In this document: piece by piece, positions 1-52,824 of the stretch
How the letters are laid out: each line of letters starts with the position of its first letter
How positions within the stretch are numbered: the first letter of the stretch is position 1
Virus record (IMG/VR): IMGVR_UViG_3300046665_000755
Coordinates: 1 to 52,824 of that record
DNA from: a virus
Direction: 5' to 3' (one strand)
DNA length: 52,824 bases
The notes under the pieces: model-generated
Seen by the model: the letters and a program-made list of their open reading frames with translations, nothing else
Told to the model about the DNA's origin: nothing
Database searches by the model: none
Position numbers and translations under genes: made by a program

Positions 1-408
1 CTCCAGGAACATCAGGCGAGGCCGGGTGGCATGCGCCCAGCGAACAACAACCCAGGCTAACCCGCGCACGCCACGGTCGCGCGGTGCACCGCCTTTGGCC
101 TTGCTGTGATGGCGGCAGTCCGGCGATGCCCATAGGATGCCGACGGGCTGCCCGCCGGTGGCCATGACTGGGTCAACTTCGAATACGTCCGCAACGTAGT
201 GCGCTGTCTGCGGGTGATTGGCCCGGTGCACGGCCAGGGCAATCGGGTTGTGGTTCACTGCCACGTCCGGCTCACGGTACGCCCGGGCAATACCGGTGCT
301 GGCACCGCCGCCGCCGGCGAACAGGTCCACCACCAGCTCTTTCTGGAATGGCAGGCCCATGCTCGGCTGACCATGTATGAATTGGGGTTTCTTCCGTTGT
401 GCGGACAT
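1..408 (-). CDS. DNA (cytosine-5) methyltransferase, C-terminal part cut by window edge
   Basis: The reading frame starts at ATG 408 and stays open to base 1, giving 136 residues, so the 3' end is missing. Residues about 27-36 read DLFAGGGGAS, the AdoMet-binding motif I of C5 cytosine methyltransferases. Further on, SPDCRHHSKAKGG fits the catalytic-cysteine motif IV as it appears in many phage enzymes, where the usual PCQ loop is replaced by SPDC-x-H-x-S-K-AKGG. Such enzymes methylate C5 of cytosine in phage or host DNA, typically as protection against restriction. A GAGG ribosome-binding sequence precedes the ATG. It reads leftward, divergent from the membrane-protein gene at 456. Family call confident; recognition sequence unknown. 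Confidence 0.88.
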   Translation of the reverse strand, partial: MSAQRKKPQFIHGQPSMGLPFQKELVVDLFAGGGGASTGIARAYREPDVAVNHNPIALAVHRANHPQTAHYVADVFEVDPVMATGGQPVGILWASPDCRHHSKAKGGAPRDRGVRGLAWVVVRWAHATRPRLMFLE

Positions 409-455
409 AGAGGATCCTCGCCGGTATAGTTCCGGGATCTACAGGGGAGTGGGTT

Positions 456-1031
456 ATGAGCTGGGAAAGCATTTCTTTTTGGATCGAACATCACCCAGGA
501 TTAGCGTCATGGGTTCAAGCGATTGGATCGCTCTTGGCCTTGGCTGTTGCTATAGGCGTTGCACGGCAGCAAGGACGCCAGTCGCGAAAGTTGTTTCGAG
601 ACCAGGTTAACCACGCGGCGAAAGAAGCGAGGCTTCAGCGCATCGCGTCGTTGAGAGCTACAGTTGAAGTTGCTGAAATTGTTGCTAGGCGCGTGATAAA
701 AACGGGCAGGAGGATGCCCGATATCCTGTTGGAAGGTAGTGCGCTAGCCCATTCGGACGCTCTAGACGCAGCGGCGATATGGATTACAAAGCTTCCCATT
801 TATGAACTCCCGGGAGCCTTGGTCGCCAGGGATGTGCAAAACATTGCCCTGTCCGCAAACCGAATGCTCAAAGTTTTGGAGAGAGTTTCCAGCGAAGGGT
901 GCCTCTCGGATGAAAACTACAAATCTCTGTGCGGGCTTAGCGCTGCTGCTGAAAAGGCGTTGGAGGGAGCGTCTTCATTCGCTGATCAATATGGCGGCGA
1001 GACAGACGTAATCAGGGCAGTTGATCTCTAA
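456..1031 (+). CDS. Putative membrane-anchored protein, unknown function
   Basis: A 191-residue protein with one predicted N-terminal transmembrane segment (about residues 14-34, rich in Ala, Leu, Val, Gly), followed by a basic stretch (RQQGRQSRK) that suggests a cytoplasmic C-terminal domain. The rest is soluble and mostly helical. The start has an AGGGGAG ribosome-binding site. Base composition is less GC-rich than the neighbouring early genes, and the gene points against the left operon, so it may be a later acquisition. I do not recognise the family. Confidence 0.7.
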   Translation: MSWESISFWIEHHPGLASWVQAIGSLLALAVAIGVARQQGRQSRKLFRDQVNHAAKEARLQRIASLRATVEVAEIVARRVIKTGRRMPDILLEGSALAHSDALDAAAIWITKLPIYELPGALVARDVQNIALSANRMLKVLERVSSEGCLSDENYKSLCGLSAAAEKALEGASSFADQYGGETDVIRAVDL

Positions 1032-1061
1032 GCAGCGCTCAGCGCAATAGGTGAGGGCAGG

Positions 1062-1463
1062 TCAGGCGCGGCGCACTTTGAAATGCAGCATCGCCTTGAT
1101 GCTGTGGCAGTAATCCTGAAGGTGCTCATAGGCCTTGTACTTGGCTTGGCTTCGGGTTGCAGCCCACACCCGAACTAAATCTTCCCGAGCTTCCTTGTCC
1201 CAGCTCAAATCATGCCAGTCATGCTTGAACGGCAGGACCAACCACTCTTTGAGTGGTAGCGTCTCGGCCATTTCGCCGTACTGCATTTCGTGGGTAGGGT
1301 GGTAGTTGCTGATCCGCTTCTTCGGGTCTTCGTCCAGCACCACGCCAATGTAGTGGCCGCGATCCGCCAGGATGACACCGGGCTTACCGTAGGCGATGAC
1401 ACGGCGGCCGACTTCGGCGGGCACCTGATAGTGCTGCCGGACGTATGCGCAGTTGTGGCTCAT
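1062..1463 (-). CDS. Conserved-looking phage hypothetical protein
   Basis: A 133-residue protein with no transmembrane segment. The N-terminal half (VIAYGKPGVILADRGHYIG) resembles a small beta-barrel. A charged middle contains HPTHEMQYG, and the C-terminal half looks helical. The start ATG 1463 is preceded by GGAG. The leader just upstream contains a repeat (about 1478-1501) that recurs upstream of the gene starting at 2801. Function unknown. Confidence 0.7.
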   Translation of the reverse strand: MSHNCAYVRQHYQVPAEVGRRVIAYGKPGVILADRGHYIGVVLDEDPKKRISNYHPTHEMQYGEMAETLPLKEWLVLPFKHDWHDLSWDKEAREDLVRVWAATRSQAKYKAYEHLQDYCHSIKAMLHFKVRRA

Positions 1464-1477
1464 GGACTATCTCCAGT

Positions 1478-1501
1478 CAGGCGCCTCCCTCCGGAACCGG
1501 T
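1478..1501. repeat. Leader repeat, copy 1
   Basis: The sequence AGGCGCCTCCCTCCGG followed by AACCGG is nearly repeated at 2818-2841 (AGGCGCCGCCCTCCGG then GTACCGG). Both copies lie just upstream of minus-strand starts (1463 and 2801). On the minus strand it contains the palindromes CCGGTTCCGG and AGGCGCCT, so the RNA could fold. A weaker relative occurs near 8926-8946, upstream of the gene starting at 8883. It may be a boundary sequence shared by exchanged gene cassettes. Confidence 0.45.
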
Positions 1502-1568
1502 GGTGGCAATTTGGTTTGGGTTGGAGTATTACGGGTGACCGGCATGGAGCCGGATCAAGGAGAAGCAG

Positions 1569-1784
1569 ATGGCAACTGATCGTGAAATCGCATTGGAGCA
1601 GGCTCTCATTGCTGTGATCGCTGCATCAGAGGCTGCTGGTGCCAGCACCCAGGATTTGCTGGACATCGCGCAAGGGCTGATCATTGGTCACAGCCCGTTC
1701 CGGCAGGTAGATCATCCGCATGTCACGATGGCCTGCCAGGAGATTAGTGACGCGCACGCCGCGGCTCTCGCCATGAAGTCGTGA
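1569..1784 (+). CDS. Small hypothetical protein
   Basis: A 71-residue, Ala-rich and mostly helical acidic protein with no membrane segment. ATG 1569 follows a strong AAGGAG site at a good distance, which supports translation. The gene sits alone on the plus strand between two minus-strand genes and ends 9 bases before the end of the convergent YejK-like gene. Family not recognised. Confidence 0.65.
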   Translation: MATDREIALEQALIAVIAASEAAGASTQDLLDIAQGLIIGHSPFRQVDHPHVTMACQEISDAHAAALAMKS

Positions 1785-1793
1785 TATTAAGAT

Positions 1794-2801
1794 TCAGGTG
1801 TTGGCGCGTTTTAGTTGGTCTGCCAGCTGGGTTGGCAGCCCGCGCAGCGTCAGCGTGCCACCGGCCTCGTCAAACTTGATCTTGTCGCCCAGCAGGTGCG
1901 CTTCGAAGCTGATCGACATGCCCTCGGCGCGCCCGGTGAAGCGCCGGAATTTGTTGAGGGTCTTCTTGTCTGGTGGCAGAGCATCAGACAGGCCGTAGTC
2001 CTTCGCCTTAATGAAGTCGTAAAAGTTCTTCGGCCGGTCTTCGTCGATCAAACCCGACAGCTCGTCGAGCGTGATCGGCTCGCCCAGCTTGGCCTGGGCC
2101 ATTGAGTAGCTGACCAGGGTGTTCGTCTTCTCGCGGGCCGCATCTTCGACCATGTCCTCGCTTTCAACGAAGTCGCTGAACGCCTTCAGTAGCGTGCGCG
2201 TTTCGCTAGGCGCGTCGATCCCTTCCTGACAGCCGATGAAATCGCGGAAATAGTCGTTGAGTTTGCGGCCCTGCTTACCCTTCAGGTACGAGATGTACTG
2301 CTTCGACTGCTTGTTGTTCTGCCATTCGCTGATGTTTATGCGCGCAGCCAGGCGGATGTGGTCCAGGTCCAGGCGGTTCAACGTCATCAGTGCAAGCTCT
2401 TCGGTCATCGTCACCGCTTCGGTTTCCTGCACCAGGGCGATGACCAAGTAATCGGTCATGCCTTGCTGGTAGTGGCAGAAGAGGGCGTGCCCGCCGGTGG
2501 TGAGGTTCGACTCTTCCATTAGCCTGGTTAGGTGCTCGACAGCGGTGGTGCTGAATTCGAGGAAGCTGGAGCCGCCAGCCATGTATTTGGAAAGCCAGCC
2601 GCTCAGCGGGTGAGCGCCCGATTCAGCATGGAAGAAGCCCCAGGCCTTTCCGGTCGTGGCGTTGTAGCTTTCGTTGAGCTGGCTCATCAGGTCGTCGCGG
2701 GCGCCACTATCTTCCTGCTCGGCGCTGGCCAAGTGCAGAGCAGCCGGGGTGCCGTCGGGCTTCTTGTCGATTTTGTGGATTACGCTGTGGAGAATGGGCA
2801 T
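1794..2801 (-). CDS. YejK/NdpA-type nucleoid-associated protein
   Basis: A 335-residue protein. The N-terminus ([20 protein letters not shown]), the EQED segment and the body follow the NdpA/YejK family (37-kDa nucleoid-associated protein), whose members bind DNA and are usually chromosomal. The frame stays open upstream to 2882, but ATG 2801 has a good GAGGT site and matches the family N-terminus, so I chose it. Its place beside phage genes marks it as phage-borne, where it could compact DNA or influence transcription of the lysogen. Family call fairly confident; role in the phage inferred. Confidence 0.82.
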
Positions 2802-2817
2802 TGCGTTTACCTCAGAT

Positions 2818-2841
2818 AGGCGCCGCCCTCCGGGTACCGGA
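2818..2841. repeat. Leader repeat, copy 2
   Basis: This is the second copy of the AGGCGCC-N-CCCTCCGG leader element, 17 bases upstream of the YejK-like start. See the copy at 1478-1501. The high similarity in otherwise unrelated leaders suggests either a shared regulatory hairpin or a recombination boundary. Confidence 0.45.
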
Positions 2842-2927
2842 TGCAGCGAGTAGGGTGGGTTGTGCGGAACTAAAATCGCCAATACCGTCTACATTTCAAA
2901 GGGCATTCCCTTTAGGAGAAGACGGTC

Positions 2928-3389
2928 ATGTTTAAATCTCGCTCGCTTGTAGCCGCTGTGACCAGCGTTGCGTTGGCCATAGGCTCAGTGACGGCCTTGG
3001 CCGATCCTGGCAACGGTAAAGGCCAAGGAAATGGAAAAGGCAACTCCCAAGGCGGCCAAGGCCATGGTAACCAGGGCAACAAGGGGAAAGATTCCAGCGG
3101 AGACAATTGGGATCGCGGGCCCATCATTGACCGAGGCGGCGTACTGGGCGTGGTCGGCGGCTACCGTGACTATTGGCGCCCAGGTCCTTCACTGCCGCCT
3201 GGGATACAAAAGAACCTAGCGAGAGGAAAACCTCTTCCTCCTGGCATCGCCAAGAAGCTGGATGGTCGGTTGGTGGGCAGGTTGCCCCATTACGACGGCT
3301 ACGAGTGGCAACAAGCGGGCACTGATCTGATTCTGGTAGCAATTGCCTCCGGCATAATTTACGAGGTGCTCAACGGAGCGTTCGATTAA
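2928..3389 (+). CDS. Exported CigR-like protein
   Basis: A 153-residue protein. Residues 1-25 form a signal peptide ending TALA. A Gly/Asn/Lys-rich low-complexity stretch follows (about 27-60, repeated GNGKGQGN-type units), then a Pro-rich section with LPPGI-K-LARGK-LPPGIAKKLDGR, and a hydrophobic C-terminus (LILVAIASGIIYEVL). The LPPGI repeats and final hydrophobic helix fit the CigR / RcnB-like exported family of pseudomonads and enterics. AGGAG precedes ATG 2928. It points against the left operon and overlaps the convergent gene at 3386 by four bases. It is probably an accessory gene acting in the periplasm or inner membrane. Confidence 0.75.
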   Translation: MFKSRSLVAAVTSVALAIGSVTALADPGNGKGQGNGKGNSQGGQGHGNQGNKGKDSSGDNWDRGPIIDRGGVLGVVGGYRDYWRPGPSLPPGIQKNLARGKPLPPGIAKKLDGRLVGRLPHYDGYEWQQAGTDLILVAIASGIIYEVLNGAFD

Positions 3390-3715
3390 AGCGGTAGCGG
3401 TTCGATGATCTCGTCGCCCGGGTCGTGCTGAATGGCTAGCAGGCTTTTATTGCGAAAATCCTGCGCCACGTTTTCGGATATCGTGAATTCGTGGCGCGGC
3501 GGATCAAGTAAGGCTTTGGACTTGGCGCCCAGCGCATGCAAATGATGAATCATCAGTGTCATTGCCTCGCCTTGCTCAGTAATGCCTGACCACTCCATCA
3601 GGTCGGCCAGCGCGTGCCGTGTGCCTGGCCGAACCCTGAGCCTCAATTCCTCTTCGGCAAGTGCCACACGCTTCCTGGCGGTTTTCGCCGAGCGCTCCTG
3701 CACAGTCTTGGCCAT
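3386..3715 (-). CDS. Small putative DNA-binding/regulatory protein
   Basis: A 109-residue basic-to-acidic protein. The N-terminus is strongly basic (QERSAKTARKRVAL), then RLRVRPGTRHALADLMEWSGITEQGEAMTLMIHHLHALG resembles a short strand plus two helices, as in ribbon-helix-helix proteins. ATG 3715 has GAGGT at good spacing. The coding sequence contains one copy of an interrupted inverted repeat (3461-3500) that recurs at 20999-21039. It is the downstream neighbour of the HTH gene in the left operon. The RHH idea is inference. Confidence 0.65.
   Translation of the reverse strand: MAKTVQERSAKTARKRVALAEEELRLRVRPGTRHALADLMEWSGITEQGEAMTLMIHHLHALGAKSKALLDPPRHEFTISENVAQDFRNKSLLAIQHDPGDEIIEPLPL
3461..3500. 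repeat. Interrupted inverted repeat, copy 1 (inside coding sequence)
   Basis: GCGCCACGTTTTC (3463-3475), 15 bases, then GTGGCGCGG (3491-3499). The outer arms GCGCCAC/GTGGCGC are inverted repeats. The element at 20999-21039 has the same arms, the same GTTTTC flank and the same arm spacing, while the inner 15 bases differ. Confidence 0.55.
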
Positions 3716-3784
3716 GGTCTACCTCTTCTATTCCGCTGGCCGGCAGTGCGAGCCAGGTTTGACGTTTGCGTTGCTGGGTGCGTG

Positions 3785-4378
3785 CTATGCGGCGCATGAA
3801 GTGCTGCCACGTTGCGCTTTGGGGTAGTCGATGCCGTGAGCGGTGATGATCCGCTCGAAGGCCTTGTTGCCGATCGCCAGCCTCCCGCAGCACTGGCGCC
3901 GGGTGATGCCCAGTTCCAGGAAGGCGCGAATCCGCTCGGCGTACTTCGCGTCGCGGGCCTGAACCTGTTCGCTTCGAACTGCGCCGTTGGCGCCGCCCCG
4001 GGTTGGCTTCTTGAAGGTGATGCCGTACTCCTTCGAGAAGCTGTAGAGGGTGCGCCGGCTCAGGCCCAAGGCAACCGATGCTTCCGTTTGCGTGTGCGTG
4101 GCTCCCAGTTCCCGAATACGCTCGGCAAGCTCGTCACGTTCCTGCTGGCGTATATCTTTTGAGTGCAGGGGCAGGGGAGCCGCTTCAACCCGCCGCCGAA
4201 CAAACGGCTTCGGCGTCGGCGGCATCTGGTTGCTGTAGGTGATGGGTTTGGGCTTGTAGCCGATGGGCGCCGCTTCTTCGATCTGGCCGCCGCTGGCCAG
4301 GAACTGGGCGACCTGGGCCGCCAGTTCATCCGAGGCCGGGCGAAGCGCCTCGACCAGGCTGAGGTGGTTGCTAATCAT
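3785..4378 (-). CDS. Helix-turn-helix protein of the left early operon
   Basis: A 197-residue protein starting at ATG 4378, which overlaps the stop of the exonuclease gene as ATGA and implies translational coupling. The frame is open further upstream, but that would run inside the exonuclease gene. Two helix-turn-helix-like segments are visible: about residues 94-117 (HTQTEASVALGLSRRTLYSF) and about 149-175 (LELGITRRQCCGRLAIGN). The N-terminal third is Pro-rich and probably flexible. It could be a transcription regulator or a DNA-binding partner of the recombination proteins. The specific role is unknown. Confidence 0.7.
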   Translation of the reverse strand: MISNHLSLVEALRPASDELAAQVAQFLASGGQIEEAAPIGYKPKPITYSNQMPPTPKPFVRRRVEAAPLPLHSKDIRQQERDELAERIRELGATHTQTEASVALGLSRRTLYSFSKEYGITFKKPTRGGANGAVRSEQVQARDAKYAERIRAFLELGITRRQCCGRLAIGNKAFERIITAHGIDYPKAQRGSTSCAA

Positions 4379-4992
4379 GCTGCGATCCCCAGGACCTGGT
4401 TCATGCGCTCGTCGAGGATTTCGTAGAAGGTCTTCACACGCTCGGTAAGCTTGCGGATCATCGCTTCGTCCCGGTAGGCGCGCTTGATGAACAGAGGCAT
4501 GCCTGGCCAGTAGCAAACGAAGTCGATCCACTCACGCTCGGAGACCCACAAGCCGCCTTGGCACTGAGCGACGTGCTCCTTTGGGATCTCGCCGGACAGG
4601 ATCACTTCAACCTGAAACTTCGGCAGCTTGGTTTTGATCTCGGTCAGGCCTTTGGGCCCGACCAGCGAGTCTGGCGAGTAGCCGGCGCCGTGGTTGAGGA
4701 TGATTGCAACCTGGTTCGTTTCAACCTCTTCGCGATCCTCGTAGAGCTTCCGGGCAACGCCTTCAAGCTCATGGCCGCGCTCGGTGTGGCGGTTGCCTTG
4801 GAAGGGGTCAGCAGCCTCGCCGGTGATGCGCTCGCCGATCAAGGTATTCATGTAGGTGAAAGCACCGGCGCCGAATCCTGCCTCACCTTTGCCGTTAACC
4901 AGCAGGCACTCCAGTTCGGAGCAGGTGACGATACCCAGGCGCAGTGCCAGCCACTCAGGTGAGCCCTGCTGTATTTCAGTGATGATCTGCAT
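4375..4992 (-). CDS. YqaJ-family viral recombinase/exonuclease
   Basis: A 205-residue protein with the lambda-exonuclease (PD-(D/E)xK) fold signature: GSPEWLALRLGIVT at the N-terminus, ERGHELE at 71-77, Asp108 in YSPDSLVG and Glu118-x-Lys120 in LTEIKTK. These are the metal-binding catalytic residues of YqaJ/RedExo nucleases, which degrade one strand 5'-3' from duplex ends. GGAG lies before ATG 4992. It is directly downstream of the ERF gene, making a Red-like exonuclease/annealase pair for phage recombination. Confidence 0.93.
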   Translation of the reverse strand: MQIITEIQQGSPEWLALRLGIVTCSELECLLVNGKGEAGFGAGAFTYMNTLIGERITGEAADPFQGNRHTERGHELEGVARKLYEDREEVETNQVAIILNHGAGYSPDSLVGPKGLTEIKTKLPKFQVEVILSGEIPKEHVAQCQGGLWVSEREWIDFVCYWPGMPLFIKRAYRDEAMIRKLTERVKTFYEILDERMNQVLGIAA

Positions 4993-4995
4993 GGC

Positions 4996-5757
4996 TTACT
5001 CCTGTGTCCGGCTGGCGGCTTTGGTGATTCGAGCCGACACGGTGTCGAACTCGGACTTGAAGACGTTGGCGGCGCAGCCGTACTTAGCTGCGAAGTTGTC
5101 CTGCAGCACCTGGCTGCACTTTTTGAGCAGAGCGTCGAGCTGCGCGGCCTGGCCAGCGGTGATGACTGGCTCGGCCGGGGCGGCGGGTTTTTGGTTTGCG
5201 GTTTGACCGTCGTCGTCCTCACCGGTGGTCGTGAAGTTGAGCAGCGCGCCAGCGGTGTAGCGCTTGCCGTAGCTGACCGAGCTGGCGACCGCCTGAACGG
5301 CGTTTTTACTGCCCGTAGTGTCAGCAGGAAGCAAAATCGATGTGGTTTCTCGATGGCCTTCTTTGTGGCTCAGCACGCCTTCAACCTCGACACCATTCGC
5401 GCCGCGGGGAATGCGAAACGAGAGAGCAAACCCGTGCTTTGCAAGAATGGGTTTCAGCTCCTCGTTGATGTCTTCCCAGAGGGCATAGGTCGATTGCACG
5501 TTCTTGAACTTGTCGCGGATGGCGCCACGCTCGCGAATCACCGGGAGCTTTTTCTGCATCTCGGCCATTGCGGCATCAAATGCCTGTTTCGCCAGCCTGT
5601 CCTGGTGCTGCTGATGCATCACCATCAACCTTTCCATCTTGTCGATATCAGCGGCCGGGTCGGTGGCCACCTGCTGAATGATCGCCATGATCGTGGCGGA
5701 TTCGCTTTGCACGGCCGGCAAGCGCTCGACCTTGTCCTTCACTGCAAGATTGCTCAT
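4996..5757 (-). CDS. erf: ERF-family single-strand annealing protein
   Basis: A 253-residue protein. The segment from about residue 57 to 185 (FDAAMAEMQKKLPVI, then YALWEDINEELKPILAKHGFALSF, TTSILLPADTTGSKNAVQAVASSVSYGKRYT) is the ERF core. These proteins anneal complementary single strands during recombination and circularisation. The C-terminal part after GEDDDGQ is variable, as is usual. ATG 5757 is preceded by GAGGT. It is cotranscribed with the YqaJ exonuclease three bases downstream. Confidence 0.94.
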   Translation of the reverse strand: MSNLAVKDKVERLPAVQSESATIMAIIQQVATDPAADIDKMERLMVMHQQHQDRLAKQAFDAAMAEMQKKLPVIRERGAIRDKFKNVQSTYALWEDINEELKPILAKHGFALSFRIPRGANGVEVEGVLSHKEGHRETTSILLPADTTGSKNAVQAVASSVSYGKRYTAGALLNFTTTGEDDDGQTANQKPAAPAEPVITAGQAAQLDALLKKCSQVLQDNFAAKYGCAANVFKSEFDTVSARITKAASRTQE

Positions 5758-5764
5758 GGCGACC

Positions 5765-6922
5765 TCAGTATTGAATTGAAATGGCGGGGATCTTCCGCTG
5801 GGCGATCAACTTGATGGCTTGCTTAGCGCACTCTTCTGTCATTCCGCCGGCAACAAATGCCTTCAGCGCTGCGCCATTGATTGACCGTTGATGTTCAAGG
5901 TCAGCCTCACGCGCTGCTGCCTGGCGCAGGGCCTCGTCAGCGGCTGCGTTCGCCCTGGCTACTTCTGCCAGTCGTGCCTGCTCGACGGCTTCTTCCTGCC
6001 GTCGAATGGCCGCGAGTCGTTCCTGCTCGGCGCGATGCTCAGTGGCGATGCGGTTCGTCTCGGCCTGTGCCGCTGCTGCGCGGGACTGTTCGGCCTGCAG
6101 CTCCAGTTGTAGGCGCTGGCGTTCGGCGGCTGCCTCGGCGTCCAGTGCTGCCTGTGCAGCGGCGCGTTGAGTCGCGGCTGCCTGGTCCAGCAGTTCCTGC
6201 TCGCGACGAGCGGCAGCTTCGCGCTCGACCTGGGCCTTCTGCTCGGCTTGGAGCCGCGCCTGTTCGGCGGCAACCCTGGCAATCTCAGCGTCACGGTCGC
6301 GCTGGGCCTGTGCTTCAGCTTCGGCGCGCAACCGGACCAGTTCGGCCTGCTCCGCTTCGTACCGGGTGCGCTCGGCCAGCAGGGCGCGCAGTTTTACGAG
6401 GGTCTGGTCTTTCACCTGGGCGGCTTCAGCCAGGAACTCTTCCCATGTTTCGCTGATTGCGACCAACTCAAGCTGGGCGATGAGATCGGCGACATGAGCG
6501 GCGGTCGGTGTGGACTCGAAAACGGCCAGATCCTTGATCGCCTGGATACCGTCAACATGCTTGTCGGTTCGGGCCAGTTCTGCTGCTTCCCAGTCCGTCA
6601 GCGGCTGCCGGGTGGCATCGCGCAGGGCATCCATCTTGGTCACGAACTCGCGTAGCTCAGCCTCGACCACCTTGGGCATTTCCTTGAGGCGCTTCAGGTA
6701 ATCGCGGCCGGGTGTTTCGACTGCCTTTTTGGACTTGCTCACCGTTGCGGCCAGAGAAGCAATGCGCTCTCGGCCCTTGCGGGTGGTCAGATCGGGAACC
6801 TCGGCGGTGACTTCGGCCTTCACCGCGTCGAAGAACTGGCCCAGGCCGCCGGCAATGTAAATGGCCGGCGCGTTGTCGGCGCTGATGTCGTCGATGGTGA
6901 TGACTTGCTGTTGTGCGGACAT
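5765..6922 (-). CDS. Long coiled-coil protein of the recombination operon
   Basis: A 385-residue protein. Residues 1-170 are globular; residues about 170-345 are a continuous Ala/Glu/Arg/Gln-rich coiled coil (repeats such as AEAQAQRDRDAEIARVAAEQARLQAEQ); a short C-terminal domain (GMTEECAKQAIKLIAQRKIPAISI) follows. TolA-like annotations of such proteins come from the coiled coil only. Proteins of this layout often precede ERF in phage operons. AAGGA precedes ATG 6922. Function unknown; it may be a scaffold or nuclease-inhibitor partner for recombination. Confidence 0.8.
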   Translation of the reverse strand: MSAQQQVITIDDISADNAPAIYIAGGLGQFFDAVKAEVTAEVPDLTTRKGRERIASLAATVSKSKKAVETPGRDYLKRLKEMPKVVEAELREFVTKMDALRDATRQPLTDWEAAELARTDKHVDGIQAIKDLAVFESTPTAAHVADLIAQLELVAISETWEEFLAEAAQVKDQTLVKLRALLAERTRYEAEQAELVRLRAEAEAQAQRDRDAEIARVAAEQARLQAEQKAQVEREAAARREQELLDQAAATQRAAAQAALDAEAAAERQRLQLELQAEQSRAAAAQAETNRIATEHRAEQERLAAIRRQEEAVEQARLAEVARANAAADEALRQAAAREADLEHQRSINGAALKAFVAGGMTEECAKQAIKLIAQRKIPAISIQY

Positions 6923-6965
6923 GGGGAATCCTTGCCGCGATGCTCGCAGCGATTGAAGGTGTTGG

Positions 6966-7082
6966 TTATTGAGTGATTCGATCAGCGAGGGCGCTGAGCA
7001 ACATCAGGAAGGTGAAGAGGGCGAGGACAGGGAAAGAGCCGCGCCAGATGAGTAGGCGCCGGGTACGCTGGTGGGTGGTCAT
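6966..7082 (-). CDS. 38-residue putative membrane peptide
   Basis: ATG 7082 overlaps the stop of the upstream zinc-ribbon gene (ATGA), and the frame runs 38 codons to TAA at 6966. The N-terminus is basic (TTHQRTRRLL) and is followed by a hydrophobic stretch (FPVLALFTFLMLLSALA) long enough to cross the membrane, giving an N-in topology. The coupling to the preceding gene is the main support for it being real. Function unknown. Confidence 0.6.
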   Translation of the reverse strand: MTTHQRTRRLLIWRGSFPVLALFTFLMLLSALADRITQ

Positions 7083-7378
7083 GGGATGCACCTTTCGGAG
7101 CAACCGCCCAGGAAGCGGTAAGGCTCGCCGCAGTTGATGACCTCGTCGCGGGTCATGTAATCGACATCGCAGTCACGGCCGCAGGAAGCGCATTCGCAGG
7201 TGAAGGTGCCGTCGCCATTGTCGTGGGCCCAGGATGGAAGCTCAGCTTCCTCCAGCTCTGGCTGATCGGCCAGTTGGCAGTTGGTGCCGCCGCAGTGCGG
7301 GCATTTAGTCCCTGTGAGACTTCCATACGGCCCAACCCAGTGGATGCCGATCTTGTTGCAATTGCCGCAGATCATCAT
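7079..7378 (-). CDS. Zinc-ribbon hypothetical protein
   Basis: A 99-residue protein with an N-terminal CGNC ... CPHCGGTNC set of cysteines and a second C-terminal set (CECASCGRDCDV ... CSERC), consistent with two zinc-binding ribbons. Two Met codons open the gene; the first overlaps the stop of the upstream gene. It is part of a run of five small genes whose ends overlap by four bases, so it is likely translated by coupling. Function unknown. Confidence 0.75.
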   Translation of the reverse strand: MMICGNCNKIGIHWVGPYGSLTGTKCPHCGGTNCQLADQPELEEAELPSWAHDNGDGTFTCECASCGRDCDVDYMTRDEVINCGEPYRFLGGCSERCIP

Positions 7379-7569
7379 GGCCGAACCCTCACCGCAATCC
7401 GGCCGCCCTTCATTGTCGGCGCCAGGCGCTGCGGCAGATCCCGCACCAGGTCTTCACGTTTTCGGCCGATCAGTTCATTGAAGGGAAGGCCAAAGCCCAA
7501 GATTGCGATGCGGCGCTCGATATCGTCGAGCTGCTCTTCAGCGAGCGACTTCACGATTGGCGTGGTCAT
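7375..7569 (-). CDS. Small hypothetical protein
   Basis: A 64-residue, helical, charged protein (LAEEQLDDIERRIAILGFGLPFNELIGRKREDLVRDL). Start and stop each overlap their neighbours by four bases, as expected for a coupled early phage operon. No recognisable domain. Confidence 0.65.
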   Translation of the reverse strand: MTTPIVKSLAEEQLDDIERRIAILGFGLPFNELIGRKREDLVRDLPQRLAPTMKGGRIAVRVRP

Positions 7570-7757
7570 GCAGCCTCCTTGCGCTGCCGGCTGATCTTCA
7601 GCAGCCAGGCGCTGTAGTGGTGGAACTCTTCGGCGTTGATGGCGCCGGAAGTGAAGTGGCGCACAATCAGGCCCTCAGTGAGCGACTCGGCCAGATCTGT
7701 CGTGTCCGGATGCTCAAGAGCGAGAAGGGCGGTGGTTATCGCGACGTGCGGGCTCAC
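7566..7757 (-). CDS. Small hypothetical protein, GTG start
   Basis: A 63-residue protein starting at GTG 7757, which overlaps the stop of the upstream gene (GTGA). It is predicted helical throughout, with an HHYSAWLLKISRQRK C-terminus. Coupled to genes on both sides. No recognisable domain. Confidence 0.62.
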   Translation of the reverse strand: MSPHVAITTALLALEHPDTTDLAESLTEGLIVRHFTSGAINAEEFHHYSAWLLKISRQRKEAA

Positions 7758-8191
7758 AGGTCTGCATCCACGTCGTCTTCGCGCTCTTCCCGTTCCGCTG
7801 CTACAGCGTCGGCGGCATACGGCCTCAGCAGCGCTACAGCGATCTTCTCGACCGCCTGAATGGGGCGCTGCTGGCCCAGCAGGTCGGCTGCGTGAGCCCT
7901 GGCATCGCTCTGGCTGCCGAGCATCGCCGACAGCAGCAGGCGGGCAAACGAATCACGCTGGTCAAGACCGTCAATCTGGCGCTGGTTCAGGTGGCCCTGC
8001 AGGACCGTGCAGAACCGGTCGAACGTCACCACTTGGGGCTGGCCGTATCGGCGCTTCCACTTGATATCGACGCCGCACACCAGGCGCTCCGCCGAATGCT
8101 CAAGCCAGTCCGTGACCTCGTTGCTCTCGCTGACCTCTGGAGGCAACTGAGCGTCGTAACGCTCCTGGCATATCTTCAATGCTGCGTTCAT
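7754..8191 (-). CDS. Hypothetical protein of the left operon
   Basis: A 145-residue protein from ATG 8191, which overlaps the stop of the preceding gene. A longer frame to 8299 would lie inside that gene and is unlikely. It is mainly helical, with a very acidic tail (EREEREDDVDADL). A segment VDIKWKRRYGQPQVVTFDRFCTVLQGHL lies in the middle. No recognised family. Confidence 0.68.
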   Translation of the reverse strand: MNAALKICQERYDAQLPPEVSESNEVTDWLEHSAERLVCGVDIKWKRRYGQPQVVTFDRFCTVLQGHLNQRQIDGLDQRDSFARLLLSAMLGSQSDARAHAADLLGQQRPIQAVEKIAVALLRPYAADAVAAEREEREDDVDADL

Positions 8192-8451
8192 GGCTTGATC
8201 CTCGCGTTCTGCGCTCGGTAGCGGCGCATATACGCACCGGTCAGGCGCCGCATCAGTACGGCGTTGCGTTCTTCTTCGTGATACCAGCAGGTCAGCCACT
8301 CACCGCCAATTGAACCGCCGTAATCCATGTACTCGCAGTCGCAGCGGGTTTTGAGCAACGCCCGGGCCTCGGCAGCACAAGCTGACCTGAGCGTGAGATA
8401 ACGCCGACCGCCGCCCTTGTAGACGACAGCCTGCGAGGTGGTGACGGCCAT
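8188..8451 (-). CDS. Small hypothetical protein with Cys/His residues
   Basis: An 87-residue basic protein. The N-terminus YKGGGRRYLTLRSACAAEARALL and the block RCDCEYMDYGGSIGGEWLTCWYHEEER, with three Cys and one His, could bind a metal. GGAGG precedes ATG 8451. It begins the tightly overlapping run of small genes down to 6966. Function unknown. Confidence 0.68.
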   Translation of the reverse strand: MAVTTSQAVVYKGGGRRYLTLRSACAAEARALLKTRCDCEYMDYGGSIGGEWLTCWYHEEERNAVLMRRLTGAYMRRYRAQNARIKP

Positions 8452-8472
8452 GGCGACCTCCAGTGTTTGGGG

Positions 8473-8883
8473 TTAGGCGGTGGCTTTGGCGATGGCAGCT
8501 TTGGTATTAATCAGCAACTCAGCCTTTTCGCTTTCGTAACGATCTGGATGCCATTGCGCATCTATCGCTGCCCAGCGACGAGCAATGCTCAGCAGCTCGT
8601 CGCGCTGCTGCGTTAGCACCATTCGGTCAAGTTGAAGCTGGAACAAATCAAGCGAGCCTGACTCGATGGCGTCGGTCGCAATGTTCTGGCAGGCGTTCCA
8701 GCACGCTACAAGGCGGCGGGCGTTGCTCTCGGATGGCGCACCTGTTTCAGGGTCGATGACATCAGCCGCAACAGCGACATCATCTTCGGGACGTCGGATG
8801 AAATACTCGTCAACCGTGATGCCGGATTTGCTGCCGAACCCTGCGCTGGAAAACTCCAGAGGGCCTCTTGTGTGCTCGCTCAT
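8473..8883 (-). CDS. Phage hypothetical protein with SNARRLVACWNAC motif
   Basis: A 136-residue protein. The segment ESNARRLVACWNACQNI (about 53-69) is a motif I recognise from many small phage early proteins of unknown function. A helical C-terminal half (LQLDRMVLTQQRDELLSIARRWAAID) follows. GGAG precedes ATG 8883. It is the first long gene downstream of pL on the leftward transcript. Confidence 0.72.
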   Translation of the reverse strand: MSEHTRGPLEFSSAGFGSKSGITVDEYFIRRPEDDVAVAADVIDPETGAPSESNARRLVACWNACQNIATDAIESGSLDLFQLQLDRMVLTQQRDELLSIARRWAAIDAQWHPDRYESEKAELLINTKAAIAKATA

Positions 8884-8993
8884 GATTTGCTCCGTGGATT
8901 TGGTTCACCTGTATTCGTCAACACTCATGCCTCCCGCTGGTTGCCGATGGGCGCGGGGGAGGAGTGCTGACGTAATAGAGGTGGGTAAGGGTG

Positions 8994-9028
8994 CCCAGGC
9001 CCGCTACTGGCGACGGCCTGGGTTTGTT
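8994..9028 (+). other. Perfect 8-bp inverted repeat with short T tract
   Basis: CCCAGGCC (8994-9001), 13 bases, GGCCTGGG (9015-9022), then TTTGTT on the plus side. It resembles an intrinsic terminator for plus-strand transcription, but no plus-strand gene lies upstream. On the leftward pL transcript it would be a hairpin without a U tract. It sits between two candidate small leftward ORFs and the first certain gene of the operon. Confidence 0.4.
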
Positions 9029-9031
9029 GCG

Positions 9032-9145
9032 TCAGCGGTGTGGCCCGTTGCCCGCTGCTGATTGCAGGGCTGGCCGGTCGTCTTCGGTGTGGGCTTCGAG
9101 CTTCCTACTCACAGCGTCAAACAGCATCTGTTCGCCGTGGATCAC
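9032..9145 (-). CDS. Candidate 37-residue ORF on the pL transcript
   Basis: The frame starts at GTG 9145 and encodes an acidic helical peptide (GEQMLFDAVSRKLEAH, then EDDRPAL). AAGGA lies only three bases before the GTG, which is closer than ideal; an in-frame ATG at 9127 has no good site. Codon choice is compatible with coding. It is a possible small early protein, with weak support. Confidence 0.3.
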   Translation of the reverse strand: MIHGEQMLFDAVSRKLEAHTEDDRPALQSAAGNGPHR

Positions 9146-9165
9146 AGGTCCTTACAACATGCACG

Positions 9166-9369
9166 CTACAGCTCTGAGTGCCCTGATTGAGTGGGGCAGG
9201 ATGCATGAGGTCCGGCGGTCCCAGCCGAAGCTATCGGGCCCGCTAATTCTTGAATTTGGTGTTTCTTCTCCACCACGCGCATCGCCCGATTCATATCTCT
9301 GGCCGACGTCACACATTTCGTGGACGGTGTTCTTCGCCGACCGGCTTGCGTGGTTTCGCGCACCCTCAT
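9166..9369 (-). CDS. Candidate Arg-rich early protein in the N position
   Basis: The frame (67 residues from ATG 9369; open upstream to a TTG at 9498) has an Arg-rich N-terminal third: RVRETTQAGRRRTPSTK, then ARDMNRAMRVVEKK. Lambda-type N antiterminators are small and begin with an Arg-rich RNA-binding helix, and N is the first gene after pL and nutL, which is where this ORF lies. A boxA-like site is at 9469-9477. No clear ribosome-binding site precedes the ATG, and the C-terminal half is low in complexity. The N analogy rests on position and composition only. Confidence 0.35.
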   Translation of the reverse strand: MRVRETTQAGRRRTPSTKCVTSARDMNRAMRVVEKKHQIQELAGPIASAGTAGPHASCPTQSGHSEL

Positions 9370-9468
9370 ATGGAGGGTGGGGCCAGTTCCAGAGCTGGCG
9401 TGGAGATCGAATTTATTGCTCGCGCTGTGCCCATTACTGGGGATCGATCTGCGAGGTTCCCGTGCTAT

Positions 9469-9477
9469 TAAAGAGCG
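9469..9477 (-). promoter_or_regulatory. boxA-like antitermination site in the pL leader
   Basis: On the minus strand the nonamer CGCTCTTTA lies about 40-50 bases after the predicted pL start. It matches the boxA element (rRNA boxA TGCTCTTTA, lambda CGCTCTTA) bound by NusB/NusE. Only an imperfect 4-bp hairpin follows where boxB would be, so a lambda-type nut site is not proven. Confidence 0.45.
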
Positions 9478-9524
9478 GTGGGCGGAGGCCCTTCGCAATG
9501 GCTGTGTGTCGCTGCGATGGAGTT

Positions 9525-9553
9525 AATTTAGCTACAAGCTAAAGTTTCGTCAA
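9525..9553 (-). promoter_or_regulatory. Predicted early left promoter pL
   Basis: Minus strand: TTGACG (9553-9548), 17-base spacer, TAAATT (9530-9525). Operator OL1 fills the spacer and runs into the -10 element, so repressor binding would block polymerase. The same -10 and the same operator placement occur at pR (13988-14016). It would drive the recombination operon. Confidence 0.75.
9527..9543. promoter_or_regulatory. Operator OL1
   Basis: TTTAGC-tacaa-GCTAAA, a perfect 6+5+6 palindrome overlapping the pL -10 box and spacer. It is the same palindrome as at 13949-13965 and 13998-14014 beside the repressor gene, and so is the likely CI (and/or Cro) binding site. Confidence 0.75.
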
Positions 9554-9568
9554 TAGCTCCAAGCTAAA
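9552..9568. promoter_or_regulatory. Operator OL2
   Basis: AATAGC-tccaa-GCTAAA, with 10 of 12 arm bases matching the consensus. It overlaps the upstream end of the pL -35 box by two bases. Confidence 0.65.
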
Positions 9569-9570
9569 TA

Positions 9571-9587
9571 TTTAGCGATGGGCGAAA
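9571..9587. promoter_or_regulatory. Operator OL3
   Basis: TTTAGC-gatgg-GCGAAA, with 11 of 12 arm bases matching the consensus. It lies 19 bases (start to start) from OL2, so the two would face nearly the same side of the helix. Confidence 0.6.
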
Positions 9588-9680
9588 CTATTGCGGTCCG
9601 CCAGGACTCGCCGGGCCTAGGAATGAGGTCCATAAGCGCTTTACGCGCCAGTTAGCAGTGAGCTATGATTTTTTAATTAG

Positions 9681-9696
9681 CTGTATGAATATACAG
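9681..9696. promoter_or_regulatory. LexA (SOS) box upstream of the DUF1654 gene
   Basis: CTGTATGAATATACAG matches the CTG-N10-CAG LexA consensus, with an AT-rich centre. It lies 21 bases upstream of ATG 9718 and probably overlaps the promoter -10 (TATACA), so the gene should be derepressed by DNA damage. Confidence 0.85.
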
Positions 9697-9717
9697 CATT
9701 TAACCGGGGGGGATTTT

Positions 9718-10029
9718 ATGGCGAAGAAGCAGGCGGCACCGGCAGCACGACAGGAAATGAGCGGTATGGCGCGCCTGGGTCTGCGCGTCTCATCGATGAT
9801 CAATCACCCGGTCGCGCAGGCGCAGCGCTGGGTGACGATTCATCGTCTTGACACGGATGGGGATCGGGAGTGGGAGGAGGTGCTGAGCGTGATCGCTGAT
9901 ACCGACGAGCTTGAGCTGACACTCAATGACGACGGTAGCGTGACGGTGAGATGGGAGCAGCAGGAAGTCGAGGTAGCGGGGAGGGGAGAGATTGAGTTTG
10001 AGCAAGAAGAAGAGGCGGCACCTTTCTGA
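9718..10029 (+). CDS. DUF1654 family protein, SOS-controlled
   Basis: A 103-residue protein: MARLGLRVSSMINHPVAQAQRWVTIHRL, then WEEVLSVIADTDELELTLNDDGSVTVRW. This is the layout of the DUF1654 family, found in Pseudomonas phages and chromosomes, often behind a LexA box. An upstream in-frame start at 9658 would place the LexA box inside the gene; ATG 9718 follows a G-rich ribosome-binding tract and fits the family length. It reads away from pL, alone on the plus strand inside the immunity region. Molecular function unknown; SOS control is inferred from the box. Confidence 0.82.
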   Translation: MAKKQAAPAARQEMSGMARLGLRVSSMINHPVAQAQRWVTIHRLDTDGDREWEEVLSVIADTDELELTLNDDGSVTVRWEQQEVEVAGRGEIEFEQEEEAAPF

Positions 10030-10035
10030 TGGACA

Positions 10036-10061
10036 ACAAAAAGCCCGCTCGATGGCGGGCT
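10036..10061 (-). terminator. Rho-independent terminator, leftward
   Basis: AGCCCGC (10042-10048), loop, GCGGGCT (10055-10061). On the minus strand the hairpin is followed by TTTTTGTTG. It ends the gene at 10082-10552. The flank ACAACAAAAAGCCC is repeated in the terminator at 10630-10654. Confidence 0.85.
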
Positions 10062-10081
10062 AGTCGGCGCTTGGCTTAGCG

Positions 10082-10552
10082 CTATTTTGTGGATTCAACC
10101 AGTTTCTTTACTCCAGCCAGATCTGAAGCGCTGATCGATCCTTCCGAGTTACAGATTTTGAACTCCACAGACTTAGCCGCGGCAATCGACTCCAGATCTG
10201 TTCGCTGGAGCTCAAGCCTGAAGGTTTGTGAGCTACCCATGGTTTCGTAAATGCCATTGAGGTTACGCGCTTGCTTGCCATCGACCAGCCACAGATTCTG
10301 GTGACAGTCGCCAAATGAGCTGGCGCCAAAGGGCGGTACCAGCAGTGCGTAATATCCATACGGCTTAGCGTCTTTCGCGTCAGCATAATGTGCGTATACG
10401 TTGAAAGAGTACTCACGCCCTGGATCTGAGAAGGACTCCCATGAGACAAGCCTCGATCCGCTGAAGCGATCAAGCTTCTCGGTGAGCTGACCTGCAAAAA
10501 CGATTGATGGCAAGAAAAATGCTGCTGCGAAGATGGCGAACAGTGCGCGCAT
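10082..10552 (-). CDS. Small exported protein, unknown
   Basis: A 156-residue protein. Residues 1-20 are a clear signal peptide (MRALFAIFAAAFFLPSIVFA) and the mature part is a soluble domain with two cysteines. GGAG precedes ATG 10552. It lies downstream of the repressor operon with its own leftward terminator, as expected for a gene expressed in the lysogen. It may be a lysogenic-conversion protein acting in the periplasm; function unknown. Confidence 0.72.
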   Translation of the reverse strand: MRALFAIFAAAFFLPSIVFAGQLTEKLDRFSGSRLVSWESFSDPGREYSFNVYAHYADAKDAKPYGYYALLVPPFGASSFGDCHQNLWLVDGKQARNLNGIYETMGSSQTFRLELQRTDLESIAAAKSVEFKICNSEGSISASDLAGVKKLVESTK

Positions 10553-10629
10553 GAGTAACTCCTGTAAATTTTACCGATCCTACCATTCGTGGCTTACAGC
10601 CACCATCAAAGGGCAGGGCGCACAGACAA

Positions 10630-10654
10630 CAAAAAGCCCACTCTAGAGCGGGCT
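10630..10654 (-). terminator. Rho-independent terminator, leftward
   Basis: AGCCC at 10635-10639 pairs with GGGCT at 10650-10654 around CTCTAGAG. On the minus strand a TTTTTGTTGTC tract follows. It ends transcription from the gene at 10808-11188. Confidence 0.75.
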
Positions 10655-10807
10655 ATCTGTAATACCTGGGGCGCCGATCCTTCAGCACCGCCAGTGTGCA
10701 ATCTCGCGGATTGCCAGCTCAATGGTGGCACGACGAAGGGCAGAAATAAGAAGACCGGCGTTTTGTCAGGCTCGATGCTGGATGCCTATGATGCTAATTC
10801 CAGGGTG
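10655..10807. other. Intergenic stretch without a convincing gene
   Basis: Between the 10630-10654 terminator and the stop at 10808 there is no minus-strand gene. A plus-strand frame (10589-10897) reads through here with plausible composition (segment CNLADCQLNGGTT), but it crosses the terminator and the 3' end of the exported-protein gene and has no good ribosome-binding site. It may be a remnant. Confidence 0.35.
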
Positions 10808-11188
10808 TTACCCCTCACAAGCACCCGGATCTTTGTATGCTTCGCACCAGGCGGCCTTCAGAAGGATTCTGCATTCCGCGTCGTATTTTTCACGTAGCTT
10901 GGCAGTGCTAGCTGGCGTCATCGGCCCGGGTGTCTCTTTGTGCAAGTCCACCATTTTCTGTGCAACGTCATCCTGAGCCTTTGGTGTATAGCCTGCATGT
11001 ACTAAAAGTGCATAGAAGGCTTTCGAGGACTGCTTGCGGCTTATGTCTGGCTGGTCGCCAGCTACTGAAAGCACTTCGTAGTAGGCCGCGCAGTGGATGT
11101 CTCTGTCATATTGAGTTTCAGCATGGGCGACTAAAGAAATGCTAGCGAAGATGGCGAAGAAGGCCAGCGGCATCGGGGATATGCGCAT
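10808..11188 (-). CDS. Small exported protein, unknown
   Basis: A 126-residue protein from ATG 11188 (AAAGGA upstream); the longer frame to 11245 would remove the signal peptide from the N-terminus. Residues 1-23 are a signal peptide ending VAHA. The mature part has four cysteines, including C-x10-C near the C-terminus (AECRILLKAAWCEAYKDPGACEG), which could form disulfides in the periplasm. Predicted lysogen-expressed, as for its neighbour. Function unknown. Confidence 0.7.
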   Translation of the reverse strand: MRISPMPLAFFAIFASISLVAHAETQYDRDIHCAAYYEVLSVAGDQPDISRKQSSKAFYALLVHAGYTPKAQDDVAQKMVDLHKETPGPMTPASTAKLREKYDAECRILLKAAWCEAYKDPGACEG

Positions 11189-11298
11189 GAAAACGAGTCC
11201 TTTCGAGAGAGGCGCGGATTTTATCAGCTCGGGACGCAGATACAAGAAGCACGGCGCTGGGCCGGTCTATTGGACGAAAAACATGGGGTGCACAGACG

Positions 11299-11796
11299 CT
11301 ACTGCTTTTCCAGCACCAAAGCATGCTGCCTGAGATGATCGGGGATGGGCAGGTCGCAGATTTTCACACACGACACCCCGGAGCGTTTAGCCTCCACAAG
11401 CATGTCAACGTCGTTTGTGATTAATAACCTAGCGTCATTGGCTTTAACTATTGCAATGATCTGCCAATCAACTTTGACGGATTGCCTGGGGCGTTTCTCT
11501 CCCTTGCTCGCTTTCCTGGCAGAGCGCCCGGCTTTCACAACTTCAACAGTCTCCATGACAGCCTTGAGGTCATATGGAAGCAGTCTGAATGCAGCCGTTT
11601 TGAAAATGCTCTGCGTTGCACTTAATTCGCGCTCGCCAGCCTGATCAAGGAACTCTGCCCAGACCTGCGCAGGTATACCAACGCTCTCTCTCTTCGCACG
11701 AAGAGCATGAAAAAGCCCCTGCATGCGCAGGCTATCGTCCGAGTCCAGTCGCCTCCCAAAAAACAGGACCAACGCATTGGTGTCAAGAATTACCAA
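11299..11796 (-). CDS. PIN-domain ribonuclease-like protein
   Basis: A 165-residue protein with the PIN-domain acidic set: Asp5 in MVILDTNALV, Glu48 in WAEFLD, Asp110 in KVDWQIIAIV, Asp121 in ANDARLLITND, and Asp129/Asp131. PIN proteins are metal-dependent RNases, often toxins. The gene starts at TTG 11796 directly after the TAA of the upstream partner, with AAGGAAAGG in the partner's 3' end, so it is translationally coupled. The position downstream of cI on the lysogen transcript recalls lambda rexAB, so a phage-exclusion or toxin role is possible. All acidic residues are present, so it should be active. Confidence 0.85.
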   Translation of the reverse strand: MVILDTNALVLFFGRRLDSDDSLRMQGLFHALRAKRESVGIPAQVWAEFLDQAGERELSATQSIFKTAAFRLLPYDLKAVMETVEVVKAGRSARKASKGEKRPRQSVKVDWQIIAIVKANDARLLITNDVDMLVEAKRSGVSCVKICDLPIPDHLRQHALVLEKQ

Positions 11797-12537
11797 TTAA
11801 TGACCTTTCCTTAGTCCTGACAGATAGTCTTCCACGTCAGGAATATCAGCCCAGCCACGGCCTATGGCTTCCATGGATGCGTAAGCCTCATCCCATTCAC
11901 CAGACAGCGGCGACCAAGACTTAACATTTAGCTGTAGGAGCTCCCACCGGCCACTAGATGTCCTTTTCCACTTCCCCTTACCACTTAGCTCAATCGGATC
12001 GCCGAGGTAGTAGGACGAAATTTCCTTGGCTAGCTGAGCTCCCATGATGGTGCAATTGTACTCTCGCCCATCGCTGTCCTTCATCAACACGGGAATTGTG
12101 TCGTCCCGGCCGCCAATTTTTATAACCTGCCCAGTAATAGTGCTTTCCTGCTCCAGAATAATCTCTTTTTCGGGAGCTAATTTTTTGCCGCCAGGGAATG
12201 GATAGATCACAGCTCCGGATGGATCTTTCAGTTCGCCTCTGGTGCCGTCTTGGATCAGTAGTTCATTAATTCTGGCAAGAGCGCTCAGAGCATCCCTCGG
12301 CGCCTGATTGCTCTGCGCGGTCGTGAGAGATAAACGTTTTGAAACACGCGGCGCTGCTTCGTCTTCAGTCCACGCTTTGAGTGCAGCGCTTCCTGTCGAC
12401 AGCTTGTCGAAATGAACCTTGTCTTTCTCGCCCATCAATTTAGCTAACTCAGCCAAATAGACAGCCATCCGCTCAAGCGTCAGCTTGCTCGGGTGTGATC
12501 CGACTATTCGAAGAGTGTAAACGTTGGGCTTTTTCAT
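11797..12537 (-). CDS. Partner of the PIN-domain protein, unknown
   Basis: A 246-residue soluble protein starting at MKKPNVYTLRIVG (ATG 12537); the upstream frame to 12567 lacks a site. It has three parts: a helical N-terminal domain (LERMAVYLAELAKLMGEKDKVHF), a middle with PSGAVIYPFPGG, and a beta-rich domain about 130-215 (STITGQVIKIGGRDDTIPVLMKDSDGREYNCTIMG, then DPIELSGKGKWKRTSSGRWELLQLNVKSW) that resembles a small barrel. It immediately precedes the PIN gene without a gap. It could be an antitoxin, target-recognition subunit or regulator. It does not look like a standard small VapB antitoxin. Confidence 0.75.
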   Translation of the reverse strand: MKKPNVYTLRIVGSHPSKLTLERMAVYLAELAKLMGEKDKVHFDKLSTGSAALKAWTEDEAAPRVSKRLSLTTAQSNQAPRDALSALARINELLIQDGTRGELKDPSGAVIYPFPGGKKLAPEKEIILEQESTITGQVIKIGGRDDTIPVLMKDSDGREYNCTIMGAQLAKEISSYYLGDPIELSGKGKWKRTSSGRWELLQLNVKSWSPLSGEWDEAYASMEAIGRGWADIPDVEDYLSGLRKGH

Positions 12538-12648
12538 AGGCTGATTATAGGCATGCGTCCCTGCCAATTTCGATGTCTTTCCTTATCACAGAATCACTCT
12601 GCCCGAGAATCGCCTGCATTTCCCCGCACAATTCTTACCGCCTTCACC

Positions 12649-12864
12649 TCATCCGCTGCCATAGAAGTGGTTCAGCGCTATTAACTCGAACACAGCCACG
12701 AAAACACAGAGTACAACGAATCCAGGGCTGAATACCCGCTTGCGGCCCGAGGAGCCTCCGCCCAGTCCAGCGACGTCGGAATAGCCGGGGAGCATCATTA
12801 GGAAAGCCAGGCAAGCAATGACTCCAACCTTGCTCCAGAAGGTCTGCTCTCGCCATGCAGTCAT
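12649..12864 (-). CDS. Small protein with two membrane segments
   Basis: A 71-residue protein with two hydrophobic segments (about 13-27, VGVIACLAFLMMLPG, and 48-63, PGFVVLCVFVAVFELIAL) separated by a Gly/Ser/basic loop. ATG 12864 overlaps the stop of the preceding gene (ATGA), making it the third gene of the cI operon. An overlapping frame at 12644-12856 has no such signals and is rejected. Its place beside the repressor and the membrane topology recall RexB-like exclusion proteins, but there is no sequence evidence for that. Confidence 0.68.
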   Translation of the reverse strand: MTAWREQTFWSKVGVIACLAFLMMLPGYSDVAGLGGGSSGRKRVFSPGFVVLCVFVAVFELIALNHFYGSG

Positions 12865-13106
12865 TTTGGCTGTTCCGCTGCCCGGCTTATTCGGCCAGCC
12901 TTCACCTCATCCGCATACCCGGCCAGCCGATCTTCGTCCGCATGAAACACGGTGCACATCTTCAGCGCAGCCTGGGCGTCCGCCTCATTCCCGGCAAGGC
13001 TCAGTCGCTCTGCAATCCTCATCAGCTCTACCGCTGACCACTTGAGGTCGGAGGCGACGCCCTGCAAGTCGCGCTTGAGGTCTTGGTTTGGTTTGGTCAG
13101 GGACAT
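12861..13106 (-). CDS. Small helical protein cotranscribed with the repressor
   Basis: An 81-residue protein starting at MSLTKPNQDLKRD (ATG 13106), four bases after the cI stop. Predicted as a helical bundle (LKWSAVELMRIAERLSLAGNEADAQAALKM). The longer frame to 13166 would overlap cI and is rejected. It is coupled to both neighbours. Function unknown. Confidence 0.66.
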   Translation of the reverse strand: MSLTKPNQDLKRDLQGVASDLKWSAVELMRIAERLSLAGNEADAQAALKMCTVFHADEDRLAGYADEVKAGRISRAAEQPK

Positions 13107-13110
13107 AGCG

Positions 13111-13929
13111 TCACACCGGTTGTCCGTTCCACACGTAAAGCACCCGAGCCAGGATATGGGTGTCATCCACCCGGATCTCCTCAGGGTCGTGATGCTTGTT
13201 GTCCGAAATCATCTTGAAGCGGTCCTTGCCTTTCTTCTGCAGCCGCTTCACGTACAGCATCTCGTCGTGGGAAAAGAGGTAGATCCCGTCCCCGGTGAAC
13301 TCCCGGATCGTGATGTCAACGAGCAGGGGGTCGCGATCCTTGATCGTTGGAGCCATCGACTGACCCCATCCTGTGATCATCTTCAGGTGGAAGTGCTCTT
13401 TGAAGGTGACGCCCAGGTCGCGTAGATGCTTTGGGCTGACCCTGATGTCCTGGAGCATTTCCGGGTATTCGTGCGGGATCTGTCCGCCGCCCATCGCTGC
13501 GCGCACGTCGTAGTGGGCAATCCACACCTCATCGCCGACCTGGCCAGGGCGAGAGAAGTCGACGGTTATGACGTTGCTCGACTCGTCAGCGGCCGCAATG
13601 ATCCTGTCACGAGCGGTGCTCGACAACCCTTTGACCTTCGAAAGCATCTGCTTTATCTGGTCAGCCGCAGTCGGTACGAGTGCCTCGCCTAAGTGAGCGC
13701 CAGAGGTCGGCTCTTCGCTTGCTGATATGGAGTCAAACCAACCTCTAGGTAGCCCCTCGATCGCCTCGATTCTCCGCGCTACGTCGTCCCCCAAATTCTT
13801 CGCCGTCTTGTCCGACAAAATCTGACTCAGATGCGCAGGTGCCATTCCCCAGCGCTCAGCGCACGCGCCTTTTCGCTGGCCGCCTATGAGGCTGATCAGT
13901 TGCTGTTTACGAATCGCATAAATATCCAT
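13111..13929 (-). CDS. CI-type phage repressor (HTH + S24 peptidase-like)
   Basis: A 272-residue protein. Residues about 8-62 form an HTH domain (AERWGMAPAHLSQILSDKTAKNL); residues about 130-270 form a LexA/CI-type domain with Ser191 in GWGQSMAP and Lys228 in MLYVKRLQ as the catalytic dyad. It should bind the TTTAGC-N5-GCTAAA operators and maintain lysogeny. The start is ambiguous: ATG 13929 lacks a good site, while a TTG at 13974 follows AAGGAATA but would put operator ORa inside the gene. I favour ATG 13929, possibly near-leaderless like lambda cI. No classical Ala-Gly or Cys-Gly bond is visible before the peptidase domain; the region reads RAAMGGG. Confidence 0.9.
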   Translation of the reverse strand: MDIYAIRKQQLISLIGGQRKGACAERWGMAPAHLSQILSDKTAKNLGDDVARRIEAIEGLPRGWFDSISASEEPTSGAHLGEALVPTAADQIKQMLSKVKGLSSTARDRIIAAADESSNVITVDFSRPGQVGDEVWIAHYDVRAAMGGGQIPHEYPEMLQDIRVSPKHLRDLGVTFKEHFHLKMITGWGQSMAPTIKDRDPLLVDITIREFTGDGIYLFSHDEMLYVKRLQKKGKDRFKMISDNKHHDPEEIRVDDTHILARVLYVWNGQPV

Positions 13930-13948
13930 GCGGGCAAGAATGCCAGCG

Positions 13949-13965
13949 TTTAGCTCAATGCTAAA
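13949..13965. promoter_or_regulatory. Operator ORa (repressor-proximal)
   Basis: TTTAGC-tcaat-GCTAAA, a perfect 6+5+6 palindrome just upstream of the preferred repressor start. Occupancy here could control repressor transcription. Confidence 0.72.
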
Positions 13966-13981
13966 TGTGCTCAAAGCTAAA
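13965..13981. promoter_or_regulatory. Weak operator half-site ORb
   Basis: ATGTGC-tcaaa-GCTAAA. The right arm is perfect and the left arm matches at three of six positions. It abuts ORa and may bind cooperatively. Confidence 0.35.
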
Positions 13982-13987
13982 TATTCC

Positions 13988-14016
13988 TTGCTGCGATATT
14001 AGCCATAAGCTAAATT
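13988..14016 (+). promoter_or_regulatory. Predicted early right promoter pR
   Basis: TTGCTG (13988-13993), 17-base spacer, TAAATT (14011-14016). Operator ORc lies across the spacer and -10, exactly as OL1 does at pL. It would drive the Cro-like gene at 14042 and the replication genes. Confidence 0.75.
13998..14014. promoter_or_regulatory. Operator ORc (pR-proximal)
   Basis: ATTAGC-cataa-GCTAAA, with 11 of 12 arm bases matching the consensus, overlapping the pR -10 box. Confidence 0.72.
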
Positions 14017-14041
14017 TCTCCCATGTTTAAGGAGAGATCCC

Positions 14042-14278
14042 ATGAATGAGCATCTGCGTGACTGGCTCGCCAGCGCTTCAAACGAACGGCGCCAGTCAGT
14101 GGCTGCCGCTGCCACGACGACGGTAGGGCACCTGTGGCAGCTGGCAGGCGGTCACCGAAAAGCCTCGGCCGACTTGGCAGAGCGCCTTCAGGACGCATCA
14201 GGTGGAGAGATCACCATCGCAGGTTTGCGACCGGATCTTCTCGACCTGGCGCACAAAGTCCTACGCGGCGCCGCCTGA
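14042..14278 (+). CDS. Cro/YdaS-like HTH regulator
   Basis: A 78-residue protein, first gene after pR. The segment RRQSVAAAATTTVGHLWQLAGGHRKASADLAERLQDASGGEIT has the helix-turn-helix pattern of Cro/YdaS proteins (helix 2 AAAATTTVGHLWQLAG, then the recognition helix). AAGGAG lies upstream of ATG 14042. By position and fold it should bind the same operators as CI and favour lytic growth. Confidence 0.75.
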   Translation: MNEHLRDWLASASNERRQSVAAAATTTVGHLWQLAGGHRKASADLAERLQDASGGEITIAGLRPDLLDLAHKVLRGAA

Positions 14279-14328
14279 CATCCCTGTTCGCCGTTCCATT
14301 GAAGCCAGATTAGAAGAGAGCAGCCCCC

Positions 14329-14946
14329 ATGCAAACGTCCAGTTCCAGACACACCGTACAAACCCGTGATCAGGTGCTGGTCGCCCATGCTCAAAACCAG
14401 ATCGCCCGCACCAGCTTGAGCCAGGACGATTTCGCCCAGGCGCTGAGCCGTGAGCTGTATCTATCGATCCCTGATCGCGCCAAAGAGAAGGTCGTCCCGG
14501 ACTTCAATTCGCCTCAACTGACCGGCGACGTGAGTGAGTTCGTGAAAGCAACCGGCCGCTGGCTCAAACGTGTACAGCGCTGGTTGAACGGCGATCAGGA
14601 AATGCCGTCCTGGCTGGAAGAGTCGTGGGTCAACGCCCTTGAGCCTGAATACCGCGATCACTGTGTAAACGAGCTGGCGAGCCGCCACGGCTTGACCGGC
14701 GCCCGCCAGATGACCAGCGACCAATGCGCAAACAAAAGCTTCGGCGCGCTGATCCGCGCCCTGGGCGATGTGATCGACACCGGCAGCGAAGTGTTTGACG
14801 ACCAGGTGATGTGCGAACTGGATCTGCCGCACCTACCGGCATTCGCCAAGCAGTGCCGCCAGGTTGAGGCGAAGGCGGGGGAGTTAGGGCGCAAGGCTGA
14901 GCAGCTGATGAAGGACGCCCGGCCGAATTTGAAATCCATCGCCTGA
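14329..14946 (+). CDS. Phage regulatory protein in the CII position
   Basis: A 205-residue protein. The N-terminus RDQVLVAHAQNQIARTSLSQDDFAQALSRELYLSI looks like an HTH-type or toxin-regulator domain. The remainder is helical and contains GALIRALGDVIDTGSEVFDD. In lambdoid gene order (cro, cII, O) it occupies the cII slot, but the sequence is longer than lambda CII and not clearly homologous. AGAAGAGAG lies before the ATG. Regulatory role inferred from position. Confidence 0.6.
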   Translation: MQTSSSRHTVQTRDQVLVAHAQNQIARTSLSQDDFAQALSRELYLSIPDRAKEKVVPDFNSPQLTGDVSEFVKATGRWLKRVQRWLNGDQEMPSWLEESWVNALEPEYRDHCVNELASRHGLTGARQMTSDQCANKSFGALIRALGDVIDTGSEVFDDQVMCELDLPHLPAFAKQCRQVEAKAGELGRKAEQLMKDARPNLKSIA

Positions 14947-14954
14947 ATGCCAGG

Positions 14955-14990
14955 CACAAAAAAGCCGACGTACGAGGTCGGCTTCTTCAA
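14955..14990. terminator. Hairpin between the CII-position gene and the O-like gene
   Basis: AAGCCGAC (14962-14969), loop, GTCGGCTT (14977-14984). The plus side continues TCTTCAAC, a weak tract; the minus side has a strong T6 run. It could be a weak rightward terminator or a good leftward one. Confidence 0.6.
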
Positions 14991-15011
14991 CAGCTTTATG
15001 CGAGAGAAATC

Positions 15012-15875
15012 ATGCCAAACATTGTTGCGTTACACAACCCTCGGGGATTCACCCGTATGGACAATAGCCTGATGGAGGCTTTGGCTACGGTTGACCTGCC
15101 AGCGCGTGAGCTGCGCGTGCTCATGGCCATTGCACGCCAGACCATCGGCTATCAACTGGAAACCAAACGCCTGACTGCCGACGACATTGGCAAACAGACC
15201 AACTTGCGCCGCGACGTCACGTCGAAGGCGATCAGCCACCTCCTTGAGCGCCGGATCATTTTTCGCGTTGGCGGGAGCCGTGGGGATATCGGCATCGCGC
15301 CGGTCCGCGAGTGGTCTTTCTTCGAAGAAAAACAACCGAATCTCACTGAGACCAAAACGTCTCACTCAGACAATATCGTCTCACTGAGACCACCTGTGAG
15401 TGAGACCAAAACTGCTCACTCCCTTCTTTATACAAAGAAAGAACCCCTATTAACTCTTTCTACGAAAGAGATTAATCCGCCCCAAGAGCCAGTCGAACCT
15501 CCGAAGCCTGATCGCAAGACTCCGTTCGGCATGGCGCAGTTGTTGGCCGACAACCCGCACAACGTTCCTGAGCAATTGCTGGCTGACTGGCTGACCCAGC
15601 GCAAGGCCAAACGTGCCGCCGTGACCGCCACCGTCTGGTCAACCGTGAACACCGAGCTGGCTAAGTGCGCCGAGGCCGGGATCACCGCTGACGAGGCCAT
15701 CACCGAAGCGCTGAATTCCGGCTGGCAGGGTTTCAAGGCCTCCTGGGTGATCAAGCGCCTGGCGGAATCCGCGCCGGCCCCGGCACAGCCCGCGCAGTCC
15801 CGCCACACCGGTTTCGCTGAGCGTGATTACAAATCCGGCTTGATTGAGCGGGAGGACGGATCGTATGCGTTCTGA
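15012..15875 (+). CDS. O-like replication initiator
   Basis: A 287-residue protein. Residues about 13-105 form a winged-helix domain of the Phage_rep_O type (GFTRMDNSLMEALATVDLPARELRVLMAIARQTIGYQLETKRLTADDIGKQTNL). A low-complexity linker follows that is encoded by the iteron array. The C-terminal part (about 170-255) probably contacts the helicase loader. The protein should bind the iterons inside its own gene and recruit the DnaC-like protein encoded just downstream, as lambda O does with P. Overlaps the next gene by 11 bases. Confidence 0.88.
   Translation: MPNIVALHNPRGFTRMDNSLMEALATVDLPARELRVLMAIARQTIGYQLETKRLTADDIGKQTNLRRDVTSKAISHLLERRIIFRVGGSRGDIGIAPVREWSFFEEKQPNLTETKTSHSDNIVSLRPPVSETKTAHSLLYTKKEPLLTLSTKEINPPQEPVEPPKPDRKTPFGMAQLLADNPHNVPEQLLADWLTQRKAKRAAVTATVWSTVNTELAKCAEAGITADEAITEALNSGWQGFKASWVIKRLAESAPAPAQPAQSRHTGFAERDYKSGLIEREDGSYAF
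15340..15477. other. Predicted phage replication origin (iterons + AT-rich tract)
   Basis: Iterons of the palindrome GTCTCACTGAGAC lie at 15340-15352 (first base differs), 15359-15371 (one change) and 15378-15390 (perfect), spaced exactly 19 bases. A diverged copy with TGAGAC follows at 15394-15406, and a GCTCACTC half-site at 15414-15421. From 15422 to 15477 the DNA becomes AT-rich (CTTTATACAAAGAAAG, then ATTAACTC). Iterons followed by an AT-rich region within the initiator gene is the lambda ori layout. Confidence 0.8.
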
Positions 15876-16671
15876 CAAAACCGTTTCGATGCCCAGCACT
15901 GTCCCAGCACCCCAGCAAACTACGGGAGTGTGCGAGGACCACGGCCAGTTCCCGCAGCAGGTGAACGTGATCTTTGGCCGGGAGTTCAAGACCGGATGCC
16001 CAGAGTGCAGTCGAATCCGCAACGAGGAAGAGTCCGCCCGCAAGGAAGCTCAGGAAGCCCAGGCACTGCGCATGCGCATGGCGGAAAAGCTGGGCGCCGC
16101 GCTGATTCCCAAGCGCTTCGCTGGCAAGACCTTCGCCGGGTACATCGCTGACACGCCCGAGCAGCAGAAGGCCCTGGCCACCTGCAAACGTTACGCCGCA
16201 GAGTTCAAGCAGATCGCCGCAGCCGGCCGTTGCCTGTTGCTGCTGGGCAAACCCGGTACCGGCAAGACGCACCTGTCCGTAGCGATTGCCAACGAGATCA
16301 TGGCCAAGTCGAGCGACACGGCCGTGTACCGCACGATTGGTTCGGTACTCCAGGCCATCCGCGCCACTTACGACCATTCCGGCGACAAGTCCGAAAGCCA
16401 GATCCTGTCGAGCCTCATCAGCCCCTCGCTGCTGATCCTGGACGAGATTGGCGTGAGCAAGGAGAAGCCAAGCGACTTCGAGCTGACGACCCTGTTCGCG
16501 ATCATCAATGGCCGCTACGAAGAGCTGCGACCCACCGTCATCGTTTCCAACCTCGACGCGAAGGCCTTGGCCAGCGCTATCGGCGAGCGTTGCGCAGACA
16601 GGCTTCGGGAGGGCGGTGTGATCGTCATCCCGTTTGAATGGGAATCGCAGCGCGGAAAGGAGGGTTTTTGA
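15865..16671 (+). CDS. DnaC-like helicase-loader ATPase
   Basis: A 268-residue AAA+ protein. A CxxH...CxxC zinc motif lies near residues 23-48; Walker A GKPGTGKT is at 128-135 and Walker B LLILDE at 189-194. This is the DnaC/IstB-type loader, the functional counterpart of lambda P, which would load host DnaB at the phage origin. ATG 15865 has GGGAGG upstream and lies within the end of the O-like gene. The upstream frame start at 15844 lacks support. Confidence 0.92.
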   Translation: MRSDKTVSMPSTVPAPQQTTGVCEDHGQFPQQVNVIFGREFKTGCPECSRIRNEEESARKEAQEAQALRMRMAEKLGAALIPKRFAGKTFAGYIADTPEQQKALATCKRYAAEFKQIAAAGRCLLLLGKPGTGKTHLSVAIANEIMAKSSDTAVYRTIGSVLQAIRATYDHSGDKSESQILSSLISPSLLILDEIGVSKEKPSDFELTTLFAIINGRYEELRPTVIVSNLDAKALASAIGERCADRLREGGVIVIPFEWESQRGKEGF

Positions 16672-16672
16672 C

Positions 16673-17308
16673 ATGACCGACTACACCGAACTGAAGCGGC
16701 TGGCCGAGGCTTTGCTGGCCAGTGATGACCATGCTGATTTCCCTGGCTGGATGGCAGCGAGCGATGCGTTCGACAACGCGACAGGCCCCGCCGCAGTCAT
16801 GGCCCTGATCGCCGAGAACGAGCGGCTGAAGACGTTGCGTAGCACAACCGAGCGTGATCTTGCGCAAGAGCTTGAGGTTTGGCGCCACGGCCCGTCCTGC
16901 TGGAATTGCGGCGACACTGGTGATGTGCATGACATGGTCGGCGAATGGCGCGGCCAATGCGACTGCAATGCAGCCAAGTTGATTGATGTTGCCAGTGAGC
17001 GCGACCAGCTCAAGGCCGAGAACGAACTGGCCCGCATACGTATCAAGGAGCTGGATCTGCTGTTTGGCCGCTACATCCTCGCCATGCGTTCGGCTCTCAT
17101 CGAGGAAGAGCATGGTAAGGGACCTGCCGCCGCAATGGAGTGGATCTACAACTCGCTGGCAGGACCGGGCGAGCTGCCTCCAGAGGGCGAGACCGACAGT
17201 CAGGCCTACTTCGACCGCGAGATCGTCGCAGTGGATAACGGAATGCAGGAGGTAATGGCGTTCCACGAAGGTCGACGCGCCGCCATGGGCAAGGGAGAGC
17301 AGTCATGA
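16673..17308 (+). CDS. Ead/Ea22-like phage protein
   Basis: A 211-residue protein. The N-terminus (MTDYTELKRLAEALLASDD, then FDNATGPAAVMALIAENERL) is the conserved start of the Ead/Ea22 family of lambdoid early proteins. The middle has a zinc-ribbon-like CWNCGDTG ... CDC cluster and a helical section. AAAGGAGGG lies upstream. Function unknown. Confidence 0.75.
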   Translation: MTDYTELKRLAEALLASDDHADFPGWMAASDAFDNATGPAAVMALIAENERLKTLRSTTERDLAQELEVWRHGPSCWNCGDTGDVHDMVGEWRGQCDCNAAKLIDVASERDQLKAENELARIRIKELDLLFGRYILAMRSALIEEEHGKGPAAAMEWIYNSLAGPGELPPEGETDSQAYFDREIVAVDNGMQEVMAFHEGRRAAMGKGEQS

Positions 17309-17421
17309 GCGCCAACCCCCTGCACCCGCTCGGACTATCCCCAAACATATGGGCCCAGGAGGTTGGCGGCGAGACTGTAGCGCTTGGCGTCTCGTCCAGC
17401 AAGGAGGCGCTCCATGGCTAA
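17305..17421 (+). CDS. 38-residue coupled ORF
   Basis: ATG 17305 overlaps the preceding stop (ATGA) and the frame ends eight bases inside the next gene. It encodes a short peptide with LHPLGLSPNIWAQEVGGE and a tail SSSKEALHG; its 3' end also contains the AAGGAGG site of the next gene. Coupling on both sides supports translation. Function unknown. Confidence 0.5.
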   Translation: MSANPLHPLGLSPNIWAQEVGGETVALGVSSSKEALHG

Positions 17422-17929
17422 GCCAGCTAAACCTCGCCCAATGCCCGTGTACTTGGTGCTGCGCCGCCTGGTAGATCCCGCCACAGGCAAGGATGTGGCC
17501 GCGTTCGTGCCGTCCTCCGACGCAGACCGGTCGATCCTGCGGGAGCGCGAATTCAAGATGAACGCGAAGATCCGCGCCGACCTCAAGCAGCCGCGCAACC
17601 CACGGTTCAACGGTTTGGTTCACGGCCTGGGCCGGGTGCTGAGCCAGAACATTGATCGGTTCTCTGGCAAGCAGTCCCACGACGCGATCAAGGCCCTGCA
17701 ACTGGAATCGGGCGTGTACTGCGACGAAGAGGCGTTCGACATCCCAGGCCTGGGCCAACTCACCCGCAAGACCCCTCGAAGCCTTTCCTACGACTCGATG
17801 GGGGAGGAGACATTCCAAGACTTCTGGCGACAGTGCTGCGCTTACCTGGTGCTGCATGATTGGCCGACGCTCACGGAAGAGCGCCTGACCGAAATGGCCG
17901 AGTTCGAAGCGTTCAAGGAGGCCGCATGA
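17414..17929 (+). CDS. DUF1367 family protein
   Basis: A 171-residue protein. The run FNGLVHGLGRVLSQNIDRFSGKQSHDAIKALQLESG and the downstream FDIPGLGQLTRKTPRSLSYDSMGEETFQDFWRQCCAYL are typical of DUF1367, found in the nin region of lambdoid phages next to ninB/ninG. AAGGAGG sits six bases before ATG 17414, so I chose it over the longer frame at 17384. Biochemical function not established. Confidence 0.85.
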   Translation: MAKPAKPRPMPVYLVLRRLVDPATGKDVAAFVPSSDADRSILREREFKMNAKIRADLKQPRNPRFNGLVHGLGRVLSQNIDRFSGKQSHDAIKALQLESGVYCDEEAFDIPGLGQLTRKTPRSLSYDSMGEETFQDFWRQCCAYLVLHDWPTLTEERLTEMAEFEAFKEAA

Positions 17930-18195
17930 GCCATAACTTCAAGCCGGGCGATCTGGCACTGGTGATTTCAGGTGGGTACCTGGGCGAGACCGCGGAACTG
18001 GTGCGTTTTGTAATGCCTGGCGACCTGGTCGTCTCACCCACCACGGGCAAGGTTTACGAATTCAGGCCGGCCGCCAGAGTAGGTGGATGGTTGTGCAAAT
18101 TCAGATGCAGTCATGCGGTAAAGCACGAAAAGAACCTGATGCCCCTGCGCGGCCGATTCACCCCAGAGCAGCAGAAAGCCAAGGAGGCTGTATGA
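17926..18195 (+). CDS. Small protein with SH3-like barrel character
   Basis: An 89-residue protein beginning ATG 17926 within the stop of the previous gene. The start FKPGDLALVISGGYLGETAELVRFVMPGD and later beta-strand pattern resemble a KOW/SH3-type small barrel. It is coupled to the NinG gene downstream (ATGA). Function unknown. Confidence 0.68.
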   Translation: MSHNFKPGDLALVISGGYLGETAELVRFVMPGDLVVSPTTGKVYEFRPAARVGGWLCKFRCSHAVKHEKNLMPLRGRFTPEQQKAKEAV

Positions 18196-18821
18196 AGCGC
18201 ACCCCGCTGCAACGCAAGACTCCGCTCGCGTTCGGCAGGCCACGCCGCCGGCGCTGCCCAGAGTGCCGGGTGATGTTCGTGCCATTGCGCGATTCGCAGG
18301 CTGTGTGCGGTGAGATCGACTGCGCGATCGCACACGGCAAGTCCGAGAAGGGCCGGGCGATCGCCGGCAAGGCCCTGGCCGAAGTAGGGCGCCGCGACAT
18401 CAAAGTCCGCAAGGAGAAGCTGAAAAGTCGCGGCGATCACATGCGCGAAGCCCAGCAGGCGTTCAACGAGTACATCCGCACCCGGGACCAGGCCGCCGGT
18501 CACCTCTGCATATCCAGCAGCAAGCCATTGGACTGGAGCGGCAACGCAGTAGATGCAGGTCATTACCGCAGCGTCGGCTCTGCGCCACACCTGCGCTTCG
18601 ACGAGCGCAACTGCCACGCACAGAGCAAGCAGGACAACCGGTTCCTGTCTGGCAATGCCGTGGACTACCGGATCGGCCTGATCGCGCGCATTGGCCAGGA
18701 GGCCGTCGACGCGCTGGAGGCCGATCAGAGCGTGCGCAAGTACACCGTGGAAGAGATCAAGGGCATCAAGACCTACTACCGGGCAAAGACAAGAGAACTG
18801 AAGAAGGGGATCGCAGCATGA
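18192..18821 (+). CDS. ninG: NinG/Rap recombination protein
   Basis: A 209-residue protein. The N-terminus KRTPLQRKTPLAF followed by CPECRVMF ... CGEIDC, then FNEYIRTRDQAAGHLCISS, AGHYRSVGSAPHLRFDERNCHAQSKQDN and VRKYTVEEIKGIKTYYR, follow NinG (Rap), a junction-specific endonuclease of lambdoid phages. It cuts recombination intermediates and so complements the ERF/YqaJ pair in the left operon. Start ATG 18192 is coupled to the previous gene. Confidence 0.92.
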   Translation: MKRTPLQRKTPLAFGRPRRRRCPECRVMFVPLRDSQAVCGEIDCAIAHGKSEKGRAIAGKALAEVGRRDIKVRKEKLKSRGDHMREAQQAFNEYIRTRDQAAGHLCISSSKPLDWSGNAVDAGHYRSVGSAPHLRFDERNCHAQSKQDNRFLSGNAVDYRIGLIARIGQEAVDALEADQSVRKYTVEEIKGIKTYYRAKTRELKKGIAA

Positions 18822-19495
18822 AACTGATCAACGCAAGGCAGGTATGGACTGAGGCTCAGCACGAATCGAACGCGTCGATCAGCGCTGTGGCCATCGACAA
18901 AGCACAATCGGCACCGATCAAGAAAGGGCAGCGCATGCGCCGCGCCGAGGCTGTGTTCGCTGCGCTTGGGGAAGACAAGGAGGAGCGAATTCAGGTTGTG
19001 CGCCAGAAGATCAGCATCAGCGAGACGCGCGGAACGCCCGCCGGCCGCTCTACCGCCCGGGCAGCTCACCTGGCCACCATCGGCAAAGTGTTGCGCGCCA
19101 TCGACACGCTGCCGTTCCAGGTGCAGCAGTTTGGTCACTACCTGTACCACCCGGCGATGAACATGCGACACCTGCTGAACGCGGTGCTTCTGATCACCGC
19201 CAAAGCGGCGCTGCCTGACCTGACTTCGGCCAAGCGAGTGAAGGCGCAGTACCTGGTAACCCTGGCCCTGCAGTCGTACAAGGGGGAGGTGCACGGTGCT
19301 GTGGAGTGGGGGCCGGCGCGGGTAGCTGCCGAGATGATGGCCTTCTTCGGCGCGTCAGTTGATCAGAACAACTGGAACCGGGACTGGCGTGACCTGTGGA
19401 TTTCCCTGAGAAAAGAAATTGAGGAAGTGGATATTCAGGCTCAGCAGCCTATTTGGCAGGTGATTCATTCGGAAAAGGACCAAGATGCGGCATAA
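18818..19495 (+). CDS. Protein in the antiterminator Q position
   Basis: A 225-residue mostly helical, basic protein. ATG 18818 overlaps the NinG stop. It is the last gene before the candidate late promoter and terminator, which is where Q sits in lambdoid phages. No zinc-finger motif of classical Q is visible; the N-terminal half is basic (QSAPIKKGQRMRRAEAVF) and the middle contains LPFQVQQFGHYLYHP. The antiterminator role is inferred only from position. Confidence 0.62.
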   Translation: MKLINARQVWTEAQHESNASISAVAIDKAQSAPIKKGQRMRRAEAVFAALGEDKEERIQVVRQKISISETRGTPAGRSTARAAHLATIGKVLRAIDTLPFQVQQFGHYLYHPAMNMRHLLNAVLLITAKAALPDLTSAKRVKAQYLVTLALQSYKGEVHGAVEWGPARVAAEMMAFFGASVDQNNWNRDWRDLWISLRKEIEEVDIQAQQPIWQVIHSEKDQDAA

Positions 19496-19500
19496 TTGTA

Positions 19501-19529
19501 TTGACATGAATGAATAATGTGGGTACTTT
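19501..19529 (+). promoter_or_regulatory. Candidate late promoter (pR' position)
   Basis: TTGACA (19501-19506), 17-base spacer, TACTTT (19524-19529). The -35 is perfect and the -10 poor, as is common for Q-dependent late promoters. It lies directly after the Q-position gene, about 45 bases upstream of a strong terminator. Confidence 0.5.
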
Positions 19530-19571
19530 TCCCATAGTGCACAAGTAACGCGAAACGCACACGAGACCCTG

Positions 19572-19600
19572 AACCCGGCCAAGCGCCGGGTTTTGTTTTG
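19572..19600 (+). terminator. Rho-independent terminator (tR' position)
   Basis: AACCCGGC (19572-19579), five-base loop, GCCGGGTT (19585-19592), then TTGTTTTG. It would stop transcripts from the candidate late promoter unless antiterminated. Confidence 0.85.
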
Positions 19601-19650
19601 CAGTTCCGGTTATGGCAATGTGATACCTCACTTATGAAGGAGGGATTCTC

Positions 19651-20124
19651 ATGTCTAGATTTGAGCAGTTGAGAGGCTGGCAGAGCGAGCAGGAAAAAGC
19701 CGTTTCCCAGTACTGGGATGATTTACGTGATGCCGTTTCCCGTATTTGGGTGGGATTCGCTGAATATTTGGAGCTGCCTCAGTCTGAGTACGAAGCACTG
19801 AATGGCGAGCGACACCATTACGTCAAGCTTGCTCGTGTCGAAAATGGAAAGTACATCGAGTCCAATACGCACGAGTTAGTCGGGAAAAATTCAGCGTTGG
19901 AATTTTGCCTAGGTCTTACGGTTGACGCCTCGGTAGGAACATTTCCGAAAACCACCGTGTATACCCAGCTTAAAATTAAAAAAGAACCCGGTGGGTACCT
20001 TGTGACTTCAGATCAGCACTCTTTCTCTGTCAAAGCGTCCGGGACTTCGAATACTGCTGATTTTGATCCTGTGTACGAAGAGGTTTTCCAGCTGCTGAGA
20101 AAACACTTCACCTTGAGACCATAA
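19651..20124 (+). CDS. Hypothetical protein, lower GC than neighbours
   Basis: A 157-residue soluble protein with charged helices at the N-terminus (FEQLRGWQSEQEKAVSQYWDDLRDAVSRIW) and a beta-rich second half (TTVYTQLKIKKEPGGYLVTSDQHSFSVKASG). AAGGAGG precedes ATG 19651. It is isolated between two terminators (19572-19600 and 20191-20220) and has lower GC than the late genes, the pattern of an independently expressed added gene. Family not recognised. Confidence 0.68.
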   Translation: MSRFEQLRGWQSEQEKAVSQYWDDLRDAVSRIWVGFAEYLELPQSEYEALNGERHHYVKLARVENGKYIESNTHELVGKNSALEFCLGLTVDASVGTFPKTTVYTQLKIKKEPGGYLVTSDQHSFSVKASGTSNTADFDPVYEEVFQLLRKHFTLRP

Positions 20125-20190
20125 TCAAAGCTTGAGTTCGTATTGCGTGGAGATCCGCGCGGCACTTCGATATATGATTTTCCTTCTAAG

Positions 20191-20220
20191 GCCTTGGCAC
20201 CCGCCAAGGCTTTTTCGTTT
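20191..20220 (+). terminator. Rho-independent terminator
   Basis: GCCTTGGC (20191-20198), ACCC, GCCAAGGC (20203-20210), then TTTTTCGTTT. A strong terminator after the gene ending at 20124. Confidence 0.9.
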
Positions 20221-20309
20221 TCGGCTCCACCACACCCGTTGCTCCGAGCTGGGAGTGCTGCTGGGGCTTAACTATTGCTGGCCAAGGCCATTTTCTTCAT
20301 GGAGTGACG

Positions 20310-20681
20310 ATGGATCCTACTGACCTCGGCCCAGGCACAGCTACCTGGCTGGGCGGTAGCGCCACCGTTGTACTGGGCGGCCTGCTTTGGCTGCGCCGCT
20401 TCCTTTCTAAGGATGCGACCGACCGCGCAATGGACAGCGCCGACATCGGCACGCTGAAGCGGCTGAACGAACTGCTGAACCAGGAGCGCGCCGCTCGCAA
20501 AGAGGCCGAGGCTCGCGCCGATCAGTTCGCGAAAGAGCGGAATGACCTGGCCGCCGCCGTCGGCCGCATGGAAGGCAAGATCGAAGCGCTGACCAGCCAG
20601 GTCGCTCAACTCACTGACCGCGTGACGCAACAGAGCGACGAGATCACTCGCCTGCGCACCAAGCTGGGAGGAATCGCCTGA
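20310..20681 (+). CDS. Membrane-anchored coiled-coil protein, possible lysis gene
   Basis: A 123-residue protein. One transmembrane segment at about residues 12-28 (ATWLGGSATVVLGGLLWLRR) is followed by a long coiled coil (about 45-118). GGAG precedes ATG 20310. It is followed in overlap by another single-span coiled-coil protein and then a tiny membrane peptide. No holin is found next to the endolysin at 49138, so one of these three may be the holin. That role is inference. Confidence 0.72.
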   Translation: MDPTDLGPGTATWLGGSATVVLGGLLWLRRFLSKDATDRAMDSADIGTLKRLNELLNQERAARKEAEARADQFAKERNDLAAAVGRMEGKIEALTSQVAQLTDRVTQQSDEITRLRTKLGGIA

Positions 20682-20998
20682 TGGACAGATGCGCATTGGA
20701 ATTTATCGCCCGCCGCTGGTGGCGCCGGGCTGAGGTCTGGGCCATTGCTGTCGTGCTGGTGGGTGGTGGTGCTGTCTTGGGCTACCAGGCTGCCTACTGG
20801 TCTCTCGCTGAGAGCCAGAGCAATCAAGTGACCGATATCCGCAAGGCCTACGACACTGCCATGGGTGAGCGTGACAAGCGCCTGGAAGAGCTCACTCGCC
20901 AGACTGGTACCGCCGCAGAGAAGGCCACCAAGGCAGCAACGTCTGCGGCTCAGGCAGTCGACAAGGTGGACGAAGCTCTAAACCGGACAGCCCAGTAA
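20681..20998 (+). CDS. Second membrane-anchored coiled-coil protein
   Basis: A 105-residue protein. A basic N-terminus (RRWWRR) is followed by a transmembrane segment (about 18-37, VWAIAVVLVGGGAVLGYQAAYW) and an Ala/Lys/Glu-rich coiled coil to the end. ATG 20681 overlaps the previous stop, so the two are translated together and may form a complex. Possible holin or spanin-like partner; unproven. Confidence 0.7.
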   Translation: MDRCALEFIARRWWRRAEVWAIAVVLVGGGAVLGYQAAYWSLAESQSNQVTDIRKAYDTAMGERDKRLEELTRQTGTAAEKATKAATSAAQAVDKVDEALNRTAQ

Positions 20999-21039
20999 TC
21001 CGCGCCACGTTTTCTCAACTCGCAAAATTGTGGCGCGGA
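20999..21039. repeat. Interrupted inverted repeat, copy 2
   Basis: TCCGCGCCAC (20999-21008) and GTGGCGCGGA (21030-21039) are perfect 10-bp inverted arms separated by 21 bases that begin GTTTTC. Starting at the stop of the preceding gene, it precedes the small membrane ORF at 21059. The copy at 3461-3500 shares arms, spacing and GTTTTC. No U tract follows, so it is not an ordinary terminator. Confidence 0.6.
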
Positions 21040-21058
21040 ATGCGCCGAGGGCATCGCC

Positions 21059-21166
21059 ATGGCTTCGAATACCAATTCCTCCAAGACTGTCACCCTGTTG
21101 GGCGGGATCGCGCTTGTGATCATCGTCCTGGCAGTGGCGGCCTTCAGCTTGGTGAGCAGAAGCTGA
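21059..21166 (+). CDS. 35-residue single-span membrane peptide
   Basis: ATG 21059 opens 35 codons ending TGA at 21164-21166. A short polar N-terminus (ASNTNSSKT) leads into about 20 hydrophobic residues (LLGGIALVIIVLAVAAFSLV) and ends in SRS. GAGGG lies before the start. It is too short for routine gene calling but has a textbook membrane span and a ribosome-binding site. It could be a holin, antiholin or small membrane modulator. Confidence 0.6.
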   Translation: MASNTNSSKTVTLLGGIALVIIVLAVAAFSLVSRS

Positions 21167-21260
21167 TTGATGTGCTGCTAGATGACAGTAATGGGTAGAT
21201 CGTGGTGGGCCGCTTCGAACTGATGGCATACTGCCCGTCCAATTAGGATGGGAGAGAGTC

Positions 21261-21728
21261 ATGAGTTTTCAGCATGTGGATTTGAGTAGTCAGCGACTGA
21301 TTGATAGTGCAAAGGGTGATTGCGAAAATATTCGCAACTACTGCGCCCATTTGTTGGATGGCTTGGAGAAGTATTTCTCTACGAATCCAGCCAAGGTTAA
21401 TCTCGGAGTGGGCTTCACGTTCAAAGATGATTTGCTCTGCGCGCTGGAGACCCCGTATGGAAATGCACGGGGTAGGCTGACCATTCAGCTAGTGAATGGA
21501 GTAATGGAAGGCAGATATGTATTTGAAAAGAGCGTAGTGTCGTCAGAGGGTAAGGATATTTGGTCGCCTATTTGGGCTATCAGGATAGGTCGATACGCGA
21601 ACGTATGGCTTGGCGATGAGGGTGAGGTGGAGATTGAAGTAATGAATCTCGGCCCGCACAACAATTCAATCAGTGCGACGGCGAAGTCGCTTTTGTACCG
21701 CATCGCGATCACACCAATATTCAAGTAG
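21261..21728 (+). CDS. Hypothetical protein, lower GC
   Basis: A 155-residue protein with an N-terminal helix and a beta-rich body (LGVGFTFKDDLLCALET, then LTIQLVNGVMEGRYVFE). GGGAGAGAG precedes ATG 21261. GC content is lower than in the flanking late genes and a terminator follows at once, so it looks like an inserted cassette similar in setting to the gene at 19651. No sequence similarity between the two is obvious. Function unknown. Confidence 0.66.
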   Translation: MSFQHVDLSSQRLIDSAKGDCENIRNYCAHLLDGLEKYFSTNPAKVNLGVGFTFKDDLLCALETPYGNARGRLTIQLVNGVMEGRYVFEKSVVSSEGKDIWSPIWAIRIGRYANVWLGDEGEVEIEVMNLGPHNNSISATAKSLLYRIAITPIFK

Positions 21729-21747
21729 TAGTTGCTCGATAGCTCAG

Positions 21748-21773
21748 CCCCGCCAAGTGCGGGGTTTCTTGTT
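21748..21773 (+). terminator. Rho-independent terminator
   Basis: CCCCGC (21748-21753), CAAGT, GCGGGG (21759-21764), then TTTCTTGTTT; the ribosome-binding site of the next gene (CTGGAGG) follows immediately. Confidence 0.85.
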
Positions 21774-21785
21774 TCTGGAGGACAG

Positions 21786-22409
21786 ATGGACAGGCCATAC
21801 CCTCCGTTGTCACTGCTTGCGCTGTCGGATCTATCCGACTTCGGTATCCGCCTAACCCCAGCGCCCGAAGTGTGGGAATGGCTCCAAGCCGAAATCCTTG
21901 CCGACACGGGCACCATTCACAACGAAGACCATGCCCACCTGCTTGATGCAGACATCCGAGTCATGTGGGCATCGTCGAGCTTCAATAAGCAGGGCCGTAC
22001 AGTTCTGGGTCAGGCCGAACAGGTAGCGTTCCGAGCTGGTGGTTGGCAGAAAGCCCGGATGGAGCAACAGATGCGTGATTGGTTCGGCGATGTGCCGGCC
22101 TTCATCATCACGCTGGCTGCTGACTACTGCTCCCAGTGCAGCGACACCGACTTCTGCGCCTTGGTTGAGCATGAGCTGTACCACCTGGCTCAAGCGACCG
22201 ACAAATACGGTCAACCAGCATTCACCCAAGACGGCGCGCCGAAGATCAAGCTGCAGGGCCACGACGTCGAAGAGTTTGTCGGTGTGGTCCGACGCTACGG
22301 TGCAAGCCCTGACGTTCAAGCGTTGGTGGATGCTGCAAACAGTCCTGCTGAGGTGGGGAAATTGAACATTGCGAGGGCCTGCGGAACCTGTCTGCTCAAG
22401 TCGGCCTGA
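21786..22409 (+). CDS. Putative zinc metallopeptidase of phage type
   Basis: A 207-residue protein. Residues 129-133 in VEHELYHLAQ form HExxH, the zincin zinc-binding and catalytic motif. Cysteines at about 115-124 (CSQCSDTDFC) and the block GHDVEEFVGVVRRYG follow the putative phage metallopeptidases found upstream of terminase genes. GGAGG before ATG 21786 fixes the start; the longer frame at 21732 crosses the terminator. Substrate unknown; could act in head maturation or on a host protein. Confidence 0.8.
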   Translation: MDRPYPPLSLLALSDLSDFGIRLTPAPEVWEWLQAEILADTGTIHNEDHAHLLDADIRVMWASSSFNKQGRTVLGQAEQVAFRAGGWQKARMEQQMRDWFGDVPAFIITLAADYCSQCSDTDFCALVEHELYHLAQATDKYGQPAFTQDGAPKIKLQGHDVEEFVGVVRRYGASPDVQALVDAANSPAEVGKLNIARACGTCLLKSA

Positions 22410-22439
22410 TTTTGGACAGGTTTGGACGGATGAACGCCT

Positions 22440-22901
22440 ATGGCAGCTCTAAGCAGTGAGGTGAAGACCTTTGTAGTACAGGCTCTCGCTTGCTTCGATA
22501 CGCCTTCTCGGGTGGTTGAGGCGGTCCATAAGGAATTCAGCTTGAGCATCACCCGTCAGCAGGTCGAATCCCACGACCCGACGAAGGTTTCAGGTAAGAA
22601 GCTCGCAGACAGATGGAAGACCCTTTTCGAGCAGACCAGAAAGCGTTTCCGCGAAGAGACTGAAGACATACCCATTGCCAACCGCGCCTTTCGCCTCCGC
22701 GCCATGAACCGCTTTGTGGAGAAGGCCGAGTCGATGAAGAACATCGGCTTGGCCATGCAGATCCTCGAGCAGGCCGCGAAAGAAACTGGCGACATCTACG
22801 TCAACCGGGCGCGGAAGGAAGAAGCCGGCGACGAGCCAGTGATCCCGACCCGCATTCAGATCGACGTGGTGGATGCGAGGAAGCCGAATGCCGAGCCTTA
22901 A
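22440..22901 (+). CDS. Terminase small subunit-like protein (DUF2280)
   Basis: A 153-residue protein. LSSEVKTFVVQALACFDTPSRVVEAVHKEF, then ITRQQVESHDPTKV, is the HTH part of the DUF2280 family, which sits immediately before TerL in many Pseudomonas phages and serves as the DNA-recognition subunit. The C-terminal half is helical and would mediate oligomerisation. It overlaps the TerL start by 14 bases. Confidence 0.86.
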   Translation: MAALSSEVKTFVVQALACFDTPSRVVEAVHKEFSLSITRQQVESHDPTKVSGKKLADRWKTLFEQTRKRFREETEDIPIANRAFRLRAMNRFVEKAESMKNIGLAMQILEQAAKETGDIYVNRARKEEAGDEPVIPTRIQIDVVDARKPNAEP

Positions 22902-24186
22902 CGTTCCACAGGCTCAGTTCCTCACGCTGCCCCACAAGTTTCGTGCTTTCGTTGCCGGGTTCGGCTCGGGCAAGACCTGGGTAGGATGCTCAGCGCTGAG
23001 CAAACACTTTATGGAGTGGCCTGGCGTCAACGCTGGCTACTTCGCACCGACTTACCCGCAGATCCGGGACATCTTCTATCCGACCATGGATGAGGTGGCC
23101 TACGACTGGGGGCTGAAGACCAAGATCAACCAGGCGAACCACGAAGTTCACATCTACAGCGGGCGGCAGTACCGCGGCACTGTGATTTGCCGGTCGATGG
23201 AGAAGCCGCAGACGATTGTCGGTTTCAAGATTGGCCACGCCCTGGTGGATGAGCTGGACGTGCTGACTGCCGTCAAGGCACAGCAGGCCTGGCGCAAGAT
23301 CATCGCTCGGATGCGCTACAACTTGCCCGGGCTGAAGAACGGGGTGGATGTCACCACGACGCCGGAAGGCTTCAAGTTCGTCTTCCTGCAGTTCGTGAAG
23401 CAGCTGCGCGACAAGCCGTCGCTCAAGGAGATGTACGGCCTGGTGCAGGCCAGCACGTTCGACAACGAGCTCAATCTGCCGGATGACTACATCGCCTCCC
23501 TGATGGAGTCGTATCCGCCGCAACTGATCATGGCGTACCTCAAGGGCCAGTTCGTCAACCTGACTTCCGGCACGATCTACACGGCCTATGACCGCAAGCT
23601 CAACGGATGCTTCGATACCGTGCAGCCCGGTGAGCCACTGTTCATCGGTATGGACTTTAACGTTGGCAAGATGGCCGCGATCACACACGTCAAACGTGAC
23701 CTGGGGCTGCCCAGGGCCGTAGATGAACTGATCGACGGCTATGACACGCCCGACATGATCCGCCGCATCAAAGAGCGCTACTGGCAGCACGACGGCAACG
23801 ACTTCAAGAAGACCTGTGAAATCAGGATCTACCCAGATGCTTCGGGCGATTCCCGCAAGTCCGTGAACGCCAGCATCACCGACCTTGCCATGCTCAAGCA
23901 GGCCGGGTTTGCGGTCATCGCTCCAGCGGCAAACCCGCCGGTGAAGGACCGAATCAACGCAATGAACGCCGTCTTCTGCAATGCGCAGGGCGAGCGCCGC
24001 TACCTGATCAACGCATTCACCTGCCCAACCTACGCCGACGGCCTGGAGCAGCAGGTGTGGGGCGCGAACGGGGAGCCAGACAAGACCGCCGGCATCGATC
24101 ACGCGAACGACGCCGGCGGCTACTTCATTCACCGCGAGTACCCGATCGTTAAGCGGACTGCTTTCACCAACTCCCTGAGAATGTGA
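22888..24186 (+). CDS. Terminase large subunit
   Basis: A 432-residue packaging motor. Walker A GFGSGKT is at 24-30 and Walker B plus catalytic Glu in HALVDELDVL (Asp121, Glu122). The nuclease domain has Asp256 in LFIGMDFNVG and a late Asp in AGIDHANDAGGYF. It cuts concatemeric DNA and pumps it into procapsids through the portal. ATG 22888 with GAGG upstream was preferred to the frame start at 22873. Confidence 0.95.
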   Translation: MPSLNVPQAQFLTLPHKFRAFVAGFGSGKTWVGCSALSKHFMEWPGVNAGYFAPTYPQIRDIFYPTMDEVAYDWGLKTKINQANHEVHIYSGRQYRGTVICRSMEKPQTIVGFKIGHALVDELDVLTAVKAQQAWRKIIARMRYNLPGLKNGVDVTTTPEGFKFVFLQFVKQLRDKPSLKEMYGLVQASTFDNELNLPDDYIASLMESYPPQLIMAYLKGQFVNLTSGTIYTAYDRKLNGCFDTVQPGEPLFIGMDFNVGKMAAITHVKRDLGLPRAVDELIDGYDTPDMIRRIKERYWQHDGNDFKKTCEIRIYPDASGDSRKSVNASITDLAMLKQAGFAVIAPAANPPVKDRINAMNAVFCNAQGERRYLINAFTCPTYADGLEQQVWGANGEPDKTAGIDHANDAGGYFIHREYPIVKRTAFTNSLRM

Positions 24187-24190
24187 CCTC

Positions 24191-25585
24191 ATGAGCAATG
24201 ACCCAAGCAAAACGCTACCGGCAGTAGACGCCATGCGCGAAGACTGGGCTCTTGTTGACGCGCTGATGGGTGGCACGAAGGCGATGCAACTGGCGGGTAA
24301 GATCTACCTGCCAAAGTGGCCAAAGGAGGACGACGACGCCTACAAGGAGCGTTTGGGGCTGTCCACGCTGCTCCCTGCGTTCAGCGAGACGGTGCAGAAC
24401 ATGAAGGGTAGGGTGTTCGCAGAACATATCGCGCTCGGCGATGATGTACCTGAGTCGATCAAGGCCTACGTGCAGAACTTCGACCGCCAGGGCAACAACC
24501 TGCAGGTCTGGGCTCAGCAACTGTTCACCGTCGGGCTTTCGCATGGCCTTTGTCATGTGTTGGCCGATTACCCGAAAACGAAAGATGAGCAAGGCAACTC
24601 TATTGTGCGCACTGCTGCGGACGAGAAGGCCGCCGGCGTTCGACCGTACGCGGTGATGATTCACCCTCAGCAGGTGATTGGCTGGCTCACCGAAGAGAAG
24701 GGCGGCGAATGCTCGCTGTCCCAGTTCTGGTATGCGGAGGCAGTCGAAGAACGCGAAGGCGATTTCGGTGTGACCATCATCCCGCAGATCAGGGTGTTGA
24801 TTCCTGGCGGCTGGAGGGTGTACCGCAAGACCGATGACGCCAACGGGAAGAAGGAATGGACCAAGACCGATGAAGGAACGAACACGCTCTCAGTAATCCC
24901 GCTCGCTACGTTTTACACCAAACGCACGGGATTCATGACTGCAACACCACCGCTGCTGGAATTGGCGCACCTCAACAAGAAGCACTGGCAGTCCCAAAGC
25001 GATCAGGACAACATTCTGCACGTTGCACGGGTACCAATGCTGATGATCTCCGGTATCGACGACGACGCTTTTGAACTCAAGGTCGGTACCAGTTCAGCGA
25101 CCAAGCTTCCCGCCGGTGGCGACATGAAGTGGGTCGAGCATACGGGGGCCGCTATCGAGGCAGGCCGCAAGTCTCTGGAAGACCTTGAAGATCAAATGCG
25201 CATCGCCGGTGCCAAGCTGCTTCAGAAGGACAAACAGTCCACGAAGACTGCAACCCAGGCTGAGGAAGAGGCAGCTCAGGAAATGAGCCCATTGCAAACC
25301 ATGGCTGGGCAGCTTGAGGACACGCTTGACCAGGTGCTTCAGTACTTCGCGCTCTGGAAGGGTGAGAAGGAGGGCGGCCACGTGAAGGTGAACGGCAACT
25401 TCGACGTAGACTTCGCACCGGAAACCACTCTTCCACTGCTGCTCAACATGGCAACCCAAGGGCGGCTCTCTGACGAAACCCTGTTTAATGAGTACAAGCG
25501 CCGCGGCGTGGTCTCTGATGACATTGAGTGGGAAGTCGAGAAGCAGAAGATCGCCGACCAGGGGCCAGCGCTCGGAGCTCTCTAA
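24191..25585 (+). CDS. Portal protein (DUF4055)
   Basis: A 464-residue protein with the DUF4055 pattern: LPAFSETVQNMKGRVFAE near the start, LGGRPYA-like VRPYAVMIHPQQVIGW, the core PLLELAHLNKKHWQSQSDQDNILHVARVPML, and the C-terminal ETTLPLLLNMATQGRLSDETLFNEYKRRGV. DUF4055 proteins occupy the portal position between TerL and head morphogenesis genes. It forms the ring through which DNA enters. It starts four bases after the TerL stop. Confidence 0.9.
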   Translation: MSNDPSKTLPAVDAMREDWALVDALMGGTKAMQLAGKIYLPKWPKEDDDAYKERLGLSTLLPAFSETVQNMKGRVFAEHIALGDDVPESIKAYVQNFDRQGNNLQVWAQQLFTVGLSHGLCHVLADYPKTKDEQGNSIVRTAADEKAAGVRPYAVMIHPQQVIGWLTEEKGGECSLSQFWYAEAVEEREGDFGVTIIPQIRVLIPGGWRVYRKTDDANGKKEWTKTDEGTNTLSVIPLATFYTKRTGFMTATPPLLELAHLNKKHWQSQSDQDNILHVARVPMLMISGIDDDAFELKVGTSSATKLPAGGDMKWVEHTGAAIEAGRKSLEDLEDQMRIAGAKLLQKDKQSTKTATQAEEEAAQEMSPLQTMAGQLEDTLDQVLQYFALWKGEKEGGHVKVNGNFDVDFAPETTLPLLLNMATQGRLSDETLFNEYKRRGVVSDDIEWEVEKQKIADQGPALGAL

Positions 25586-26698
25586 ATGGCAACGGTCAAC
25601 GAGATCCTTCAGGACGAGCATATCGCCCATGCGGTATCGCTGGAGAAGTACAAGATTGGCGTGGTGCGGCGCATCATCGCTCTCTTGAATCGGTCGGATG
25701 CCAGCCTGTCGGCAGCGCTGACCGAGGCGCTTGAGCGGATGCCCGCCGAATCCTTCACTGTAGAGCGCCTTGAACTGTTACTGGACGAGGTGAGGGCAGT
25801 CAACGCTCAGGCCTATGACCAAGTGTTCAAAGCGCTTGAGGCTGACCTGAAGGAGCTTGCGGGCTACGAGACCAACTGGCAGCAGACATTGTTTCAGCAG
25901 GCGCTACCTGAACCCGTCCTCGTGCGCTTCCCGCTGGTGAGCATCAGCTCTGAGCAGGCCTATGCCGCCGCGATGTCTCGGCCGTTCCAGGGGCGCCTGT
26001 TGCGCGACTGGGGCAAGCAGGTTGGCGCTGAGCGTATGGTCAAGGTTCGCAATGCGATTCGATCTGGATACCTGGAGGGTAGAACCACCGACCAGATCAT
26101 CCGCAGCATTCGCGGAACCAGGGCGGCTGGCTACGCCGATGGTTTCCTTGAGCGGCCCAGGAAGGACCTGGCTGCGGTCGTGCAGACGGCCGTGAGCCAC
26201 ACAGCGGCTACGGCACGCGAACAGTTCAACGTGGCAAACAGCGAAATCCTGAAGGCCGAAGACTGGCTCAGCACCCTGGATACGAAGACTTCCACCGACT
26301 GCATCATCCGGGACAAGCTTTCGTATGAGGTTGGTACGCATAAGCCGATAGGGCACAAGGTGCCGTGGCTGCAAGGCCCAGGGCGGATTCACTTCTGCTG
26401 TCGCAGCACCTCAACGCCGCGAACCAAGTCATGGCGAGAGCTGGGCATTCCCATTGATGAGATGACACCAGGTCAGCGGGCAAGCATGGACGGCCAAGTG
26501 CCGGGAGATACGACTTACGGAACATGGCTCGACCGACAGTCAGATGCGCGCAAGGCGAAGGTGCTCGGGCCGATGCGGTACCAGCTTTACAAGGACGGCA
26601 AGGGCCTTGAGGATTTTTACTCGCCAACTGGTGAGTGGCTGACCCTGGAGCAGATCAAGCAGCATGACGCGCAAGCATTCGCTAATATGGCTGCATGA
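25586..26698 (+). CDS. Minor head protein, Mu F/SPP1 gp7-like
   Basis: A 370-residue protein. The conserved F-like core runs about 170-285: IRSGYLEGRTTDQIIRSIRG, VVQTAVSHTAATAREQFN, LSTLDTKTSTDCIIRDK and HFCCRSTSTP. Such proteins act in early procapsid assembly next to the portal. ATG directly follows the portal stop. The C-terminal 90 residues are less conserved. Confidence 0.9.
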   Translation: MATVNEILQDEHIAHAVSLEKYKIGVVRRIIALLNRSDASLSAALTEALERMPAESFTVERLELLLDEVRAVNAQAYDQVFKALEADLKELAGYETNWQQTLFQQALPEPVLVRFPLVSISSEQAYAAAMSRPFQGRLLRDWGKQVGAERMVKVRNAIRSGYLEGRTTDQIIRSIRGTRAAGYADGFLERPRKDLAAVVQTAVSHTAATAREQFNVANSEILKAEDWLSTLDTKTSTDCIIRDKLSYEVGTHKPIGHKVPWLQGPGRIHFCCRSTSTPRTKSWRELGIPIDEMTPGQRASMDGQVPGDTTYGTWLDRQSDARKAKVLGPMRYQLYKDGKGLEDFYSPTGEWLTLEQIKQHDAQAFANMAA

Positions 26699-26714
26699 CC
26701 AAGGAGGATGAGCC

Positions 26715-26951
26715 GTGTTAGTGACGTTGATTGGTGGCACAAATGACAGGCGGACGGTAAACATTTCGGATGGTGATATGTTCATCAGCGTTCCAAAGCT
26801 CCATGCGGGGTTCCAATCGGTAGTCGGGGATCTCGGCAATGAGTGCTATGTTTGCCAGGAAGTAATTGGCGCCAACGGCGTAAGTAGGTCGCTTTTCGTC
26901 ATCGAGGGCGGTGACGTCATCGACATCCTTCTGAGGTCCTACAGTGGCTGA
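26715..26951 (+). CDS. Small hypothetical protein, GTG start
   Basis: A 78-residue beta-rich protein starting at GTG 26715, with AAGGAGG seven bases upstream; the ATG inside that site is in another frame. Contains NECYVCQEVI and LFVIEGGDVI. It overlaps the next gene by eight bases. Function unknown. Confidence 0.7.
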   Translation: MLVTLIGGTNDRRTVNISDGDMFISVPKLHAGFQSVVGDLGNECYVCQEVIGANGVSRSLFVIEGGDVIDILLRSYSG

Positions 26952-27192
26952 TACGCCGCGCCTTCATCTCATTCAAGGCACACCAGCCCCTGATACTCCG
27001 GCGGAGCAGGTGCGCAAGCGTGTTCGTGCGATGCCCAAGCCAGCAAAGATGGTTCAATGCCATCGCTGTGGCGGACGCGAGGTGATCGAAACGAAGATCG
27101 GCGTGCTGATGAAGAATGGCAGGCCGGCTGGCGGGACAAAGCAACTGCTCTGCGTCGGCTGCCTGCTTCAAGGGGAGCGGGTGATGCTGTGA
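26944..27192 (+). CDS. Zinc-ribbon protein
   Basis: An 82-residue protein starting at GTG 26944, with GAGGT six bases upstream. CHRCGG ... CVGC forms a four-cysteine zinc ribbon in the C-terminal half; the N-terminal half is Pro-rich and basic (RKRVRAMPKPAKM). Possibly binds DNA or RNA. Located among head genes; role unknown. Confidence 0.75.
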   Translation: MADTPRLHLIQGTPAPDTPAEQVRKRVRAMPKPAKMVQCHRCGGREVIETKIGVLMKNGRPAGGTKQLLCVGCLLQGERVML

Positions 27193-27251
27193 CCTTTCGC
27201 GACGATGGTCGATTCGTCGCATGGAGGACGCGTTCAGATTGGGAACAATGA
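27189..27251 (+). CDS. Possible 20-residue peptide
   Basis: GTG 27189 overlaps the previous stop as GTGA and the frame runs 20 codons (TFRDDGRFVAWRTRSDWEQ). The overlap is the only support. It may be the remnant of a longer protein. Confidence 0.25.
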   Translation: MTFRDDGRFVAWRTRSDWEQ

Positions 27252-27290
27252 TATACAGAGACTCCTAAAACTGTTCCAGAGGATGTCCAA

Positions 27291-27512
27291 ATGGATCTTG
27301 CATCACTCCTTGACAAGACGGCTGTTGGGTCAACGTTTACGCTGTCTCCGCAAAAGCAGGCTGTATCGCTCCCGGACTTTCAATCCGTGGTTCGCGAGGT
27401 TTACCGCCTTCAGAAAGAGGGCTTTGTGTCGGTTTTTAAAGAGCACATCGAGAGCTCCTCCGGACACGGATATGTTGATCTGCTCATAGTCGAGAAGCTA
27501 CGAAGTCTTTAA
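27291..27512 (+). CDS. Small hypothetical protein
   Basis: A 73-residue protein (ASLLDKTAVGSTFTLS, then FQSVVREVYRLQKEGFVSVFKEH). AGAGGA lies eight bases before ATG 27291. A terminator follows. It may be an insertion between the head genes; function unknown. Confidence 0.65.
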   Translation: MDLASLLDKTAVGSTFTLSPQKQAVSLPDFQSVVREVYRLQKEGFVSVFKEHIESSSGHGYVDLLIVEKLRSL

Positions 27513-27541
27513 TCGACCAACCTAAAATACGAGCACCAAAC

Positions 27542-27568
27542 AGCCCTGGCACCCGCCGGGGCTTTTTT
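27542..27568 (+). terminator. Rho-independent terminator
   Basis: AGCCCTGGC pairs imperfectly with GCCGGGGC around an ACCC loop, followed by T6 (27563-27568). Located before the scaffold gene. Confidence 0.85.
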
Positions 27569-27646
27569 ATGGGCGCAATTCCGGATGGATAGCGCCGCGC
27601 CGGGCCGGATGGCCCACCAGATGGGCGGATGCCCGGAGACGAACTG

Positions 27647-28444
27647 ATGAAACTCAAAACAATTGATGTTGGTGGTGTGACCTATGCCGAAGTGAAAGAC
27701 GGCAATCCGGTCTATGTGCATGCTGATGGAAAGGATGTGCCGTTCGATGCTCCTTCCGCAGTTTCCAAGATCACTTCGCTGAACGCCGAAGCCAAAGGGC
27801 ACCGCGAAGCCAAAGAAGCCGCCGAGGCTCGCGCCAAGGCATTCGAAGGCATCGAGGACCCTGAAAAGGCCCGCGCCGCACTGGCAACTGTCGCGAACCT
27901 CGACGCCGGGCAACTGGTCCAGGCGGGCAAGGTGGATGAGATCAAGCAAGCTGCGATCGCGGCCACCGAGGAGAAGTTCAAGGCCCAGGTGTCCACGCTC
28001 ACCGAGCAGATCAAGACCGTCACCACGGAGCGCGACACTACCACCGGCATTCTCTATCAAGAGAAGATCGGCGGCGCCTTCGGCCGTTCCAAGTTCGTCA
28101 CCGACAAAATCGCCGTTCCGCCAGACATGCTGCAAAACACCTTCGGCAAGGCCTTCAAGGTCGAGGAAGGCAAGGTCGTGGCTTACGGCGACGATGGCAA
28201 TAAGATCTACAGCCGCGCGCGCCCTGGCGAGCTGGCTGACTTCGACGAGGCGCTGGAAGCCCTGGTCGAGCGCTACCCGTACCGCGACAACATTCTCAAG
28301 GGCTCCGGCGCAAATGGTGGCGGCGCTCCGAATAATGGCGGCAAGGGCGGTGACAAGAAAACCCTTCCGCGAGCCGCATTTGATGCGCTTGATCCTGCCG
28401 CCAAGGCTGATCACGCACGCAATGGCGGCTTGGTAACTGACTGA
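27647..28444 (+). CDS. Capsid scaffolding protein
   Basis: A 265-residue acidic, Ala/Lys/Glu-rich protein. A beta-strand N-terminus (KLKTIDVGGVTYAEVKDGNPVYVHADGK) is followed by coiled coil (about 40-135) and a Gly/Asn-rich linker. It lies directly before the coat gene, the classic place of a scaffold. ATG 27647 was chosen over 27629, which lies too near GGAG. The scaffold guides coat assembly and leaves before packaging. Confidence 0.85.
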   Translation: MKLKTIDVGGVTYAEVKDGNPVYVHADGKDVPFDAPSAVSKITSLNAEAKGHREAKEAAEARAKAFEGIEDPEKARAALATVANLDAGQLVQAGKVDEIKQAAIAATEEKFKAQVSTLTEQIKTVTTERDTTTGILYQEKIGGAFGRSKFVTDKIAVPPDMLQNTFGKAFKVEEGKVVAYGDDGNKIYSRARPGELADFDEALEALVERYPYRDNILKGSGANGGGAPNNGGKGGDKKTLPRAAFDALDPAAKADHARNGGLVTD

Positions 28445-28480
28445 CCAAAGCCGCCGGGGTTTGCCCGGCAAGTAATCAAT

Positions 28481-28504
28481 GCCCGCCACTGAGCGGGCTT
28501 TTTT
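28481..28504 (+). terminator. Rho-independent terminator
   Basis: GCCCGC (28481-28486), six-base loop, GCGGGC (28493-28498), T6 (28499-28504). It separates scaffold from coat. Confidence 0.9.
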
Positions 28505-28519
28505 GTGGAGAAAGCCAAA

Positions 28520-29668
28520 ATGGCGAACACCCTTAACGGCCTGGTGCCGGACCTGTACGAAGCGCTGGATGTTATCTCGCGAGAGCTGACCGGCTTCATT
28601 CCTGCGGTATCCCGCGACTCGTCCATTGCACGGGCCGCTATCGGTCAGGACGTACTCGTCCCGATCACCAGCGCAGAAGCTGCTGCTGACAACATCCCCG
28701 GCGTAACCGCTCCAGACACTGGTGATACCGCAGTCGACAACGTCGCCGTAGCCATCACCAAAAGCAAGCACGTTCCGGTTCGTTGGAACGGCGAGCAGAC
28801 CCGGGGCCTGCAGAATGCTGGCACCTTCTCGACCATCCAGGCCGATCGTTTCTACCAAGCCATGCGGACACTGGTGAACGAGATCGAGAAGGACTTGTGG
28901 TTTGAGGCTTATCGGAACGCTTCCCGCGCCTTCGGCACCGCCGGCACCACCCCATTCGGTACCGCGGCGGACCTGTCCGACTTCGCAGGCGTCCTGGGTG
29001 TGCTGGAACAGAATGGCGCACCAACGAATGACCTGCAGCTGGTTTTGGGTCACTCGGCCATCGGCAACATGCGTGGCAAGCAGTCTGGCCTGTTCAAGGT
29101 CAACGAGGCGGGCTCCAGCGACATGCTGCGCAACGGTATGACCGACCGCATCATGAACATGGCGATTCGTCACTCCCACCAGGTGGGCCGACACGTCAAA
29201 GGCACCGGTGCTGCGTACGTCACCAACGGCTCCACCGCGATCGGCGCGACCAACATCGCTCTGGCGACCGGCACCGGTACTGTTCTGGCTGGCGACATCG
29301 CGACCTTCGCGGCTGACGGTGACAACAAATACGTCGTTGGCTCTGGTGTTGCGGCCCCGGGCACCATCACCCTCAACAAACCCGGCTCGCAGATTGTCAT
29401 CCCGACTGGCAACGCCCTGACCCTGGGTAACTCGTACACTGCGAACGTGGCGTTTGCCCGCTCGGCGATCGTACTGGCTACCCGTGCCCCGGCAATGCCT
29501 GAGGGCGGTGACTCGGCGGACGACGTGATCACCATCACCGACCCGCTGACCGGTCTGTCGTTCGAGATCGCGGTCTACCGCCAGTTCCTGCAAACGGCCT
29601 ATCACGTGCGTCTGGCCTGGGGCTGCCGCGCGATCAAGGATGAGCACATCAGCCTGCTGCTCGGCTAA
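28520..29668 (+). CDS. Major capsid protein, P22 coat family
   Basis: A 382-residue protein. The N-terminus (LVPDLYEALDVISRELTGFIPAVSRDS) and the run VRWNGEQTRGLQNAGTFSTIQADRFYQAMRTLVNEIEKDL, plus LAWGCRAIKDEHISLLLG at the C-terminus, follow the P22 gp5-like coat family (HK97 fold with an inserted domain). The third quarter is a Thr/Gly/Ala-rich beta region. ATG 28520 is preceded by GGAG. A P22-type coat with a lambda-type tail marks the module boundary. Confidence 0.9.
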   Translation: MANTLNGLVPDLYEALDVISRELTGFIPAVSRDSSIARAAIGQDVLVPITSAEAAADNIPGVTAPDTGDTAVDNVAVAITKSKHVPVRWNGEQTRGLQNAGTFSTIQADRFYQAMRTLVNEIEKDLWFEAYRNASRAFGTAGTTPFGTAADLSDFAGVLGVLEQNGAPTNDLQLVLGHSAIGNMRGKQSGLFKVNEAGSSDMLRNGMTDRIMNMAIRHSHQVGRHVKGTGAAYVTNGSTAIGATNIALATGTGTVLAGDIATFAADGDNKYVVGSGVAAPGTITLNKPGSQIVIPTGNALTLGNSYTANVAFARSAIVLATRAPAMPEGGDSADDVITITDPLTGLSFEIAVYRQFLQTAYHVRLAWGCRAIKDEHISLLLG

Positions 29669-29686
29669 CTCAACCACAACGACAAC

Positions 29687-29710
29687 CAGGGGCTTCGGCC
29701 CCTGCGTTGT
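29687..29710 (+). terminator. Terminator with UUCG tetraloop
   Basis: CAGGGGC (29687-29693), TTCG, GCCCCTG (29698-29704), then CGTTGTTT. A very stable hairpin after the coat gene; the T tract is interrupted, so it may be partial. Confidence 0.75.
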
Positions 29711-29725
29711 TTCTGGAGAATGACA

Positions 29726-30061
29726 ATGGCTGGACTGACGAAAGAACAGAAGGCGGCAAAGGCGCTGCTGGCCAAGGCTATCGAACTCAGTGGTTTGAGC
29801 GCGGAAGCCTTTGAGGCCCTGGGTGAGCAAGAGCGTGCCGACTGGAGCAAAAGCGCACAGGATGCGATTGATTTGGCTGCGGCAGATGCTCAGCGTCTTG
29901 CGGATGAGGCAGCGGCGGCTAAATCGCAAAGCAAGCCTATCGTGGAGGACGATGAACCGGACTACACCGGCCTGGTGAAGGTTGAGCACGGCGGCGAAGA
30001 ACTGCACGTTCATCCCTCCTGCCTGGACGACCACAAGCGACTCGGCTGGAAAGAGGTCTGA
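29726..30061 (+). CDS. Small head-associated protein, unknown
   Basis: A 111-residue protein: a helical, Ala/Glu-rich N-terminal two-thirds and a conserved-looking C-terminus (YTGLVKVEHGGEELHVHPSCLDDHKRLGWKEV). GGAG lies seven bases before ATG 29726; the ATG at 29720 is too close. Its place after the coat suggests a head decoration or completion role, which is inference. Confidence 0.72.
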   Translation: MAGLTKEQKAAKALLAKAIELSGLSAEAFEALGEQERADWSKSAQDAIDLAAADAQRLADEAAAAKSQSKPIVEDDEPDYTGLVKVEHGGEELHVHPSCLDDHKRLGWKEV

Positions 30062-30062
30062 T

Positions 30063-30557
30063 ATGGCTCTGGTGATCGAGAACGGCAAGGTGGTGCCAGG
30101 CGCCGATAGCTTCGCAACGGCCGCCGAACTGGTCACCTATGCCACGAACTTCGGCAAAACAATCCCCGCTGATGAGGTGGCGCAGGAATCCCTGCTACGC
30201 CGCGCCGCTCTGCAAATGGAGGCGATGCCATGGAAAGGCAAGGCGGTGAACCGTGATCAGGCGCTGGCCTGGCCTCGGGCCGAGGTCAAGCGTCAAGGTT
30301 GGGTGTTGCGGTTCGACGAGATCCCGCCACAGGTCAAGGCTGGTCAAATGGCACTGGCTGCCGAGATTCATGCTGACGACCTGATCGCACCTGAAACCAA
30401 AACGGGCGCAGTTGTTTCCGAGACGGTTGGGCCGATCAGCACCACGTTTGCTGTCGCCAGCAAGGCGGTGAGCAAACCTGCGGCAACCCGGCAGTCGTAT
30501 GCGCAGTTCGCCGGGCTGCTGGAATCCTCAAGTCAGGTCAACCTGGTACGCAGCTGA
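30063..30557 (+). CDS. DnaT-like/head completion protein
   Basis: A 164-residue protein. The start ALVIENGKVVPGADSFATAAELVTYATNFG and MEAMPWKGKAVNRDQALAWPRAEVKRQGW follow a phage family annotated as putative DnaT-like ssDNA-binding protein, which lies between coat and tail genes and is more likely an adaptor or connector protein. ATG 30063 is preferred over the frame start at 29982. It overlaps the next gene (TGATG). Confidence 0.78.
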   Translation: MALVIENGKVVPGADSFATAAELVTYATNFGKTIPADEVAQESLLRRAALQMEAMPWKGKAVNRDQALAWPRAEVKRQGWVLRFDEIPPQVKAGQMALAAEIHADDLIAPETKTGAVVSETVGPISTTFAVASKAVSKPAATRQSYAQFAGLLESSSQVNLVRS

Positions 30558-30946
30558 TGGCAGATATCTATGATCGGGCAAAAGCAAGTGCAGCAAGGAT
30601 GCTCGCCCCGCGATCCAGGGGTGGCAAGGGCCTGGAGCTCTCACTGATTCGGGTAACGACCGGCGAGTACGACCCTGAGGCCGGCGGCAGTCCTGTCACC
30701 ACTGAGCAGTTCGACGGATCAGGGCTTCGCCAGAACTATCGCCAGCAAGACATCGACGGCTCACTGATCAAGCAGGGAGACGTCAAGATCCTGATCTCAC
30801 CGGTGTTGCTGGATGGCGTGGACACTCCGCAGCCGGTGACACTGGACAAGATCGCCTTCGACGGGGACACCTACACGGTGCAGCACGTTGACCCTTGGGA
30901 TTACGCCGGCATTGCCGTCGGCTTCAGTGTGCAGGCCAGAAAATGA
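30557..30946 (+). CDS. Head-tail connector-region protein
   Basis: A 129-residue beta-rich protein (LSLIRVTTGEYDPEAGGSPVTTEQFDGSG, then YTVQHVDPWDYAGIAVGFSVQARK). It lies between the DnaT-like protein and the gp10/Z-like protein, the position of the head-tail joining stopper protein. Overlaps both neighbours by a few bases. Confidence 0.75.
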   Translation: MADIYDRAKASAARMLAPRSRGGKGLELSLIRVTTGEYDPEAGGSPVTTEQFDGSGLRQNYRQQDIDGSLIKQGDVKILISPVLLDGVDTPQPVTLDKIAFDGDTYTVQHVDPWDYAGIAVGFSVQARK

Positions 30947-31578
30947 GCTTCAGCCTGGACATCAGGGAGTTTGCCGAAAAGACCAAAGGGAACATTGAGG
31001 AAATCGTTAAAAAGGTCTCCATTGACCTGCTTAGCTCAGTCGTCGATCGCTCTCCAGTAGGCAACCCAGAGTTATGGGCGGCAAACATAGAGCACCGCGC
31101 AGCGAATACCCGTGCGGCGGACGACTATGACTTCAAGGTGGCGGCGCGCAATACGGTCATCAACCTGACCGACAGCAACTTCACCAAGTCCGGCAAGCTT
31201 AAGCGCGACGTGAAGTATGCCAAGCCCCTGACAAAGACCGAGCGCGACCAGAACTTCAATGTGAACGGCCTGGTCGCCGGCAAGGGCTATGTCGGCGGGC
31301 GCTTCCGGGGGAATTGGCAGGTTTCGTTTGAGGTTGGCGCCACCGGCATGCTGGACCTTATCGATCCAACGGGTTCCGCCGCCAAAGCCATTGGAAAAGG
31401 TGTTCTTGAGCATTACCAAATCGGCGTCGGCAAAATCTGGATCATGAACAACCTCCCATACGGCCCACGGCTTGAGTATGAAGGCTGGTCCAACCAGGCC
31501 CCGGCCGGAATGGTTCAGATCACTGTGACTGAGTTTCAGATGTACATCAACAAAGCCGTCTCGGAGCTATCAACATGA
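30943..31578 (+). CDS. Tail completion protein (HK97 gp10/lambda Z-like)
   Basis: A 211-residue protein. The N-terminal helices (LDIREFAEKTKGNIEEIVKKVSIDLLSSVVDRSPVGNPELW) with RFRGNWQV and the C-terminal NNLPYGPRLEYEGWSNQAPAGMV are typical of the gp10-like family at the top of the tail. ATG 30943 lies in the previous stop; the longer frame is rejected. Confidence 0.85.
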   Translation: MSFSLDIREFAEKTKGNIEEIVKKVSIDLLSSVVDRSPVGNPELWAANIEHRAANTRAADDYDFKVAARNTVINLTDSNFTKSGKLKRDVKYAKPLTKTERDQNFNVNGLVAGKGYVGGRFRGNWQVSFEVGATGMLDLIDPTGSAAKAIGKGVLEHYQIGVGKIWIMNNLPYGPRLEYEGWSNQAPAGMVQITVTEFQMYINKAVSELST

Positions 31579-31994
31579 GCGACCGGATTATCCGAAGTCT
31601 ATTCGAGGCGCGCTTGAAGGCCTGGGCCGACGCGCGTGTACCCAAGCTGGTGATCGCATATGAGGGCTCGACATTCTCGCCGCCGGCCGGTGGGGCAACC
31701 TATCTGAGGGCGTACCTGATGCCCGGGAATACCGACAGCGAGGACTTGGCCGGCAAACACGTCTCCTATCGGGGCGTATTTCAGGTCAGCGTGGTCACTG
31801 CGTCAGGTTCGGGAACTGGCACCGCCGGAGCGATTGCCGAAGAGATCGCACAGCTATACCCGAACAACCTGCCGCTGACGAAGGCGGACTTCACTGTTTA
31901 TGTCCGCTCGCCGATGGCCACCGCTGCGGCGATCCAGGGTGAGACCACAAGTACTTCGCCCCTGTCGTTTCAGTATCGAGCCGACACTTTCTAA
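31575..31994 (+). CDS. Tail terminator-like protein (lambda U, DUF4128)
   Basis: A 139-residue protein: IIRSLFEARLKAWADARVP, then YLRAYLMPGNTDSEDLAGKHVSYRGVFQVSVV and IAEEIAQLYPNN. This is the DUF4128/lambda U type, which caps the tail tube and sets its final length. Coupled to the Z-like gene by a four-base overlap and followed by a terminator. Confidence 0.85.
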   Translation: MSDRIIRSLFEARLKAWADARVPKLVIAYEGSTFSPPAGGATYLRAYLMPGNTDSEDLAGKHVSYRGVFQVSVVTASGSGTGTAGAIAEEIAQLYPNNLPLTKADFTVYVRSPMATAAAIQGETTSTSPLSFQYRADTF

Positions 31995-32015
31995 TCCGCC
32001 CGTTGGGCAAACCCG

Positions 32016-32045
32016 AAACCCGCCCCTGCGCGGGTTTGTCATTTC
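32016..32045 (+). terminator. Rho-independent terminator
   Basis: AAACCCGC (32016-32023), six-base loop, GCGGGTTT (32030-32037), then GTCATTTC. It separates the connector genes from the tail tube gene. Confidence 0.75.
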
Positions 32046-32063
32046 TGCAAAGAGGAAACACCA

Positions 32064-32711
32064 ATGCAAATGCCCAACGGCGCCACTCTTGAGATCGCGT
32101 CCATCTACGGAGCGGCGATCCCATTCACAGCTCTGACCAACGCCAATCCAGCCGTCGCGACCGCTGCGGCGCACGGCCTGGCCGAGGGCGACGTCATCGC
32201 TGTAAATTCTGGGTGGACCCGCCTCGATGGTCGCGGTGTTCGAGTTGGCGAGATCGCCAGCGGCACGTTCGCGCTGGAGAGCGTCAATACCACCAGCACT
32301 CAGCAGTATCCCGCGGGCTCGGGGATTGGTTCCGTTCGCGAGGTGACAGCCTTCACCGAGATCTCGCAGATCACTGAGATGAATTCCAGTGGTGGCGATC
32401 AGCAGTTCCTGACCTTCGGCTTTTTGGCTGACGATGATGATCGCCAGATGCCGACCACCAAGAACCCAATCACGCTGACCTTTACCGTCGCCGACGATCC
32501 GTCCAAGCCATATGTGGCCGTCTGTGAGGCGGCGGACGATGATAAGCAGGCTCGTTTGCTTCGCCTGAACCTGCCGGGCGGTAGCAGCATCATCTACAAC
32601 GGCTATGTGTCGATCACGTCGACCCCGACGATGTCCCGCAACAACCTGATGACCCGTGTTATTAGCCTGGCGCTGACCGGCCGCCCAACCCGTTACGCGG
32701 CCGCGGTGTAA
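32064..32711 (+). CDS. Major tail tube protein (lambda V-like)
   Basis: A 215-residue beta-rich protein: an N-terminal insert domain with a KOW-like barrel (VATAAAHGLAEGDVIAVNSGWTRLDGRGVRVG), then FLTFGFLADDDDRQMPTTKNPITLTFTVADDPS and the C-terminal SGWS-like NGYVSITSTPTMSRNNLMTRVISLALTGRPTRY. It is followed by the chaperone pair and tape measure, as lambda V is. GAGG precedes the ATG. Confidence 0.88.
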   Translation: MQMPNGATLEIASIYGAAIPFTALTNANPAVATAAAHGLAEGDVIAVNSGWTRLDGRGVRVGEIASGTFALESVNTTSTQQYPAGSGIGSVREVTAFTEISQITEMNSSGGDQQFLTFGFLADDDDRQMPTTKNPITLTFTVADDPSKPYVAVCEAADDDKQARLLRLNLPGGSSIIYNGYVSITSTPTMSRNNLMTRVISLALTGRPTRYAAAV

Positions 32712-32714
32712 CCC

Positions 32715-33095
32715 ATGGCTAAGTTCAAGTTGATTCAGAAGCCGACCTTCAAGGCGCCGGTGATGATCCAGCGGGCTGGGTACAACGCCGAAAAGGTTGA
32801 GTTTGAATTCAAGTACCTGGACCGAACCGCGCTGGCCGAGCTGTACACCGGCTGGAACGAGCGGCACGACGAGCTGAGTAAGCTGGTCGGCGACATGGAC
32901 CTCAAAGCTTTCACCGCCGCCCAGATCGCCCTTCAAGCAGACCAGTTGCTGGATGTGGTAGTGGGCTGGGATATCGAAGAGGAATTCACGCCTGAAAACG
33001 TGCGCATCCTCGTCAATTCGATCAACTCGGCGCCGAAGGCAGTGCTGAACGCGTACGCCGAGGCCTTTAGCGAAGCCCGCCTGGGAAACTCCTAA
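32715..33095 (+). CDS. Tail assembly chaperone, zero-frame product (lambda G-like)
   Basis: A 126-residue protein starting three bases after the tail tube stop. It contains VEFEFKYLDRTALAELYTGWNERHDELSKLVGDMD and LLDVVVGWDIEEEFTPENVRILVNS, typical of the gpG-type chaperones that coat the tape measure during tail assembly. Near its end lies GGGAAAC (33083-33089), positioned as G-GGA-AAC in frame, which allows a -1 shift into the downstream frame. Confidence 0.9.
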   Translation: MAKFKLIQKPTFKAPVMIQRAGYNAEKVEFEFKYLDRTALAELYTGWNERHDELSKLVGDMDLKAFTAAQIALQADQLLDVVVGWDIEEEFTPENVRILVNSINSAPKAVLNAYAEAFSEARLGNS

Positions 33096-33412
33096 GCGCC
33101 TCACGCGCGCTGTATGAGCCGGGCCCGTCAGATGCTGAGCTGATGGCCTTCGGTTTGTCTCGCCAGGACATCCCCGACAAGGAAGTCGGAATCTGGCCGG
33201 ACAACTGGGAGGCCTTCAAAGTCTTCGAGGCCATGAGCACCCAGTGGCGTACAGGCGCGTGCGGCGCCACCGGCATGGACTACAGCGTTCTCTCCGGTGT
33301 GATTCGGATGTGTGGTGTACCGATCAGCCAGCGAAAAACAATTTTCAGCGACTTCCGGCGGATGGAGGCTGAAGCCCTGCAGGTGATGGCGGAACAGAGA
33401 GAAAACAAATGA
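32715..33412 (+). CDS. Tail assembly chaperone, -1 frameshift product (lambda GT-like)
   Basis: A -1 slip at GGGAAAC (33083-33089) fuses the first 125 residues of the G-like protein to about 107 residues of the frame that ends at 33412. That frame begins LLSASRALYEPGPSDAELMAFGLSRQDIP and contains FEAMSTQWRTGACGATGMDYSVLSGVIRMCGV, and has no ribosome-binding site of its own near ATG 33143. The junction reads straight through, as in lambda G-T. The ratio of G to GT is normally important for tail assembly. The fusion ends overlapping the tape measure start. Confidence 0.88.
33083..33089 (+). promoter_or_regulatory. Programmed -1 frameshift slippery site
   Basis: G-GGA-AAC fits X-XXY-YYZ; lambda uses GGGAAAG at the same place. 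The zero-frame TAA lies four bases downstream (33093-33095), and a small hairpin (AGCGC paired with GCGCT) can form just after it. Confidence 0.88.
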
Positions 33413-36400
33413 GCACCAATTTCGCTTCCCTGGGTATTGCGGTCGAGTCGTCGCAGGCCGCAAAGGCTGCAGATGATCTGGATAAGCTGGTCGATTCCGC
33501 TGAAGGTGCTCAGAAGGCCATTGATGACCTGGGCAAAACAGGCGAAGGCCTGGCCAACACCGGTAAAAAGGTTTCCCAGGCAGAAGCGGACGTTGCGCAA
33601 AGCATCGATAAATCGACGACAGCGAGGGACCGGCAAGCCGGGGCAAGTCGCAAAGCAACTGACAGCGCAGTAGCGGAAATCTCCGTCATCAGTCAGCTCG
33701 ACAAGGCGATGACGGGCAATATCTCGAGCATGGAGTCGCTGGTTCAGGCCGAGGGTTTGCTGGAGCGCGCCCGCAAAGGCGGCTTGGTCACCATCGAGGA
33801 GCAGGCGAAGTATCAGGATCAACTGGGAAAGGCCTACGACAAGATTGAAAAGGCGGAAGCCAAGGAGCTGGCCCAGAAGCAAAAGCTGATCGAGGCTGAG
33901 AATCGCCAGATTGAGGCACTGAAGCGCACCGTCAACGGTATTGATCCAGTGACCGCCAAGCTGGCGAAGCTGGAGGCTCAGGAGAAGGCGCTCAATGATC
34001 TGCACAAGTCTGGTCAGATCGACGCCGACCGTTACAACGAAGCCTTGGCCAAAATCGGTAAGGATCGGGCTGGGCTGACTGAGGCGGCCGGCGCATTCGA
34101 CAAGCTGAAGCTCGGCACCCGCCAAGCTCAAGAAAACGTCATGCAGCTCGTCAATGCCATTCAGGCGGGTGACCTGGGCAGTGGCGCGCGCGCGATCGCT
34201 CAGCTGGGCACTGGTGCCGGTGAATCGGCGAAAAGCCTGGCAGGCATGCTTATCCCGGCCGGCCTGCTGGTTGCCGTAATCGGTTCGCTGGGCTACGCCT
34301 ACTTCGATGCGATGAAGCAGGCCCGCGAGTTCAACGCTGCAATCAATGGCGGTACGAACGGTGCCGGACAGACCATCGCCAGCCTGAAGGACATGGCCGA
34401 CGGCGCCGGGCGCGTCACCGGCAACCTGTCCGGGGCGCGCGAGGCAGTCGTTTCGCTTGCATCCGGAGCAGCTACCAGCGGTACGCAGATGCGTAATCTG
34501 GCTGAAGCTGCAGCGGCCGTGAGTGAAGTAACCGGCCAGGGCGCTGGCGAACTCGCCAAGTCCTTTGCCACCGCCGGCGAAACGGCCACCGAAGCCGCAG
34601 GCAAGATCAGCAGCCAGTACGGGCTGCTGACCCTTGAGCAGTACCAGGTGATCAAAGGCCTGGACGACCAAGGCGACAGTCAGCGCGCCTTGGATGTGCT
34701 CAGCGAGGACTTGAACCAGGCTGCGCTGCAACGACTGAAGTCGTATCGCGAGTCCCTTTCCGATGTGGAGCGCGACTGGGATAACATCAAAACCGCTATC
34801 AAGGGCGCATACGCCGAAGTCCGATCGGAGATATTCCCGGACTTGGCCAAGCAGATTGAGATCACTCAGCGCGTGCTGGATACGCGCAAGGGCGGCGGGT
34901 TGGCTGGCGCCATCTCCAATGGCCTCAGCTCGCTCAACACCGCGCTTGGCCTGGGCACCGGGGAGCATGACGACTCGACCGAGGCTCTGGAAAAGAAACT
35001 TGCAGGCCTGAAAGCCAGGCAGGCGGCCAGCTCCAATCTGGCAATCGCCACTGGTGAAAACACTGACGCGAACCAGAAGGCTATTGAGGCTCAGCGGGCG
35101 CTGGATGCGCAGCTCGATAACGTGAACCCTTTGGCCAAACGCCAGGCTGGCTTGAAAAAGCTCAATGACCAGTTCAGTGCGCTATACGAAAACGCTGAGA
35201 AGACTGGTCAGAAGTCGCCGCTACTTGATGGTGTCAGCTTTGATGGTAACAAGTTCTCAGGCGGCGCCTATGACACGCTGCTGAAGGGACTCCAGGACAA
35301 GAATAAGGACCCGAAGGCAGCTGGCACCCAGGTCGATCTCTCCAGCTTCAACAACGCCAAGAACGACCTGGCGGCGATCACCGACACCTACAAAAACTAC
35401 CAGAAGGAACTGGAAGCGGCGCAAAAGGCTGGCCTGCTGTCCGAGGAAGACTATCTGCTGCGGCGCCAGGCGCTGATTGGCAATCAGCTCGACCAGACGA
35501 CGGCGGCCTATGAGGCCGAGATTGCCGCGCTAGAAGCCGCCAAGAGCAAGAAGACCACGTCGGCCGCGCAAAGCATCCAGCTTGACCAGAAAATCGCTGA
35601 CGCGCGCGCAGGCATGGTCAAGGCGCAGAAGGATGCGGATAGCCAGCTCGAGGTTCTGGCGACCAACGAGACCGGGCGCCTTGCCAAGCAGGAGCGGGCG
35701 ATCAGCACTTACGTGCAGGCGCTTGGGCAGCAGCAGCGTGCGCTGGAGCTGGCAGGCCAGCGCGCAGTGCTCGGCGTAGGGCAGGGCGATCGCCAGAACG
35801 CGCTCAGCGGCGAGCTGAACAGCCAGCAAGACCGGTTTGCTCAGCAGTCGCTGGAGTTGGCCAACCAGAAGTCTGACCCATCGCGGAACATGTCGGAAGA
35901 GGAGTTCAAGCGTAAGTCCCAAGCGCTTGCAGACGCTAACAAAGCGGCAACCGACCAGATCCGGCAGAACTACGCGGATGTGGAGAGCGCCCAGGGCGAT
36001 TGGACGAAGGGCGCTACGTCGGCCTGGGCCAACTATCTGGATTCGGCGAAGAACATCGCTGGCCAGACCAAGAGCCTTTTCGGCAACGCATTCAGCAGCA
36101 TGGAGGACGCGGCCGTCAACTTTGCAGTGACCGGCAAGGCATCGTTTTCGGACTTCGCCAAGTCGATCCTTGCGGACATGGCGCGCATTGCCACTCGACA
36201 AGCGAGCTCACAGCTACTCAGCAGCTTGTTTGGCGTAGGGCTGAGCTACTTCGGCGGCGGTGGTTCTGGCGGGGCAAGTCAGGCCGGGTACACCGGTACC
36301 GACCTTTCAAACTTCACCCCGGGCAGCATTCAAGCCAAGGGCGGCGCCTGGTCGGGCGGTGTGCAGATGTTTGCCGACGGCGGCGCGTTCACCAACACCA

Positions 36401-36714
36401 TCGCCACTGGTCCAACATTGGCGCCCATGGCTCTATTTGGCGAGGCCGGGCCAGAGGCAATCATGCCGCTCACCCGAACTGCCAACGGTAAGCTGGGTGT
36501 CTCAGCGATTGGTGGCGGCGGTGGCGGGGTAAATCTCAGCCTCAGCATGCCGATCATCCTTACGGACCAAGAGGCCGGCCGCCCAGACGGGGCCGAGTTC
36601 GACGCCGAGCTGTTCCAGCGCAACATGGAGTCGCGCACCCGACAAATCGCAACAGAAGAGATCGCCAAGTCTTGGCGCCAAGGCGGCGTGAGCAGCCGAA
36701 ACGTAAAAGGATGA
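33409..36714 (+). CDS. Tail tape measure protein
   Basis: An 1101-residue protein, the longest tail-shaft gene apart from J. The N-terminal 240 residues are coiled coil (VESSQAAKAADDLDKLVDSAEGAQKAIDDLGKTG); a hydrophobic section lies near 275-305 (AKSLAGMLIPAGLLVAVIGSLGYAYFDAM); further coiled coil occupies about 630-900. The C-terminal AINFAVTGKASFSDFAKSILADMARIATRQASSQLL-like block and Gly-rich end match prophage tape measures. It sets tail length and probably helps DNA cross the inner membrane. ATG overlaps the GT stop. Confidence 0.93.
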   Translation: MSTNFASLGIAVESSQAAKAADDLDKLVDSAEGAQKAIDDLGKTGEGLANTGKKVSQAEADVAQSIDKSTTARDRQAGASRKATDSAVAEISVISQLDKAMTGNISSMESLVQAEGLLERARKGGLVTIEEQAKYQDQLGKAYDKIEKAEAKELAQKQKLIEAENRQIEALKRTVNGIDPVTAKLAKLEAQEKALNDLHKSGQIDADRYNEALAKIGKDRAGLTEAAGAFDKLKLGTRQAQENVMQLVNAIQAGDLGSGARAIAQLGTGAGESAKSLAGMLIPAGLLVAVIGSLGYAYFDAMKQAREFNAAINGGTNGAGQTIASLKDMADGAGRVTGNLSGAREAVVSLASGAATSGTQMRNLAEAAAAVSEVTGQGAGELAKSFATAGETATEAAGKISSQYGLLTLEQYQVIKGLDDQGDSQRALDVLSEDLNQAALQRLKSYRESLSDVERDWDNIKTAIKGAYAEVRSEIFPDLAKQIEITQRVLDTRKGGGLAGAISNGLSSLNTALGLGTGEHDDSTEALEKKLAGLKARQAASSNLAIATGENTDANQKAIEAQRALDAQLDNVNPLAKRQAGLKKLNDQFSALYENAEKTGQKSPLLDGVSFDGNKFSGGAYDTLLKGLQDKNKDPKAAGTQVDLSSFNNAKNDLAAITDTYKNYQKELEAAQKAGLLSEEDYLLRRQALIGNQLDQTTAAYEAEIAALEAAKSKKTTSAAQSIQLDQKIADARAGMVKAQKDADSQLEVLATNETGRLAKQERAISTYVQALGQQQRALELAGQRAVLGVGQGDRQNALSGELNSQQDRFAQQSLELANQKSDPSRNMSEEEFKRKSQALADANKAATDQIRQNYADVESAQGDWTKGATSAWANYLDSAKNIAGQTKSLFGNAFSSMEDAAVNFAVTGKASFSDFAKSILADMARIATRQASSQLLSSLFGVGLSYFGGGGSGGASQAGYTGTDLSNFTPGSIQAKGGAWSGGVQMFADGGAFTNTIATGPTLAPMALFGEAGPEAIMPLTRTANGKLGVSAIGGGGGGVNLSLSMPIILTDQEAGRPDGAEFDAELFQRNMESRTRQIATEEIAKSWRQGGVSSRNVKG

Positions 36715-36717
36715 TTT

Positions 36718-37056
36718 ATGGCAATCGAGCGATTCACCTGGGCCACTGAAAAGGGCGTCGAGGGTGATATCAAGCAGCGCGTACGCACCAAGCAGTTTGC
36801 CGACGGCTACGCGCAGTCGACCGAGGACGGGATCAACAACAAATCCCAGTCCTGGCCCGTCACCTTCACCGGCATGAAGTCCCGGATCAAGGACATCATG
36901 GACTTCATCGACCGGCACAAGGGTGCAAAGGGCTTCCTCTGGGAGCCGCCCCTGGGCGACCTTGGTCTCTATAAGTGCAACGGTTACAAGCCCGTGCACC
37001 GTGGCGGCCAGGTCTACGCAATCACCGCGACCTTCGAACAAACCTTTCACCCCTGA
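36718..37056 (+). CDS. Minor tail protein M-like
   Basis: A 112-residue protein: ERFTWATEKGVEGDIKQRVRTKQFADGYAQSTEDGINN, then HKGAKGFLWEPPLGDLGLYKCNGYKP and YAITATFEQTFHP. This is the lambda M family at the tail tip, where it connects the tape measure end to the tip complex. Confidence 0.92.
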   Translation: MAIERFTWATEKGVEGDIKQRVRTKQFADGYAQSTEDGINNKSQSWPVTFTGMKSRIKDIMDFIDRHKGAKGFLWEPPLGDLGLYKCNGYKPVHRGGQVYAITATFEQTFHP

Positions 37057-37067
37057 GATAACCACCC

Positions 37068-37820
37068 ATGGCACTGATCACGGACATCCAGAAACTGGAG
37101 CCCGGCGCCGAAATTCGCCTGTTCGAAATTGACGGGACCGAATACGGCGCGGATTACCTGCGCTTCCACGGTCACGCCATCCCGCACACGCCGGCGGAAC
37201 TGCTGGCCTATGAGCACTCGGAAGAAGACCTGCCGGCCAAGTCGATTTGGTGGCAGGGCGAGGAATACGCTGCCTGGCCGGTCCAGATCGAGGGTATCGC
37301 TTCAGGCAGTGACGGCACGGCTACCAGACCGACGTTCGCAGCCGGCAATATCAATGGGCGTGTCACGGCGCTGTGCCTGGCCTTCGAGGACATGTTGAAG
37401 TTCAAGCTGACTGTTCGCGAGACCCTGGCTCAGTACCTGGACGCGGCTAACTTTCCCGAAGGCAACCCAACGGCCGATCCGACTCAGGAAGGGCTTGAGA
37501 TCTGGTACATCGACCAGAAAACCAGCGAGGACGGTGAAGCGGTGGTCTGGGAACTGTCGTCCCCGGGCGAGATCGATAACCACGGTCTGCCCGGGCGCCA
37601 GATGACTACGTTCTGTCACTGGGCCATGACCAGCGGTTACCGGGGGCCGGACTGCGGCTACACCGGCGCCGCCATGTTTGATGACGAGGACAACCCCACG
37701 GATGACCCGGCCAAGGATCAATGCAAGGGCTGCCTGTCGTCCTGCAAGTTGCGATTCGGCGAGAACAACGAGCTCAGTTTCGGGGGATTTCCGGCTGTGA
37801 ACCTCGTGTCCAGATCGTAG
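37068..37820 (+). CDS. Minor tail protein L-like
   Basis: A 250-residue protein. The N-terminal domain includes GAEIRLFEIDGTEYGADYLRFHG; the C-terminal part carries conserved cysteines in TTFCHWAMTSGYRGPDCGYTG and CKGCLSSCKLRFG, and ends ENNELSFGGFPAVNLVSRS. In lambda, gpL binds an iron-sulfur cluster through C-terminal cysteines, and the spacing here is compatible. The gene is intact despite the endonuclease-like gene downstream. Confidence 0.92.
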   Translation: MALITDIQKLEPGAEIRLFEIDGTEYGADYLRFHGHAIPHTPAELLAYEHSEEDLPAKSIWWQGEEYAAWPVQIEGIASGSDGTATRPTFAAGNINGRVTALCLAFEDMLKFKLTVRETLAQYLDAANFPEGNPTADPTQEGLEIWYIDQKTSEDGEAVVWELSSPGEIDNHGLPGRQMTTFCHWAMTSGYRGPDCGYTGAAMFDDEDNPTDDPAKDQCKGCLSSCKLRFGENNELSFGGFPAVNLVSRS

Positions 37821-37830
37821 TAAAATGATC

Positions 37831-37897
37831 GTGTGGCTAGGGCATGCAACCCGAAAAGTCGGCACCTAACCGACCTGCCACTCCTTTTCAGTTAGGT
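37831..37897 (+). ncRNA. Candidate structured RNA leader with pseudoknot
   Basis: The spacer between L and the endonuclease-like gene folds by eye into a three-way junction: P1 GTGGC (37833-37837) with GCCAC (37877-37881); P2 GGG (37840-37842) with CCC (37850-37852), seven-base loop; P3 GTCGG (37858-37862) with CCGAC (37870-37874), seven-base loop. The P3 loop ACCTAA (37864-37869) can pair with TTAGGT (37892-37897) as a pseudoknot. The start codon region follows about 20 bases later. No known RNA class recognised. Confidence 0.4.
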
Positions 37898-37918
37898 CTC
37901 ACGCTTTAGGGGTGTGAT

Positions 37919-38701
37919 TTGAAGATGAAATACCCAAAAGATTTGGTGGGCTTGCAGTTTGGCAGGCTCACGGTGATGAGCGAGGCGCCAAACGATAGAC
38001 CCTATAGGGTCAGTCTTTGGAACTGCCAGTGCGTATGCGGTAATTCCCGAGTCGTCCAAAGATCTTCGCTCGTATGTGGCGTGCAAGTGTCTTGCGGCTG
38101 CTTTATGAGAATGCGAGTAAAAGAAACCCACACCACCCACGGGCTCCACAGGCATTCTGCCTACGGCACATGGAAGGCGATGATCGATCGCTGCTACAAC
38201 CCCGAATCCAAAGATTTCAAAGATTATGGCGGTCGAGGCATTAAGGTCTGTGATGAGTGGCGAGACTTGGCTGGCTTTGTTGTAGGCATGGGGCCGAAGG
38301 AAAAAGGCCAGAGCATCGACCGGCTTGATGAGAATGGCGATTACGAGCCCGGGAACTGCCGATGGACCGACGCGCTCGGCCAGGGCGAGCACAAGCGGAA
38401 TAATGCCATTGTCACGCGCCTTGGAAGTCAGAGGCATATCGCTAGCGTTTGGCGCGAGGCCGGCATAAAAGAATCAACGTTCTACAACCGCCTCAATGCC
38501 GGAATGACTCCGGATGAAGCTGCCTCTACGCCCGTGCGCAAACATAATGCGACGCTGCTGATCGACGGCGAAGAGAGGACGGTCGTAGAGTGGGCGAAAA
38601 TAGCTGGAGTGAGCCAGGCGACCATGCGCAATAGAGTGAAGGCTGGAATCGTCGGACGGGCGCTGCTTAGGCCTCCCCAATCCGGGAAAATGTTTGCTTA
38701 A
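37919..38701 (+). CDS. Homing-endonuclease-like protein inserted in the tail operon
   Basis: A 260-residue protein. The N-terminal GLQFGRLTVMSEAP ... WNCQCVCGNSRVVQRSSLVCGVQVSCGC is a Cys-rich module seen in phage endonuclease-like proteins; YGTWKAMIDRCYNPESKDFKDYGGRGIKVCDEW and DRLDENGDYEPGNCRW form the HNH-like/AP2-associated region. The C-terminal third has HTH-like units (WAKIAGVSQATMRNRVKAGI). It separates L from K, which are adjacent in lambda. Start: TTG 37919 has AGGGG at six bases; ATG 37925 is the alternative. Probably a mobile, free-standing gene. Confidence 0.78.
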   Translation: MKMKYPKDLVGLQFGRLTVMSEAPNDRPYRVSLWNCQCVCGNSRVVQRSSLVCGVQVSCGCFMRMRVKETHTTHGLHRHSAYGTWKAMIDRCYNPESKDFKDYGGRGIKVCDEWRDLAGFVVGMGPKEKGQSIDRLDENGDYEPGNCRWTDALGQGEHKRNNAIVTRLGSQRHIASVWREAGIKESTFYNRLNAGMTPDEAASTPVRKHNATLLIDGEERTVVEWAKIAGVSQATMRNRVKAGIVGRALLRPPQSGKMFA

Positions 38702-38705
38702 CCAG

Positions 38706-38727
38706 GGGCGCTACGGCGCCCTTTTTA
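38706..38727 (+). terminator. Rho-independent terminator
   Basis: GGGCGC (38706-38711), TACG, GCGCCC (38716-38721), T5. It follows the endonuclease-like gene inside the late operon, so K and downstream genes need antitermination or a local promoter. Confidence 0.88.
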
Positions 38728-38740
38728 GTGGGCGCGAATA

Positions 38741-39502
38741 ATGCGAAAACACATAGTTACCGCAATCCAGGCGCACGCGGCGGCGGAATATCCCCGCGAG
38801 TGCTGCGGCCTGCTCCTGGCCGTTGGCCGGGCGCAGAAGTACTTTCCGTGCCGGAACATCGCCACTGAGCCGAACGAAGAGTTTCGACTTGATCCTGAAG
38901 ACTACGCTGCGGCGGAAGATCTGGGCGAGGTGATCGGCATTGTCCACTCGCACCCGAACGCAACCAGCAGGCCGTCACCGCATGACTTGGCCATGTGCGA
39001 GGCTACGGCCTTGCCCTGGCACATCCTGTCGTGGCCAGAGGGTGACTTGCGGACGATCACACCAACCGGTAGCACGCCGCTGCTCAAGCGCCCGTTTGTA
39101 CACGGTGCCTGGGACTGCTGGCAGGTCTGCGCGGATTGGTACCAGCGCGAATGGGGGATTGAATTCGAAGCCTTCCAGCGCGTCGATGGCTGGTGGGAGA
39201 GGGCGGAGAACGCCAGCCTGTACGAGCAGCACTACGAGGCCGCCGGCTTTGTTCGCGTCGACCGACCGCAGCGCGGCGACCTGATCGTCATGCATGTGGG
39301 CCGGACGGTTCACCCGAACCACGCTGGGATTTACCTGGGCACTGATACTGCGCTACCCGACGAAGAGTCAGGCACTTTCGGCCCTGGGCCGTTCCTGCTG
39401 CATCACCTATACGGCAGGCCTTCCGAAATCATAGTTTTTGGCGGCCCGTGGCATGACAGAACGCGCCTGATTCTCAGGCATAAAAATGCAAAACAACCAT
39501 GA
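38741..39502 (+). CDS. Tail protein K-like: JAMM isopeptidase + NlpC/P60 domain
   Basis: A 253-residue two-domain protein. N-terminal Mov34/JAMM metallopeptidase: Glu20, His69-Ser70-His71-Pro, Ser79 and Asp82 (IVHSHPNATSRPSPHD). C-terminal NlpC/P60 domain: catalytic Cys126 in HGAWDCWQVC and His in VHPNHAGIYLG. Lambda K has the same layout; it is thought to act at the tail tip, the NlpC part possibly cutting peptidoglycan during entry. No strong ribosome-binding site is visible. Confidence 0.94.
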   Translation: MRKHIVTAIQAHAAAEYPRECCGLLLAVGRAQKYFPCRNIATEPNEEFRLDPEDYAAAEDLGEVIGIVHSHPNATSRPSPHDLAMCEATALPWHILSWPEGDLRTITPTGSTPLLKRPFVHGAWDCWQVCADWYQREWGIEFEAFQRVDGWWERAENASLYEQHYEAAGFVRVDRPQRGDLIVMHVGRTVHPNHAGIYLGTDTALPDEESGTFGPGPFLLHHLYGRPSEIIVFGGPWHDRTRLILRHKNAKQP

Positions 39503-39527
39503 CGCGGCCGGGCCGCTGGAGTAGGGC

Positions 39528-39971
39528 ATGCAAACCTCGCAACGCTACATGCTGACCATTTACGACCTTTTCACCATTACCGACGCTGGTATCTGCGGCG
39601 CTGAAGCCGAAGTCGCCATTCTGGATGATGGTGTCGAGATTGATCGGATGAAGTTCTCCGGCAAGTGCCAGAGCAAAGAAGGCTACAGCCGCGCCTACAG
39701 CGGAAAGCCTGGTCTCACTGCGCAGCTGTCATCTGGGCCCGAAGGAATGAACTTCGCATGGGGCAAGGCTGAAGTTGATCCCTATCAACCGGTCATTGCC
39801 TGGCGGCGCCGCTTAAGTAGCCTGCCCGACAGGGATCCGGTCGAACTGGATGTTAGGGATGGGCGCGCAGAGTATCTGCTCTGCGGCCCTTACAACCTTG
39901 CTGAAGGAGGGAAGATTGAGGTCATCAACGGCCAGCTTTTGTTCACTGGCAGTAACAGCAAGATCAGTTGA
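39528..39971 (+). CDS. Hypothetical protein between K and I
   Basis: A 147-residue protein with no signal peptide. The N-terminus (YMLTIYDLFTITDAGICGAEAEVAILDDG) is beta-rich; LSSGPEGMNFAWGKAEVDPYQPVIAWRRRL follows. It lies in the same direction as K, with its 3' end overlapping the minus-strand gene at 39964 by eight bases. It may be an added gene rather than a tail component. Confidence 0.66.
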   Translation: MQTSQRYMLTIYDLFTITDAGICGAEAEVAILDDGVEIDRMKFSGKCQSKEGYSRAYSGKPGLTAQLSSGPEGMNFAWGKAEVDPYQPVIAWRRRLSSLPDRDPVELDVRDGRAEYLLCGPYNLAEGGKIEVINGQLLFTGSNSKIS

Positions 39972-40218
39972 TGTGGTGGAAGGCTCGAGAGAAGCTTCCG
40001 TCTCCAAAGTAGTTCAGATTATCAGCCAGTATCAGCGCATACCCCGGACCAATGCTTTCGAGCGCATCGAAGATTGTCCCAAAATCGGACTCTGACAAAA
40101 AGGTAATGACACCGCATCCCACTTCAACACCTTTGTAGGCGAATTTCTCCGCTATAGGGATGTAGTCTTCTTTCAAGGTGACGATGATGTAGGGGAAGAT
40201 CGTTCGTCCTTCGTTCAC
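39964..40218 (-). CDS. Small hypothetical protein, opposite strand
   Basis: An 84-residue protein (TIFPYIIVTLKEDYIPIAEKFAYKGVEVGCGVITFLSESDFGTIFDALE) with ferredoxin-like alternating strands and helices. GGAGGT lies upstream of ATG 40218. It opposes the late operon and begins the accessory cassette between K and I. Function unknown. Confidence 0.62.
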   Translation of the reverse strand: MNEGRTIFPYIIVTLKEDYIPIAEKFAYKGVEVGCGVITFLSESDFGTIFDALESIGPGYALILADNLNYFGDGSFSRAFHHIN

Positions 40219-40481
40219 ATTGACCTCCAGGTCATAAACGCGCCGATATTGGCGCTACCCCAGTCCTTGGGCTTGCAGGTGAAAGGCTGGGAAATCCTTG
40301 CTTGAAGGCAGGAGGCTACTACGTAGGGTGACGAGGCGTTACTGAGGATTCGTACAGCTGGTTATGCGTCCGTTTAGAAAGCCACCGGCTAGATTGCCTT
40401 TCCTTAAAGTGACAGTAACTGAAGTTTCTACACAGAGGCCAATGCCCGGCAAGCTCTGGGTGTGCCGGGCGTGAATAGCGT
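40219..40481. other. Gene-free stretch in the accessory cassette
   Basis: No convincing gene. It holds an inverted repeat near 40230-40250 (GCGCC/GGCGC arms), the leader of the gene at 40218, and the 3' region of the fasciclin gene with GCCCGGC/GCCGGGC arms (40444-40450, 40464-40470) that may end its transcript, although a good U tract is missing. Confidence 0.4.
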
Positions 40482-41042
40482 TTAAGGCATCAAGACCGAG
40501 TCAACAACGTGGATCACACCGTTGGACTGCATTACGTCTGCGATGCTGATGCCAGCCTTGCCGCCTTTGGCATCTACCACCCACAGCTTGCCTTCATGCA
40601 GCTTGATATTCAGCGATTCACCTTGGACTGTTTTCAACACCACGGTGCCGCCGTTCTTTTTGGCATCTGCCATCAGTTGCGCCGATGTGTGAGTGCCAGG
40701 CACGACGTGGTAGGTCAGAATTTTAGTCAGATCGGCTTTGTGTTCAGGCTTGACCAGTGTATCGACGGTCCCTGCTGGCAGCTTGGCAAAGGCTTCGTTC
40801 GTTGGGGCGAATACAGTGAAAGGGCCTTTGCTGTTAAGCGTATCGACCAATCCGGCAGCCTTGACTGCAGCTACCAGCGTCGTGTGGTCCTTCGAATTGA
40901 CCGCGTTCTCGACAATGGTTTTGCTTGGGTACATGGCTGCACCTCCGACCATCACTGTATCGGCGGCAAAGGTGAGCGTGGCAGTGACGGAGAGAATCGC
41001 GAAGCAGGCTGCAGCAGCAAATTTTTTGTAAAAAGCGTGCAT
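40482..41042 (-). CDS. Exported fasciclin (FAS1) domain protein
   Basis: A 186-residue protein. A signal peptide (about 1-26, ending TLTFA) is followed by one full FAS1 domain: TIVENAVNSKDHTTLVAAVKAAGLVDTLNSKGPFTVFAPTNEAFAKLP (H1 region), YHVVPGTHTS, and the closing NGVIHVVDSVLMP (H2). FAS1 domains mediate adhesion; bacterial single-domain forms are periplasmic or secreted. GGAGA lies before ATG 41042. It reads against the late operon, so it is probably expressed in the lysogen. A rare guest for a tail module. Confidence 0.9.
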   Translation of the reverse strand: MHAFYKKFAAAACFAILSVTATLTFAADTVMVGGAAMYPSKTIVENAVNSKDHTTLVAAVKAAGLVDTLNSKGPFTVFAPTNEAFAKLPAGTVDTLVKPEHKADLTKILTYHVVPGTHTSAQLMADAKKNGGTVVLKTVQGESLNIKLHEGKLWVVDAKGGKAGISIADVMQSNGVIHVVDSVLMP

Positions 41043-41233
41043 GATGTATCTCCTTGGCTCTTATGCCCTCCGAGTGAGGGTATTGAATCTACGAGCCAAG
41101 GATCAAAGTGGATGCACCTTTCAAAAAATAACTTTTTCAGCTCAACGCCTGTCGGTCGCATTCACCGGCATTTCATCCACGCTGGATGGGTGGACAGGAT
41201 CAGGATAATCTCTGCGCCTTTGCATGAGGGATC

Positions 41234-41611
41234 ATGATGATGGGCAAGGTTGCATCGATCGTTTTCGCGGGGGCTTGGCTGATCGCCAGTTCAAACGCTT
41301 GGTCCTGGACAATGGACGAGGGCAAGGTAAGGTTTTCTAATGCGGAGCAGAATGTCTGCCGGTTGTTCGAGCATGACGCGGCTGTAGTTTTTCTCAACAG
41401 GCAAGAGGGTTACCAGCTTGATTTCGATGATCAGTTTCCTCCTACTTTGATACAAAAACGGGCGCGTGCGAACATGATTTCTGAGGCGCAAACCATTCCT
41501 ATTGAGAGCGACCCAGGGAAGAGAAAGGAGGCTGGCGAAAAGTTTACCAAGCGTTTCCTTGGCAAATGCTTTCGTTTTTTCCACGAAACCGACCCGCCTG
41601 GGAAGTATTAG
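41234..41611 (+). CDS. Small exported protein, unknown
   Basis: A 125-residue protein with a signal-like N-terminus (VASIVFAGAWLIASSNAWS) and a soluble C-terminal part with two cysteines (NVCRLFEHD, GKCFRFFHE). Three consecutive Met codons open the gene; GAGGG lies closest in ideal spacing to the second or third. Lower GC than the tail genes. Likely periplasmic; function unknown. Confidence 0.65.
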   Translation: MMMGKVASIVFAGAWLIASSNAWSWTMDEGKVRFSNAEQNVCRLFEHDAAVVFLNRQEGYQLDFDDQFPPTLIQKRARANMISEAQTIPIESDPGKRKEAGEKFTKRFLGKCFRFFHETDPPGKY

Positions 41612-41677
41612 GTTTGTGCTGCCTTTTTGCATCCATCCCCTAGTGCTACAGTCCCGACAAACCAAAGAGGGAACGAC

Positions 41678-42028
41678 ATGCGAATTTTGATAGCGGCGGT
41701 GGCGGTGGCGATGTTGGCGGGATGTGTGGCTCCGACGATGAATGAGGCGCGCCAGGAAGGGCCATACAAGGTGCTGACTTCGCAGAAGTCCGATGCCGCG
41801 CTTGCCAAGTGCGTTCAGTACGAATGGCAGAACCAGCCAATCTTCGGCGGCACGCCGGGTGCCACACTTCAGCCAGGGCGCGACACCGGATATACCGTGT
41901 TCACTGAGGGCTCCCAGTACTTCGTTGATATCCAGCCCAACGGCTCGGGCGCCGAGGCGAAATACTATGTGGTGGTCCGTAACTGGATCGCCAATAAAAG
42001 GCTCACCGCGCTGCAAGGCTGCTTGTAG
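41678..42028 (+). CDS. Small lipoprotein
   Basis: A 116-residue protein with a lipoprotein signal: MRILIAAVAVAMLAGC, lipobox LAGC with Cys16. The mature part carries YKVLTSQKSDAALAKCVQYEWQ and GSQYFVDIQPNG ... YYVVVRNWIANKRLTALQGCL, a pattern seen in small Pseudomonas lipoproteins. Phage lipoproteins near tail genes (for example Cor of N15/phi80) can block the phage receptor in lysogens; whether this one does is unknown. AGAGGG lies upstream of ATG 41678. Confidence 0.8.
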   Translation: MRILIAAVAVAMLAGCVAPTMNEARQEGPYKVLTSQKSDAALAKCVQYEWQNQPIFGGTPGATLQPGRDTGYTVFTEGSQYFVDIQPNGSGAEAKYYVVVRNWIANKRLTALQGCL

Positions 42029-42046
42029 CGGCGCATCAAGTTTTTA

Positions 42047-42070
42047 AGGCTCGCTTCGGCGGGCTTTTTT
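42047..42070 (+). terminator. Rho-independent terminator
   Basis: GGCTCGC, TTCG-type loop, GCGGGC, then T6 (42065-42070), directly followed by the linker repeat and the I gene. Confidence 0.85.
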
Positions 42071-42085
42071 ATTGCCTGGAGAAAA
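42068..42085 (+). repeat. Linker repeat, copy 1
   Basis: TTTATTGCCTGGAGAAAA. The same 18 bases recur at 42742-42759 and 49118-49135, and with one change at 47748-47765. Each copy joins a terminator T tract to the CTGGAG ribosome-binding site of the next gene (here I). Confidence 0.8.
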
Positions 42086-42090
42086 AGCAC

Positions 42091-42702
42091 ATGGCGGCAC
42101 TTGCCATCAATTATCAACCTATGACCACGATTCTGCTCTATGGCCAGCTCCGGCAGTTTGGCCGGTCCTTCCGGATGGCAGTGAGGACGCCGGCCGAGGC
42201 CGTCAAGGCTCTATGCGTGCAAATACCGGGGTTCGAGCGCTTCCTGTCCAATGCCAAATCCCGGGGGATCGAATTCGCCGTATTTCGCGGGGCGACGAAC
42301 CTGGCAGAAAAGGAATTGGGGTTTGTCGGCGAGGGGGATATCCGCATTGCGCCTGTCATCACTGGCAGCAAGCGCGCAGGGGCACTCCAAACCATCATCG
42401 GGGCAGTGCTGATCGTTGTCGGCGCGGTGATTACCGGGGGCACCTTCGGCGCAGGCGCTCCGTTTGGTTCGGCCTTGATCATGATGGGGGGATCGATGGT
42501 GCTGGGCGGCGTAATTCAAATGCTCAGCCCCCAGGCCGGAGGCCTCAAGACCAGCGCCGCGCCGGAGAACACACCCGGCTACGCCTTCGGCAGCGCCAAG
42601 AACACCACGGCCTCCGGTAACCCGGTACCGCTCTGCATCGGCGAGCGCCGCTGGGGTGGGGCAATCATCAGTGCAGCCATCTACGCCGAAGACCAGATGT
42701 AG
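42091..42702 (+). CDS. Tail assembly protein I-like
   Basis: A 203-residue protein. An N-terminal ubiquitin-like domain (TTILLYGQLRQFGRSFRMAVRTPAEAVKALCVQIPGFERFL), two hydrophobic segments (about 95-140, GALQTIIGAVLIVVGAVITGG and GSALIMMGGSMVLGGVIQML) and a C-terminal AFGSAKNTTASGNPVPLCIGERRWGG match lambda I, needed for tail tip assembly but absent from virions. ATG 42091; an internal ATG at 42121 is also possible. Confidence 0.9.
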   Translation: MAALAINYQPMTTILLYGQLRQFGRSFRMAVRTPAEAVKALCVQIPGFERFLSNAKSRGIEFAVFRGATNLAEKELGFVGEGDIRIAPVITGSKRAGALQTIIGAVLIVVGAVITGGTFGAGAPFGSALIMMGGSMVLGGVIQMLSPQAGGLKTSAAPENTPGYAFGSAKNTTASGNPVPLCIGERRWGGAIISAAIYAEDQM

Positions 42703-42723
42703 CCAACACCTGACGCACCGCAG

Positions 42724-42745
42724 CCGCCCATGAGGCGGTTTTTTA
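42724..42745 (+). terminator. Rho-independent terminator
   Basis: CCGCC (42724-42728), CATGA, GGCGG (42734-42738), T6. It lies between I and J, followed by the second linker repeat. Confidence 0.85.
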
Positions 42746-42759
42746 TTGCCTGGAGAAAA
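42742..42759 (+). repeat. Linker repeat, copy 2
   Basis: Identical 18-base element in front of the J gene; see 42068-42085. Confidence 0.8.
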
Positions 42760-42761
42760 GC

Positions 42762-45700
42762 ATGGGCGCAGCACTCAAGATTGATATCCACGGCGCCAAG
42801 GGCGGCGAAGACAAACCAAAAACGCCAACCGAAGCCCCGGACAGTCTGCGCTCGGTCGCTATCGCCAAGATGCTCATCGCTATCGGTGAGGGTGAGTTCG
42901 AAGGCACGCCTACGGCGCGCGACATTTATCTCGACAACACCCCGCTGCAAGACCCACAAGGCAACATGAACTTCCCGAACGTAAAGTGGGAGTGGCGCAC
43001 CGGGGCGGTGGATCAGACCTATATCCAGGGGATCCCGTCGGTAGAGAACGAAACCACCATCAGCACCGAACTGCGTAGTGGTACTCCGTGGGTTCGTGCG
43101 ATCAACAACATCCAGCTTTCGGCTGTGCGGGTTCGCTTCGCCTGGCCAGCGCTCCAGTCTGTGGATGCCGGCGGCAACACCAACGGGTACCGGATCGAGT
43201 ACAAGGTTGAACTGGCAACCGACGGCGGCGCTTACCAGCAGGTGCTGAGCGAAGCTGTCGACGGCAAGACCACCAGCGTGTACGAGCGCACCCGCCGCAT
43301 CGATTTGCCGAAGGCTACTTCTGGCTGGCTGATGCGCATCACGCGCCTGACGATCAACCAGAACAACAACAAAATCTCCGACACGATGCAGATCGCCGGC
43401 TTCACGGAGGTGATTGACGCGAAAATTCCCTACCGCAATACGGCTCTGCTCTACATCGAGTTTTCAGCCGAACAATTCCGCAGCATCCCAGCAGTTACCG
43501 TCGCCTGCAAGGCGCGTAAATGGCAGGTCCCAAGCAACTACGATCCAATTTCGCGCACATACAGTGGTATCTGGGATGGGACGTTGAAGGAGGCTTACAC
43601 CAACAACCCCACCTGGGCTACTTACGGCATTACCACCAACGACCGCTTTGGCCTTGGCCGCCGCATCAAGCCGTGGATGGTCGACAAGTGGGAGCTTTAT
43701 CGCATCTCGCAGTACTGCGACCAGTTGGTGCCGGACGGGAAGGGTGGCCAAGAGCCGCGCTTCCTCTGCAACCTGAATCTGCAGAGCAAGGCCGATGCTT
43801 GGTCGCTTCTGCGCGATATCTCGGCGATCTACCGGGGCATGACTTACTGGGCTCAGGGCCAGGTGTTCACCCTGTCGGATATGCCGCGCGCTACCGACTT
43901 CGACTTCGCCTACACCCGGGCGAACGTCATTGATGGCAAGTTCACCTATTCCAGCGCATCGGAGCGCACCCGCTATTCCCGGGCATTGGTCAGCTACGAC
44001 AACCCGCTGAACAACTACGACACCGACGTCACGGCCGTGACCGACCAAAAGCTGCAGCGGCGCTACGGCGATAACCCGCTGGAGATCAGCGCCATCGGCT
44101 GCACGCGTGAGTCGGAGGCGCAGCGCCGCGGCAAGTGGGCATTGCTCACCAACTCCAAGGACAGGGCTGTTACCTTCAAGGTAGGCCTCGACGGGCGTAT
44201 CCCGCTTCCTGGCTACGTAATCCCGATCGCTGACGAACTGCTCGCTGGCCGACCTGTGGGCGGACGTATCTCGTCGGTGAACGGCAAGGTCATCACCCTG
44301 GACCGCGACACCCAGGCCAAACCCGGCGACCGGCTGATCCTCAACTTGCCTGACGGCAAGTGCGAGGGGCGCACCGTGCAACTGGTCAGAGGCCGCCAGG
44401 TCACGGTCACCACGGCGTACTCCGTGGCGCCTGAGCGGGAGCTGGTGTGGGCGCTCGACGCTGACGACCTGGCCATCCCGCTGTACCGGGTGACCAGCGT
44501 TTCCCGGCCAGAGCCTGGCGTGTTCGAAATCTCGGCTGTGCAGTACGACCCGAGCAAGTTTGCGCACATTGACACCGGCGCTCGGCTGGAAGAGCGGCCG
44601 ATCAGCGTTATCCCGATTACCGTAGTTCCAGCACCGGCCAGCGTCACGCTGACGTCGAGCTACGCCGTAAACCAGGGCATCGCTATCAGCACCATGAACA
44701 TCTCGTGGCCCGCGGTGAGCGGTGCGGTCGCCTACGACGTGGAGTGGCGCAAGGACAGCGGCAACTGGATCAAGGTGCAGCGGACAGGTTCGACCAGTGT
44801 TGACGTCACCGGCATCTACTCGGGCGCCTATTTGGCCCGGGTCCGCTCGGTGAGCGCCTTCGAGATATCGTCGATCTGGAAAAGCTCCAACCTGACCAAC
44901 CTGAAAGGTAAGGTCGGCCTGCCGCCGGCAGTGTCGTTCCTGACCACCACCAGCGAACTGTTCGGCATCAGCATCAAGTTGGGCTTCCCACCAGGCGCCG
45001 AGGATACCCAGCGCACTGAGCTGTGGTATGGCCCTACAAACAATCTTGGAGCCGCTACCAAACTGGCCGACCTTGCGTATCCGCAGGCCGACTACCGCAT
45101 GCAATCGCTGTTGGCGGGTGCTCGGTTCTTCTTCTGGGCGCGCCTGGTGGACCGGACGGGAAACATCGGGCCGTTCTATCCGGTGGTGAACGGTGTGATT
45201 GGGCAGGCCAGTTCGCAGGCCGGCCCTATCCTGGACTTGATTGCCGGCCAGATTGGTAAAACCGAACTGGCTCAGGAGTTGGTCAAGGAGATTGAACTGA
45301 TCTCCGGCGACGGCCCAGGGTCTGTGAACGATCGCTTAGAGCAGGCCAAGCAGGAACTGGAAGACCTGATCGATCAGATCACGGACGCCCTGGTCTACGA
45401 TCCGACCAAAACCTATGCCGCCGGCGACGTAGTGCGGCAGGGCCAGCACCTGTACCAAGCCATCGCGCCGGTACCGAAAAACACTACGCCTCCCAATGCC
45501 CAGTACTGGTTCGATATCGGCACCATTGCCGAGACAACCCAGGCCATGGCGTTGCAGATCCAGCAGAACAAGGCGTCCATCGACACCGTGGACGGCAAGG
45601 TAACGGCACAGGCATCTGCACTGCAATCGCTCCAGGCGAGCTGGAGGGAGGACAGCGGGGAGGGCGACCTGGCGGACGCCCTGAAAGGTTGGGATGCCAC

Positions 45701-46721
45701 CGCCAAGTTCGCTGATCAGGTCAAGGTTCAGGCCTCGGACAACCGAGCGCTGGTTGAGCGAACCACGTCGCTGGATGCGGCGGTAGGGCAGAACAGGGCC
45801 GGGCTTACCTCGCTTGAGCAGGTGGTAGCCACTGAAACCCTTGCAACGGCGACACGACTGGATCAGTTGAAAAGCAGCGTCGACGGCAACACTGCTGCGA
45901 TTGGCAGTGAGGCAGCGACAAGGGCTGATGCCGATAGTGCTCTTGGGACTCGCATCGATCAGATGGGGGTCACCGTCGGCAATAACGGTGCGGCGATCAG
46001 CCAGGAGGAAATCGCCCGGGCGAATGCGGACACCGCGCTCGGCCAAAGAATCGATACGACACAGGCGAAGGTTGCAGAGAACTCGGCAGCCGTTCAAACG
46101 GTCACCGATTCCCTGGCCGACACCAGCAAGGCCGTCGCCTCACAGTCCACCACGCTGCAAGCTGTTGTGGGCGGCGGACGGGATGGTACCGACGAGGGAG
46201 ACCTGGCCAGCGCAATCAGCGAGGTGAAGAACAAGGCGGCGATCCAGGTCACGGCCAGGGCCCAGGCTGATACCAATGGAAAGCTTTCCACCATGTGGTC
46301 CGTCAAAATGCAGGTCAATGCCAACGGTCAGTATGTCGCCGCCGGGATCGGCCTGGGTATCGAGCAGAACGCCGATGGCTTGTTGCAAAGCCAGTTCCTG
46401 GTGAGTGCTGATCGATTTGCCGTAGTGAACACAATCGATGGCGGATCTTTCACGACGCCGTTCGTGGTCCAGAACGGCCAAGTGTTTATGAGTTCCGCAC
46501 TGATACAGGACGGAACGATCACCAACGCCAAGATCGGCAACTACATCCAGTCGAACAATTACCAGGCAGGTATTGCCGGCTGGAAGTTGTTCTTCGACGG
46601 GACGTTTGAAATCAATAGCTCGCTCGGCGGCCAGGCACGCCAGGTAATCAACAACGCCGGTGGCAAGGTGTTCGATGAGAACGGTGTGAAGCGATACCAG
46701 TGGGGGGATCTTTCAGCATGA
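42762..46721 (+). CDS. Tail tip/host specificity protein J-like
   Basis: A 1319-residue protein, longer than lambda J (1132). The N-terminal half carries the J hub domains (DSLRSVAIAKMLIAIGEGEFEG, then TTISTELRSGTPWVRAINN and YNPTWATYGITTNDRFGLGRRI-type segment). A fibronectin III region lies about 620-790. The last 400 residues include coiled-coil repeats (GSEAATRADADSALGTRIDQ, EEIARANADTALGQRIDT) and a DUF1983-type ending (AAGIGLGIEQNADGLLQSQFLVSADRFAV). It should bind the host receptor at the tail tip. Overlaps the next gene (ATGA). Confidence 0.93.
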   Translation: MGAALKIDIHGAKGGEDKPKTPTEAPDSLRSVAIAKMLIAIGEGEFEGTPTARDIYLDNTPLQDPQGNMNFPNVKWEWRTGAVDQTYIQGIPSVENETTISTELRSGTPWVRAINNIQLSAVRVRFAWPALQSVDAGGNTNGYRIEYKVELATDGGAYQQVLSEAVDGKTTSVYERTRRIDLPKATSGWLMRITRLTINQNNNKISDTMQIAGFTEVIDAKIPYRNTALLYIEFSAEQFRSIPAVTVACKARKWQVPSNYDPISRTYSGIWDGTLKEAYTNNPTWATYGITTNDRFGLGRRIKPWMVDKWELYRISQYCDQLVPDGKGGQEPRFLCNLNLQSKADAWSLLRDISAIYRGMTYWAQGQVFTLSDMPRATDFDFAYTRANVIDGKFTYSSASERTRYSRALVSYDNPLNNYDTDVTAVTDQKLQRRYGDNPLEISAIGCTRESEAQRRGKWALLTNSKDRAVTFKVGLDGRIPLPGYVIPIADELLAGRPVGGRISSVNGKVITLDRDTQAKPGDRLILNLPDGKCEGRTVQLVRGRQVTVTTAYSVAPERELVWALDADDLAIPLYRVTSVSRPEPGVFEISAVQYDPSKFAHIDTGARLEERPISVIPITVVPAPASVTLTSSYAVNQGIAISTMNISWPAVSGAVAYDVEWRKDSGNWIKVQRTGSTSVDVTGIYSGAYLARVRSVSAFEISSIWKSSNLTNLKGKVGLPPAVSFLTTTSELFGISIKLGFPPGAEDTQRTELWYGPTNNLGAATKLADLAYPQADYRMQSLLAGARFFFWARLVDRTGNIGPFYPVVNGVIGQASSQAGPILDLIAGQIGKTELAQELVKEIELISGDGPGSVNDRLEQAKQELEDLIDQITDALVYDPTKTYAAGDVVRQGQHLYQAIAPVPKNTTPPNAQYWFDIGTIAETTQAMALQIQQNKASIDTVDGKVTAQASALQSLQASWREDSGEGDLADALKGWDATAKFADQVKVQASDNRALVERTTSLDAAVGQNRAGLTSLEQVVATETLATATRLDQLKSSVDGNTAAIGSEAATRADADSALGTRIDQMGVTVGNNGAAISQEEIARANADTALGQRIDTTQAKVAENSAAVQTVTDSLADTSKAVASQSTTLQAVVGGGRDGTDEGDLASAISEVKNKAAIQVTARAQADTNGKLSTMWSVKMQVNANGQYVAAGIGLGIEQNADGLLQSQFLVSADRFAVVNTIDGGSFTTPFVVQNGQVFMSSALIQDGTITNAKIGNYIQSNNYQAGIAGWKLFFDGTFEINSSLGGQARQVINNAGGKVFDENGVKRYQWGDLSA

Positions 46722-47065
46722 GCCATGGGGCGAGAGTTTGGGGGCCTACGGGCCTCCTTGAATTGGATGAGACCTCTTTTACCGTGCGCGTTATCTATTC
46801 AGCCCTAGTAACCCGGCCTGCCGGCACGCTGTATAGCGACATAGCGGTGCCTGGTTGTGATCCAGCCACCTGCAGCGCGGTGTGCGTTCCAACCGCGCCA
46901 TACCCTGAAGACCCCAGCGCACAGAACCTAAACGCAATCCAATACGAGCCTCAAGTCATGTCCGGGGTAGTGAGGGTTTGGTACGTTAACCGAAGCATAA
47001 ATCCGTCGTCGCCGCCGGCCCCAGGGTTGGCCACACAGAGGCTTTTAGTGATGAAGTACCGATAA
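46718..47065 (+). CDS. Small protein downstream of J
   Basis: A 115-residue protein from ATG 46718 within the J stop. It is beta-rich at the start (GARVWGPTGLLELDETSFTVRVIYSALV) and has C-DPATCSAVC cysteines in the middle. Genes of this type after J often encode tail-tip accessory proteins. It overlaps the next start (TAATG). Function unknown. Confidence 0.7.
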   Translation: MSHGARVWGPTGLLELDETSFTVRVIYSALVTRPAGTLYSDIAVPGCDPATCSAVCVPTAPYPEDPSAQNLNAIQYEPQVMSGVVRVWYVNRSINPSSPPAPGLATQRLLVMKYR

Positions 47066-47700
47066 TGCCGTCTTATGGAATGTCCTTTACCAACGACTCA
47101 GGTGTCGTAGTCATCGATTCGGAGTTTGCCAGGTTGGTCGTCCTGTACAAAGGAGACTACAGCGGCCCTATCGTCTTCCCATCGCTGATAACCACCCAGG
47201 AACCGCCCTTGGTGTTTGTTCGCCCCAGTGCCTCGGTAACCATAAGTTACGCCAAGATAACCGGTACCGCAGGCAACTGGACGGGCTTCTCATTCTTGGG
47301 AATGGGCTCTGGAAAGTTCTTCGTGGCCTCTTTCGGCGGGGCAACTCCCACTGCGAAGTACGGGTTTAGATTATGGGATGGGCAAGGAAAGTTGTTGTTT
47401 GATAGCGGCACACCGTGTGCGCAGTTCACCCGCACGATATCGGCATGGACCTACATTGGATCAAGCACAACACCGCAGGGTCAGACCCAGGTCAACTTTA
47501 CAGCGCCATCCCCCCTGGACTCCGGCGATTACATCATGATCAACAACATAGGGATGGATGTCAGTGCCGGTTCTAGCAAGGGCGCTAAGTTGTACTGCGT
47601 GTGGGACTACGCAAACAACCGGATTGTGATGTTTACGATTGGAGTCTCTAACGCTGCGACATTTTATGTGCCCGTGGTGTTCGCTAAGCCAGTGATTTAG
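47065..47700 (+). CDS. Tail-tip accessory protein, unknown
   Basis: A 211-residue beta-rich protein (MSFTNDSGVVVIDSEFARLVVLYKGDYSG, then YGFRLWDGQGKLLFDSGTPCAQFTRT). The motif YGFRLWD-x-GKLLFDSG occurs in small phage proteins near J. Cotranscribed with the preceding gene and followed by a terminator. Probably virion-associated; inferred from place and fold. Confidence 0.72.
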   Translation: MPSYGMSFTNDSGVVVIDSEFARLVVLYKGDYSGPIVFPSLITTQEPPLVFVRPSASVTISYAKITGTAGNWTGFSFLGMGSGKFFVASFGGATPTAKYGFRLWDGQGKLLFDSGTPCAQFTRTISAWTYIGSSTTPQGQTQVNFTAPSPLDSGDYIMINNIGMDVSAGSSKGAKLYCVWDYANNRIVMFTIGVSNAATFYVPVVFAKPVI

Positions 47701-47729
47701 CCGTTCACCAGACAATTCAATATCCAATA

Positions 47730-47751
47730 GCCGCCCTGAGCGGTTTTTTTA
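47730..47751 (+). terminator. Rho-independent terminator
   Basis: GCCGC, CCTGA-type loop, GCGG, then T7 (47744-47750). It precedes the tail fibre gene. Confidence 0.8.
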
Positions 47752-47765
47752 TTTCCTGGAGAAAA
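47748..47765 (+). repeat. Linker repeat, copy 3
   Basis: TTTATTTCCTGGAGAAAA differs from the other copies at one base. It leads into the tail fibre gene. Confidence 0.78.
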
Positions 47766-47767
47766 GT

Positions 47768-48526
47768 ATGCCTTGGTACAGAGCCGGCACAGTTGCAGTT
47801 GCATTGAATTCAAATACGGTCACTGGCACAGGCACGTCGTTCAGTGCCAACGGGCGCGTAGGTGATGCATGGACTGGGCCCGATGGGCGCTGGTATGAGG
47901 TGACCAACATCGCCAGCAACACAGTGCTGACCATCTCGCCGAACTACCTGGGGGCTACAGTCTCTGCGGGTGCGTACGCCTTGGCTCCGATGCAGGGCTA
48001 CGTGAAGGACTCCGCCGATCAGCTCCGGCAGATCGTCAACCAATGGGGCGCAACCCTGGCAGGTCTGGGCACGGTCTCCACGCAAAATGTAGTTCCTGTG
48101 GCCATGGGCGGCACCGGCGGCACATCCCAGGCTACAGCTCGCGCTGGCTTAGGGCTTGGTAGTGCGGCGGTGGCCGCGATCGGGTATGACGACGGTAACG
48201 TGGCGAGCGCTTATTCAGTCGGCAGAACGCGGACGAGCGTGGTTCAAAGTTGGTTGACGAACGCTGTACACGGACTTGATCCAAACCTGTACCCGCCAGG
48301 GTCTCCGAACATGCCTACCGGGGGTACGACCTACTGGTACAAGCAAATTTTCAGGCACTCCGATGGCTCCAACAGGCTGACGATTGCTTGGCCTTATGGT
48401 CTTGCAGGCAACTCCGGCACCATCAAGTTTCAGTCAATTTACGACGGCGCCACCACACCGTGGATTGAGCTGTACCACACCGGGAACACCACTCGCGCCG
48501 CTGACGGCACACTGAAGGCTATCTAA
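47768..48526 (+). CDS. Tail fibre protein
   Basis: A 252-residue protein. The N-terminus WYRAGTVAVALNSNTVTGTGTSFSANGRVGDAWTGPDGRWYEV is the attachment domain seen in short phage fibres; AMGGTGGTSQATARAGLGLGSAA is the common fibre trimerisation linker; a C-terminal region with YWYKQIFRHSDGSNRLTIAWPYG is likely the receptor-binding tip. It overlaps the assembly gene by one base. Confidence 0.87.
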   Translation: MPWYRAGTVAVALNSNTVTGTGTSFSANGRVGDAWTGPDGRWYEVTNIASNTVLTISPNYLGATVSAGAYALAPMQGYVKDSADQLRQIVNQWGATLAGLGTVSTQNVVPVAMGGTGGTSQATARAGLGLGSAAVAAIGYDDGNVASAYSVGRTRTSVVQSWLTNAVHGLDPNLYPPGSPNMPTGGTTYWYKQIFRHSDGSNRLTIAWPYGLAGNSGTIKFQSIYDGATTPWIELYHTGNTTRAADGTLKAI

Positions 48527-49080
48527 TGACCACTCGCGCAGCAGTAAACATTCTCGGTGCCGACGGCGCCGTCATCGATGTCACGTCTTTGGGCGTTAGC
48601 ACCATCACCACCGAGCACCCGGGCCCTGGCCAGTATCTGGTGCACGGAACGCTTGGGATGGTTCCACCACCAGAGGGCTGGGGTTTTGTTCTGAACCAGG
48701 TCGACGCGGCTTGTTCGGTAGACATCGGTTACAACGAGGGCGTGCTGGCTGTCAGCGTGGCCAAGGATGGTGAGCCCGCCGACTTGATGCACAGCATCAC
48801 TTTGCATGTGGCCGTTGACTCCTTGCCCGTCCAGGTGGTGCCGGAGCTGACAGCACCTGCAGCTGACCCGCTGGAATTGGCTCAGGCCGAGATCACCCGG
48901 CTGCGGGCCGTCGCTGACTATGCGATCGCACCACTTCAGGACGCTGTGGATGTCGATGAGGCCACTGAAGCAGATCTCGCGGCACTCAAGTCCTGGAAGA
49001 AATACCGAGTAGCGCTGAGCCGGGTTATTGAGCAACCGCAGTACCCGGATGCCATTGAGTGGCCCGTCGTGCCTACGTAA
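48526..49080 (+). CDS. Tail fibre assembly chaperone (Tfa-like)
   Basis: A 184-residue protein. The C-terminal block ATEADLAALKSWKKYRVALSRVIEQPQYPDAIEWPVVP is the Tfa signature. Such chaperones help fold the adjacent fibre tip, and the two genes are exchanged as a pair. ATG overlaps the fibre stop (TAATG). Confidence 0.9.
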   Translation: MTTRAAVNILGADGAVIDVTSLGVSTITTEHPGPGQYLVHGTLGMVPPPEGWGFVLNQVDAACSVDIGYNEGVLAVSVAKDGEPADLMHSITLHVAVDSLPVQVVPELTAPAADPLELAQAEITRLRAVADYAIAPLQDAVDVDEATEADLAALKSWKKYRVALSRVIEQPQYPDAIEWPVVPT

Positions 49081-49099
49081 CTGCAAACGGTCGAAGCCG

Positions 49100-49120
49100 C
49101 CCGCCTTGAGCGGGTTTTTT
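49100..49120 (+). terminator. Rho-independent terminator
   Basis: CCCGC (49100-49104), CTTGA, GCGGG (49110-49114), T6. It lies between the fibre and lysis genes. Confidence 0.88.
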
Positions 49121-49135
49121 ATTGCCTGGAGAAAA
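49118..49135 (+). repeat. Linker repeat, copy 4
   Basis: Identical to the copies at 42068 and 42742. It supplies the ribosome-binding site of the endolysin gene. Confidence 0.8.
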
Positions 49136-49137
49136 GC

Positions 49138-49563
49138 ATGCCGATCACCGAAACCCGAGGGGTACGCAACCGCAACCCCGGAAACATCGATTACGTTCCA
49201 GCCAACCAATGGCAGGGGCAGCTTAAGCCCGACACGGCCATCGAGAAGCGCTTTGCCCGGTTCGATACGCCGGAGAACGGTATCCGCGCCCTGGGCAAGT
49301 TGCTGCTGACCTACCAGCGCAAGCACGGGCTCAAGACGGTGAAGGCGATCATCAGCCGATGGGCACCGTCCGTGGAGAACGACACCGCCGCCTATGTACG
49401 CGCCGTCGAGGCGAACATCGGCACCCAGCCCGGCGCTGAGATTGATCTGGCCCAGGCTCCGGTAATGGCCGGTTTCGTCAAGGCGATCATTCATCACGAG
49501 AACGCTGGCTATGCCTACCCTGAAGCGGTGCTGGCCGAAGGCGTGCGGCGGGCGCTGGCATGA
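49138..49563 (+). CDS. Endolysin (P5-like lysozyme-fold protein)
   Basis: A 141-residue protein. TRGVRNRNPGNIDYVPANQWQGQL, then RFARFDTPENGIRALGKLLLTYQRKHGLKTVKAIISRWAPSVENDT, matches the phage family often annotated as structural protein P5 or lysozyme-like muralytic protein. Its place before Rz/Rz1 makes it the endolysin that cleaves peptidoglycan. There is no signal peptide, so it needs a holin. Overlaps Rz by four bases. Confidence 0.85.
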   Translation: MPITETRGVRNRNPGNIDYVPANQWQGQLKPDTAIEKRFARFDTPENGIRALGKLLLTYQRKHGLKTVKAIISRWAPSVENDTAAYVRAVEANIGTQPGAEIDLAQAPVMAGFVKAIIHHENAGYAYPEAVLAEGVRRALA

Positions 49564-50078
49564 CGTCGGTGCAGAAGCTGGCCTTGGTTCTGCTGGCCAT
49601 AGCCGTGGGCTTCGGCGCTGCCTGGCAGGTGCAGGACTGGCGGTATGACGGGAAGCTGGCAAAGCAGGCGGGACAGTTCCAGACGGACCTTGACGCGATC
49701 GGCAGTGCCGCTACCGCCCAGGCCCGCGCCGAGCAGGACAAGCGCCTGGCCACCGAGCAGCAACTGGCCGCTGCCGATCAAAAACACACCAAGGAATTAT
49801 CCGATGCCCAGCGCAACCAGGCTCTGCTGCGTGACCGCCTTGCTACTGCTGATGTGCGGCTGTCAGTCCTTCTCGACGCCACGGATTCAGCCAGTGGCAG
49901 CGACGTGCCTACCACCCCCGGCGCCGTCGGCGTGGTTCATGCAGCCCGTCGAGCCCAACTTGACCCAGCGCATGCTCAAAGAATTGTCGCCATAACCGAC
50001 GACGGGGATAACGCAGTGATAGCTTTACGGGCGTGCCAGGCTTATATCAGGGCTGTTTCAAGTGACTATCCATTTTGA
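49560..50078 (+). CDS. Rz-like inner-membrane spanin
   Basis: A 172-residue protein. An N-terminal transmembrane anchor (about 6-22, LALVLLAIAVGFGAAWQVQ) and a periplasmic coiled coil (about 30-95) with LRDRLATADVRLSVLLD fit i-spanins. It joins the Rz1 lipoprotein to fuse inner and outer membranes at the end of lysis. Rz1 is encoded within it in another frame. The 3' end overlaps the convergent DUF2806 gene. Confidence 0.9.
   Translation: MTSVQKLALVLLAIAVGFGAAWQVQDWRYDGKLAKQAGQFQTDLDAIGSAATAQARAEQDKRLATEQQLAAADQKHTKELSDAQRNQALLRDRLATADVRLSVLLDATDSASGSDVPTTPGAVGVVHAARRAQLDPAHAQRIVAITDDGDNAVIALRACQAYIRAVSSDYPF
49804..49995 (+). CDS. Rz1-like outer-membrane spanin lipoprotein, nested in Rz
   Basis: A 63-residue protein in the +1 frame of Rz. 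ATG 49804 has AAGGA upstream. The signal peptide ATRLCCVTALLLLMCGC ends with a relaxed lipobox (MCGC), then a Pro-rich mature part (CLPPPAPSAWFMQP). An embedded, Pro-rich lipoprotein inside Rz is the lambda arrangement. Confidence 0.88.
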   Translation: MPSATRLCCVTALLLLMCGCQSFSTPRIQPVAATCLPPPAPSAWFMQPVEPNLTQRMLKELSP

Positions 50079-51103
50079 TTAGGATAATCTTGCATGTTGA
50101 GGAGTTCGATTTGGTCGTTGGGGTGATCAATGTAGTTACCAAACTCTACTCCATATCCCATGCTGGATATATTTTTATAAAATTGGGTGAAGTAATTTAG
50201 GTTGGGTAAGTGATGGCCTAAACGTAGTACTTCTTGTCCTATACTTGTGAGTGTCATTGCTTTTAATTCTACGTTTGTATTTGGATTTGGGCCTTTAGCA
50301 AGCACAACTTTTCCATGAAGGGTGAACGTTTTTACGAATTTCTCAGTGCTTGAGCTTTTAAATATGATGGAGGTAGCGTCTGTTTCAACCCCTTGAAGTA
50401 ATCCAAGTTCTTGTAGCTTTAGCAGTTGTTTGTATGGGACGCCTTCGTCCTCTAGTAATTGTATGTTTCTCCATATGACTCTAGAGTAAAAAGCAAATGG
50501 TGCGATTAGCTGGATGAGTTCTGCTTCTTTTTTTGATAGCCCTTTTAAGAACTCAAGAGTTCTAAGTGAAAAAGTTCCGGGGCTCTTGAACTCTCCGGCA
50601 AGGATGCTTCCCCAGAGTTTCTGAATGTCCTCATTACTGGTTTTGCATGCGTAATCGCGCCAAGATCGTAGCCAATCATCTTCCACTTCTTCCATGGGGG
50701 GAGCCTGATTGTCTTCTGCAAGCTTAACCTCAGCATAAATAATCGATTTGCTCAGATTTATTTCTTCTTGAATTCTCTCTGCTCGATCCCTGTTGAAGAA
50801 AAAATCAGAGGCTACGCTCAATGTGGGCTCTATTCGCTTTTCAATTAGTCGAATATCTAACTTGTCTTGAACGTCATGGGAGAGCGAAATTAATGATCCG
50901 TCTGTTGAGTATCGCTTTCGACCCGCACGAACATCCGCGACGTCAGCTTCTGCTTGGGCAAGCATCAAAAGCTCATGACGACGACCGTCAACATTTGCGC
51001 GACTCTCGCGTCGGGTCTGCCAAGGTTTTAAAAGCGATCCAATCCCCTTTTCTGTGAGAGTTACCCACATCTGGCACAGCAGCTTTTCCCCAGGAGCATC
51101 CAT
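50066..51103 (-). CDS. DUF2806 family protein, AT-rich accessory gene
   Basis: A 345-residue protein. N-terminal EKGIGSLLKPWQTRRESRANVDGRRHELLMLAQAEADV, a middle with RAERIQEEINLSKSIIYAEVKL, then WGSILAGEFKSPGTFSLRTLEFLKGLSKKEAELI, the DUF2806 signature. No membrane segment. The codons are AT-rich, very unlike the neighbours, and the gene opposes the lysis cassette, so it was probably acquired recently. It would be expressed in the lysogen; a phage-defence or exclusion role is possible but unproven. Confidence 0.86.
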   Translation of the reverse strand: MDAPGEKLLCQMWVTLTEKGIGSLLKPWQTRRESRANVDGRRHELLMLAQAEADVADVRAGRKRYSTDGSLISLSHDVQDKLDIRLIEKRIEPTLSVASDFFFNRDRAERIQEEINLSKSIIYAEVKLAEDNQAPPMEEVEDDWLRSWRDYACKTSNEDIQKLWGSILAGEFKSPGTFSLRTLEFLKGLSKKEAELIQLIAPFAFYSRVIWRNIQLLEDEGVPYKQLLKLQELGLLQGVETDATSIIFKSSSTEKFVKTFTLHGKVVLAKGPNPNTNVELKAMTLTSIGQEVLRLGHHLPNLNYFTQFYKNISSMGYGVEFGNYIDHPNDQIELLNMQDYPNQNG

Positions 51104-51193
51104 TTAGGCGTTCTCGTCCGTCGAAGAAGTTTGAATGATAGATTATCAAAGGAACGAGGGCTGCGCCTGAGATAAAGTTTTGGATTGGAAGTT

Positions 51194-51880
51194 TCAGTTT
51201 GAGGCAAGGGGCCGTATAAGGCCTTTCCCTTCGTTTCGCACACTCCCCACGGCCGTATCGACCTTGAACCATTCAAAGGCCTCGGCCGGTTCGCCCTGGT
51301 GCAGCACCATCTGTTCTGCGCGCTCCTTGGGCGTGGCTGGGTCCAACCATTCCCGGGCCAGGTCCGGCGTCAGCACCACGGGCCGCCGGTCGTGGATGTC
51401 CACCATTCCGCCGGCGCTGTCGGCGGTGATGATCACGAAGCCGTCATGCTCGCCTGGGCCTTCGTCGCTGTCGGGCAGTTGGCCAATGGCGGCGCATAGC
51501 ACCGGCGCGCCGTCCCGCCGCCGGATCAGATAGGGCTGCTTCTTCGGTCCGCCTTCGTCCACCCACTCAAACCAGTTGTCGATGGGCGTGATTGCCCTGT
51601 GCAGCCAGATCGCGCGGAAGAACGGGCCGTGGGCCACCTTCTCGACGCGGGCATTGATCGGTGCAGCGCGATCCTTGGCCCAGTGCGGGCGCCATCCCCA
51701 TCGCACCAGGTCGGCGTGCAGCAGATCACCCTGCAGGTGGAGCAGGGCGACTTGGGTTGTCGGGGCGACGTTGTAGCGCTCAAGCGGCAATTCACCGACG
51801 GAGTTCGCCAAGGCATTGGGCATGCTCAGCGCTGCAACGAAGTCGTGAATGCCGCTGTACTGGGAAAGTCTTCCACACAT
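51194..51880 (-). CDS. SRAP-domain protein (YedK/HMCES-like)
   Basis: A 228-residue protein with all SRAP active-site features: Cys2 at the mature N-terminus (MCGR), Asn37 in ERYNVAP, Glu105 in DNWFEWV and His163 in MVDIHDRRPVVL, plus RWGWRP and NARVEKV DNA-binding loops. These proteins crosslink to abasic sites in single-stranded DNA and shield them. A phage copy could protect replicating or damaged phage DNA during SOS. No LexA box lies immediately upstream. Confidence 0.94.
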   Translation of the reverse strand: MCGRLSQYSGIHDFVAALSMPNALANSVGELPLERYNVAPTTQVALLHLQGDLLHADLVRWGWRPHWAKDRAAPINARVEKVAHGPFFRAIWLHRAITPIDNWFEWVDEGGPKKQPYLIRRRDGAPVLCAAIGQLPDSDEGPGEHDGFVIITADSAGGMVDIHDRRPVVLTPDLAREWLDPATPKERAEQMVLHQGEPAEAFEWFKVDTAVGSVRNEGKGLIRPLASN

Positions 51881-51929
51881 AATCGTCTCCGCTCGTCGGC
51901 CCCAATGAACAGCCGTGGCCAGGTCAATC

Positions 51930-51942
51930 TCTACACTGTAGA
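51930..51942. promoter_or_regulatory. 13-bp palindrome in a divergent intergenic region
   Basis: TCTACA-c-TGTAGA lies between the divergent genes at 51880 (minus) and 51964 (plus). It could be an operator for either. It does not match the LexA consensus. Confidence 0.3.
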
Positions 51943-51963
51943 CACTTGCCCCAGGTATTCGTC

Positions 51964-52173
51964 ATGGCGATCAACATCGAGCAAATCAGCGCAATGGAGG
52001 CGTGGTTTGCGCTGCGCAAAGATCCGGACTTCATCGCGGCCGCTCCGGAAGAACGATACGAATCGCGCCTGGCGCTGGCTGACGACATGAAGGAGCGCGG
52101 CGTGATCGACAGCGGAGAGTGGCGCGAGCTGGTTGAAGAGGCGGTCGCCGCGTACGGCGACGAGTTAGGCTGA
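51964..52173 (+). CDS. Small acidic hypothetical protein
   Basis: A 69-residue helical acidic protein (IEQISAMEAWFALRKDPDFIAAAPEERYESRLALADDMKERG). ATG 51964 was chosen over a start at 51946; no strong ribosome-binding site is seen. It converges on the gene at 52165 with a nine-base overlap. Function unknown. Confidence 0.62.
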   Translation: MAINIEQISAMEAWFALRKDPDFIAAAPEERYESRLALADDMKERGVIDSGEWRELVEEAVAAYGDELG

Positions 52174-52521
52174 GGTTTCTTTCAGGCTCTTGAGCTCGGC
52201 CAGCAGCCTCTGGTTCTCCCTGAGCAGGTAATCGCGCTGCCCGATAACCAGATCGATGGGTCTAAAGTTCACATTGGCAGGTTCTTTGTCGCTCATGGTT
52301 GAAACGCGCTCAAGGGCTTGCCTGAGGGCAGCTTCAGCTGATGCCTTTTCGGTGGCGAGCAGGTCATTCATCTTCACCAAGCCGGATATGTTTGCCCGCG
52401 CTTTGCTGAGTTGCACCTGCAGTTCGGCTACCTCGTCCTCGATCATCGAGCAGTGGTGTTTGTACATTTCCAGGGGCGTAGGGCATCCAAGCCACTCGCA
52501 AGTGTCTTCATCGATGTACAT
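52165..52521 (-). CDS. Coiled-coil protein with a LexA box upstream
   Basis: A 118-residue protein from ATG 52521. The N-terminus is acidic (YIDEDTCEWLGCPTPLEMYKHHCSMIEDEV) and the rest is coiled coil (about 30-110). A perfect-looking LexA box lies 18 bases upstream (52540-52555), so it should be induced by DNA damage. A TTG start at 52536 is less likely. Function unknown. Confidence 0.72.
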   Translation of the reverse strand: MYIDEDTCEWLGCPTPLEMYKHHCSMIEDEVAELQVQLSKARANISGLVKMNDLLATEKASAEAALRQALERVSTMSDKEPANVNFRPIDLVIGQRDYLLRENQRLLAELKSLKETSA

Positions 52522-52539
52522 GGGGTGCGCTTCCAAATG

Positions 52540-52555
52540 CTGTATGTGTATACAG
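52540..52555. promoter_or_regulatory. LexA (SOS) box
   Basis: CTGTATGTGTATACAG fits CTG-N10-CAG and closely resembles the box at 9681-9696. It lies upstream of the coiled-coil gene at 52521 on the minus strand. Confidence 0.85.
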
Positions 52556-52614
52556 TATTCGAGATTTGGGCAGGCGGAAGGCCTGAGGCGACGAACTGCA
52601 GGTTTACCCGACGA

Positions 52615-52824
52615 TCAGTCGGGCGCCATGAGGACGGCCAGGGTCAGCTTGATGAACTCCTCGTTCTCGTCGATGGTGTGCAGGGCGCCGCGGACGTTCT
52701 CCGCCACATCAGCGGAGCCACGCTGCTCGACCCAGTTCGAGATCTCCATGATGGACGCCTCAAGGGCCAGCTGGTTTTCGTAGAGCTTGGAGAGCAGGGA
52801 AGGGAGCAGGTCGGAGTTGGGCAT
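52615..52824 (-). CDS. Small helical protein at the window edge
   Basis: A 69-residue protein (LLPSLLSKLYENQLALEASIMEISNWVEQRGSADVAENVRGALHTIDEN). Its ATG is the last three bases of the window, so an upstream start cannot be excluded. Stop TGA at 52615-52617. It is not clear whether it belongs to the phage or the host. Function unknown. Confidence 0.6.
   Translation of the reverse strand: MPNSDLLPSLLSKLYENQLALEASIMEISNWVEQRGSADVAENVRGALHTIDENEEFIKLTLAVLMAPD

Follow-up and report, generated by a model that had tools for sequence, protein, structure and literature searches.

An int-alpA RNA as a candidate translational leader of an HNH endonuclease-like gene cassette in a phage tail operon

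Described systems and the inserted cassette

Translational riboswitches combine a conserved unpaired core, an alternative pairing of the anti-Shine–Dalgarno type, and an expression platform no more than 50 nt away from the start codon. In the repZ system of IncI plasmids, a pseudoknot acts as activator, and its action requires that a leader peptide be translated. Phage morons are cargo genes that are transcribed autonomously and are not known to have a structured leader RNA in common. The int-alpA RNA, reportedly described by Weinberg et al. in NAR in 2017, is held in Rfam as RF02996, a family of undescribed function that is filed as an sRNA. Homing endonuclease genes of the T4 type (I-TevI, I-TevII, I-TevIII, segB, and Aeh1 mobE) are restrained by hairpins that sequester the Shine–Dalgarno (SD) sequence (PMC2988022, PMC3014915).

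The locus analyzed here lies in a 52.8-kb virus record (IMGVR_UViG_3300046665_000755); we refer to this whole stretch as the window, and positions are numbered along it. As in the T4-type systems, a gene of the homing endonuclease type is located in a late operon, and mRNA structure at the SD may limit its translation. The T4 elements, however, are simple hairpins, each linked to the early and late promoters of one gene, whereas the RNA described here has a conserved three-way junction, two alternative long-range pairings, and many unrelated genes downstream. The late promoter that overlaps the hairpin in T4-type systems has no counterpart here: a promoter-like hexamer precedes the first stem of the RNA (P1), so that the entire structure would be present in every transcript, short or long. 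Because T4 homing endonucleases are held back by SD-sequestering hairpins, translational restraint of the gene found here is plausible by analogy.

The conserved unpaired core, the anti-SD-type alternative pairing, and the short distance to the start codon are likewise seen in this RNA; the genes downstream, in contrast, share no pathway and suggest no common metabolite. With IncI repZ, the RNA would share a pseudoknot switch with an alternative pairing near the start codon. The layout of promoter-like hexamer, gene, and terminator between two late genes recalls a moron, and the cassette of Pseudomonas phage D3 is laid out likewise, with an int-alpA leader before orf23-orf24 and an annotated terminator, between tail genes (L184:2501-3195). 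With int-alpA itself, the RNA has the conserved junction, the stems P1 to P3, and the 3′ pseudoknot strand in common, and the gene context from which that family takes its name recurs in two relatives (L198 and L199), in which an integrase, the RNA, a variable gene, and an AlpA-like gene follow one another, the gene names being readings of the translations rather than results of a family search. Rfam differs in listing an sRNA gene with a model that stops at the first pseudoknot strand, whereas here the RNA stands before an HNH gene within the tail operon of a phage.

Tail gene L (37068-37820; Pfam Phage_tail_L) and tail gene K (38741-39502; JAB and NlpC/P60) are separated by 920 bp in the window. 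This interval (37821-38740, plus strand) contains the −10-like hexamer, the RNA, the HNH gene, and a terminator. Only 2 nt lie between L and K in four relatives (PseuP_222, 5400, CF53a, and Medea1), and since all four empty sites miss the RNA, the HNH gene, and the terminator together, the RNA belongs to the inserted unit, as had been suggested when it was first proposed that it could be part of the mobile unit. Nine near-identical inserts are found in Pseudomonas phages and prophages. A different insert occupies the same junction in a further viral genome (L033, IMGVR_UViG_2684622590_000002, 7216-8000), where an int-alpA RNA of its own and a strong terminator accompany another HNH gene (MPKLIDLTGERFGRL...). 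Directly after K, phiAH14a (L008:7809-8521) and Pseudomonas sp. ANT_H4 (L011:5590) carry one more int-alpA RNA, ∼1.6 kb downstream and paired with a further HNH gene; the window is without this second unit. Judged by the empty sites and by the alternative cassette at the same junction, RNA, gene, and terminator behave as one cargo cassette.

The −10-like hexamer TAAAAT (37821-37826, plus strand) lies immediately 3′ of the L stop codon and just 5′ of the RNA, with no good −35 element; in the nearest relatives, it reads TAGAAT. A hexamer resembling TATAAT is present 24 to 14 nt before the conserved CTAG of the RNA in 24 of 65 relatives, compared with 3.1 expected from shuffles and 1 to 3 in neighboring windows. 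A strict sigma-70 scan found neither a promoter before the RNA of the window nor a −35 box. At the 3′ end, an intrinsic terminator-like hairpin (GGGCGC-TACG-GCGCCC followed by TTTTT; 38706-38726, plus strand; z = −2.0) is kept in all 10 aligned inserts. The terminator and the relatives that are empty at the junction are features that a moron would have; of a promoter of its own, the cassette shows the −10-like hexamer only. An intron-borne homing endonuclease of group I or II was considered and rejected: int-alpA is the sole Rfam family in the whole window, and the insert lies between genes, not within one.

The gene of the cassette (37919-38701, plus strand) encodes 260 amino acids from a probable TTG start and matches HNH endonuclease families of PHROGs at E values of 2.7e-59 and 2.6e-57; no Pfam family was matched at E ≤ 0.001, and searches of NCBIfam and the PDB gave nothing useful. 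Translation most likely starts at TTG 37919, because three relatives (L002, L010, and L133) lose ATG 37925 yet keep the TTG. In the phiAH14a entry (KU708004.1, L008), an antisense hypothetical CDS (43851-44018) and a truncated CDS (44139-44660) are annotated over the full 260-amino-acid, TTG-start HNH gene.

Fold and family membership of the RNA

A scan of the whole window against Rfam gave one match above threshold, to RF02996 int-alpA, at 37830-37897 on the plus strand (cmscan; 41.9 bits against a gathering cutoff of 35.8, E 2.4e-5 for the window). The match spans the full model, positions 1 to 71, is not truncated, and comprises the three-way junction together with copy 1 of the pseudoknot strand. 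Taken with the HNH assignment of the downstream gene, it bears out the original prediction of a structured RNA with a pseudoknot before a homing-endonuclease-like gene; the prediction that this RNA was new did not hold, and by sequence and fold the spacer RNA is a member of the known int-alpA family.

P1 pairs 37833-37837 with 37877-37881, P2 forms a hairpin at 37840-37852 (37840-37842 with 37850-37852), and P3 forms a hairpin at 37858-37874 (37858-37862 with 37870-37874) closed by the loop CACCTAA at 37863-37869, all on the plus strand. The junction strands CTAG (37837-37840), CGAAAAG (37852-37858), and CCTG (37874-37877) are invariant or nearly so among relatives, an invariance that is partly due to the search pattern, of which CTAG and CGAAAAG were part. 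The minimum free energy (MFE) fold of 37822-37925 computed with RNAfold contains P1, P2, and P3 to the base, as they had been drawn by eye. Its stability (−27.0 kcal/mol; z = 0.08, with 99 of 200 shuffles at least as stable) was rejected as proof of structure, and because stability alone is indistinguishable from chance, we accept the structure on comparative evidence. In the MFE fold of the subfamily to which the window belongs, TTAGGTC of copy 1 is instead paired with GATTTGAA (37891-37923), covering the TTG start, a third alternative that is not family-wide. A ribozyme was also rejected, no other Rfam family being present in the window and the core strands misfitting, by eye, the hammerhead order.

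Relatives were gathered with a DNA pattern and with RF02996 searches, which yielded more than 100 loci beyond the near-identical inserts. Elements over the cutoff were found in 16 of 200 genomes of the genus Pseudomonas, 42 of 399 of the family, and 51 of 399 of the phylum (∼13%), and in 0 of 14 control genomes; further loci lie in viral contigs and in named phages, among them D3, D6E, Tyrion, GF-2, Ab105-2phi, and several phages of Vibrio. In the deep-sea thermophilic phage D6E (L185:2001-2799), whose host is a thermophilic, Gram-positive Geobacillus, an int-alpA-like RNA precedes an HNH endonuclease gene between two baseplate genes. Because it is found in D6E, the int-alpA family is not limited to Proteobacteria.

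Among 49 diverse relatives, the covariation score of P1 to P3 was 0.689, compared with 0.138 ± 0.017 after shuffling, and sliding the pairing partners destroyed the covariation. Over the three stems, 94% of cells are paired and 10 of 12 pairs have changes on both sides, and P1 has compensatory changes in five of five pairs with 85.7% of cells paired; the paired percentages of P1 and P3 are inflated because pairing in these stems served partly as a selection criterion for relatives. P2, which was not such a criterion, is paired in 100% of cells, with compensatory changes in two of its three pairs. Compensatory changes in homologues, named beforehand as the check on the fold, are therefore present in P1 and P3, and the complementarity of the pseudoknot covaries as well.

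The P2 loop (37843-37849 in the window) is frequently palindromic in relatives (UGCA, AGCU, GGCC, UCGA, and UUAA). A palindrome is found in 63% of 38 distinct P2s, compared with 38 ± 7% of letter shuffles in what was a post hoc test, and is absent from one large subgroup. A kissing dimer through palindromic P2 loops is possible, and these counts are suggestive of it.

Two complementary partners of the P3 loop

The P3 loop sequence ACCTAA (37864-37869) is perfectly complementary to copy 1, TTAGGT (37892-37897, plus strand), which is the pseudoknot that had been predicted. As described, that fold was incomplete and is extended here by a further hairpin and a second copy. P4 (37899-37917, plus strand) pairs TCACGC (37899-37904) with GTGTGA (37912-37917), and its loop (37905-37911) contains copy 2, TTAGG (37906-37910, plus strand), which is complementary to CCTAA (37865-37869) of the P3 loop and overlaps the SD, GGGG (37909-37912, plus strand). 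The SD of the window thus lies in the loop and at the 3′ edge of P4 and is not fully paired. In relatives, copy 1 is located 11 to 21 nt past the junction, and copy 2 lies at or just before the SD, in the P4 loop.

Complementarity was measured as the longest Watson–Crick match of the P3 loop within fixed windows in 70 relatives with distinct loops. The loop matches copy 1 over 5.69 nt, compared with 3.10 ± 0.16 for permuted loops and 3.20 for letter-shuffled ones, and copy 2 over 4.59 nt, compared with 3.03 ± 0.15 and 2.94 ± 0.16, respectively. Neither observed value was reached in 1000 permutations, although such counts should not be read as exact probabilities, since the relatives share ancestry and are not phylogenetically independent. 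Within the ORF, a control region had no excess complementarity to the loop (2.24 versus 2.43 ± 0.18). When the comparison was confined to 12 mutually divergent loops, the values were 6.0 versus 3.0 ± 0.5 for copy 1 and 4.5 versus 2.6 ± 0.4 for copy 2. The rule used to choose start codons took the SD into account, but such a rule by itself cannot create loop-specific complementarity.

For validation, we used loci found mostly by the Rfam model that had played no part in noticing the copy 2 effect; 43 of 74 could be parsed, and the statistics leave out the other 31. In 21 elements with new loops, complementarity was 5.14 versus 3.27 ± 0.30 for copy 1 and 4.00 versus 3.02 ± 0.27 for copy 2, an excess that is smaller for copy 2, where the highest value among 1000 permutations is likewise 4.0. 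The P4 stem scored 4.68 versus 3.45 ± 0.14 after permutation in the first set and 4.33 versus 3.54 ± 0.19 in the validation set. It is thus shown statistically, on sequence comparison, that both loop complementarities have been kept through sequence change across the family. Copy 2, P4, the SD, and the fixed position before an ORF are outside the Rfam model and new here, and part of them may be drawn in the original int-alpA description. A literature search found no paper that reads int-alpA as a leader RNA or riboswitch.

The two competing duplexes are close in energy, with medians of −7.45 kcal/mol for the loop with copy 1 and −6.75 kcal/mol with copy 2, copy 1 being the stronger partner in 56% of relatives; in the window, the values are −5.5 kcal/mol for copy 1 and −6.2 kcal/mol for the copy 2 region. 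D3 is an example without a clear copy 2. The same parts could form a fixed leader that enhances translation or stabilizes the mRNA, with the pseudoknot and P4 coexisting, copy 2 a mere structural duplicate, and no switching; the P4 loop would place the SD within reach of the ribosome, and varied cassettes could simply need reliable expression. A sequence that does not pair, however, would not need to track the variable P3 loop beyond composition and permuted loops, as copy 2 does, and we regard a fixed leader as unlikely. A leader acting on transcription, either by antitermination like the put RNAs of HK022 or by attenuation, would let polymerase read through the cassette, and the location at the start of the cassette, right behind the promoter-like sequence, would suit such a role. 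Yet no terminator-like U-run follows P4, and the conserved complementarity aims at the SD rather than at a terminator, which makes control at this level a distant prospect.

Cargo genes and a proposed translational switch

An SD-preceded ORF of at least 50 amino acids follows on the same strand, 34 to 50 nt past the junction, in 83% of 102 elements; the corresponding figures are 4.4% for positions drawn at random from these loci and 5.5% after a 300-nt displacement. Annotated CDS starts agree in D3, D6E, and GF-2 and in Vibrio, Rhizobium, Aeromonas, and Pasteurella phages. This spacing bears on whether the RNA might be a trans-acting small RNA, transcribed separately and merely situated upstream of genes. 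Such a role would accord with the Rfam type 'Gene; sRNA', with the −10-like hexamer at the 5′ end of the RNA, and with the listing of int-alpA, on sequence alone, among the sRNAs of STEC (PMC12370729). A cis element, in contrast, would be expected to keep a fixed distance to a same-strand, SD-preceded start and to have a P3 loop that covaries with the SD region next to it, and both are observed. Its place in the genome and its complementarity to the SD therefore favor a cis role, and an independent sRNA appears very improbable.

Among 63 downstream proteins, DUF1376/primosomal proteins are the commonest (13 to 16), and the others include HNH endonucleases and endonuclease VII, integrase, Dam, tail tube, aminotransferase, and glycosyltransferase. 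Given this diversity, a function specific to endonucleases was rejected. The original prediction held that the RNA could time translation of the endonuclease; an effect on translation is indeed the best-supported function, but because most relatives precede other genes, the RNA is not endonuclease-specific.

We consider it likely that int-alpA RNA is a gene-independent 5′ leader that switches translation in cis and is carried by accessory-gene cassettes. Transcription would probably begin at the weak promoter of the cassette itself, at the 5′ foot of P1. The three-way junction of P1 to P3, with its invariant core, would then present the P3 loop, an arrangement supported by covariation, and this loop would have copy 1 and copy 2 as mutually exclusive partners, between which it may alternate in the cell. 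Pairing with copy 2 would cover the SD and block translation; pairing with copy 1 would leave the SD free and permit it. The balance might be set by a factor, ligand, or protein that recognizes the invariant junction, or by the order of folding, and the leader would act in the same way whatever gene lies behind it. The RNA can be called riboswitch-like because an invariant CTAG/CGAAAAG/CCTG core is joined to an exclusive pairing of one loop that involves the SD. Against a switching leader stand the fold of the window, which is no stabler than shuffles and in whose MFE form copy 1 is taken up by the region of the start codon, and the promoter evidence, which consists of a −10-like hexamer in 24 of 65 relatives only and lacks a −35 box.

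A broader and more tentative proposal, to which we give somewhat less than even credence, is that int-alpA serves phages and integrative elements widely as a translational switch independent of the gene it controls, in which the junction senses a factor or ligand reporting on infection or cell state and the loop is released from a decoy copy and passed on to the ribosome-binding site that precedes the cargo gene. A second pairing directed at the SD, together with a fixed leader position, makes a testable cis-regulator of a family so far filed among sRNAs. It also suggests a single plug-in leader by which phages and islands express unrelated cargo, such as nucleases, replication initiators, integrases, and methylases. 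Since ∼13% of the sampled phylum genomes carry the element, any trigger common to them would amount to a general signal addressed to the cargo of mobile elements. With D3, the leader is available in a laboratory phage. Elsewhere in the tail operon of the window, an opposite-strand ORF (40482-41042, minus strand) reads by eye as a secreted fasciclin-domain protein and is probably another cargo gene.

Follow-up and report, generated by a model that had tools for sequence, protein, structure and literature searches.

Results

A foreign gene faces the lysis genes

Behind the lysis cassette of a lambda-like phage lies an intact gene for a protein of the DUF2806 family (PF10987), which meets the gene for the Rz spanin tail to tail, overlapping its 3' end by 13 bp, and which has the gene for an SOS response associated peptidase (SRAP) upstream of it on the same strand. 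The window, by which we mean the whole stretch of DNA that was analysed, a virus record of 52,824 bases, has genes that include replication protein O, a terminase, a lambda-type tape measure and a tail tip protein, and because of this gene set and the nearest named relatives we assign it, on sequence, to a lambda-like phage or prophage from Pseudomonas or a closely related genus. The features of the locus are the following.

49138..49563, plus strand: endolysin (phrog_873, 3.4e-59)
49560..50078, plus strand: Rz-type spanin (phrog_2466, 1.1e-55)
50061..51196, no strand: approximate extent of the acquired segment; the DNA beyond it aligns with empty-site relatives (L085, L086, L092)
50066..51103, minus strand: DUF2806 gene, the moron itself; ATG start, 345 aa, intact, PF10987 match, low GC
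50204..50641, minus strand: part aligning with Abi-alpha, residues 155-300 (profile-profile comparison with PF14337)
50210..50539, minus strand: likely winged-helix domain, residues 189-298 (models; weak structural matches)
50927..51088, minus strand: predicted long N-terminal helix, residues 6-59 (model; conservation; hydropathy)
51104..51193, minus strand: 90-bp interval from the SRAP stop to the DUF2806 start, with the imperfect palindrome TTTGAATGATAGATTATCAAA (plus strand)
51194..51880, minus strand: SRAP, right border of the slot (PF02586, 3.7e-47)
52540..52555, plus strand: LexA-box-like palindrome CTGTATGTGTATACAG, in front of the minus-strand ORF 52165-52536

An earlier, sequence-only reading of this DNA had pointed to an AT-rich DUF2806 gene at 50066-51103 that faces the lysis genes, and this description holds: the ORF matches PF10987 over residues 104-307 (E 2.9e-27, 96.4 bits against a cut-off of 24.5), its GC is 0.430 between flanks of 0.64, and endolysin and Rz lie on the opposite strand. 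The same reading had called the codon use strikingly unlike that of all neighbours, which is borne out for GC and is too strong for codon choice itself. Among 59 long ORFs of the window, chosen mechanically for the comparison of composition, the gene has the lowest GC3 (0.393, against a mean of 0.665, sd 0.081, in the other 58), while its codon fit is the second lowest, the lowest belonging to a 115-aa ORF that is probably spurious. The dip in GC, to 0.40-0.48, is limited to about 50000-51250, and the last residues in common with empty-site relatives are residue 167 of Rz and residue 228 of SRAP, the last 5 codons of Rz deriving from the acquired segment. Within Rz, a second frame (49645-49995, plus strand) has an end rich in cysteine and proline. 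This frame is probably a nested Rz1.

The palindrome TTTGAATGATAGATTATCAAA, which precedes the DUF2806 gene, is a possible operator. No sigma-70 consensus promoter was found in the 90-bp gap, hits in the region being at about the level of shuffled sequence; no terminator-like site was found on the minus strand between SRAP and DUF2806, and the DNA fold of the gap is unremarkable (z -1.44). Besides CTGTATGTGTATACAG, a second perfect LexA-like palindrome, CTGTATGAATATACAG, lies at 9681-9696; with the loose pattern used, two matches in the window were also reached by 15 of 100 shuffles and are thus not beyond chance. Elsewhere, both on the minus strand, the window encodes a phage-borne NA37 nucleoid-associated protein (1797-2882; PF04245, 2.8e-86) and, at 3788-4531, a protein with a SutA-type RNA-polymerase-binding motif (4.3e-7, barely above the Pfam cut-off).

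The Rz-SRAP junction is a slot for exchangeable cargo

Relatives of the junction were sampled from viral contigs through the best 80 SRAP relatives and the best 80 Rz relatives (best 80 of 574 and best 80 of 588 in the two scans), a sample that is biased to close relatives. Rz and SRAP were convergent in 79 of the 164 loci tested, and merging of identical junction regions left 63 distinct junctions, the window included. Eleven of the 62 other sites are empty, with an Rz-SRAP overlap of 2-5 bp; in 13 a short gap of 157-207 bp is all that separates the two genes, and 38 carry different cargo. Across the 39 filled junctions (window included) the inserts measure 316-3066 bases, with a GC at least 0.10 below that of the flanks in 22. 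The commonest cargo is an adenine methylase, one family of which fills 16 of the 39 (PF02086 in the one member scanned), and the remainder are mostly singletons. Several AT-rich cargos of this Pseudomonas slot face Rz as DUF2806 does; the methylase does not. The annotated phage PseuP_222 has a methylase at the Rz-SRAP place, and VW-6S has a gene annotated DarA behind Rz. One cargo (L041), a DUF2971 protein, matches the PADLOC candidate PDC-S31 at 8.7e-32; a PADLOC scan of seven others (L007, L048, L053, L075 with DUF6236, L102, L113 and L163) gave no match.

A DUF2806 profile that does find the window had no match in 160 relative loci, and in the empty-site relative L005/L085 identity to the window's genes is 91% for Rz and 95% for SRAP. 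Since sites in relatives are empty or otherwise filled and DUF2806 occurs at 0 of 160 relative loci, the gene is almost certainly an acquired moron in a variable slot, as had been proposed; comparison of the locus among relatives showed no conservation of the gene at this site. The proposal that it forms a protection locus with SRAP and SOS-controlled genes fared differently: SRAP flanks any cargo and empty sites alike, and the LexA-box-like site at 52540-52555 precedes another ORF. SRAP is a fixed neighbour of the slot and, because it also borders empty sites, was discounted as a functional partner of DUF2806. In the literature searched, including the available parts of PMC12724215 and PMC13182921, we found neither a description of the Rz-SRAP slot nor an experiment on any of its genes.

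The window protein belongs to a distinct DUF2806 clade

Beyond PF10987, the window protein scores 87.3 bits with TIGR03899, an NCBIfam hypothetical equivalog, which is below the cut-off of 155.65, and PADLOC and PHROG scans gave no match. HTH_11 was rejected as an identity, its match being weak and below cut-off (E 0.02). Judged by sequence searches, close relatives are rare: a direct search of viral and genome contigs with the window protein found none, a two-sequence profile found four relatives in viral contigs and seven in genome contigs at 24-44% identity, and whole-genome draws, each counting the genome used as its centre, gave matches at E of at most 0.001 from 6 of 369, 3 of 295 and 15 of 392 genomes. 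A tree of 26 proteins places the window protein in a 14-member clade with support of 100/99; the tree is midpoint-rooted, has several long branches and does not fix the nearest neighbour of the window protein inside the clade. Its members are the window's gene, one from a Paraburkholderia plasmid, and others from phages and from chromosomes of three phyla. Compared with DUF2806/PF10987 at large, it is a separate, well-supported group with an extra N-terminal part: an alignment of 12 sequences (A4), 11 of them inside the clade, has in common, with few departures, an N-terminal KPWQ motif and the block WG..LAGE...PG..S.RT. The former, around LLKPWQxRRE, occupies residues 24-33 of the N-terminal helix, and the latter, the most conserved block, residues 164-182.

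In the predicted structure (mean pLDDT 80.8) a helical middle lies between a long helix at the N-terminus and a C-terminal part that resembles a winged helix. The N-terminal helix is amphipathic, with its largest moment, 0.53, at residue 13, and no transmembrane stretch was found in the protein (largest 19-residue Kyte-Doolittle mean 0.97). Residues 189-298, with predicted helices at 191-203, 214-219 and 224-233 and strands at 245-285, likely form a winged-helix domain, winged-helix proteins recurring among the weak structural matches of this part of the model (Z up to 3.7). A search of solved structures with the whole protein and with the C-terminal domain returned no significant relative; the one strong viral structural match, A0A291AUV8 (E 1.9e-12, 229 aa), is probably the DUF2806 protein of phi3LM21, as suggested by the equal length (229 aa).

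The C-terminal half is distantly related to Abi-alpha

Abi-alpha is EF2833 of prophage 6 of Enterococcus faecalis V583 and belongs to PF14337, formerly DUF4393 (PMC6356687). According to the available parts of that 2019 paper, it does not impair adsorption, infective centres fall to about 10%, and lysis of infected cells is advanced by about ten minutes (PMC6356687). The likeness of DUF2806 to Abi-alpha is itself already in print, as one sentence on PF10987 in the same paper, whose available parts take it no further (PMC6356687). In the literature searched, PF10987 was met with only there and DUF2806 by name only in two papers on mcr plasmids, and no experiment on any DUF2806 protein was found. 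The earlier statement that DUF2806 proteins have no established function is therefore correct for the family by name, yet overlooks a relative with a known phenotype.

This relation was examined with a DUF2806 profile of 25 proteins (A6), which left out L170 and L213-L220 and also L196, L207 and L212 (internal stop in frame), and with an Abi-alpha profile built from seven of nine loci (L227 and L229 left out) that came from a draw of 340 genomes, eight of them with a match. Aligned by hhalign, the 25 and the seven proteins reached a probability of 90.5 and a score of 52.8 over 141 columns, against at most 18.3 for 60 column shuffles, at most 16.9 for reversed profiles and 9.4-14.5 for unrelated families (Rz, SRAP, methylase). 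The score was 41.6 with the window's side of the family alone and 30.7 with the window protein alone. A direct match to PF14337 was present in six of the 25 DUF2806 proteins, at best 9.6e-7, and a PF14337 scan of the window protein gave no match up to E 5. By these profile comparisons, the C-terminal half of DUF2806 is distantly related to Abi-alpha; as the alignment covers this half only, the two could share a fold without sharing a mode of action. A solved relative of Abi-alpha, 3H35, was found by the Abi-alpha profile at 4.2e-21, not by the DUF2806 profile, and is absent from the structural matches listed for the whole DUF2806 model and for its C-terminal domain.

Relatives lie in an anti-phage hotspot and elsewhere

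Two clade members, from Buttiauxella (L182) and E. coli (L230, 36% identical to the window protein), lie in P2-like prophages between the portal gene gpQ with Ogr and the replication gene A. This gpQ-gpA place is described, in the available parts of the source, as an anti-phage hotspot at which old, tin and further systems stop phages (PMC9122126). The P2-borne gene was present in 2 of 5426 E. coli genomes; another relative (L204) also sits within a P2-like element, with a GPO gene beyond. The clade member L176 adjoins RloB-like and ATPase genes (PADLOC AbiLii at 4.9e-25 and AbiLi at 8.1e-73), with an RmrA-like gene on its other side, while L173 adjoins an integrase, L172 a phage regulator, and L174 a protein that matches a TIR effector, with a repressor not far off. 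Around four chromosomal relatives (L177, L178, L180 and L181) no mobile element or defence gene was noticed nearby by eye. Outside the 14-member clade, a DUF2806 gene of a different lineage and another phage group (L209:932-2475; the genome is from the family of the Janthinobacterium genome G004) also sits behind endolysin and Rz in the tail-to-tail orientation and shares 76 bp with Rz.

An IncX4 plasmid (L171:3845-7059) carries a DUF2806 gene beside an ISEc69/mcr-2.1 insertion, and its neighbours suggested no function. A DUF2806 gene is reported, in the available part of the source, to be disrupted by mcr-1.1-pap2 (PMC8221240), so such plasmids live without it.

Discussion

We consider it likely, from the analysis as a whole, that the DUF2806 gene itself protects the host, and give roughly even chances to the more specific reading that it is a one-gene abortive-infection moron which, like Abi-alpha, shields its lysogen against other phages. 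The gene would have been acquired horizontally into a slot in which the Pseudomonas-type prophages of this group carry interchangeable cargo; its protein would be made in the lysogen, stay silent until another phage infects, and then end the infection early, probably via premature lysis or cell death. We infer that DUF2806 acts on phages at all, and premature lysis is part of that inference; the winged-helix half may sense or bind something, and the amphipathic N-terminal helix may work at the membrane. The analysis itself shows a gene of foreign composition at a site that in relatives is empty or filled otherwise, a distant kinship with Abi-alpha, and members of the subfamily in an anti-phage hotspot. 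The strongest counterpoints are that the homology is limited to the C-terminal half and that the literature searched held no DUF2806 experiment. Further points against abortive infection are that the window protein gave no match of its own to PF14337, PADLOC or PHROG, that the DUF2806 profile missed 3H35, that this reading leaves the subfamily's particular N-terminal half unexplained, that the P2-borne gene is so scarce in E. coli, and that several chromosomal relatives have no defence neighbours.

Like Abi-alpha (272 aa), the window gene is a single prophage gene of similar size, and both have a patchy distribution on prophages and islands; what sets the window protein apart is a conserved KPWQ helix of its own at the N-terminus and its origin in a phage of Gram-negative bacteria. 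The Rz-SRAP slot in turn resembles the P2 gpQ-gpA place of old and tin in offering exchangeable single or few genes a fixed place in a temperate phage, and members of the window's own subfamily occupy that hotspot itself; it differs in lying behind Rz in a lambda-like Pseudomonas-type prophage.

Several other readings were weighed. It seems unlikely to us that the protein is a winged-helix regulator that binds DNA and alters host or prophage expression, a lysogenic conversion without phage defence. PadR, MarR, LmrR, DtxR/IdeR and CodY do recur among the structural matches of residues 189-298, and there is the weak HTH_11 match below cut-off, but every Z in the match lists is 4.4 or lower, the best Foldseek PDB E is 0.19, and conservation is concentrated in the KPWQ motif near the N-terminus and in the LAGE-PG block instead of a recognition helix; the same match lists also contain plant and CED-4 immune or death proteins that have winged helices. 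We think it quite unlikely that the N-terminal helix acts at the inner membrane and blocks DNA entry without cell death: its amphipathicity, its conserved motif and the prophage location would suit such superinfection exclusion, against which stand the missing transmembrane stretch, the relatives on plasmids and chromosomes, and Abi-alpha itself, which by the available account does not block adsorption and whose infected cells die (PMC6356687).

The chance that the gene is a mere passenger, of no benefit to phage or host and kept by chance after a recent insertion, also appears slim. Its single occurrence at the site among 160 relative loci and the window and the lack of a sigma-70-like promoter upstream would fit; against this, 345 codons have stayed open, the gene has kept the motifs that the family shares across three bacterial phyla, and the spread of the subfamily over unrelated phages, plasmids and chromosomes suggests repeated selection. 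Very improbable is an SOS-linked protection unit of DUF2806, SRAP and the neighbouring, LexA-controlled ORF. DUF2806 does lie on the SRAP strand, across 90 bp with no terminator-like site between them, and there is the palindrome at 52540; however, the sample was built in such a way that SRAP borders each of its 63 distinct junctions, empty ones as well as those that hold unrelated genes, and the LexA-like sites are within chance.

An extension of the abortive-infection reading takes DUF2806 as a large, mainly Gram-negative branch of an Abi-alpha superfamily of one-gene abortive-infection proteins and its tail-to-tail position against Rz as a switch; that both are true we regard as unlikely. 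In the lysogen the gene would be transcribed and guard the cell, and on prophage induction late transcription through endolysin and Rz would run head-on into DUF2806 and silence it, so that the phage would be spared an abortion of its own lytic cycle. In favour of such a switch, the distant DUF2806 lineages of the window and of L209 have both reached the same place behind endolysin and Rz, and several AT-rich cargos of the Pseudomonas slot, though not the methylase, have this orientation too.

In the literature searched, we found no account of the KPWQ clade, of its occurrence in the P2 hotspot or of the Rz-SRAP slot. The comparison gives the DUF2806 gene a named relative whose phenotype is known and makes it a candidate for defence, and the 38 other filled versions of the Rz-SRAP junction of lambda-like Pseudomonas-type prophages constitute a short list of further candidates. 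If DUF2806 does abort infection, a family carried by IncX4 plasmids and P2-like coliphages would gain a function.
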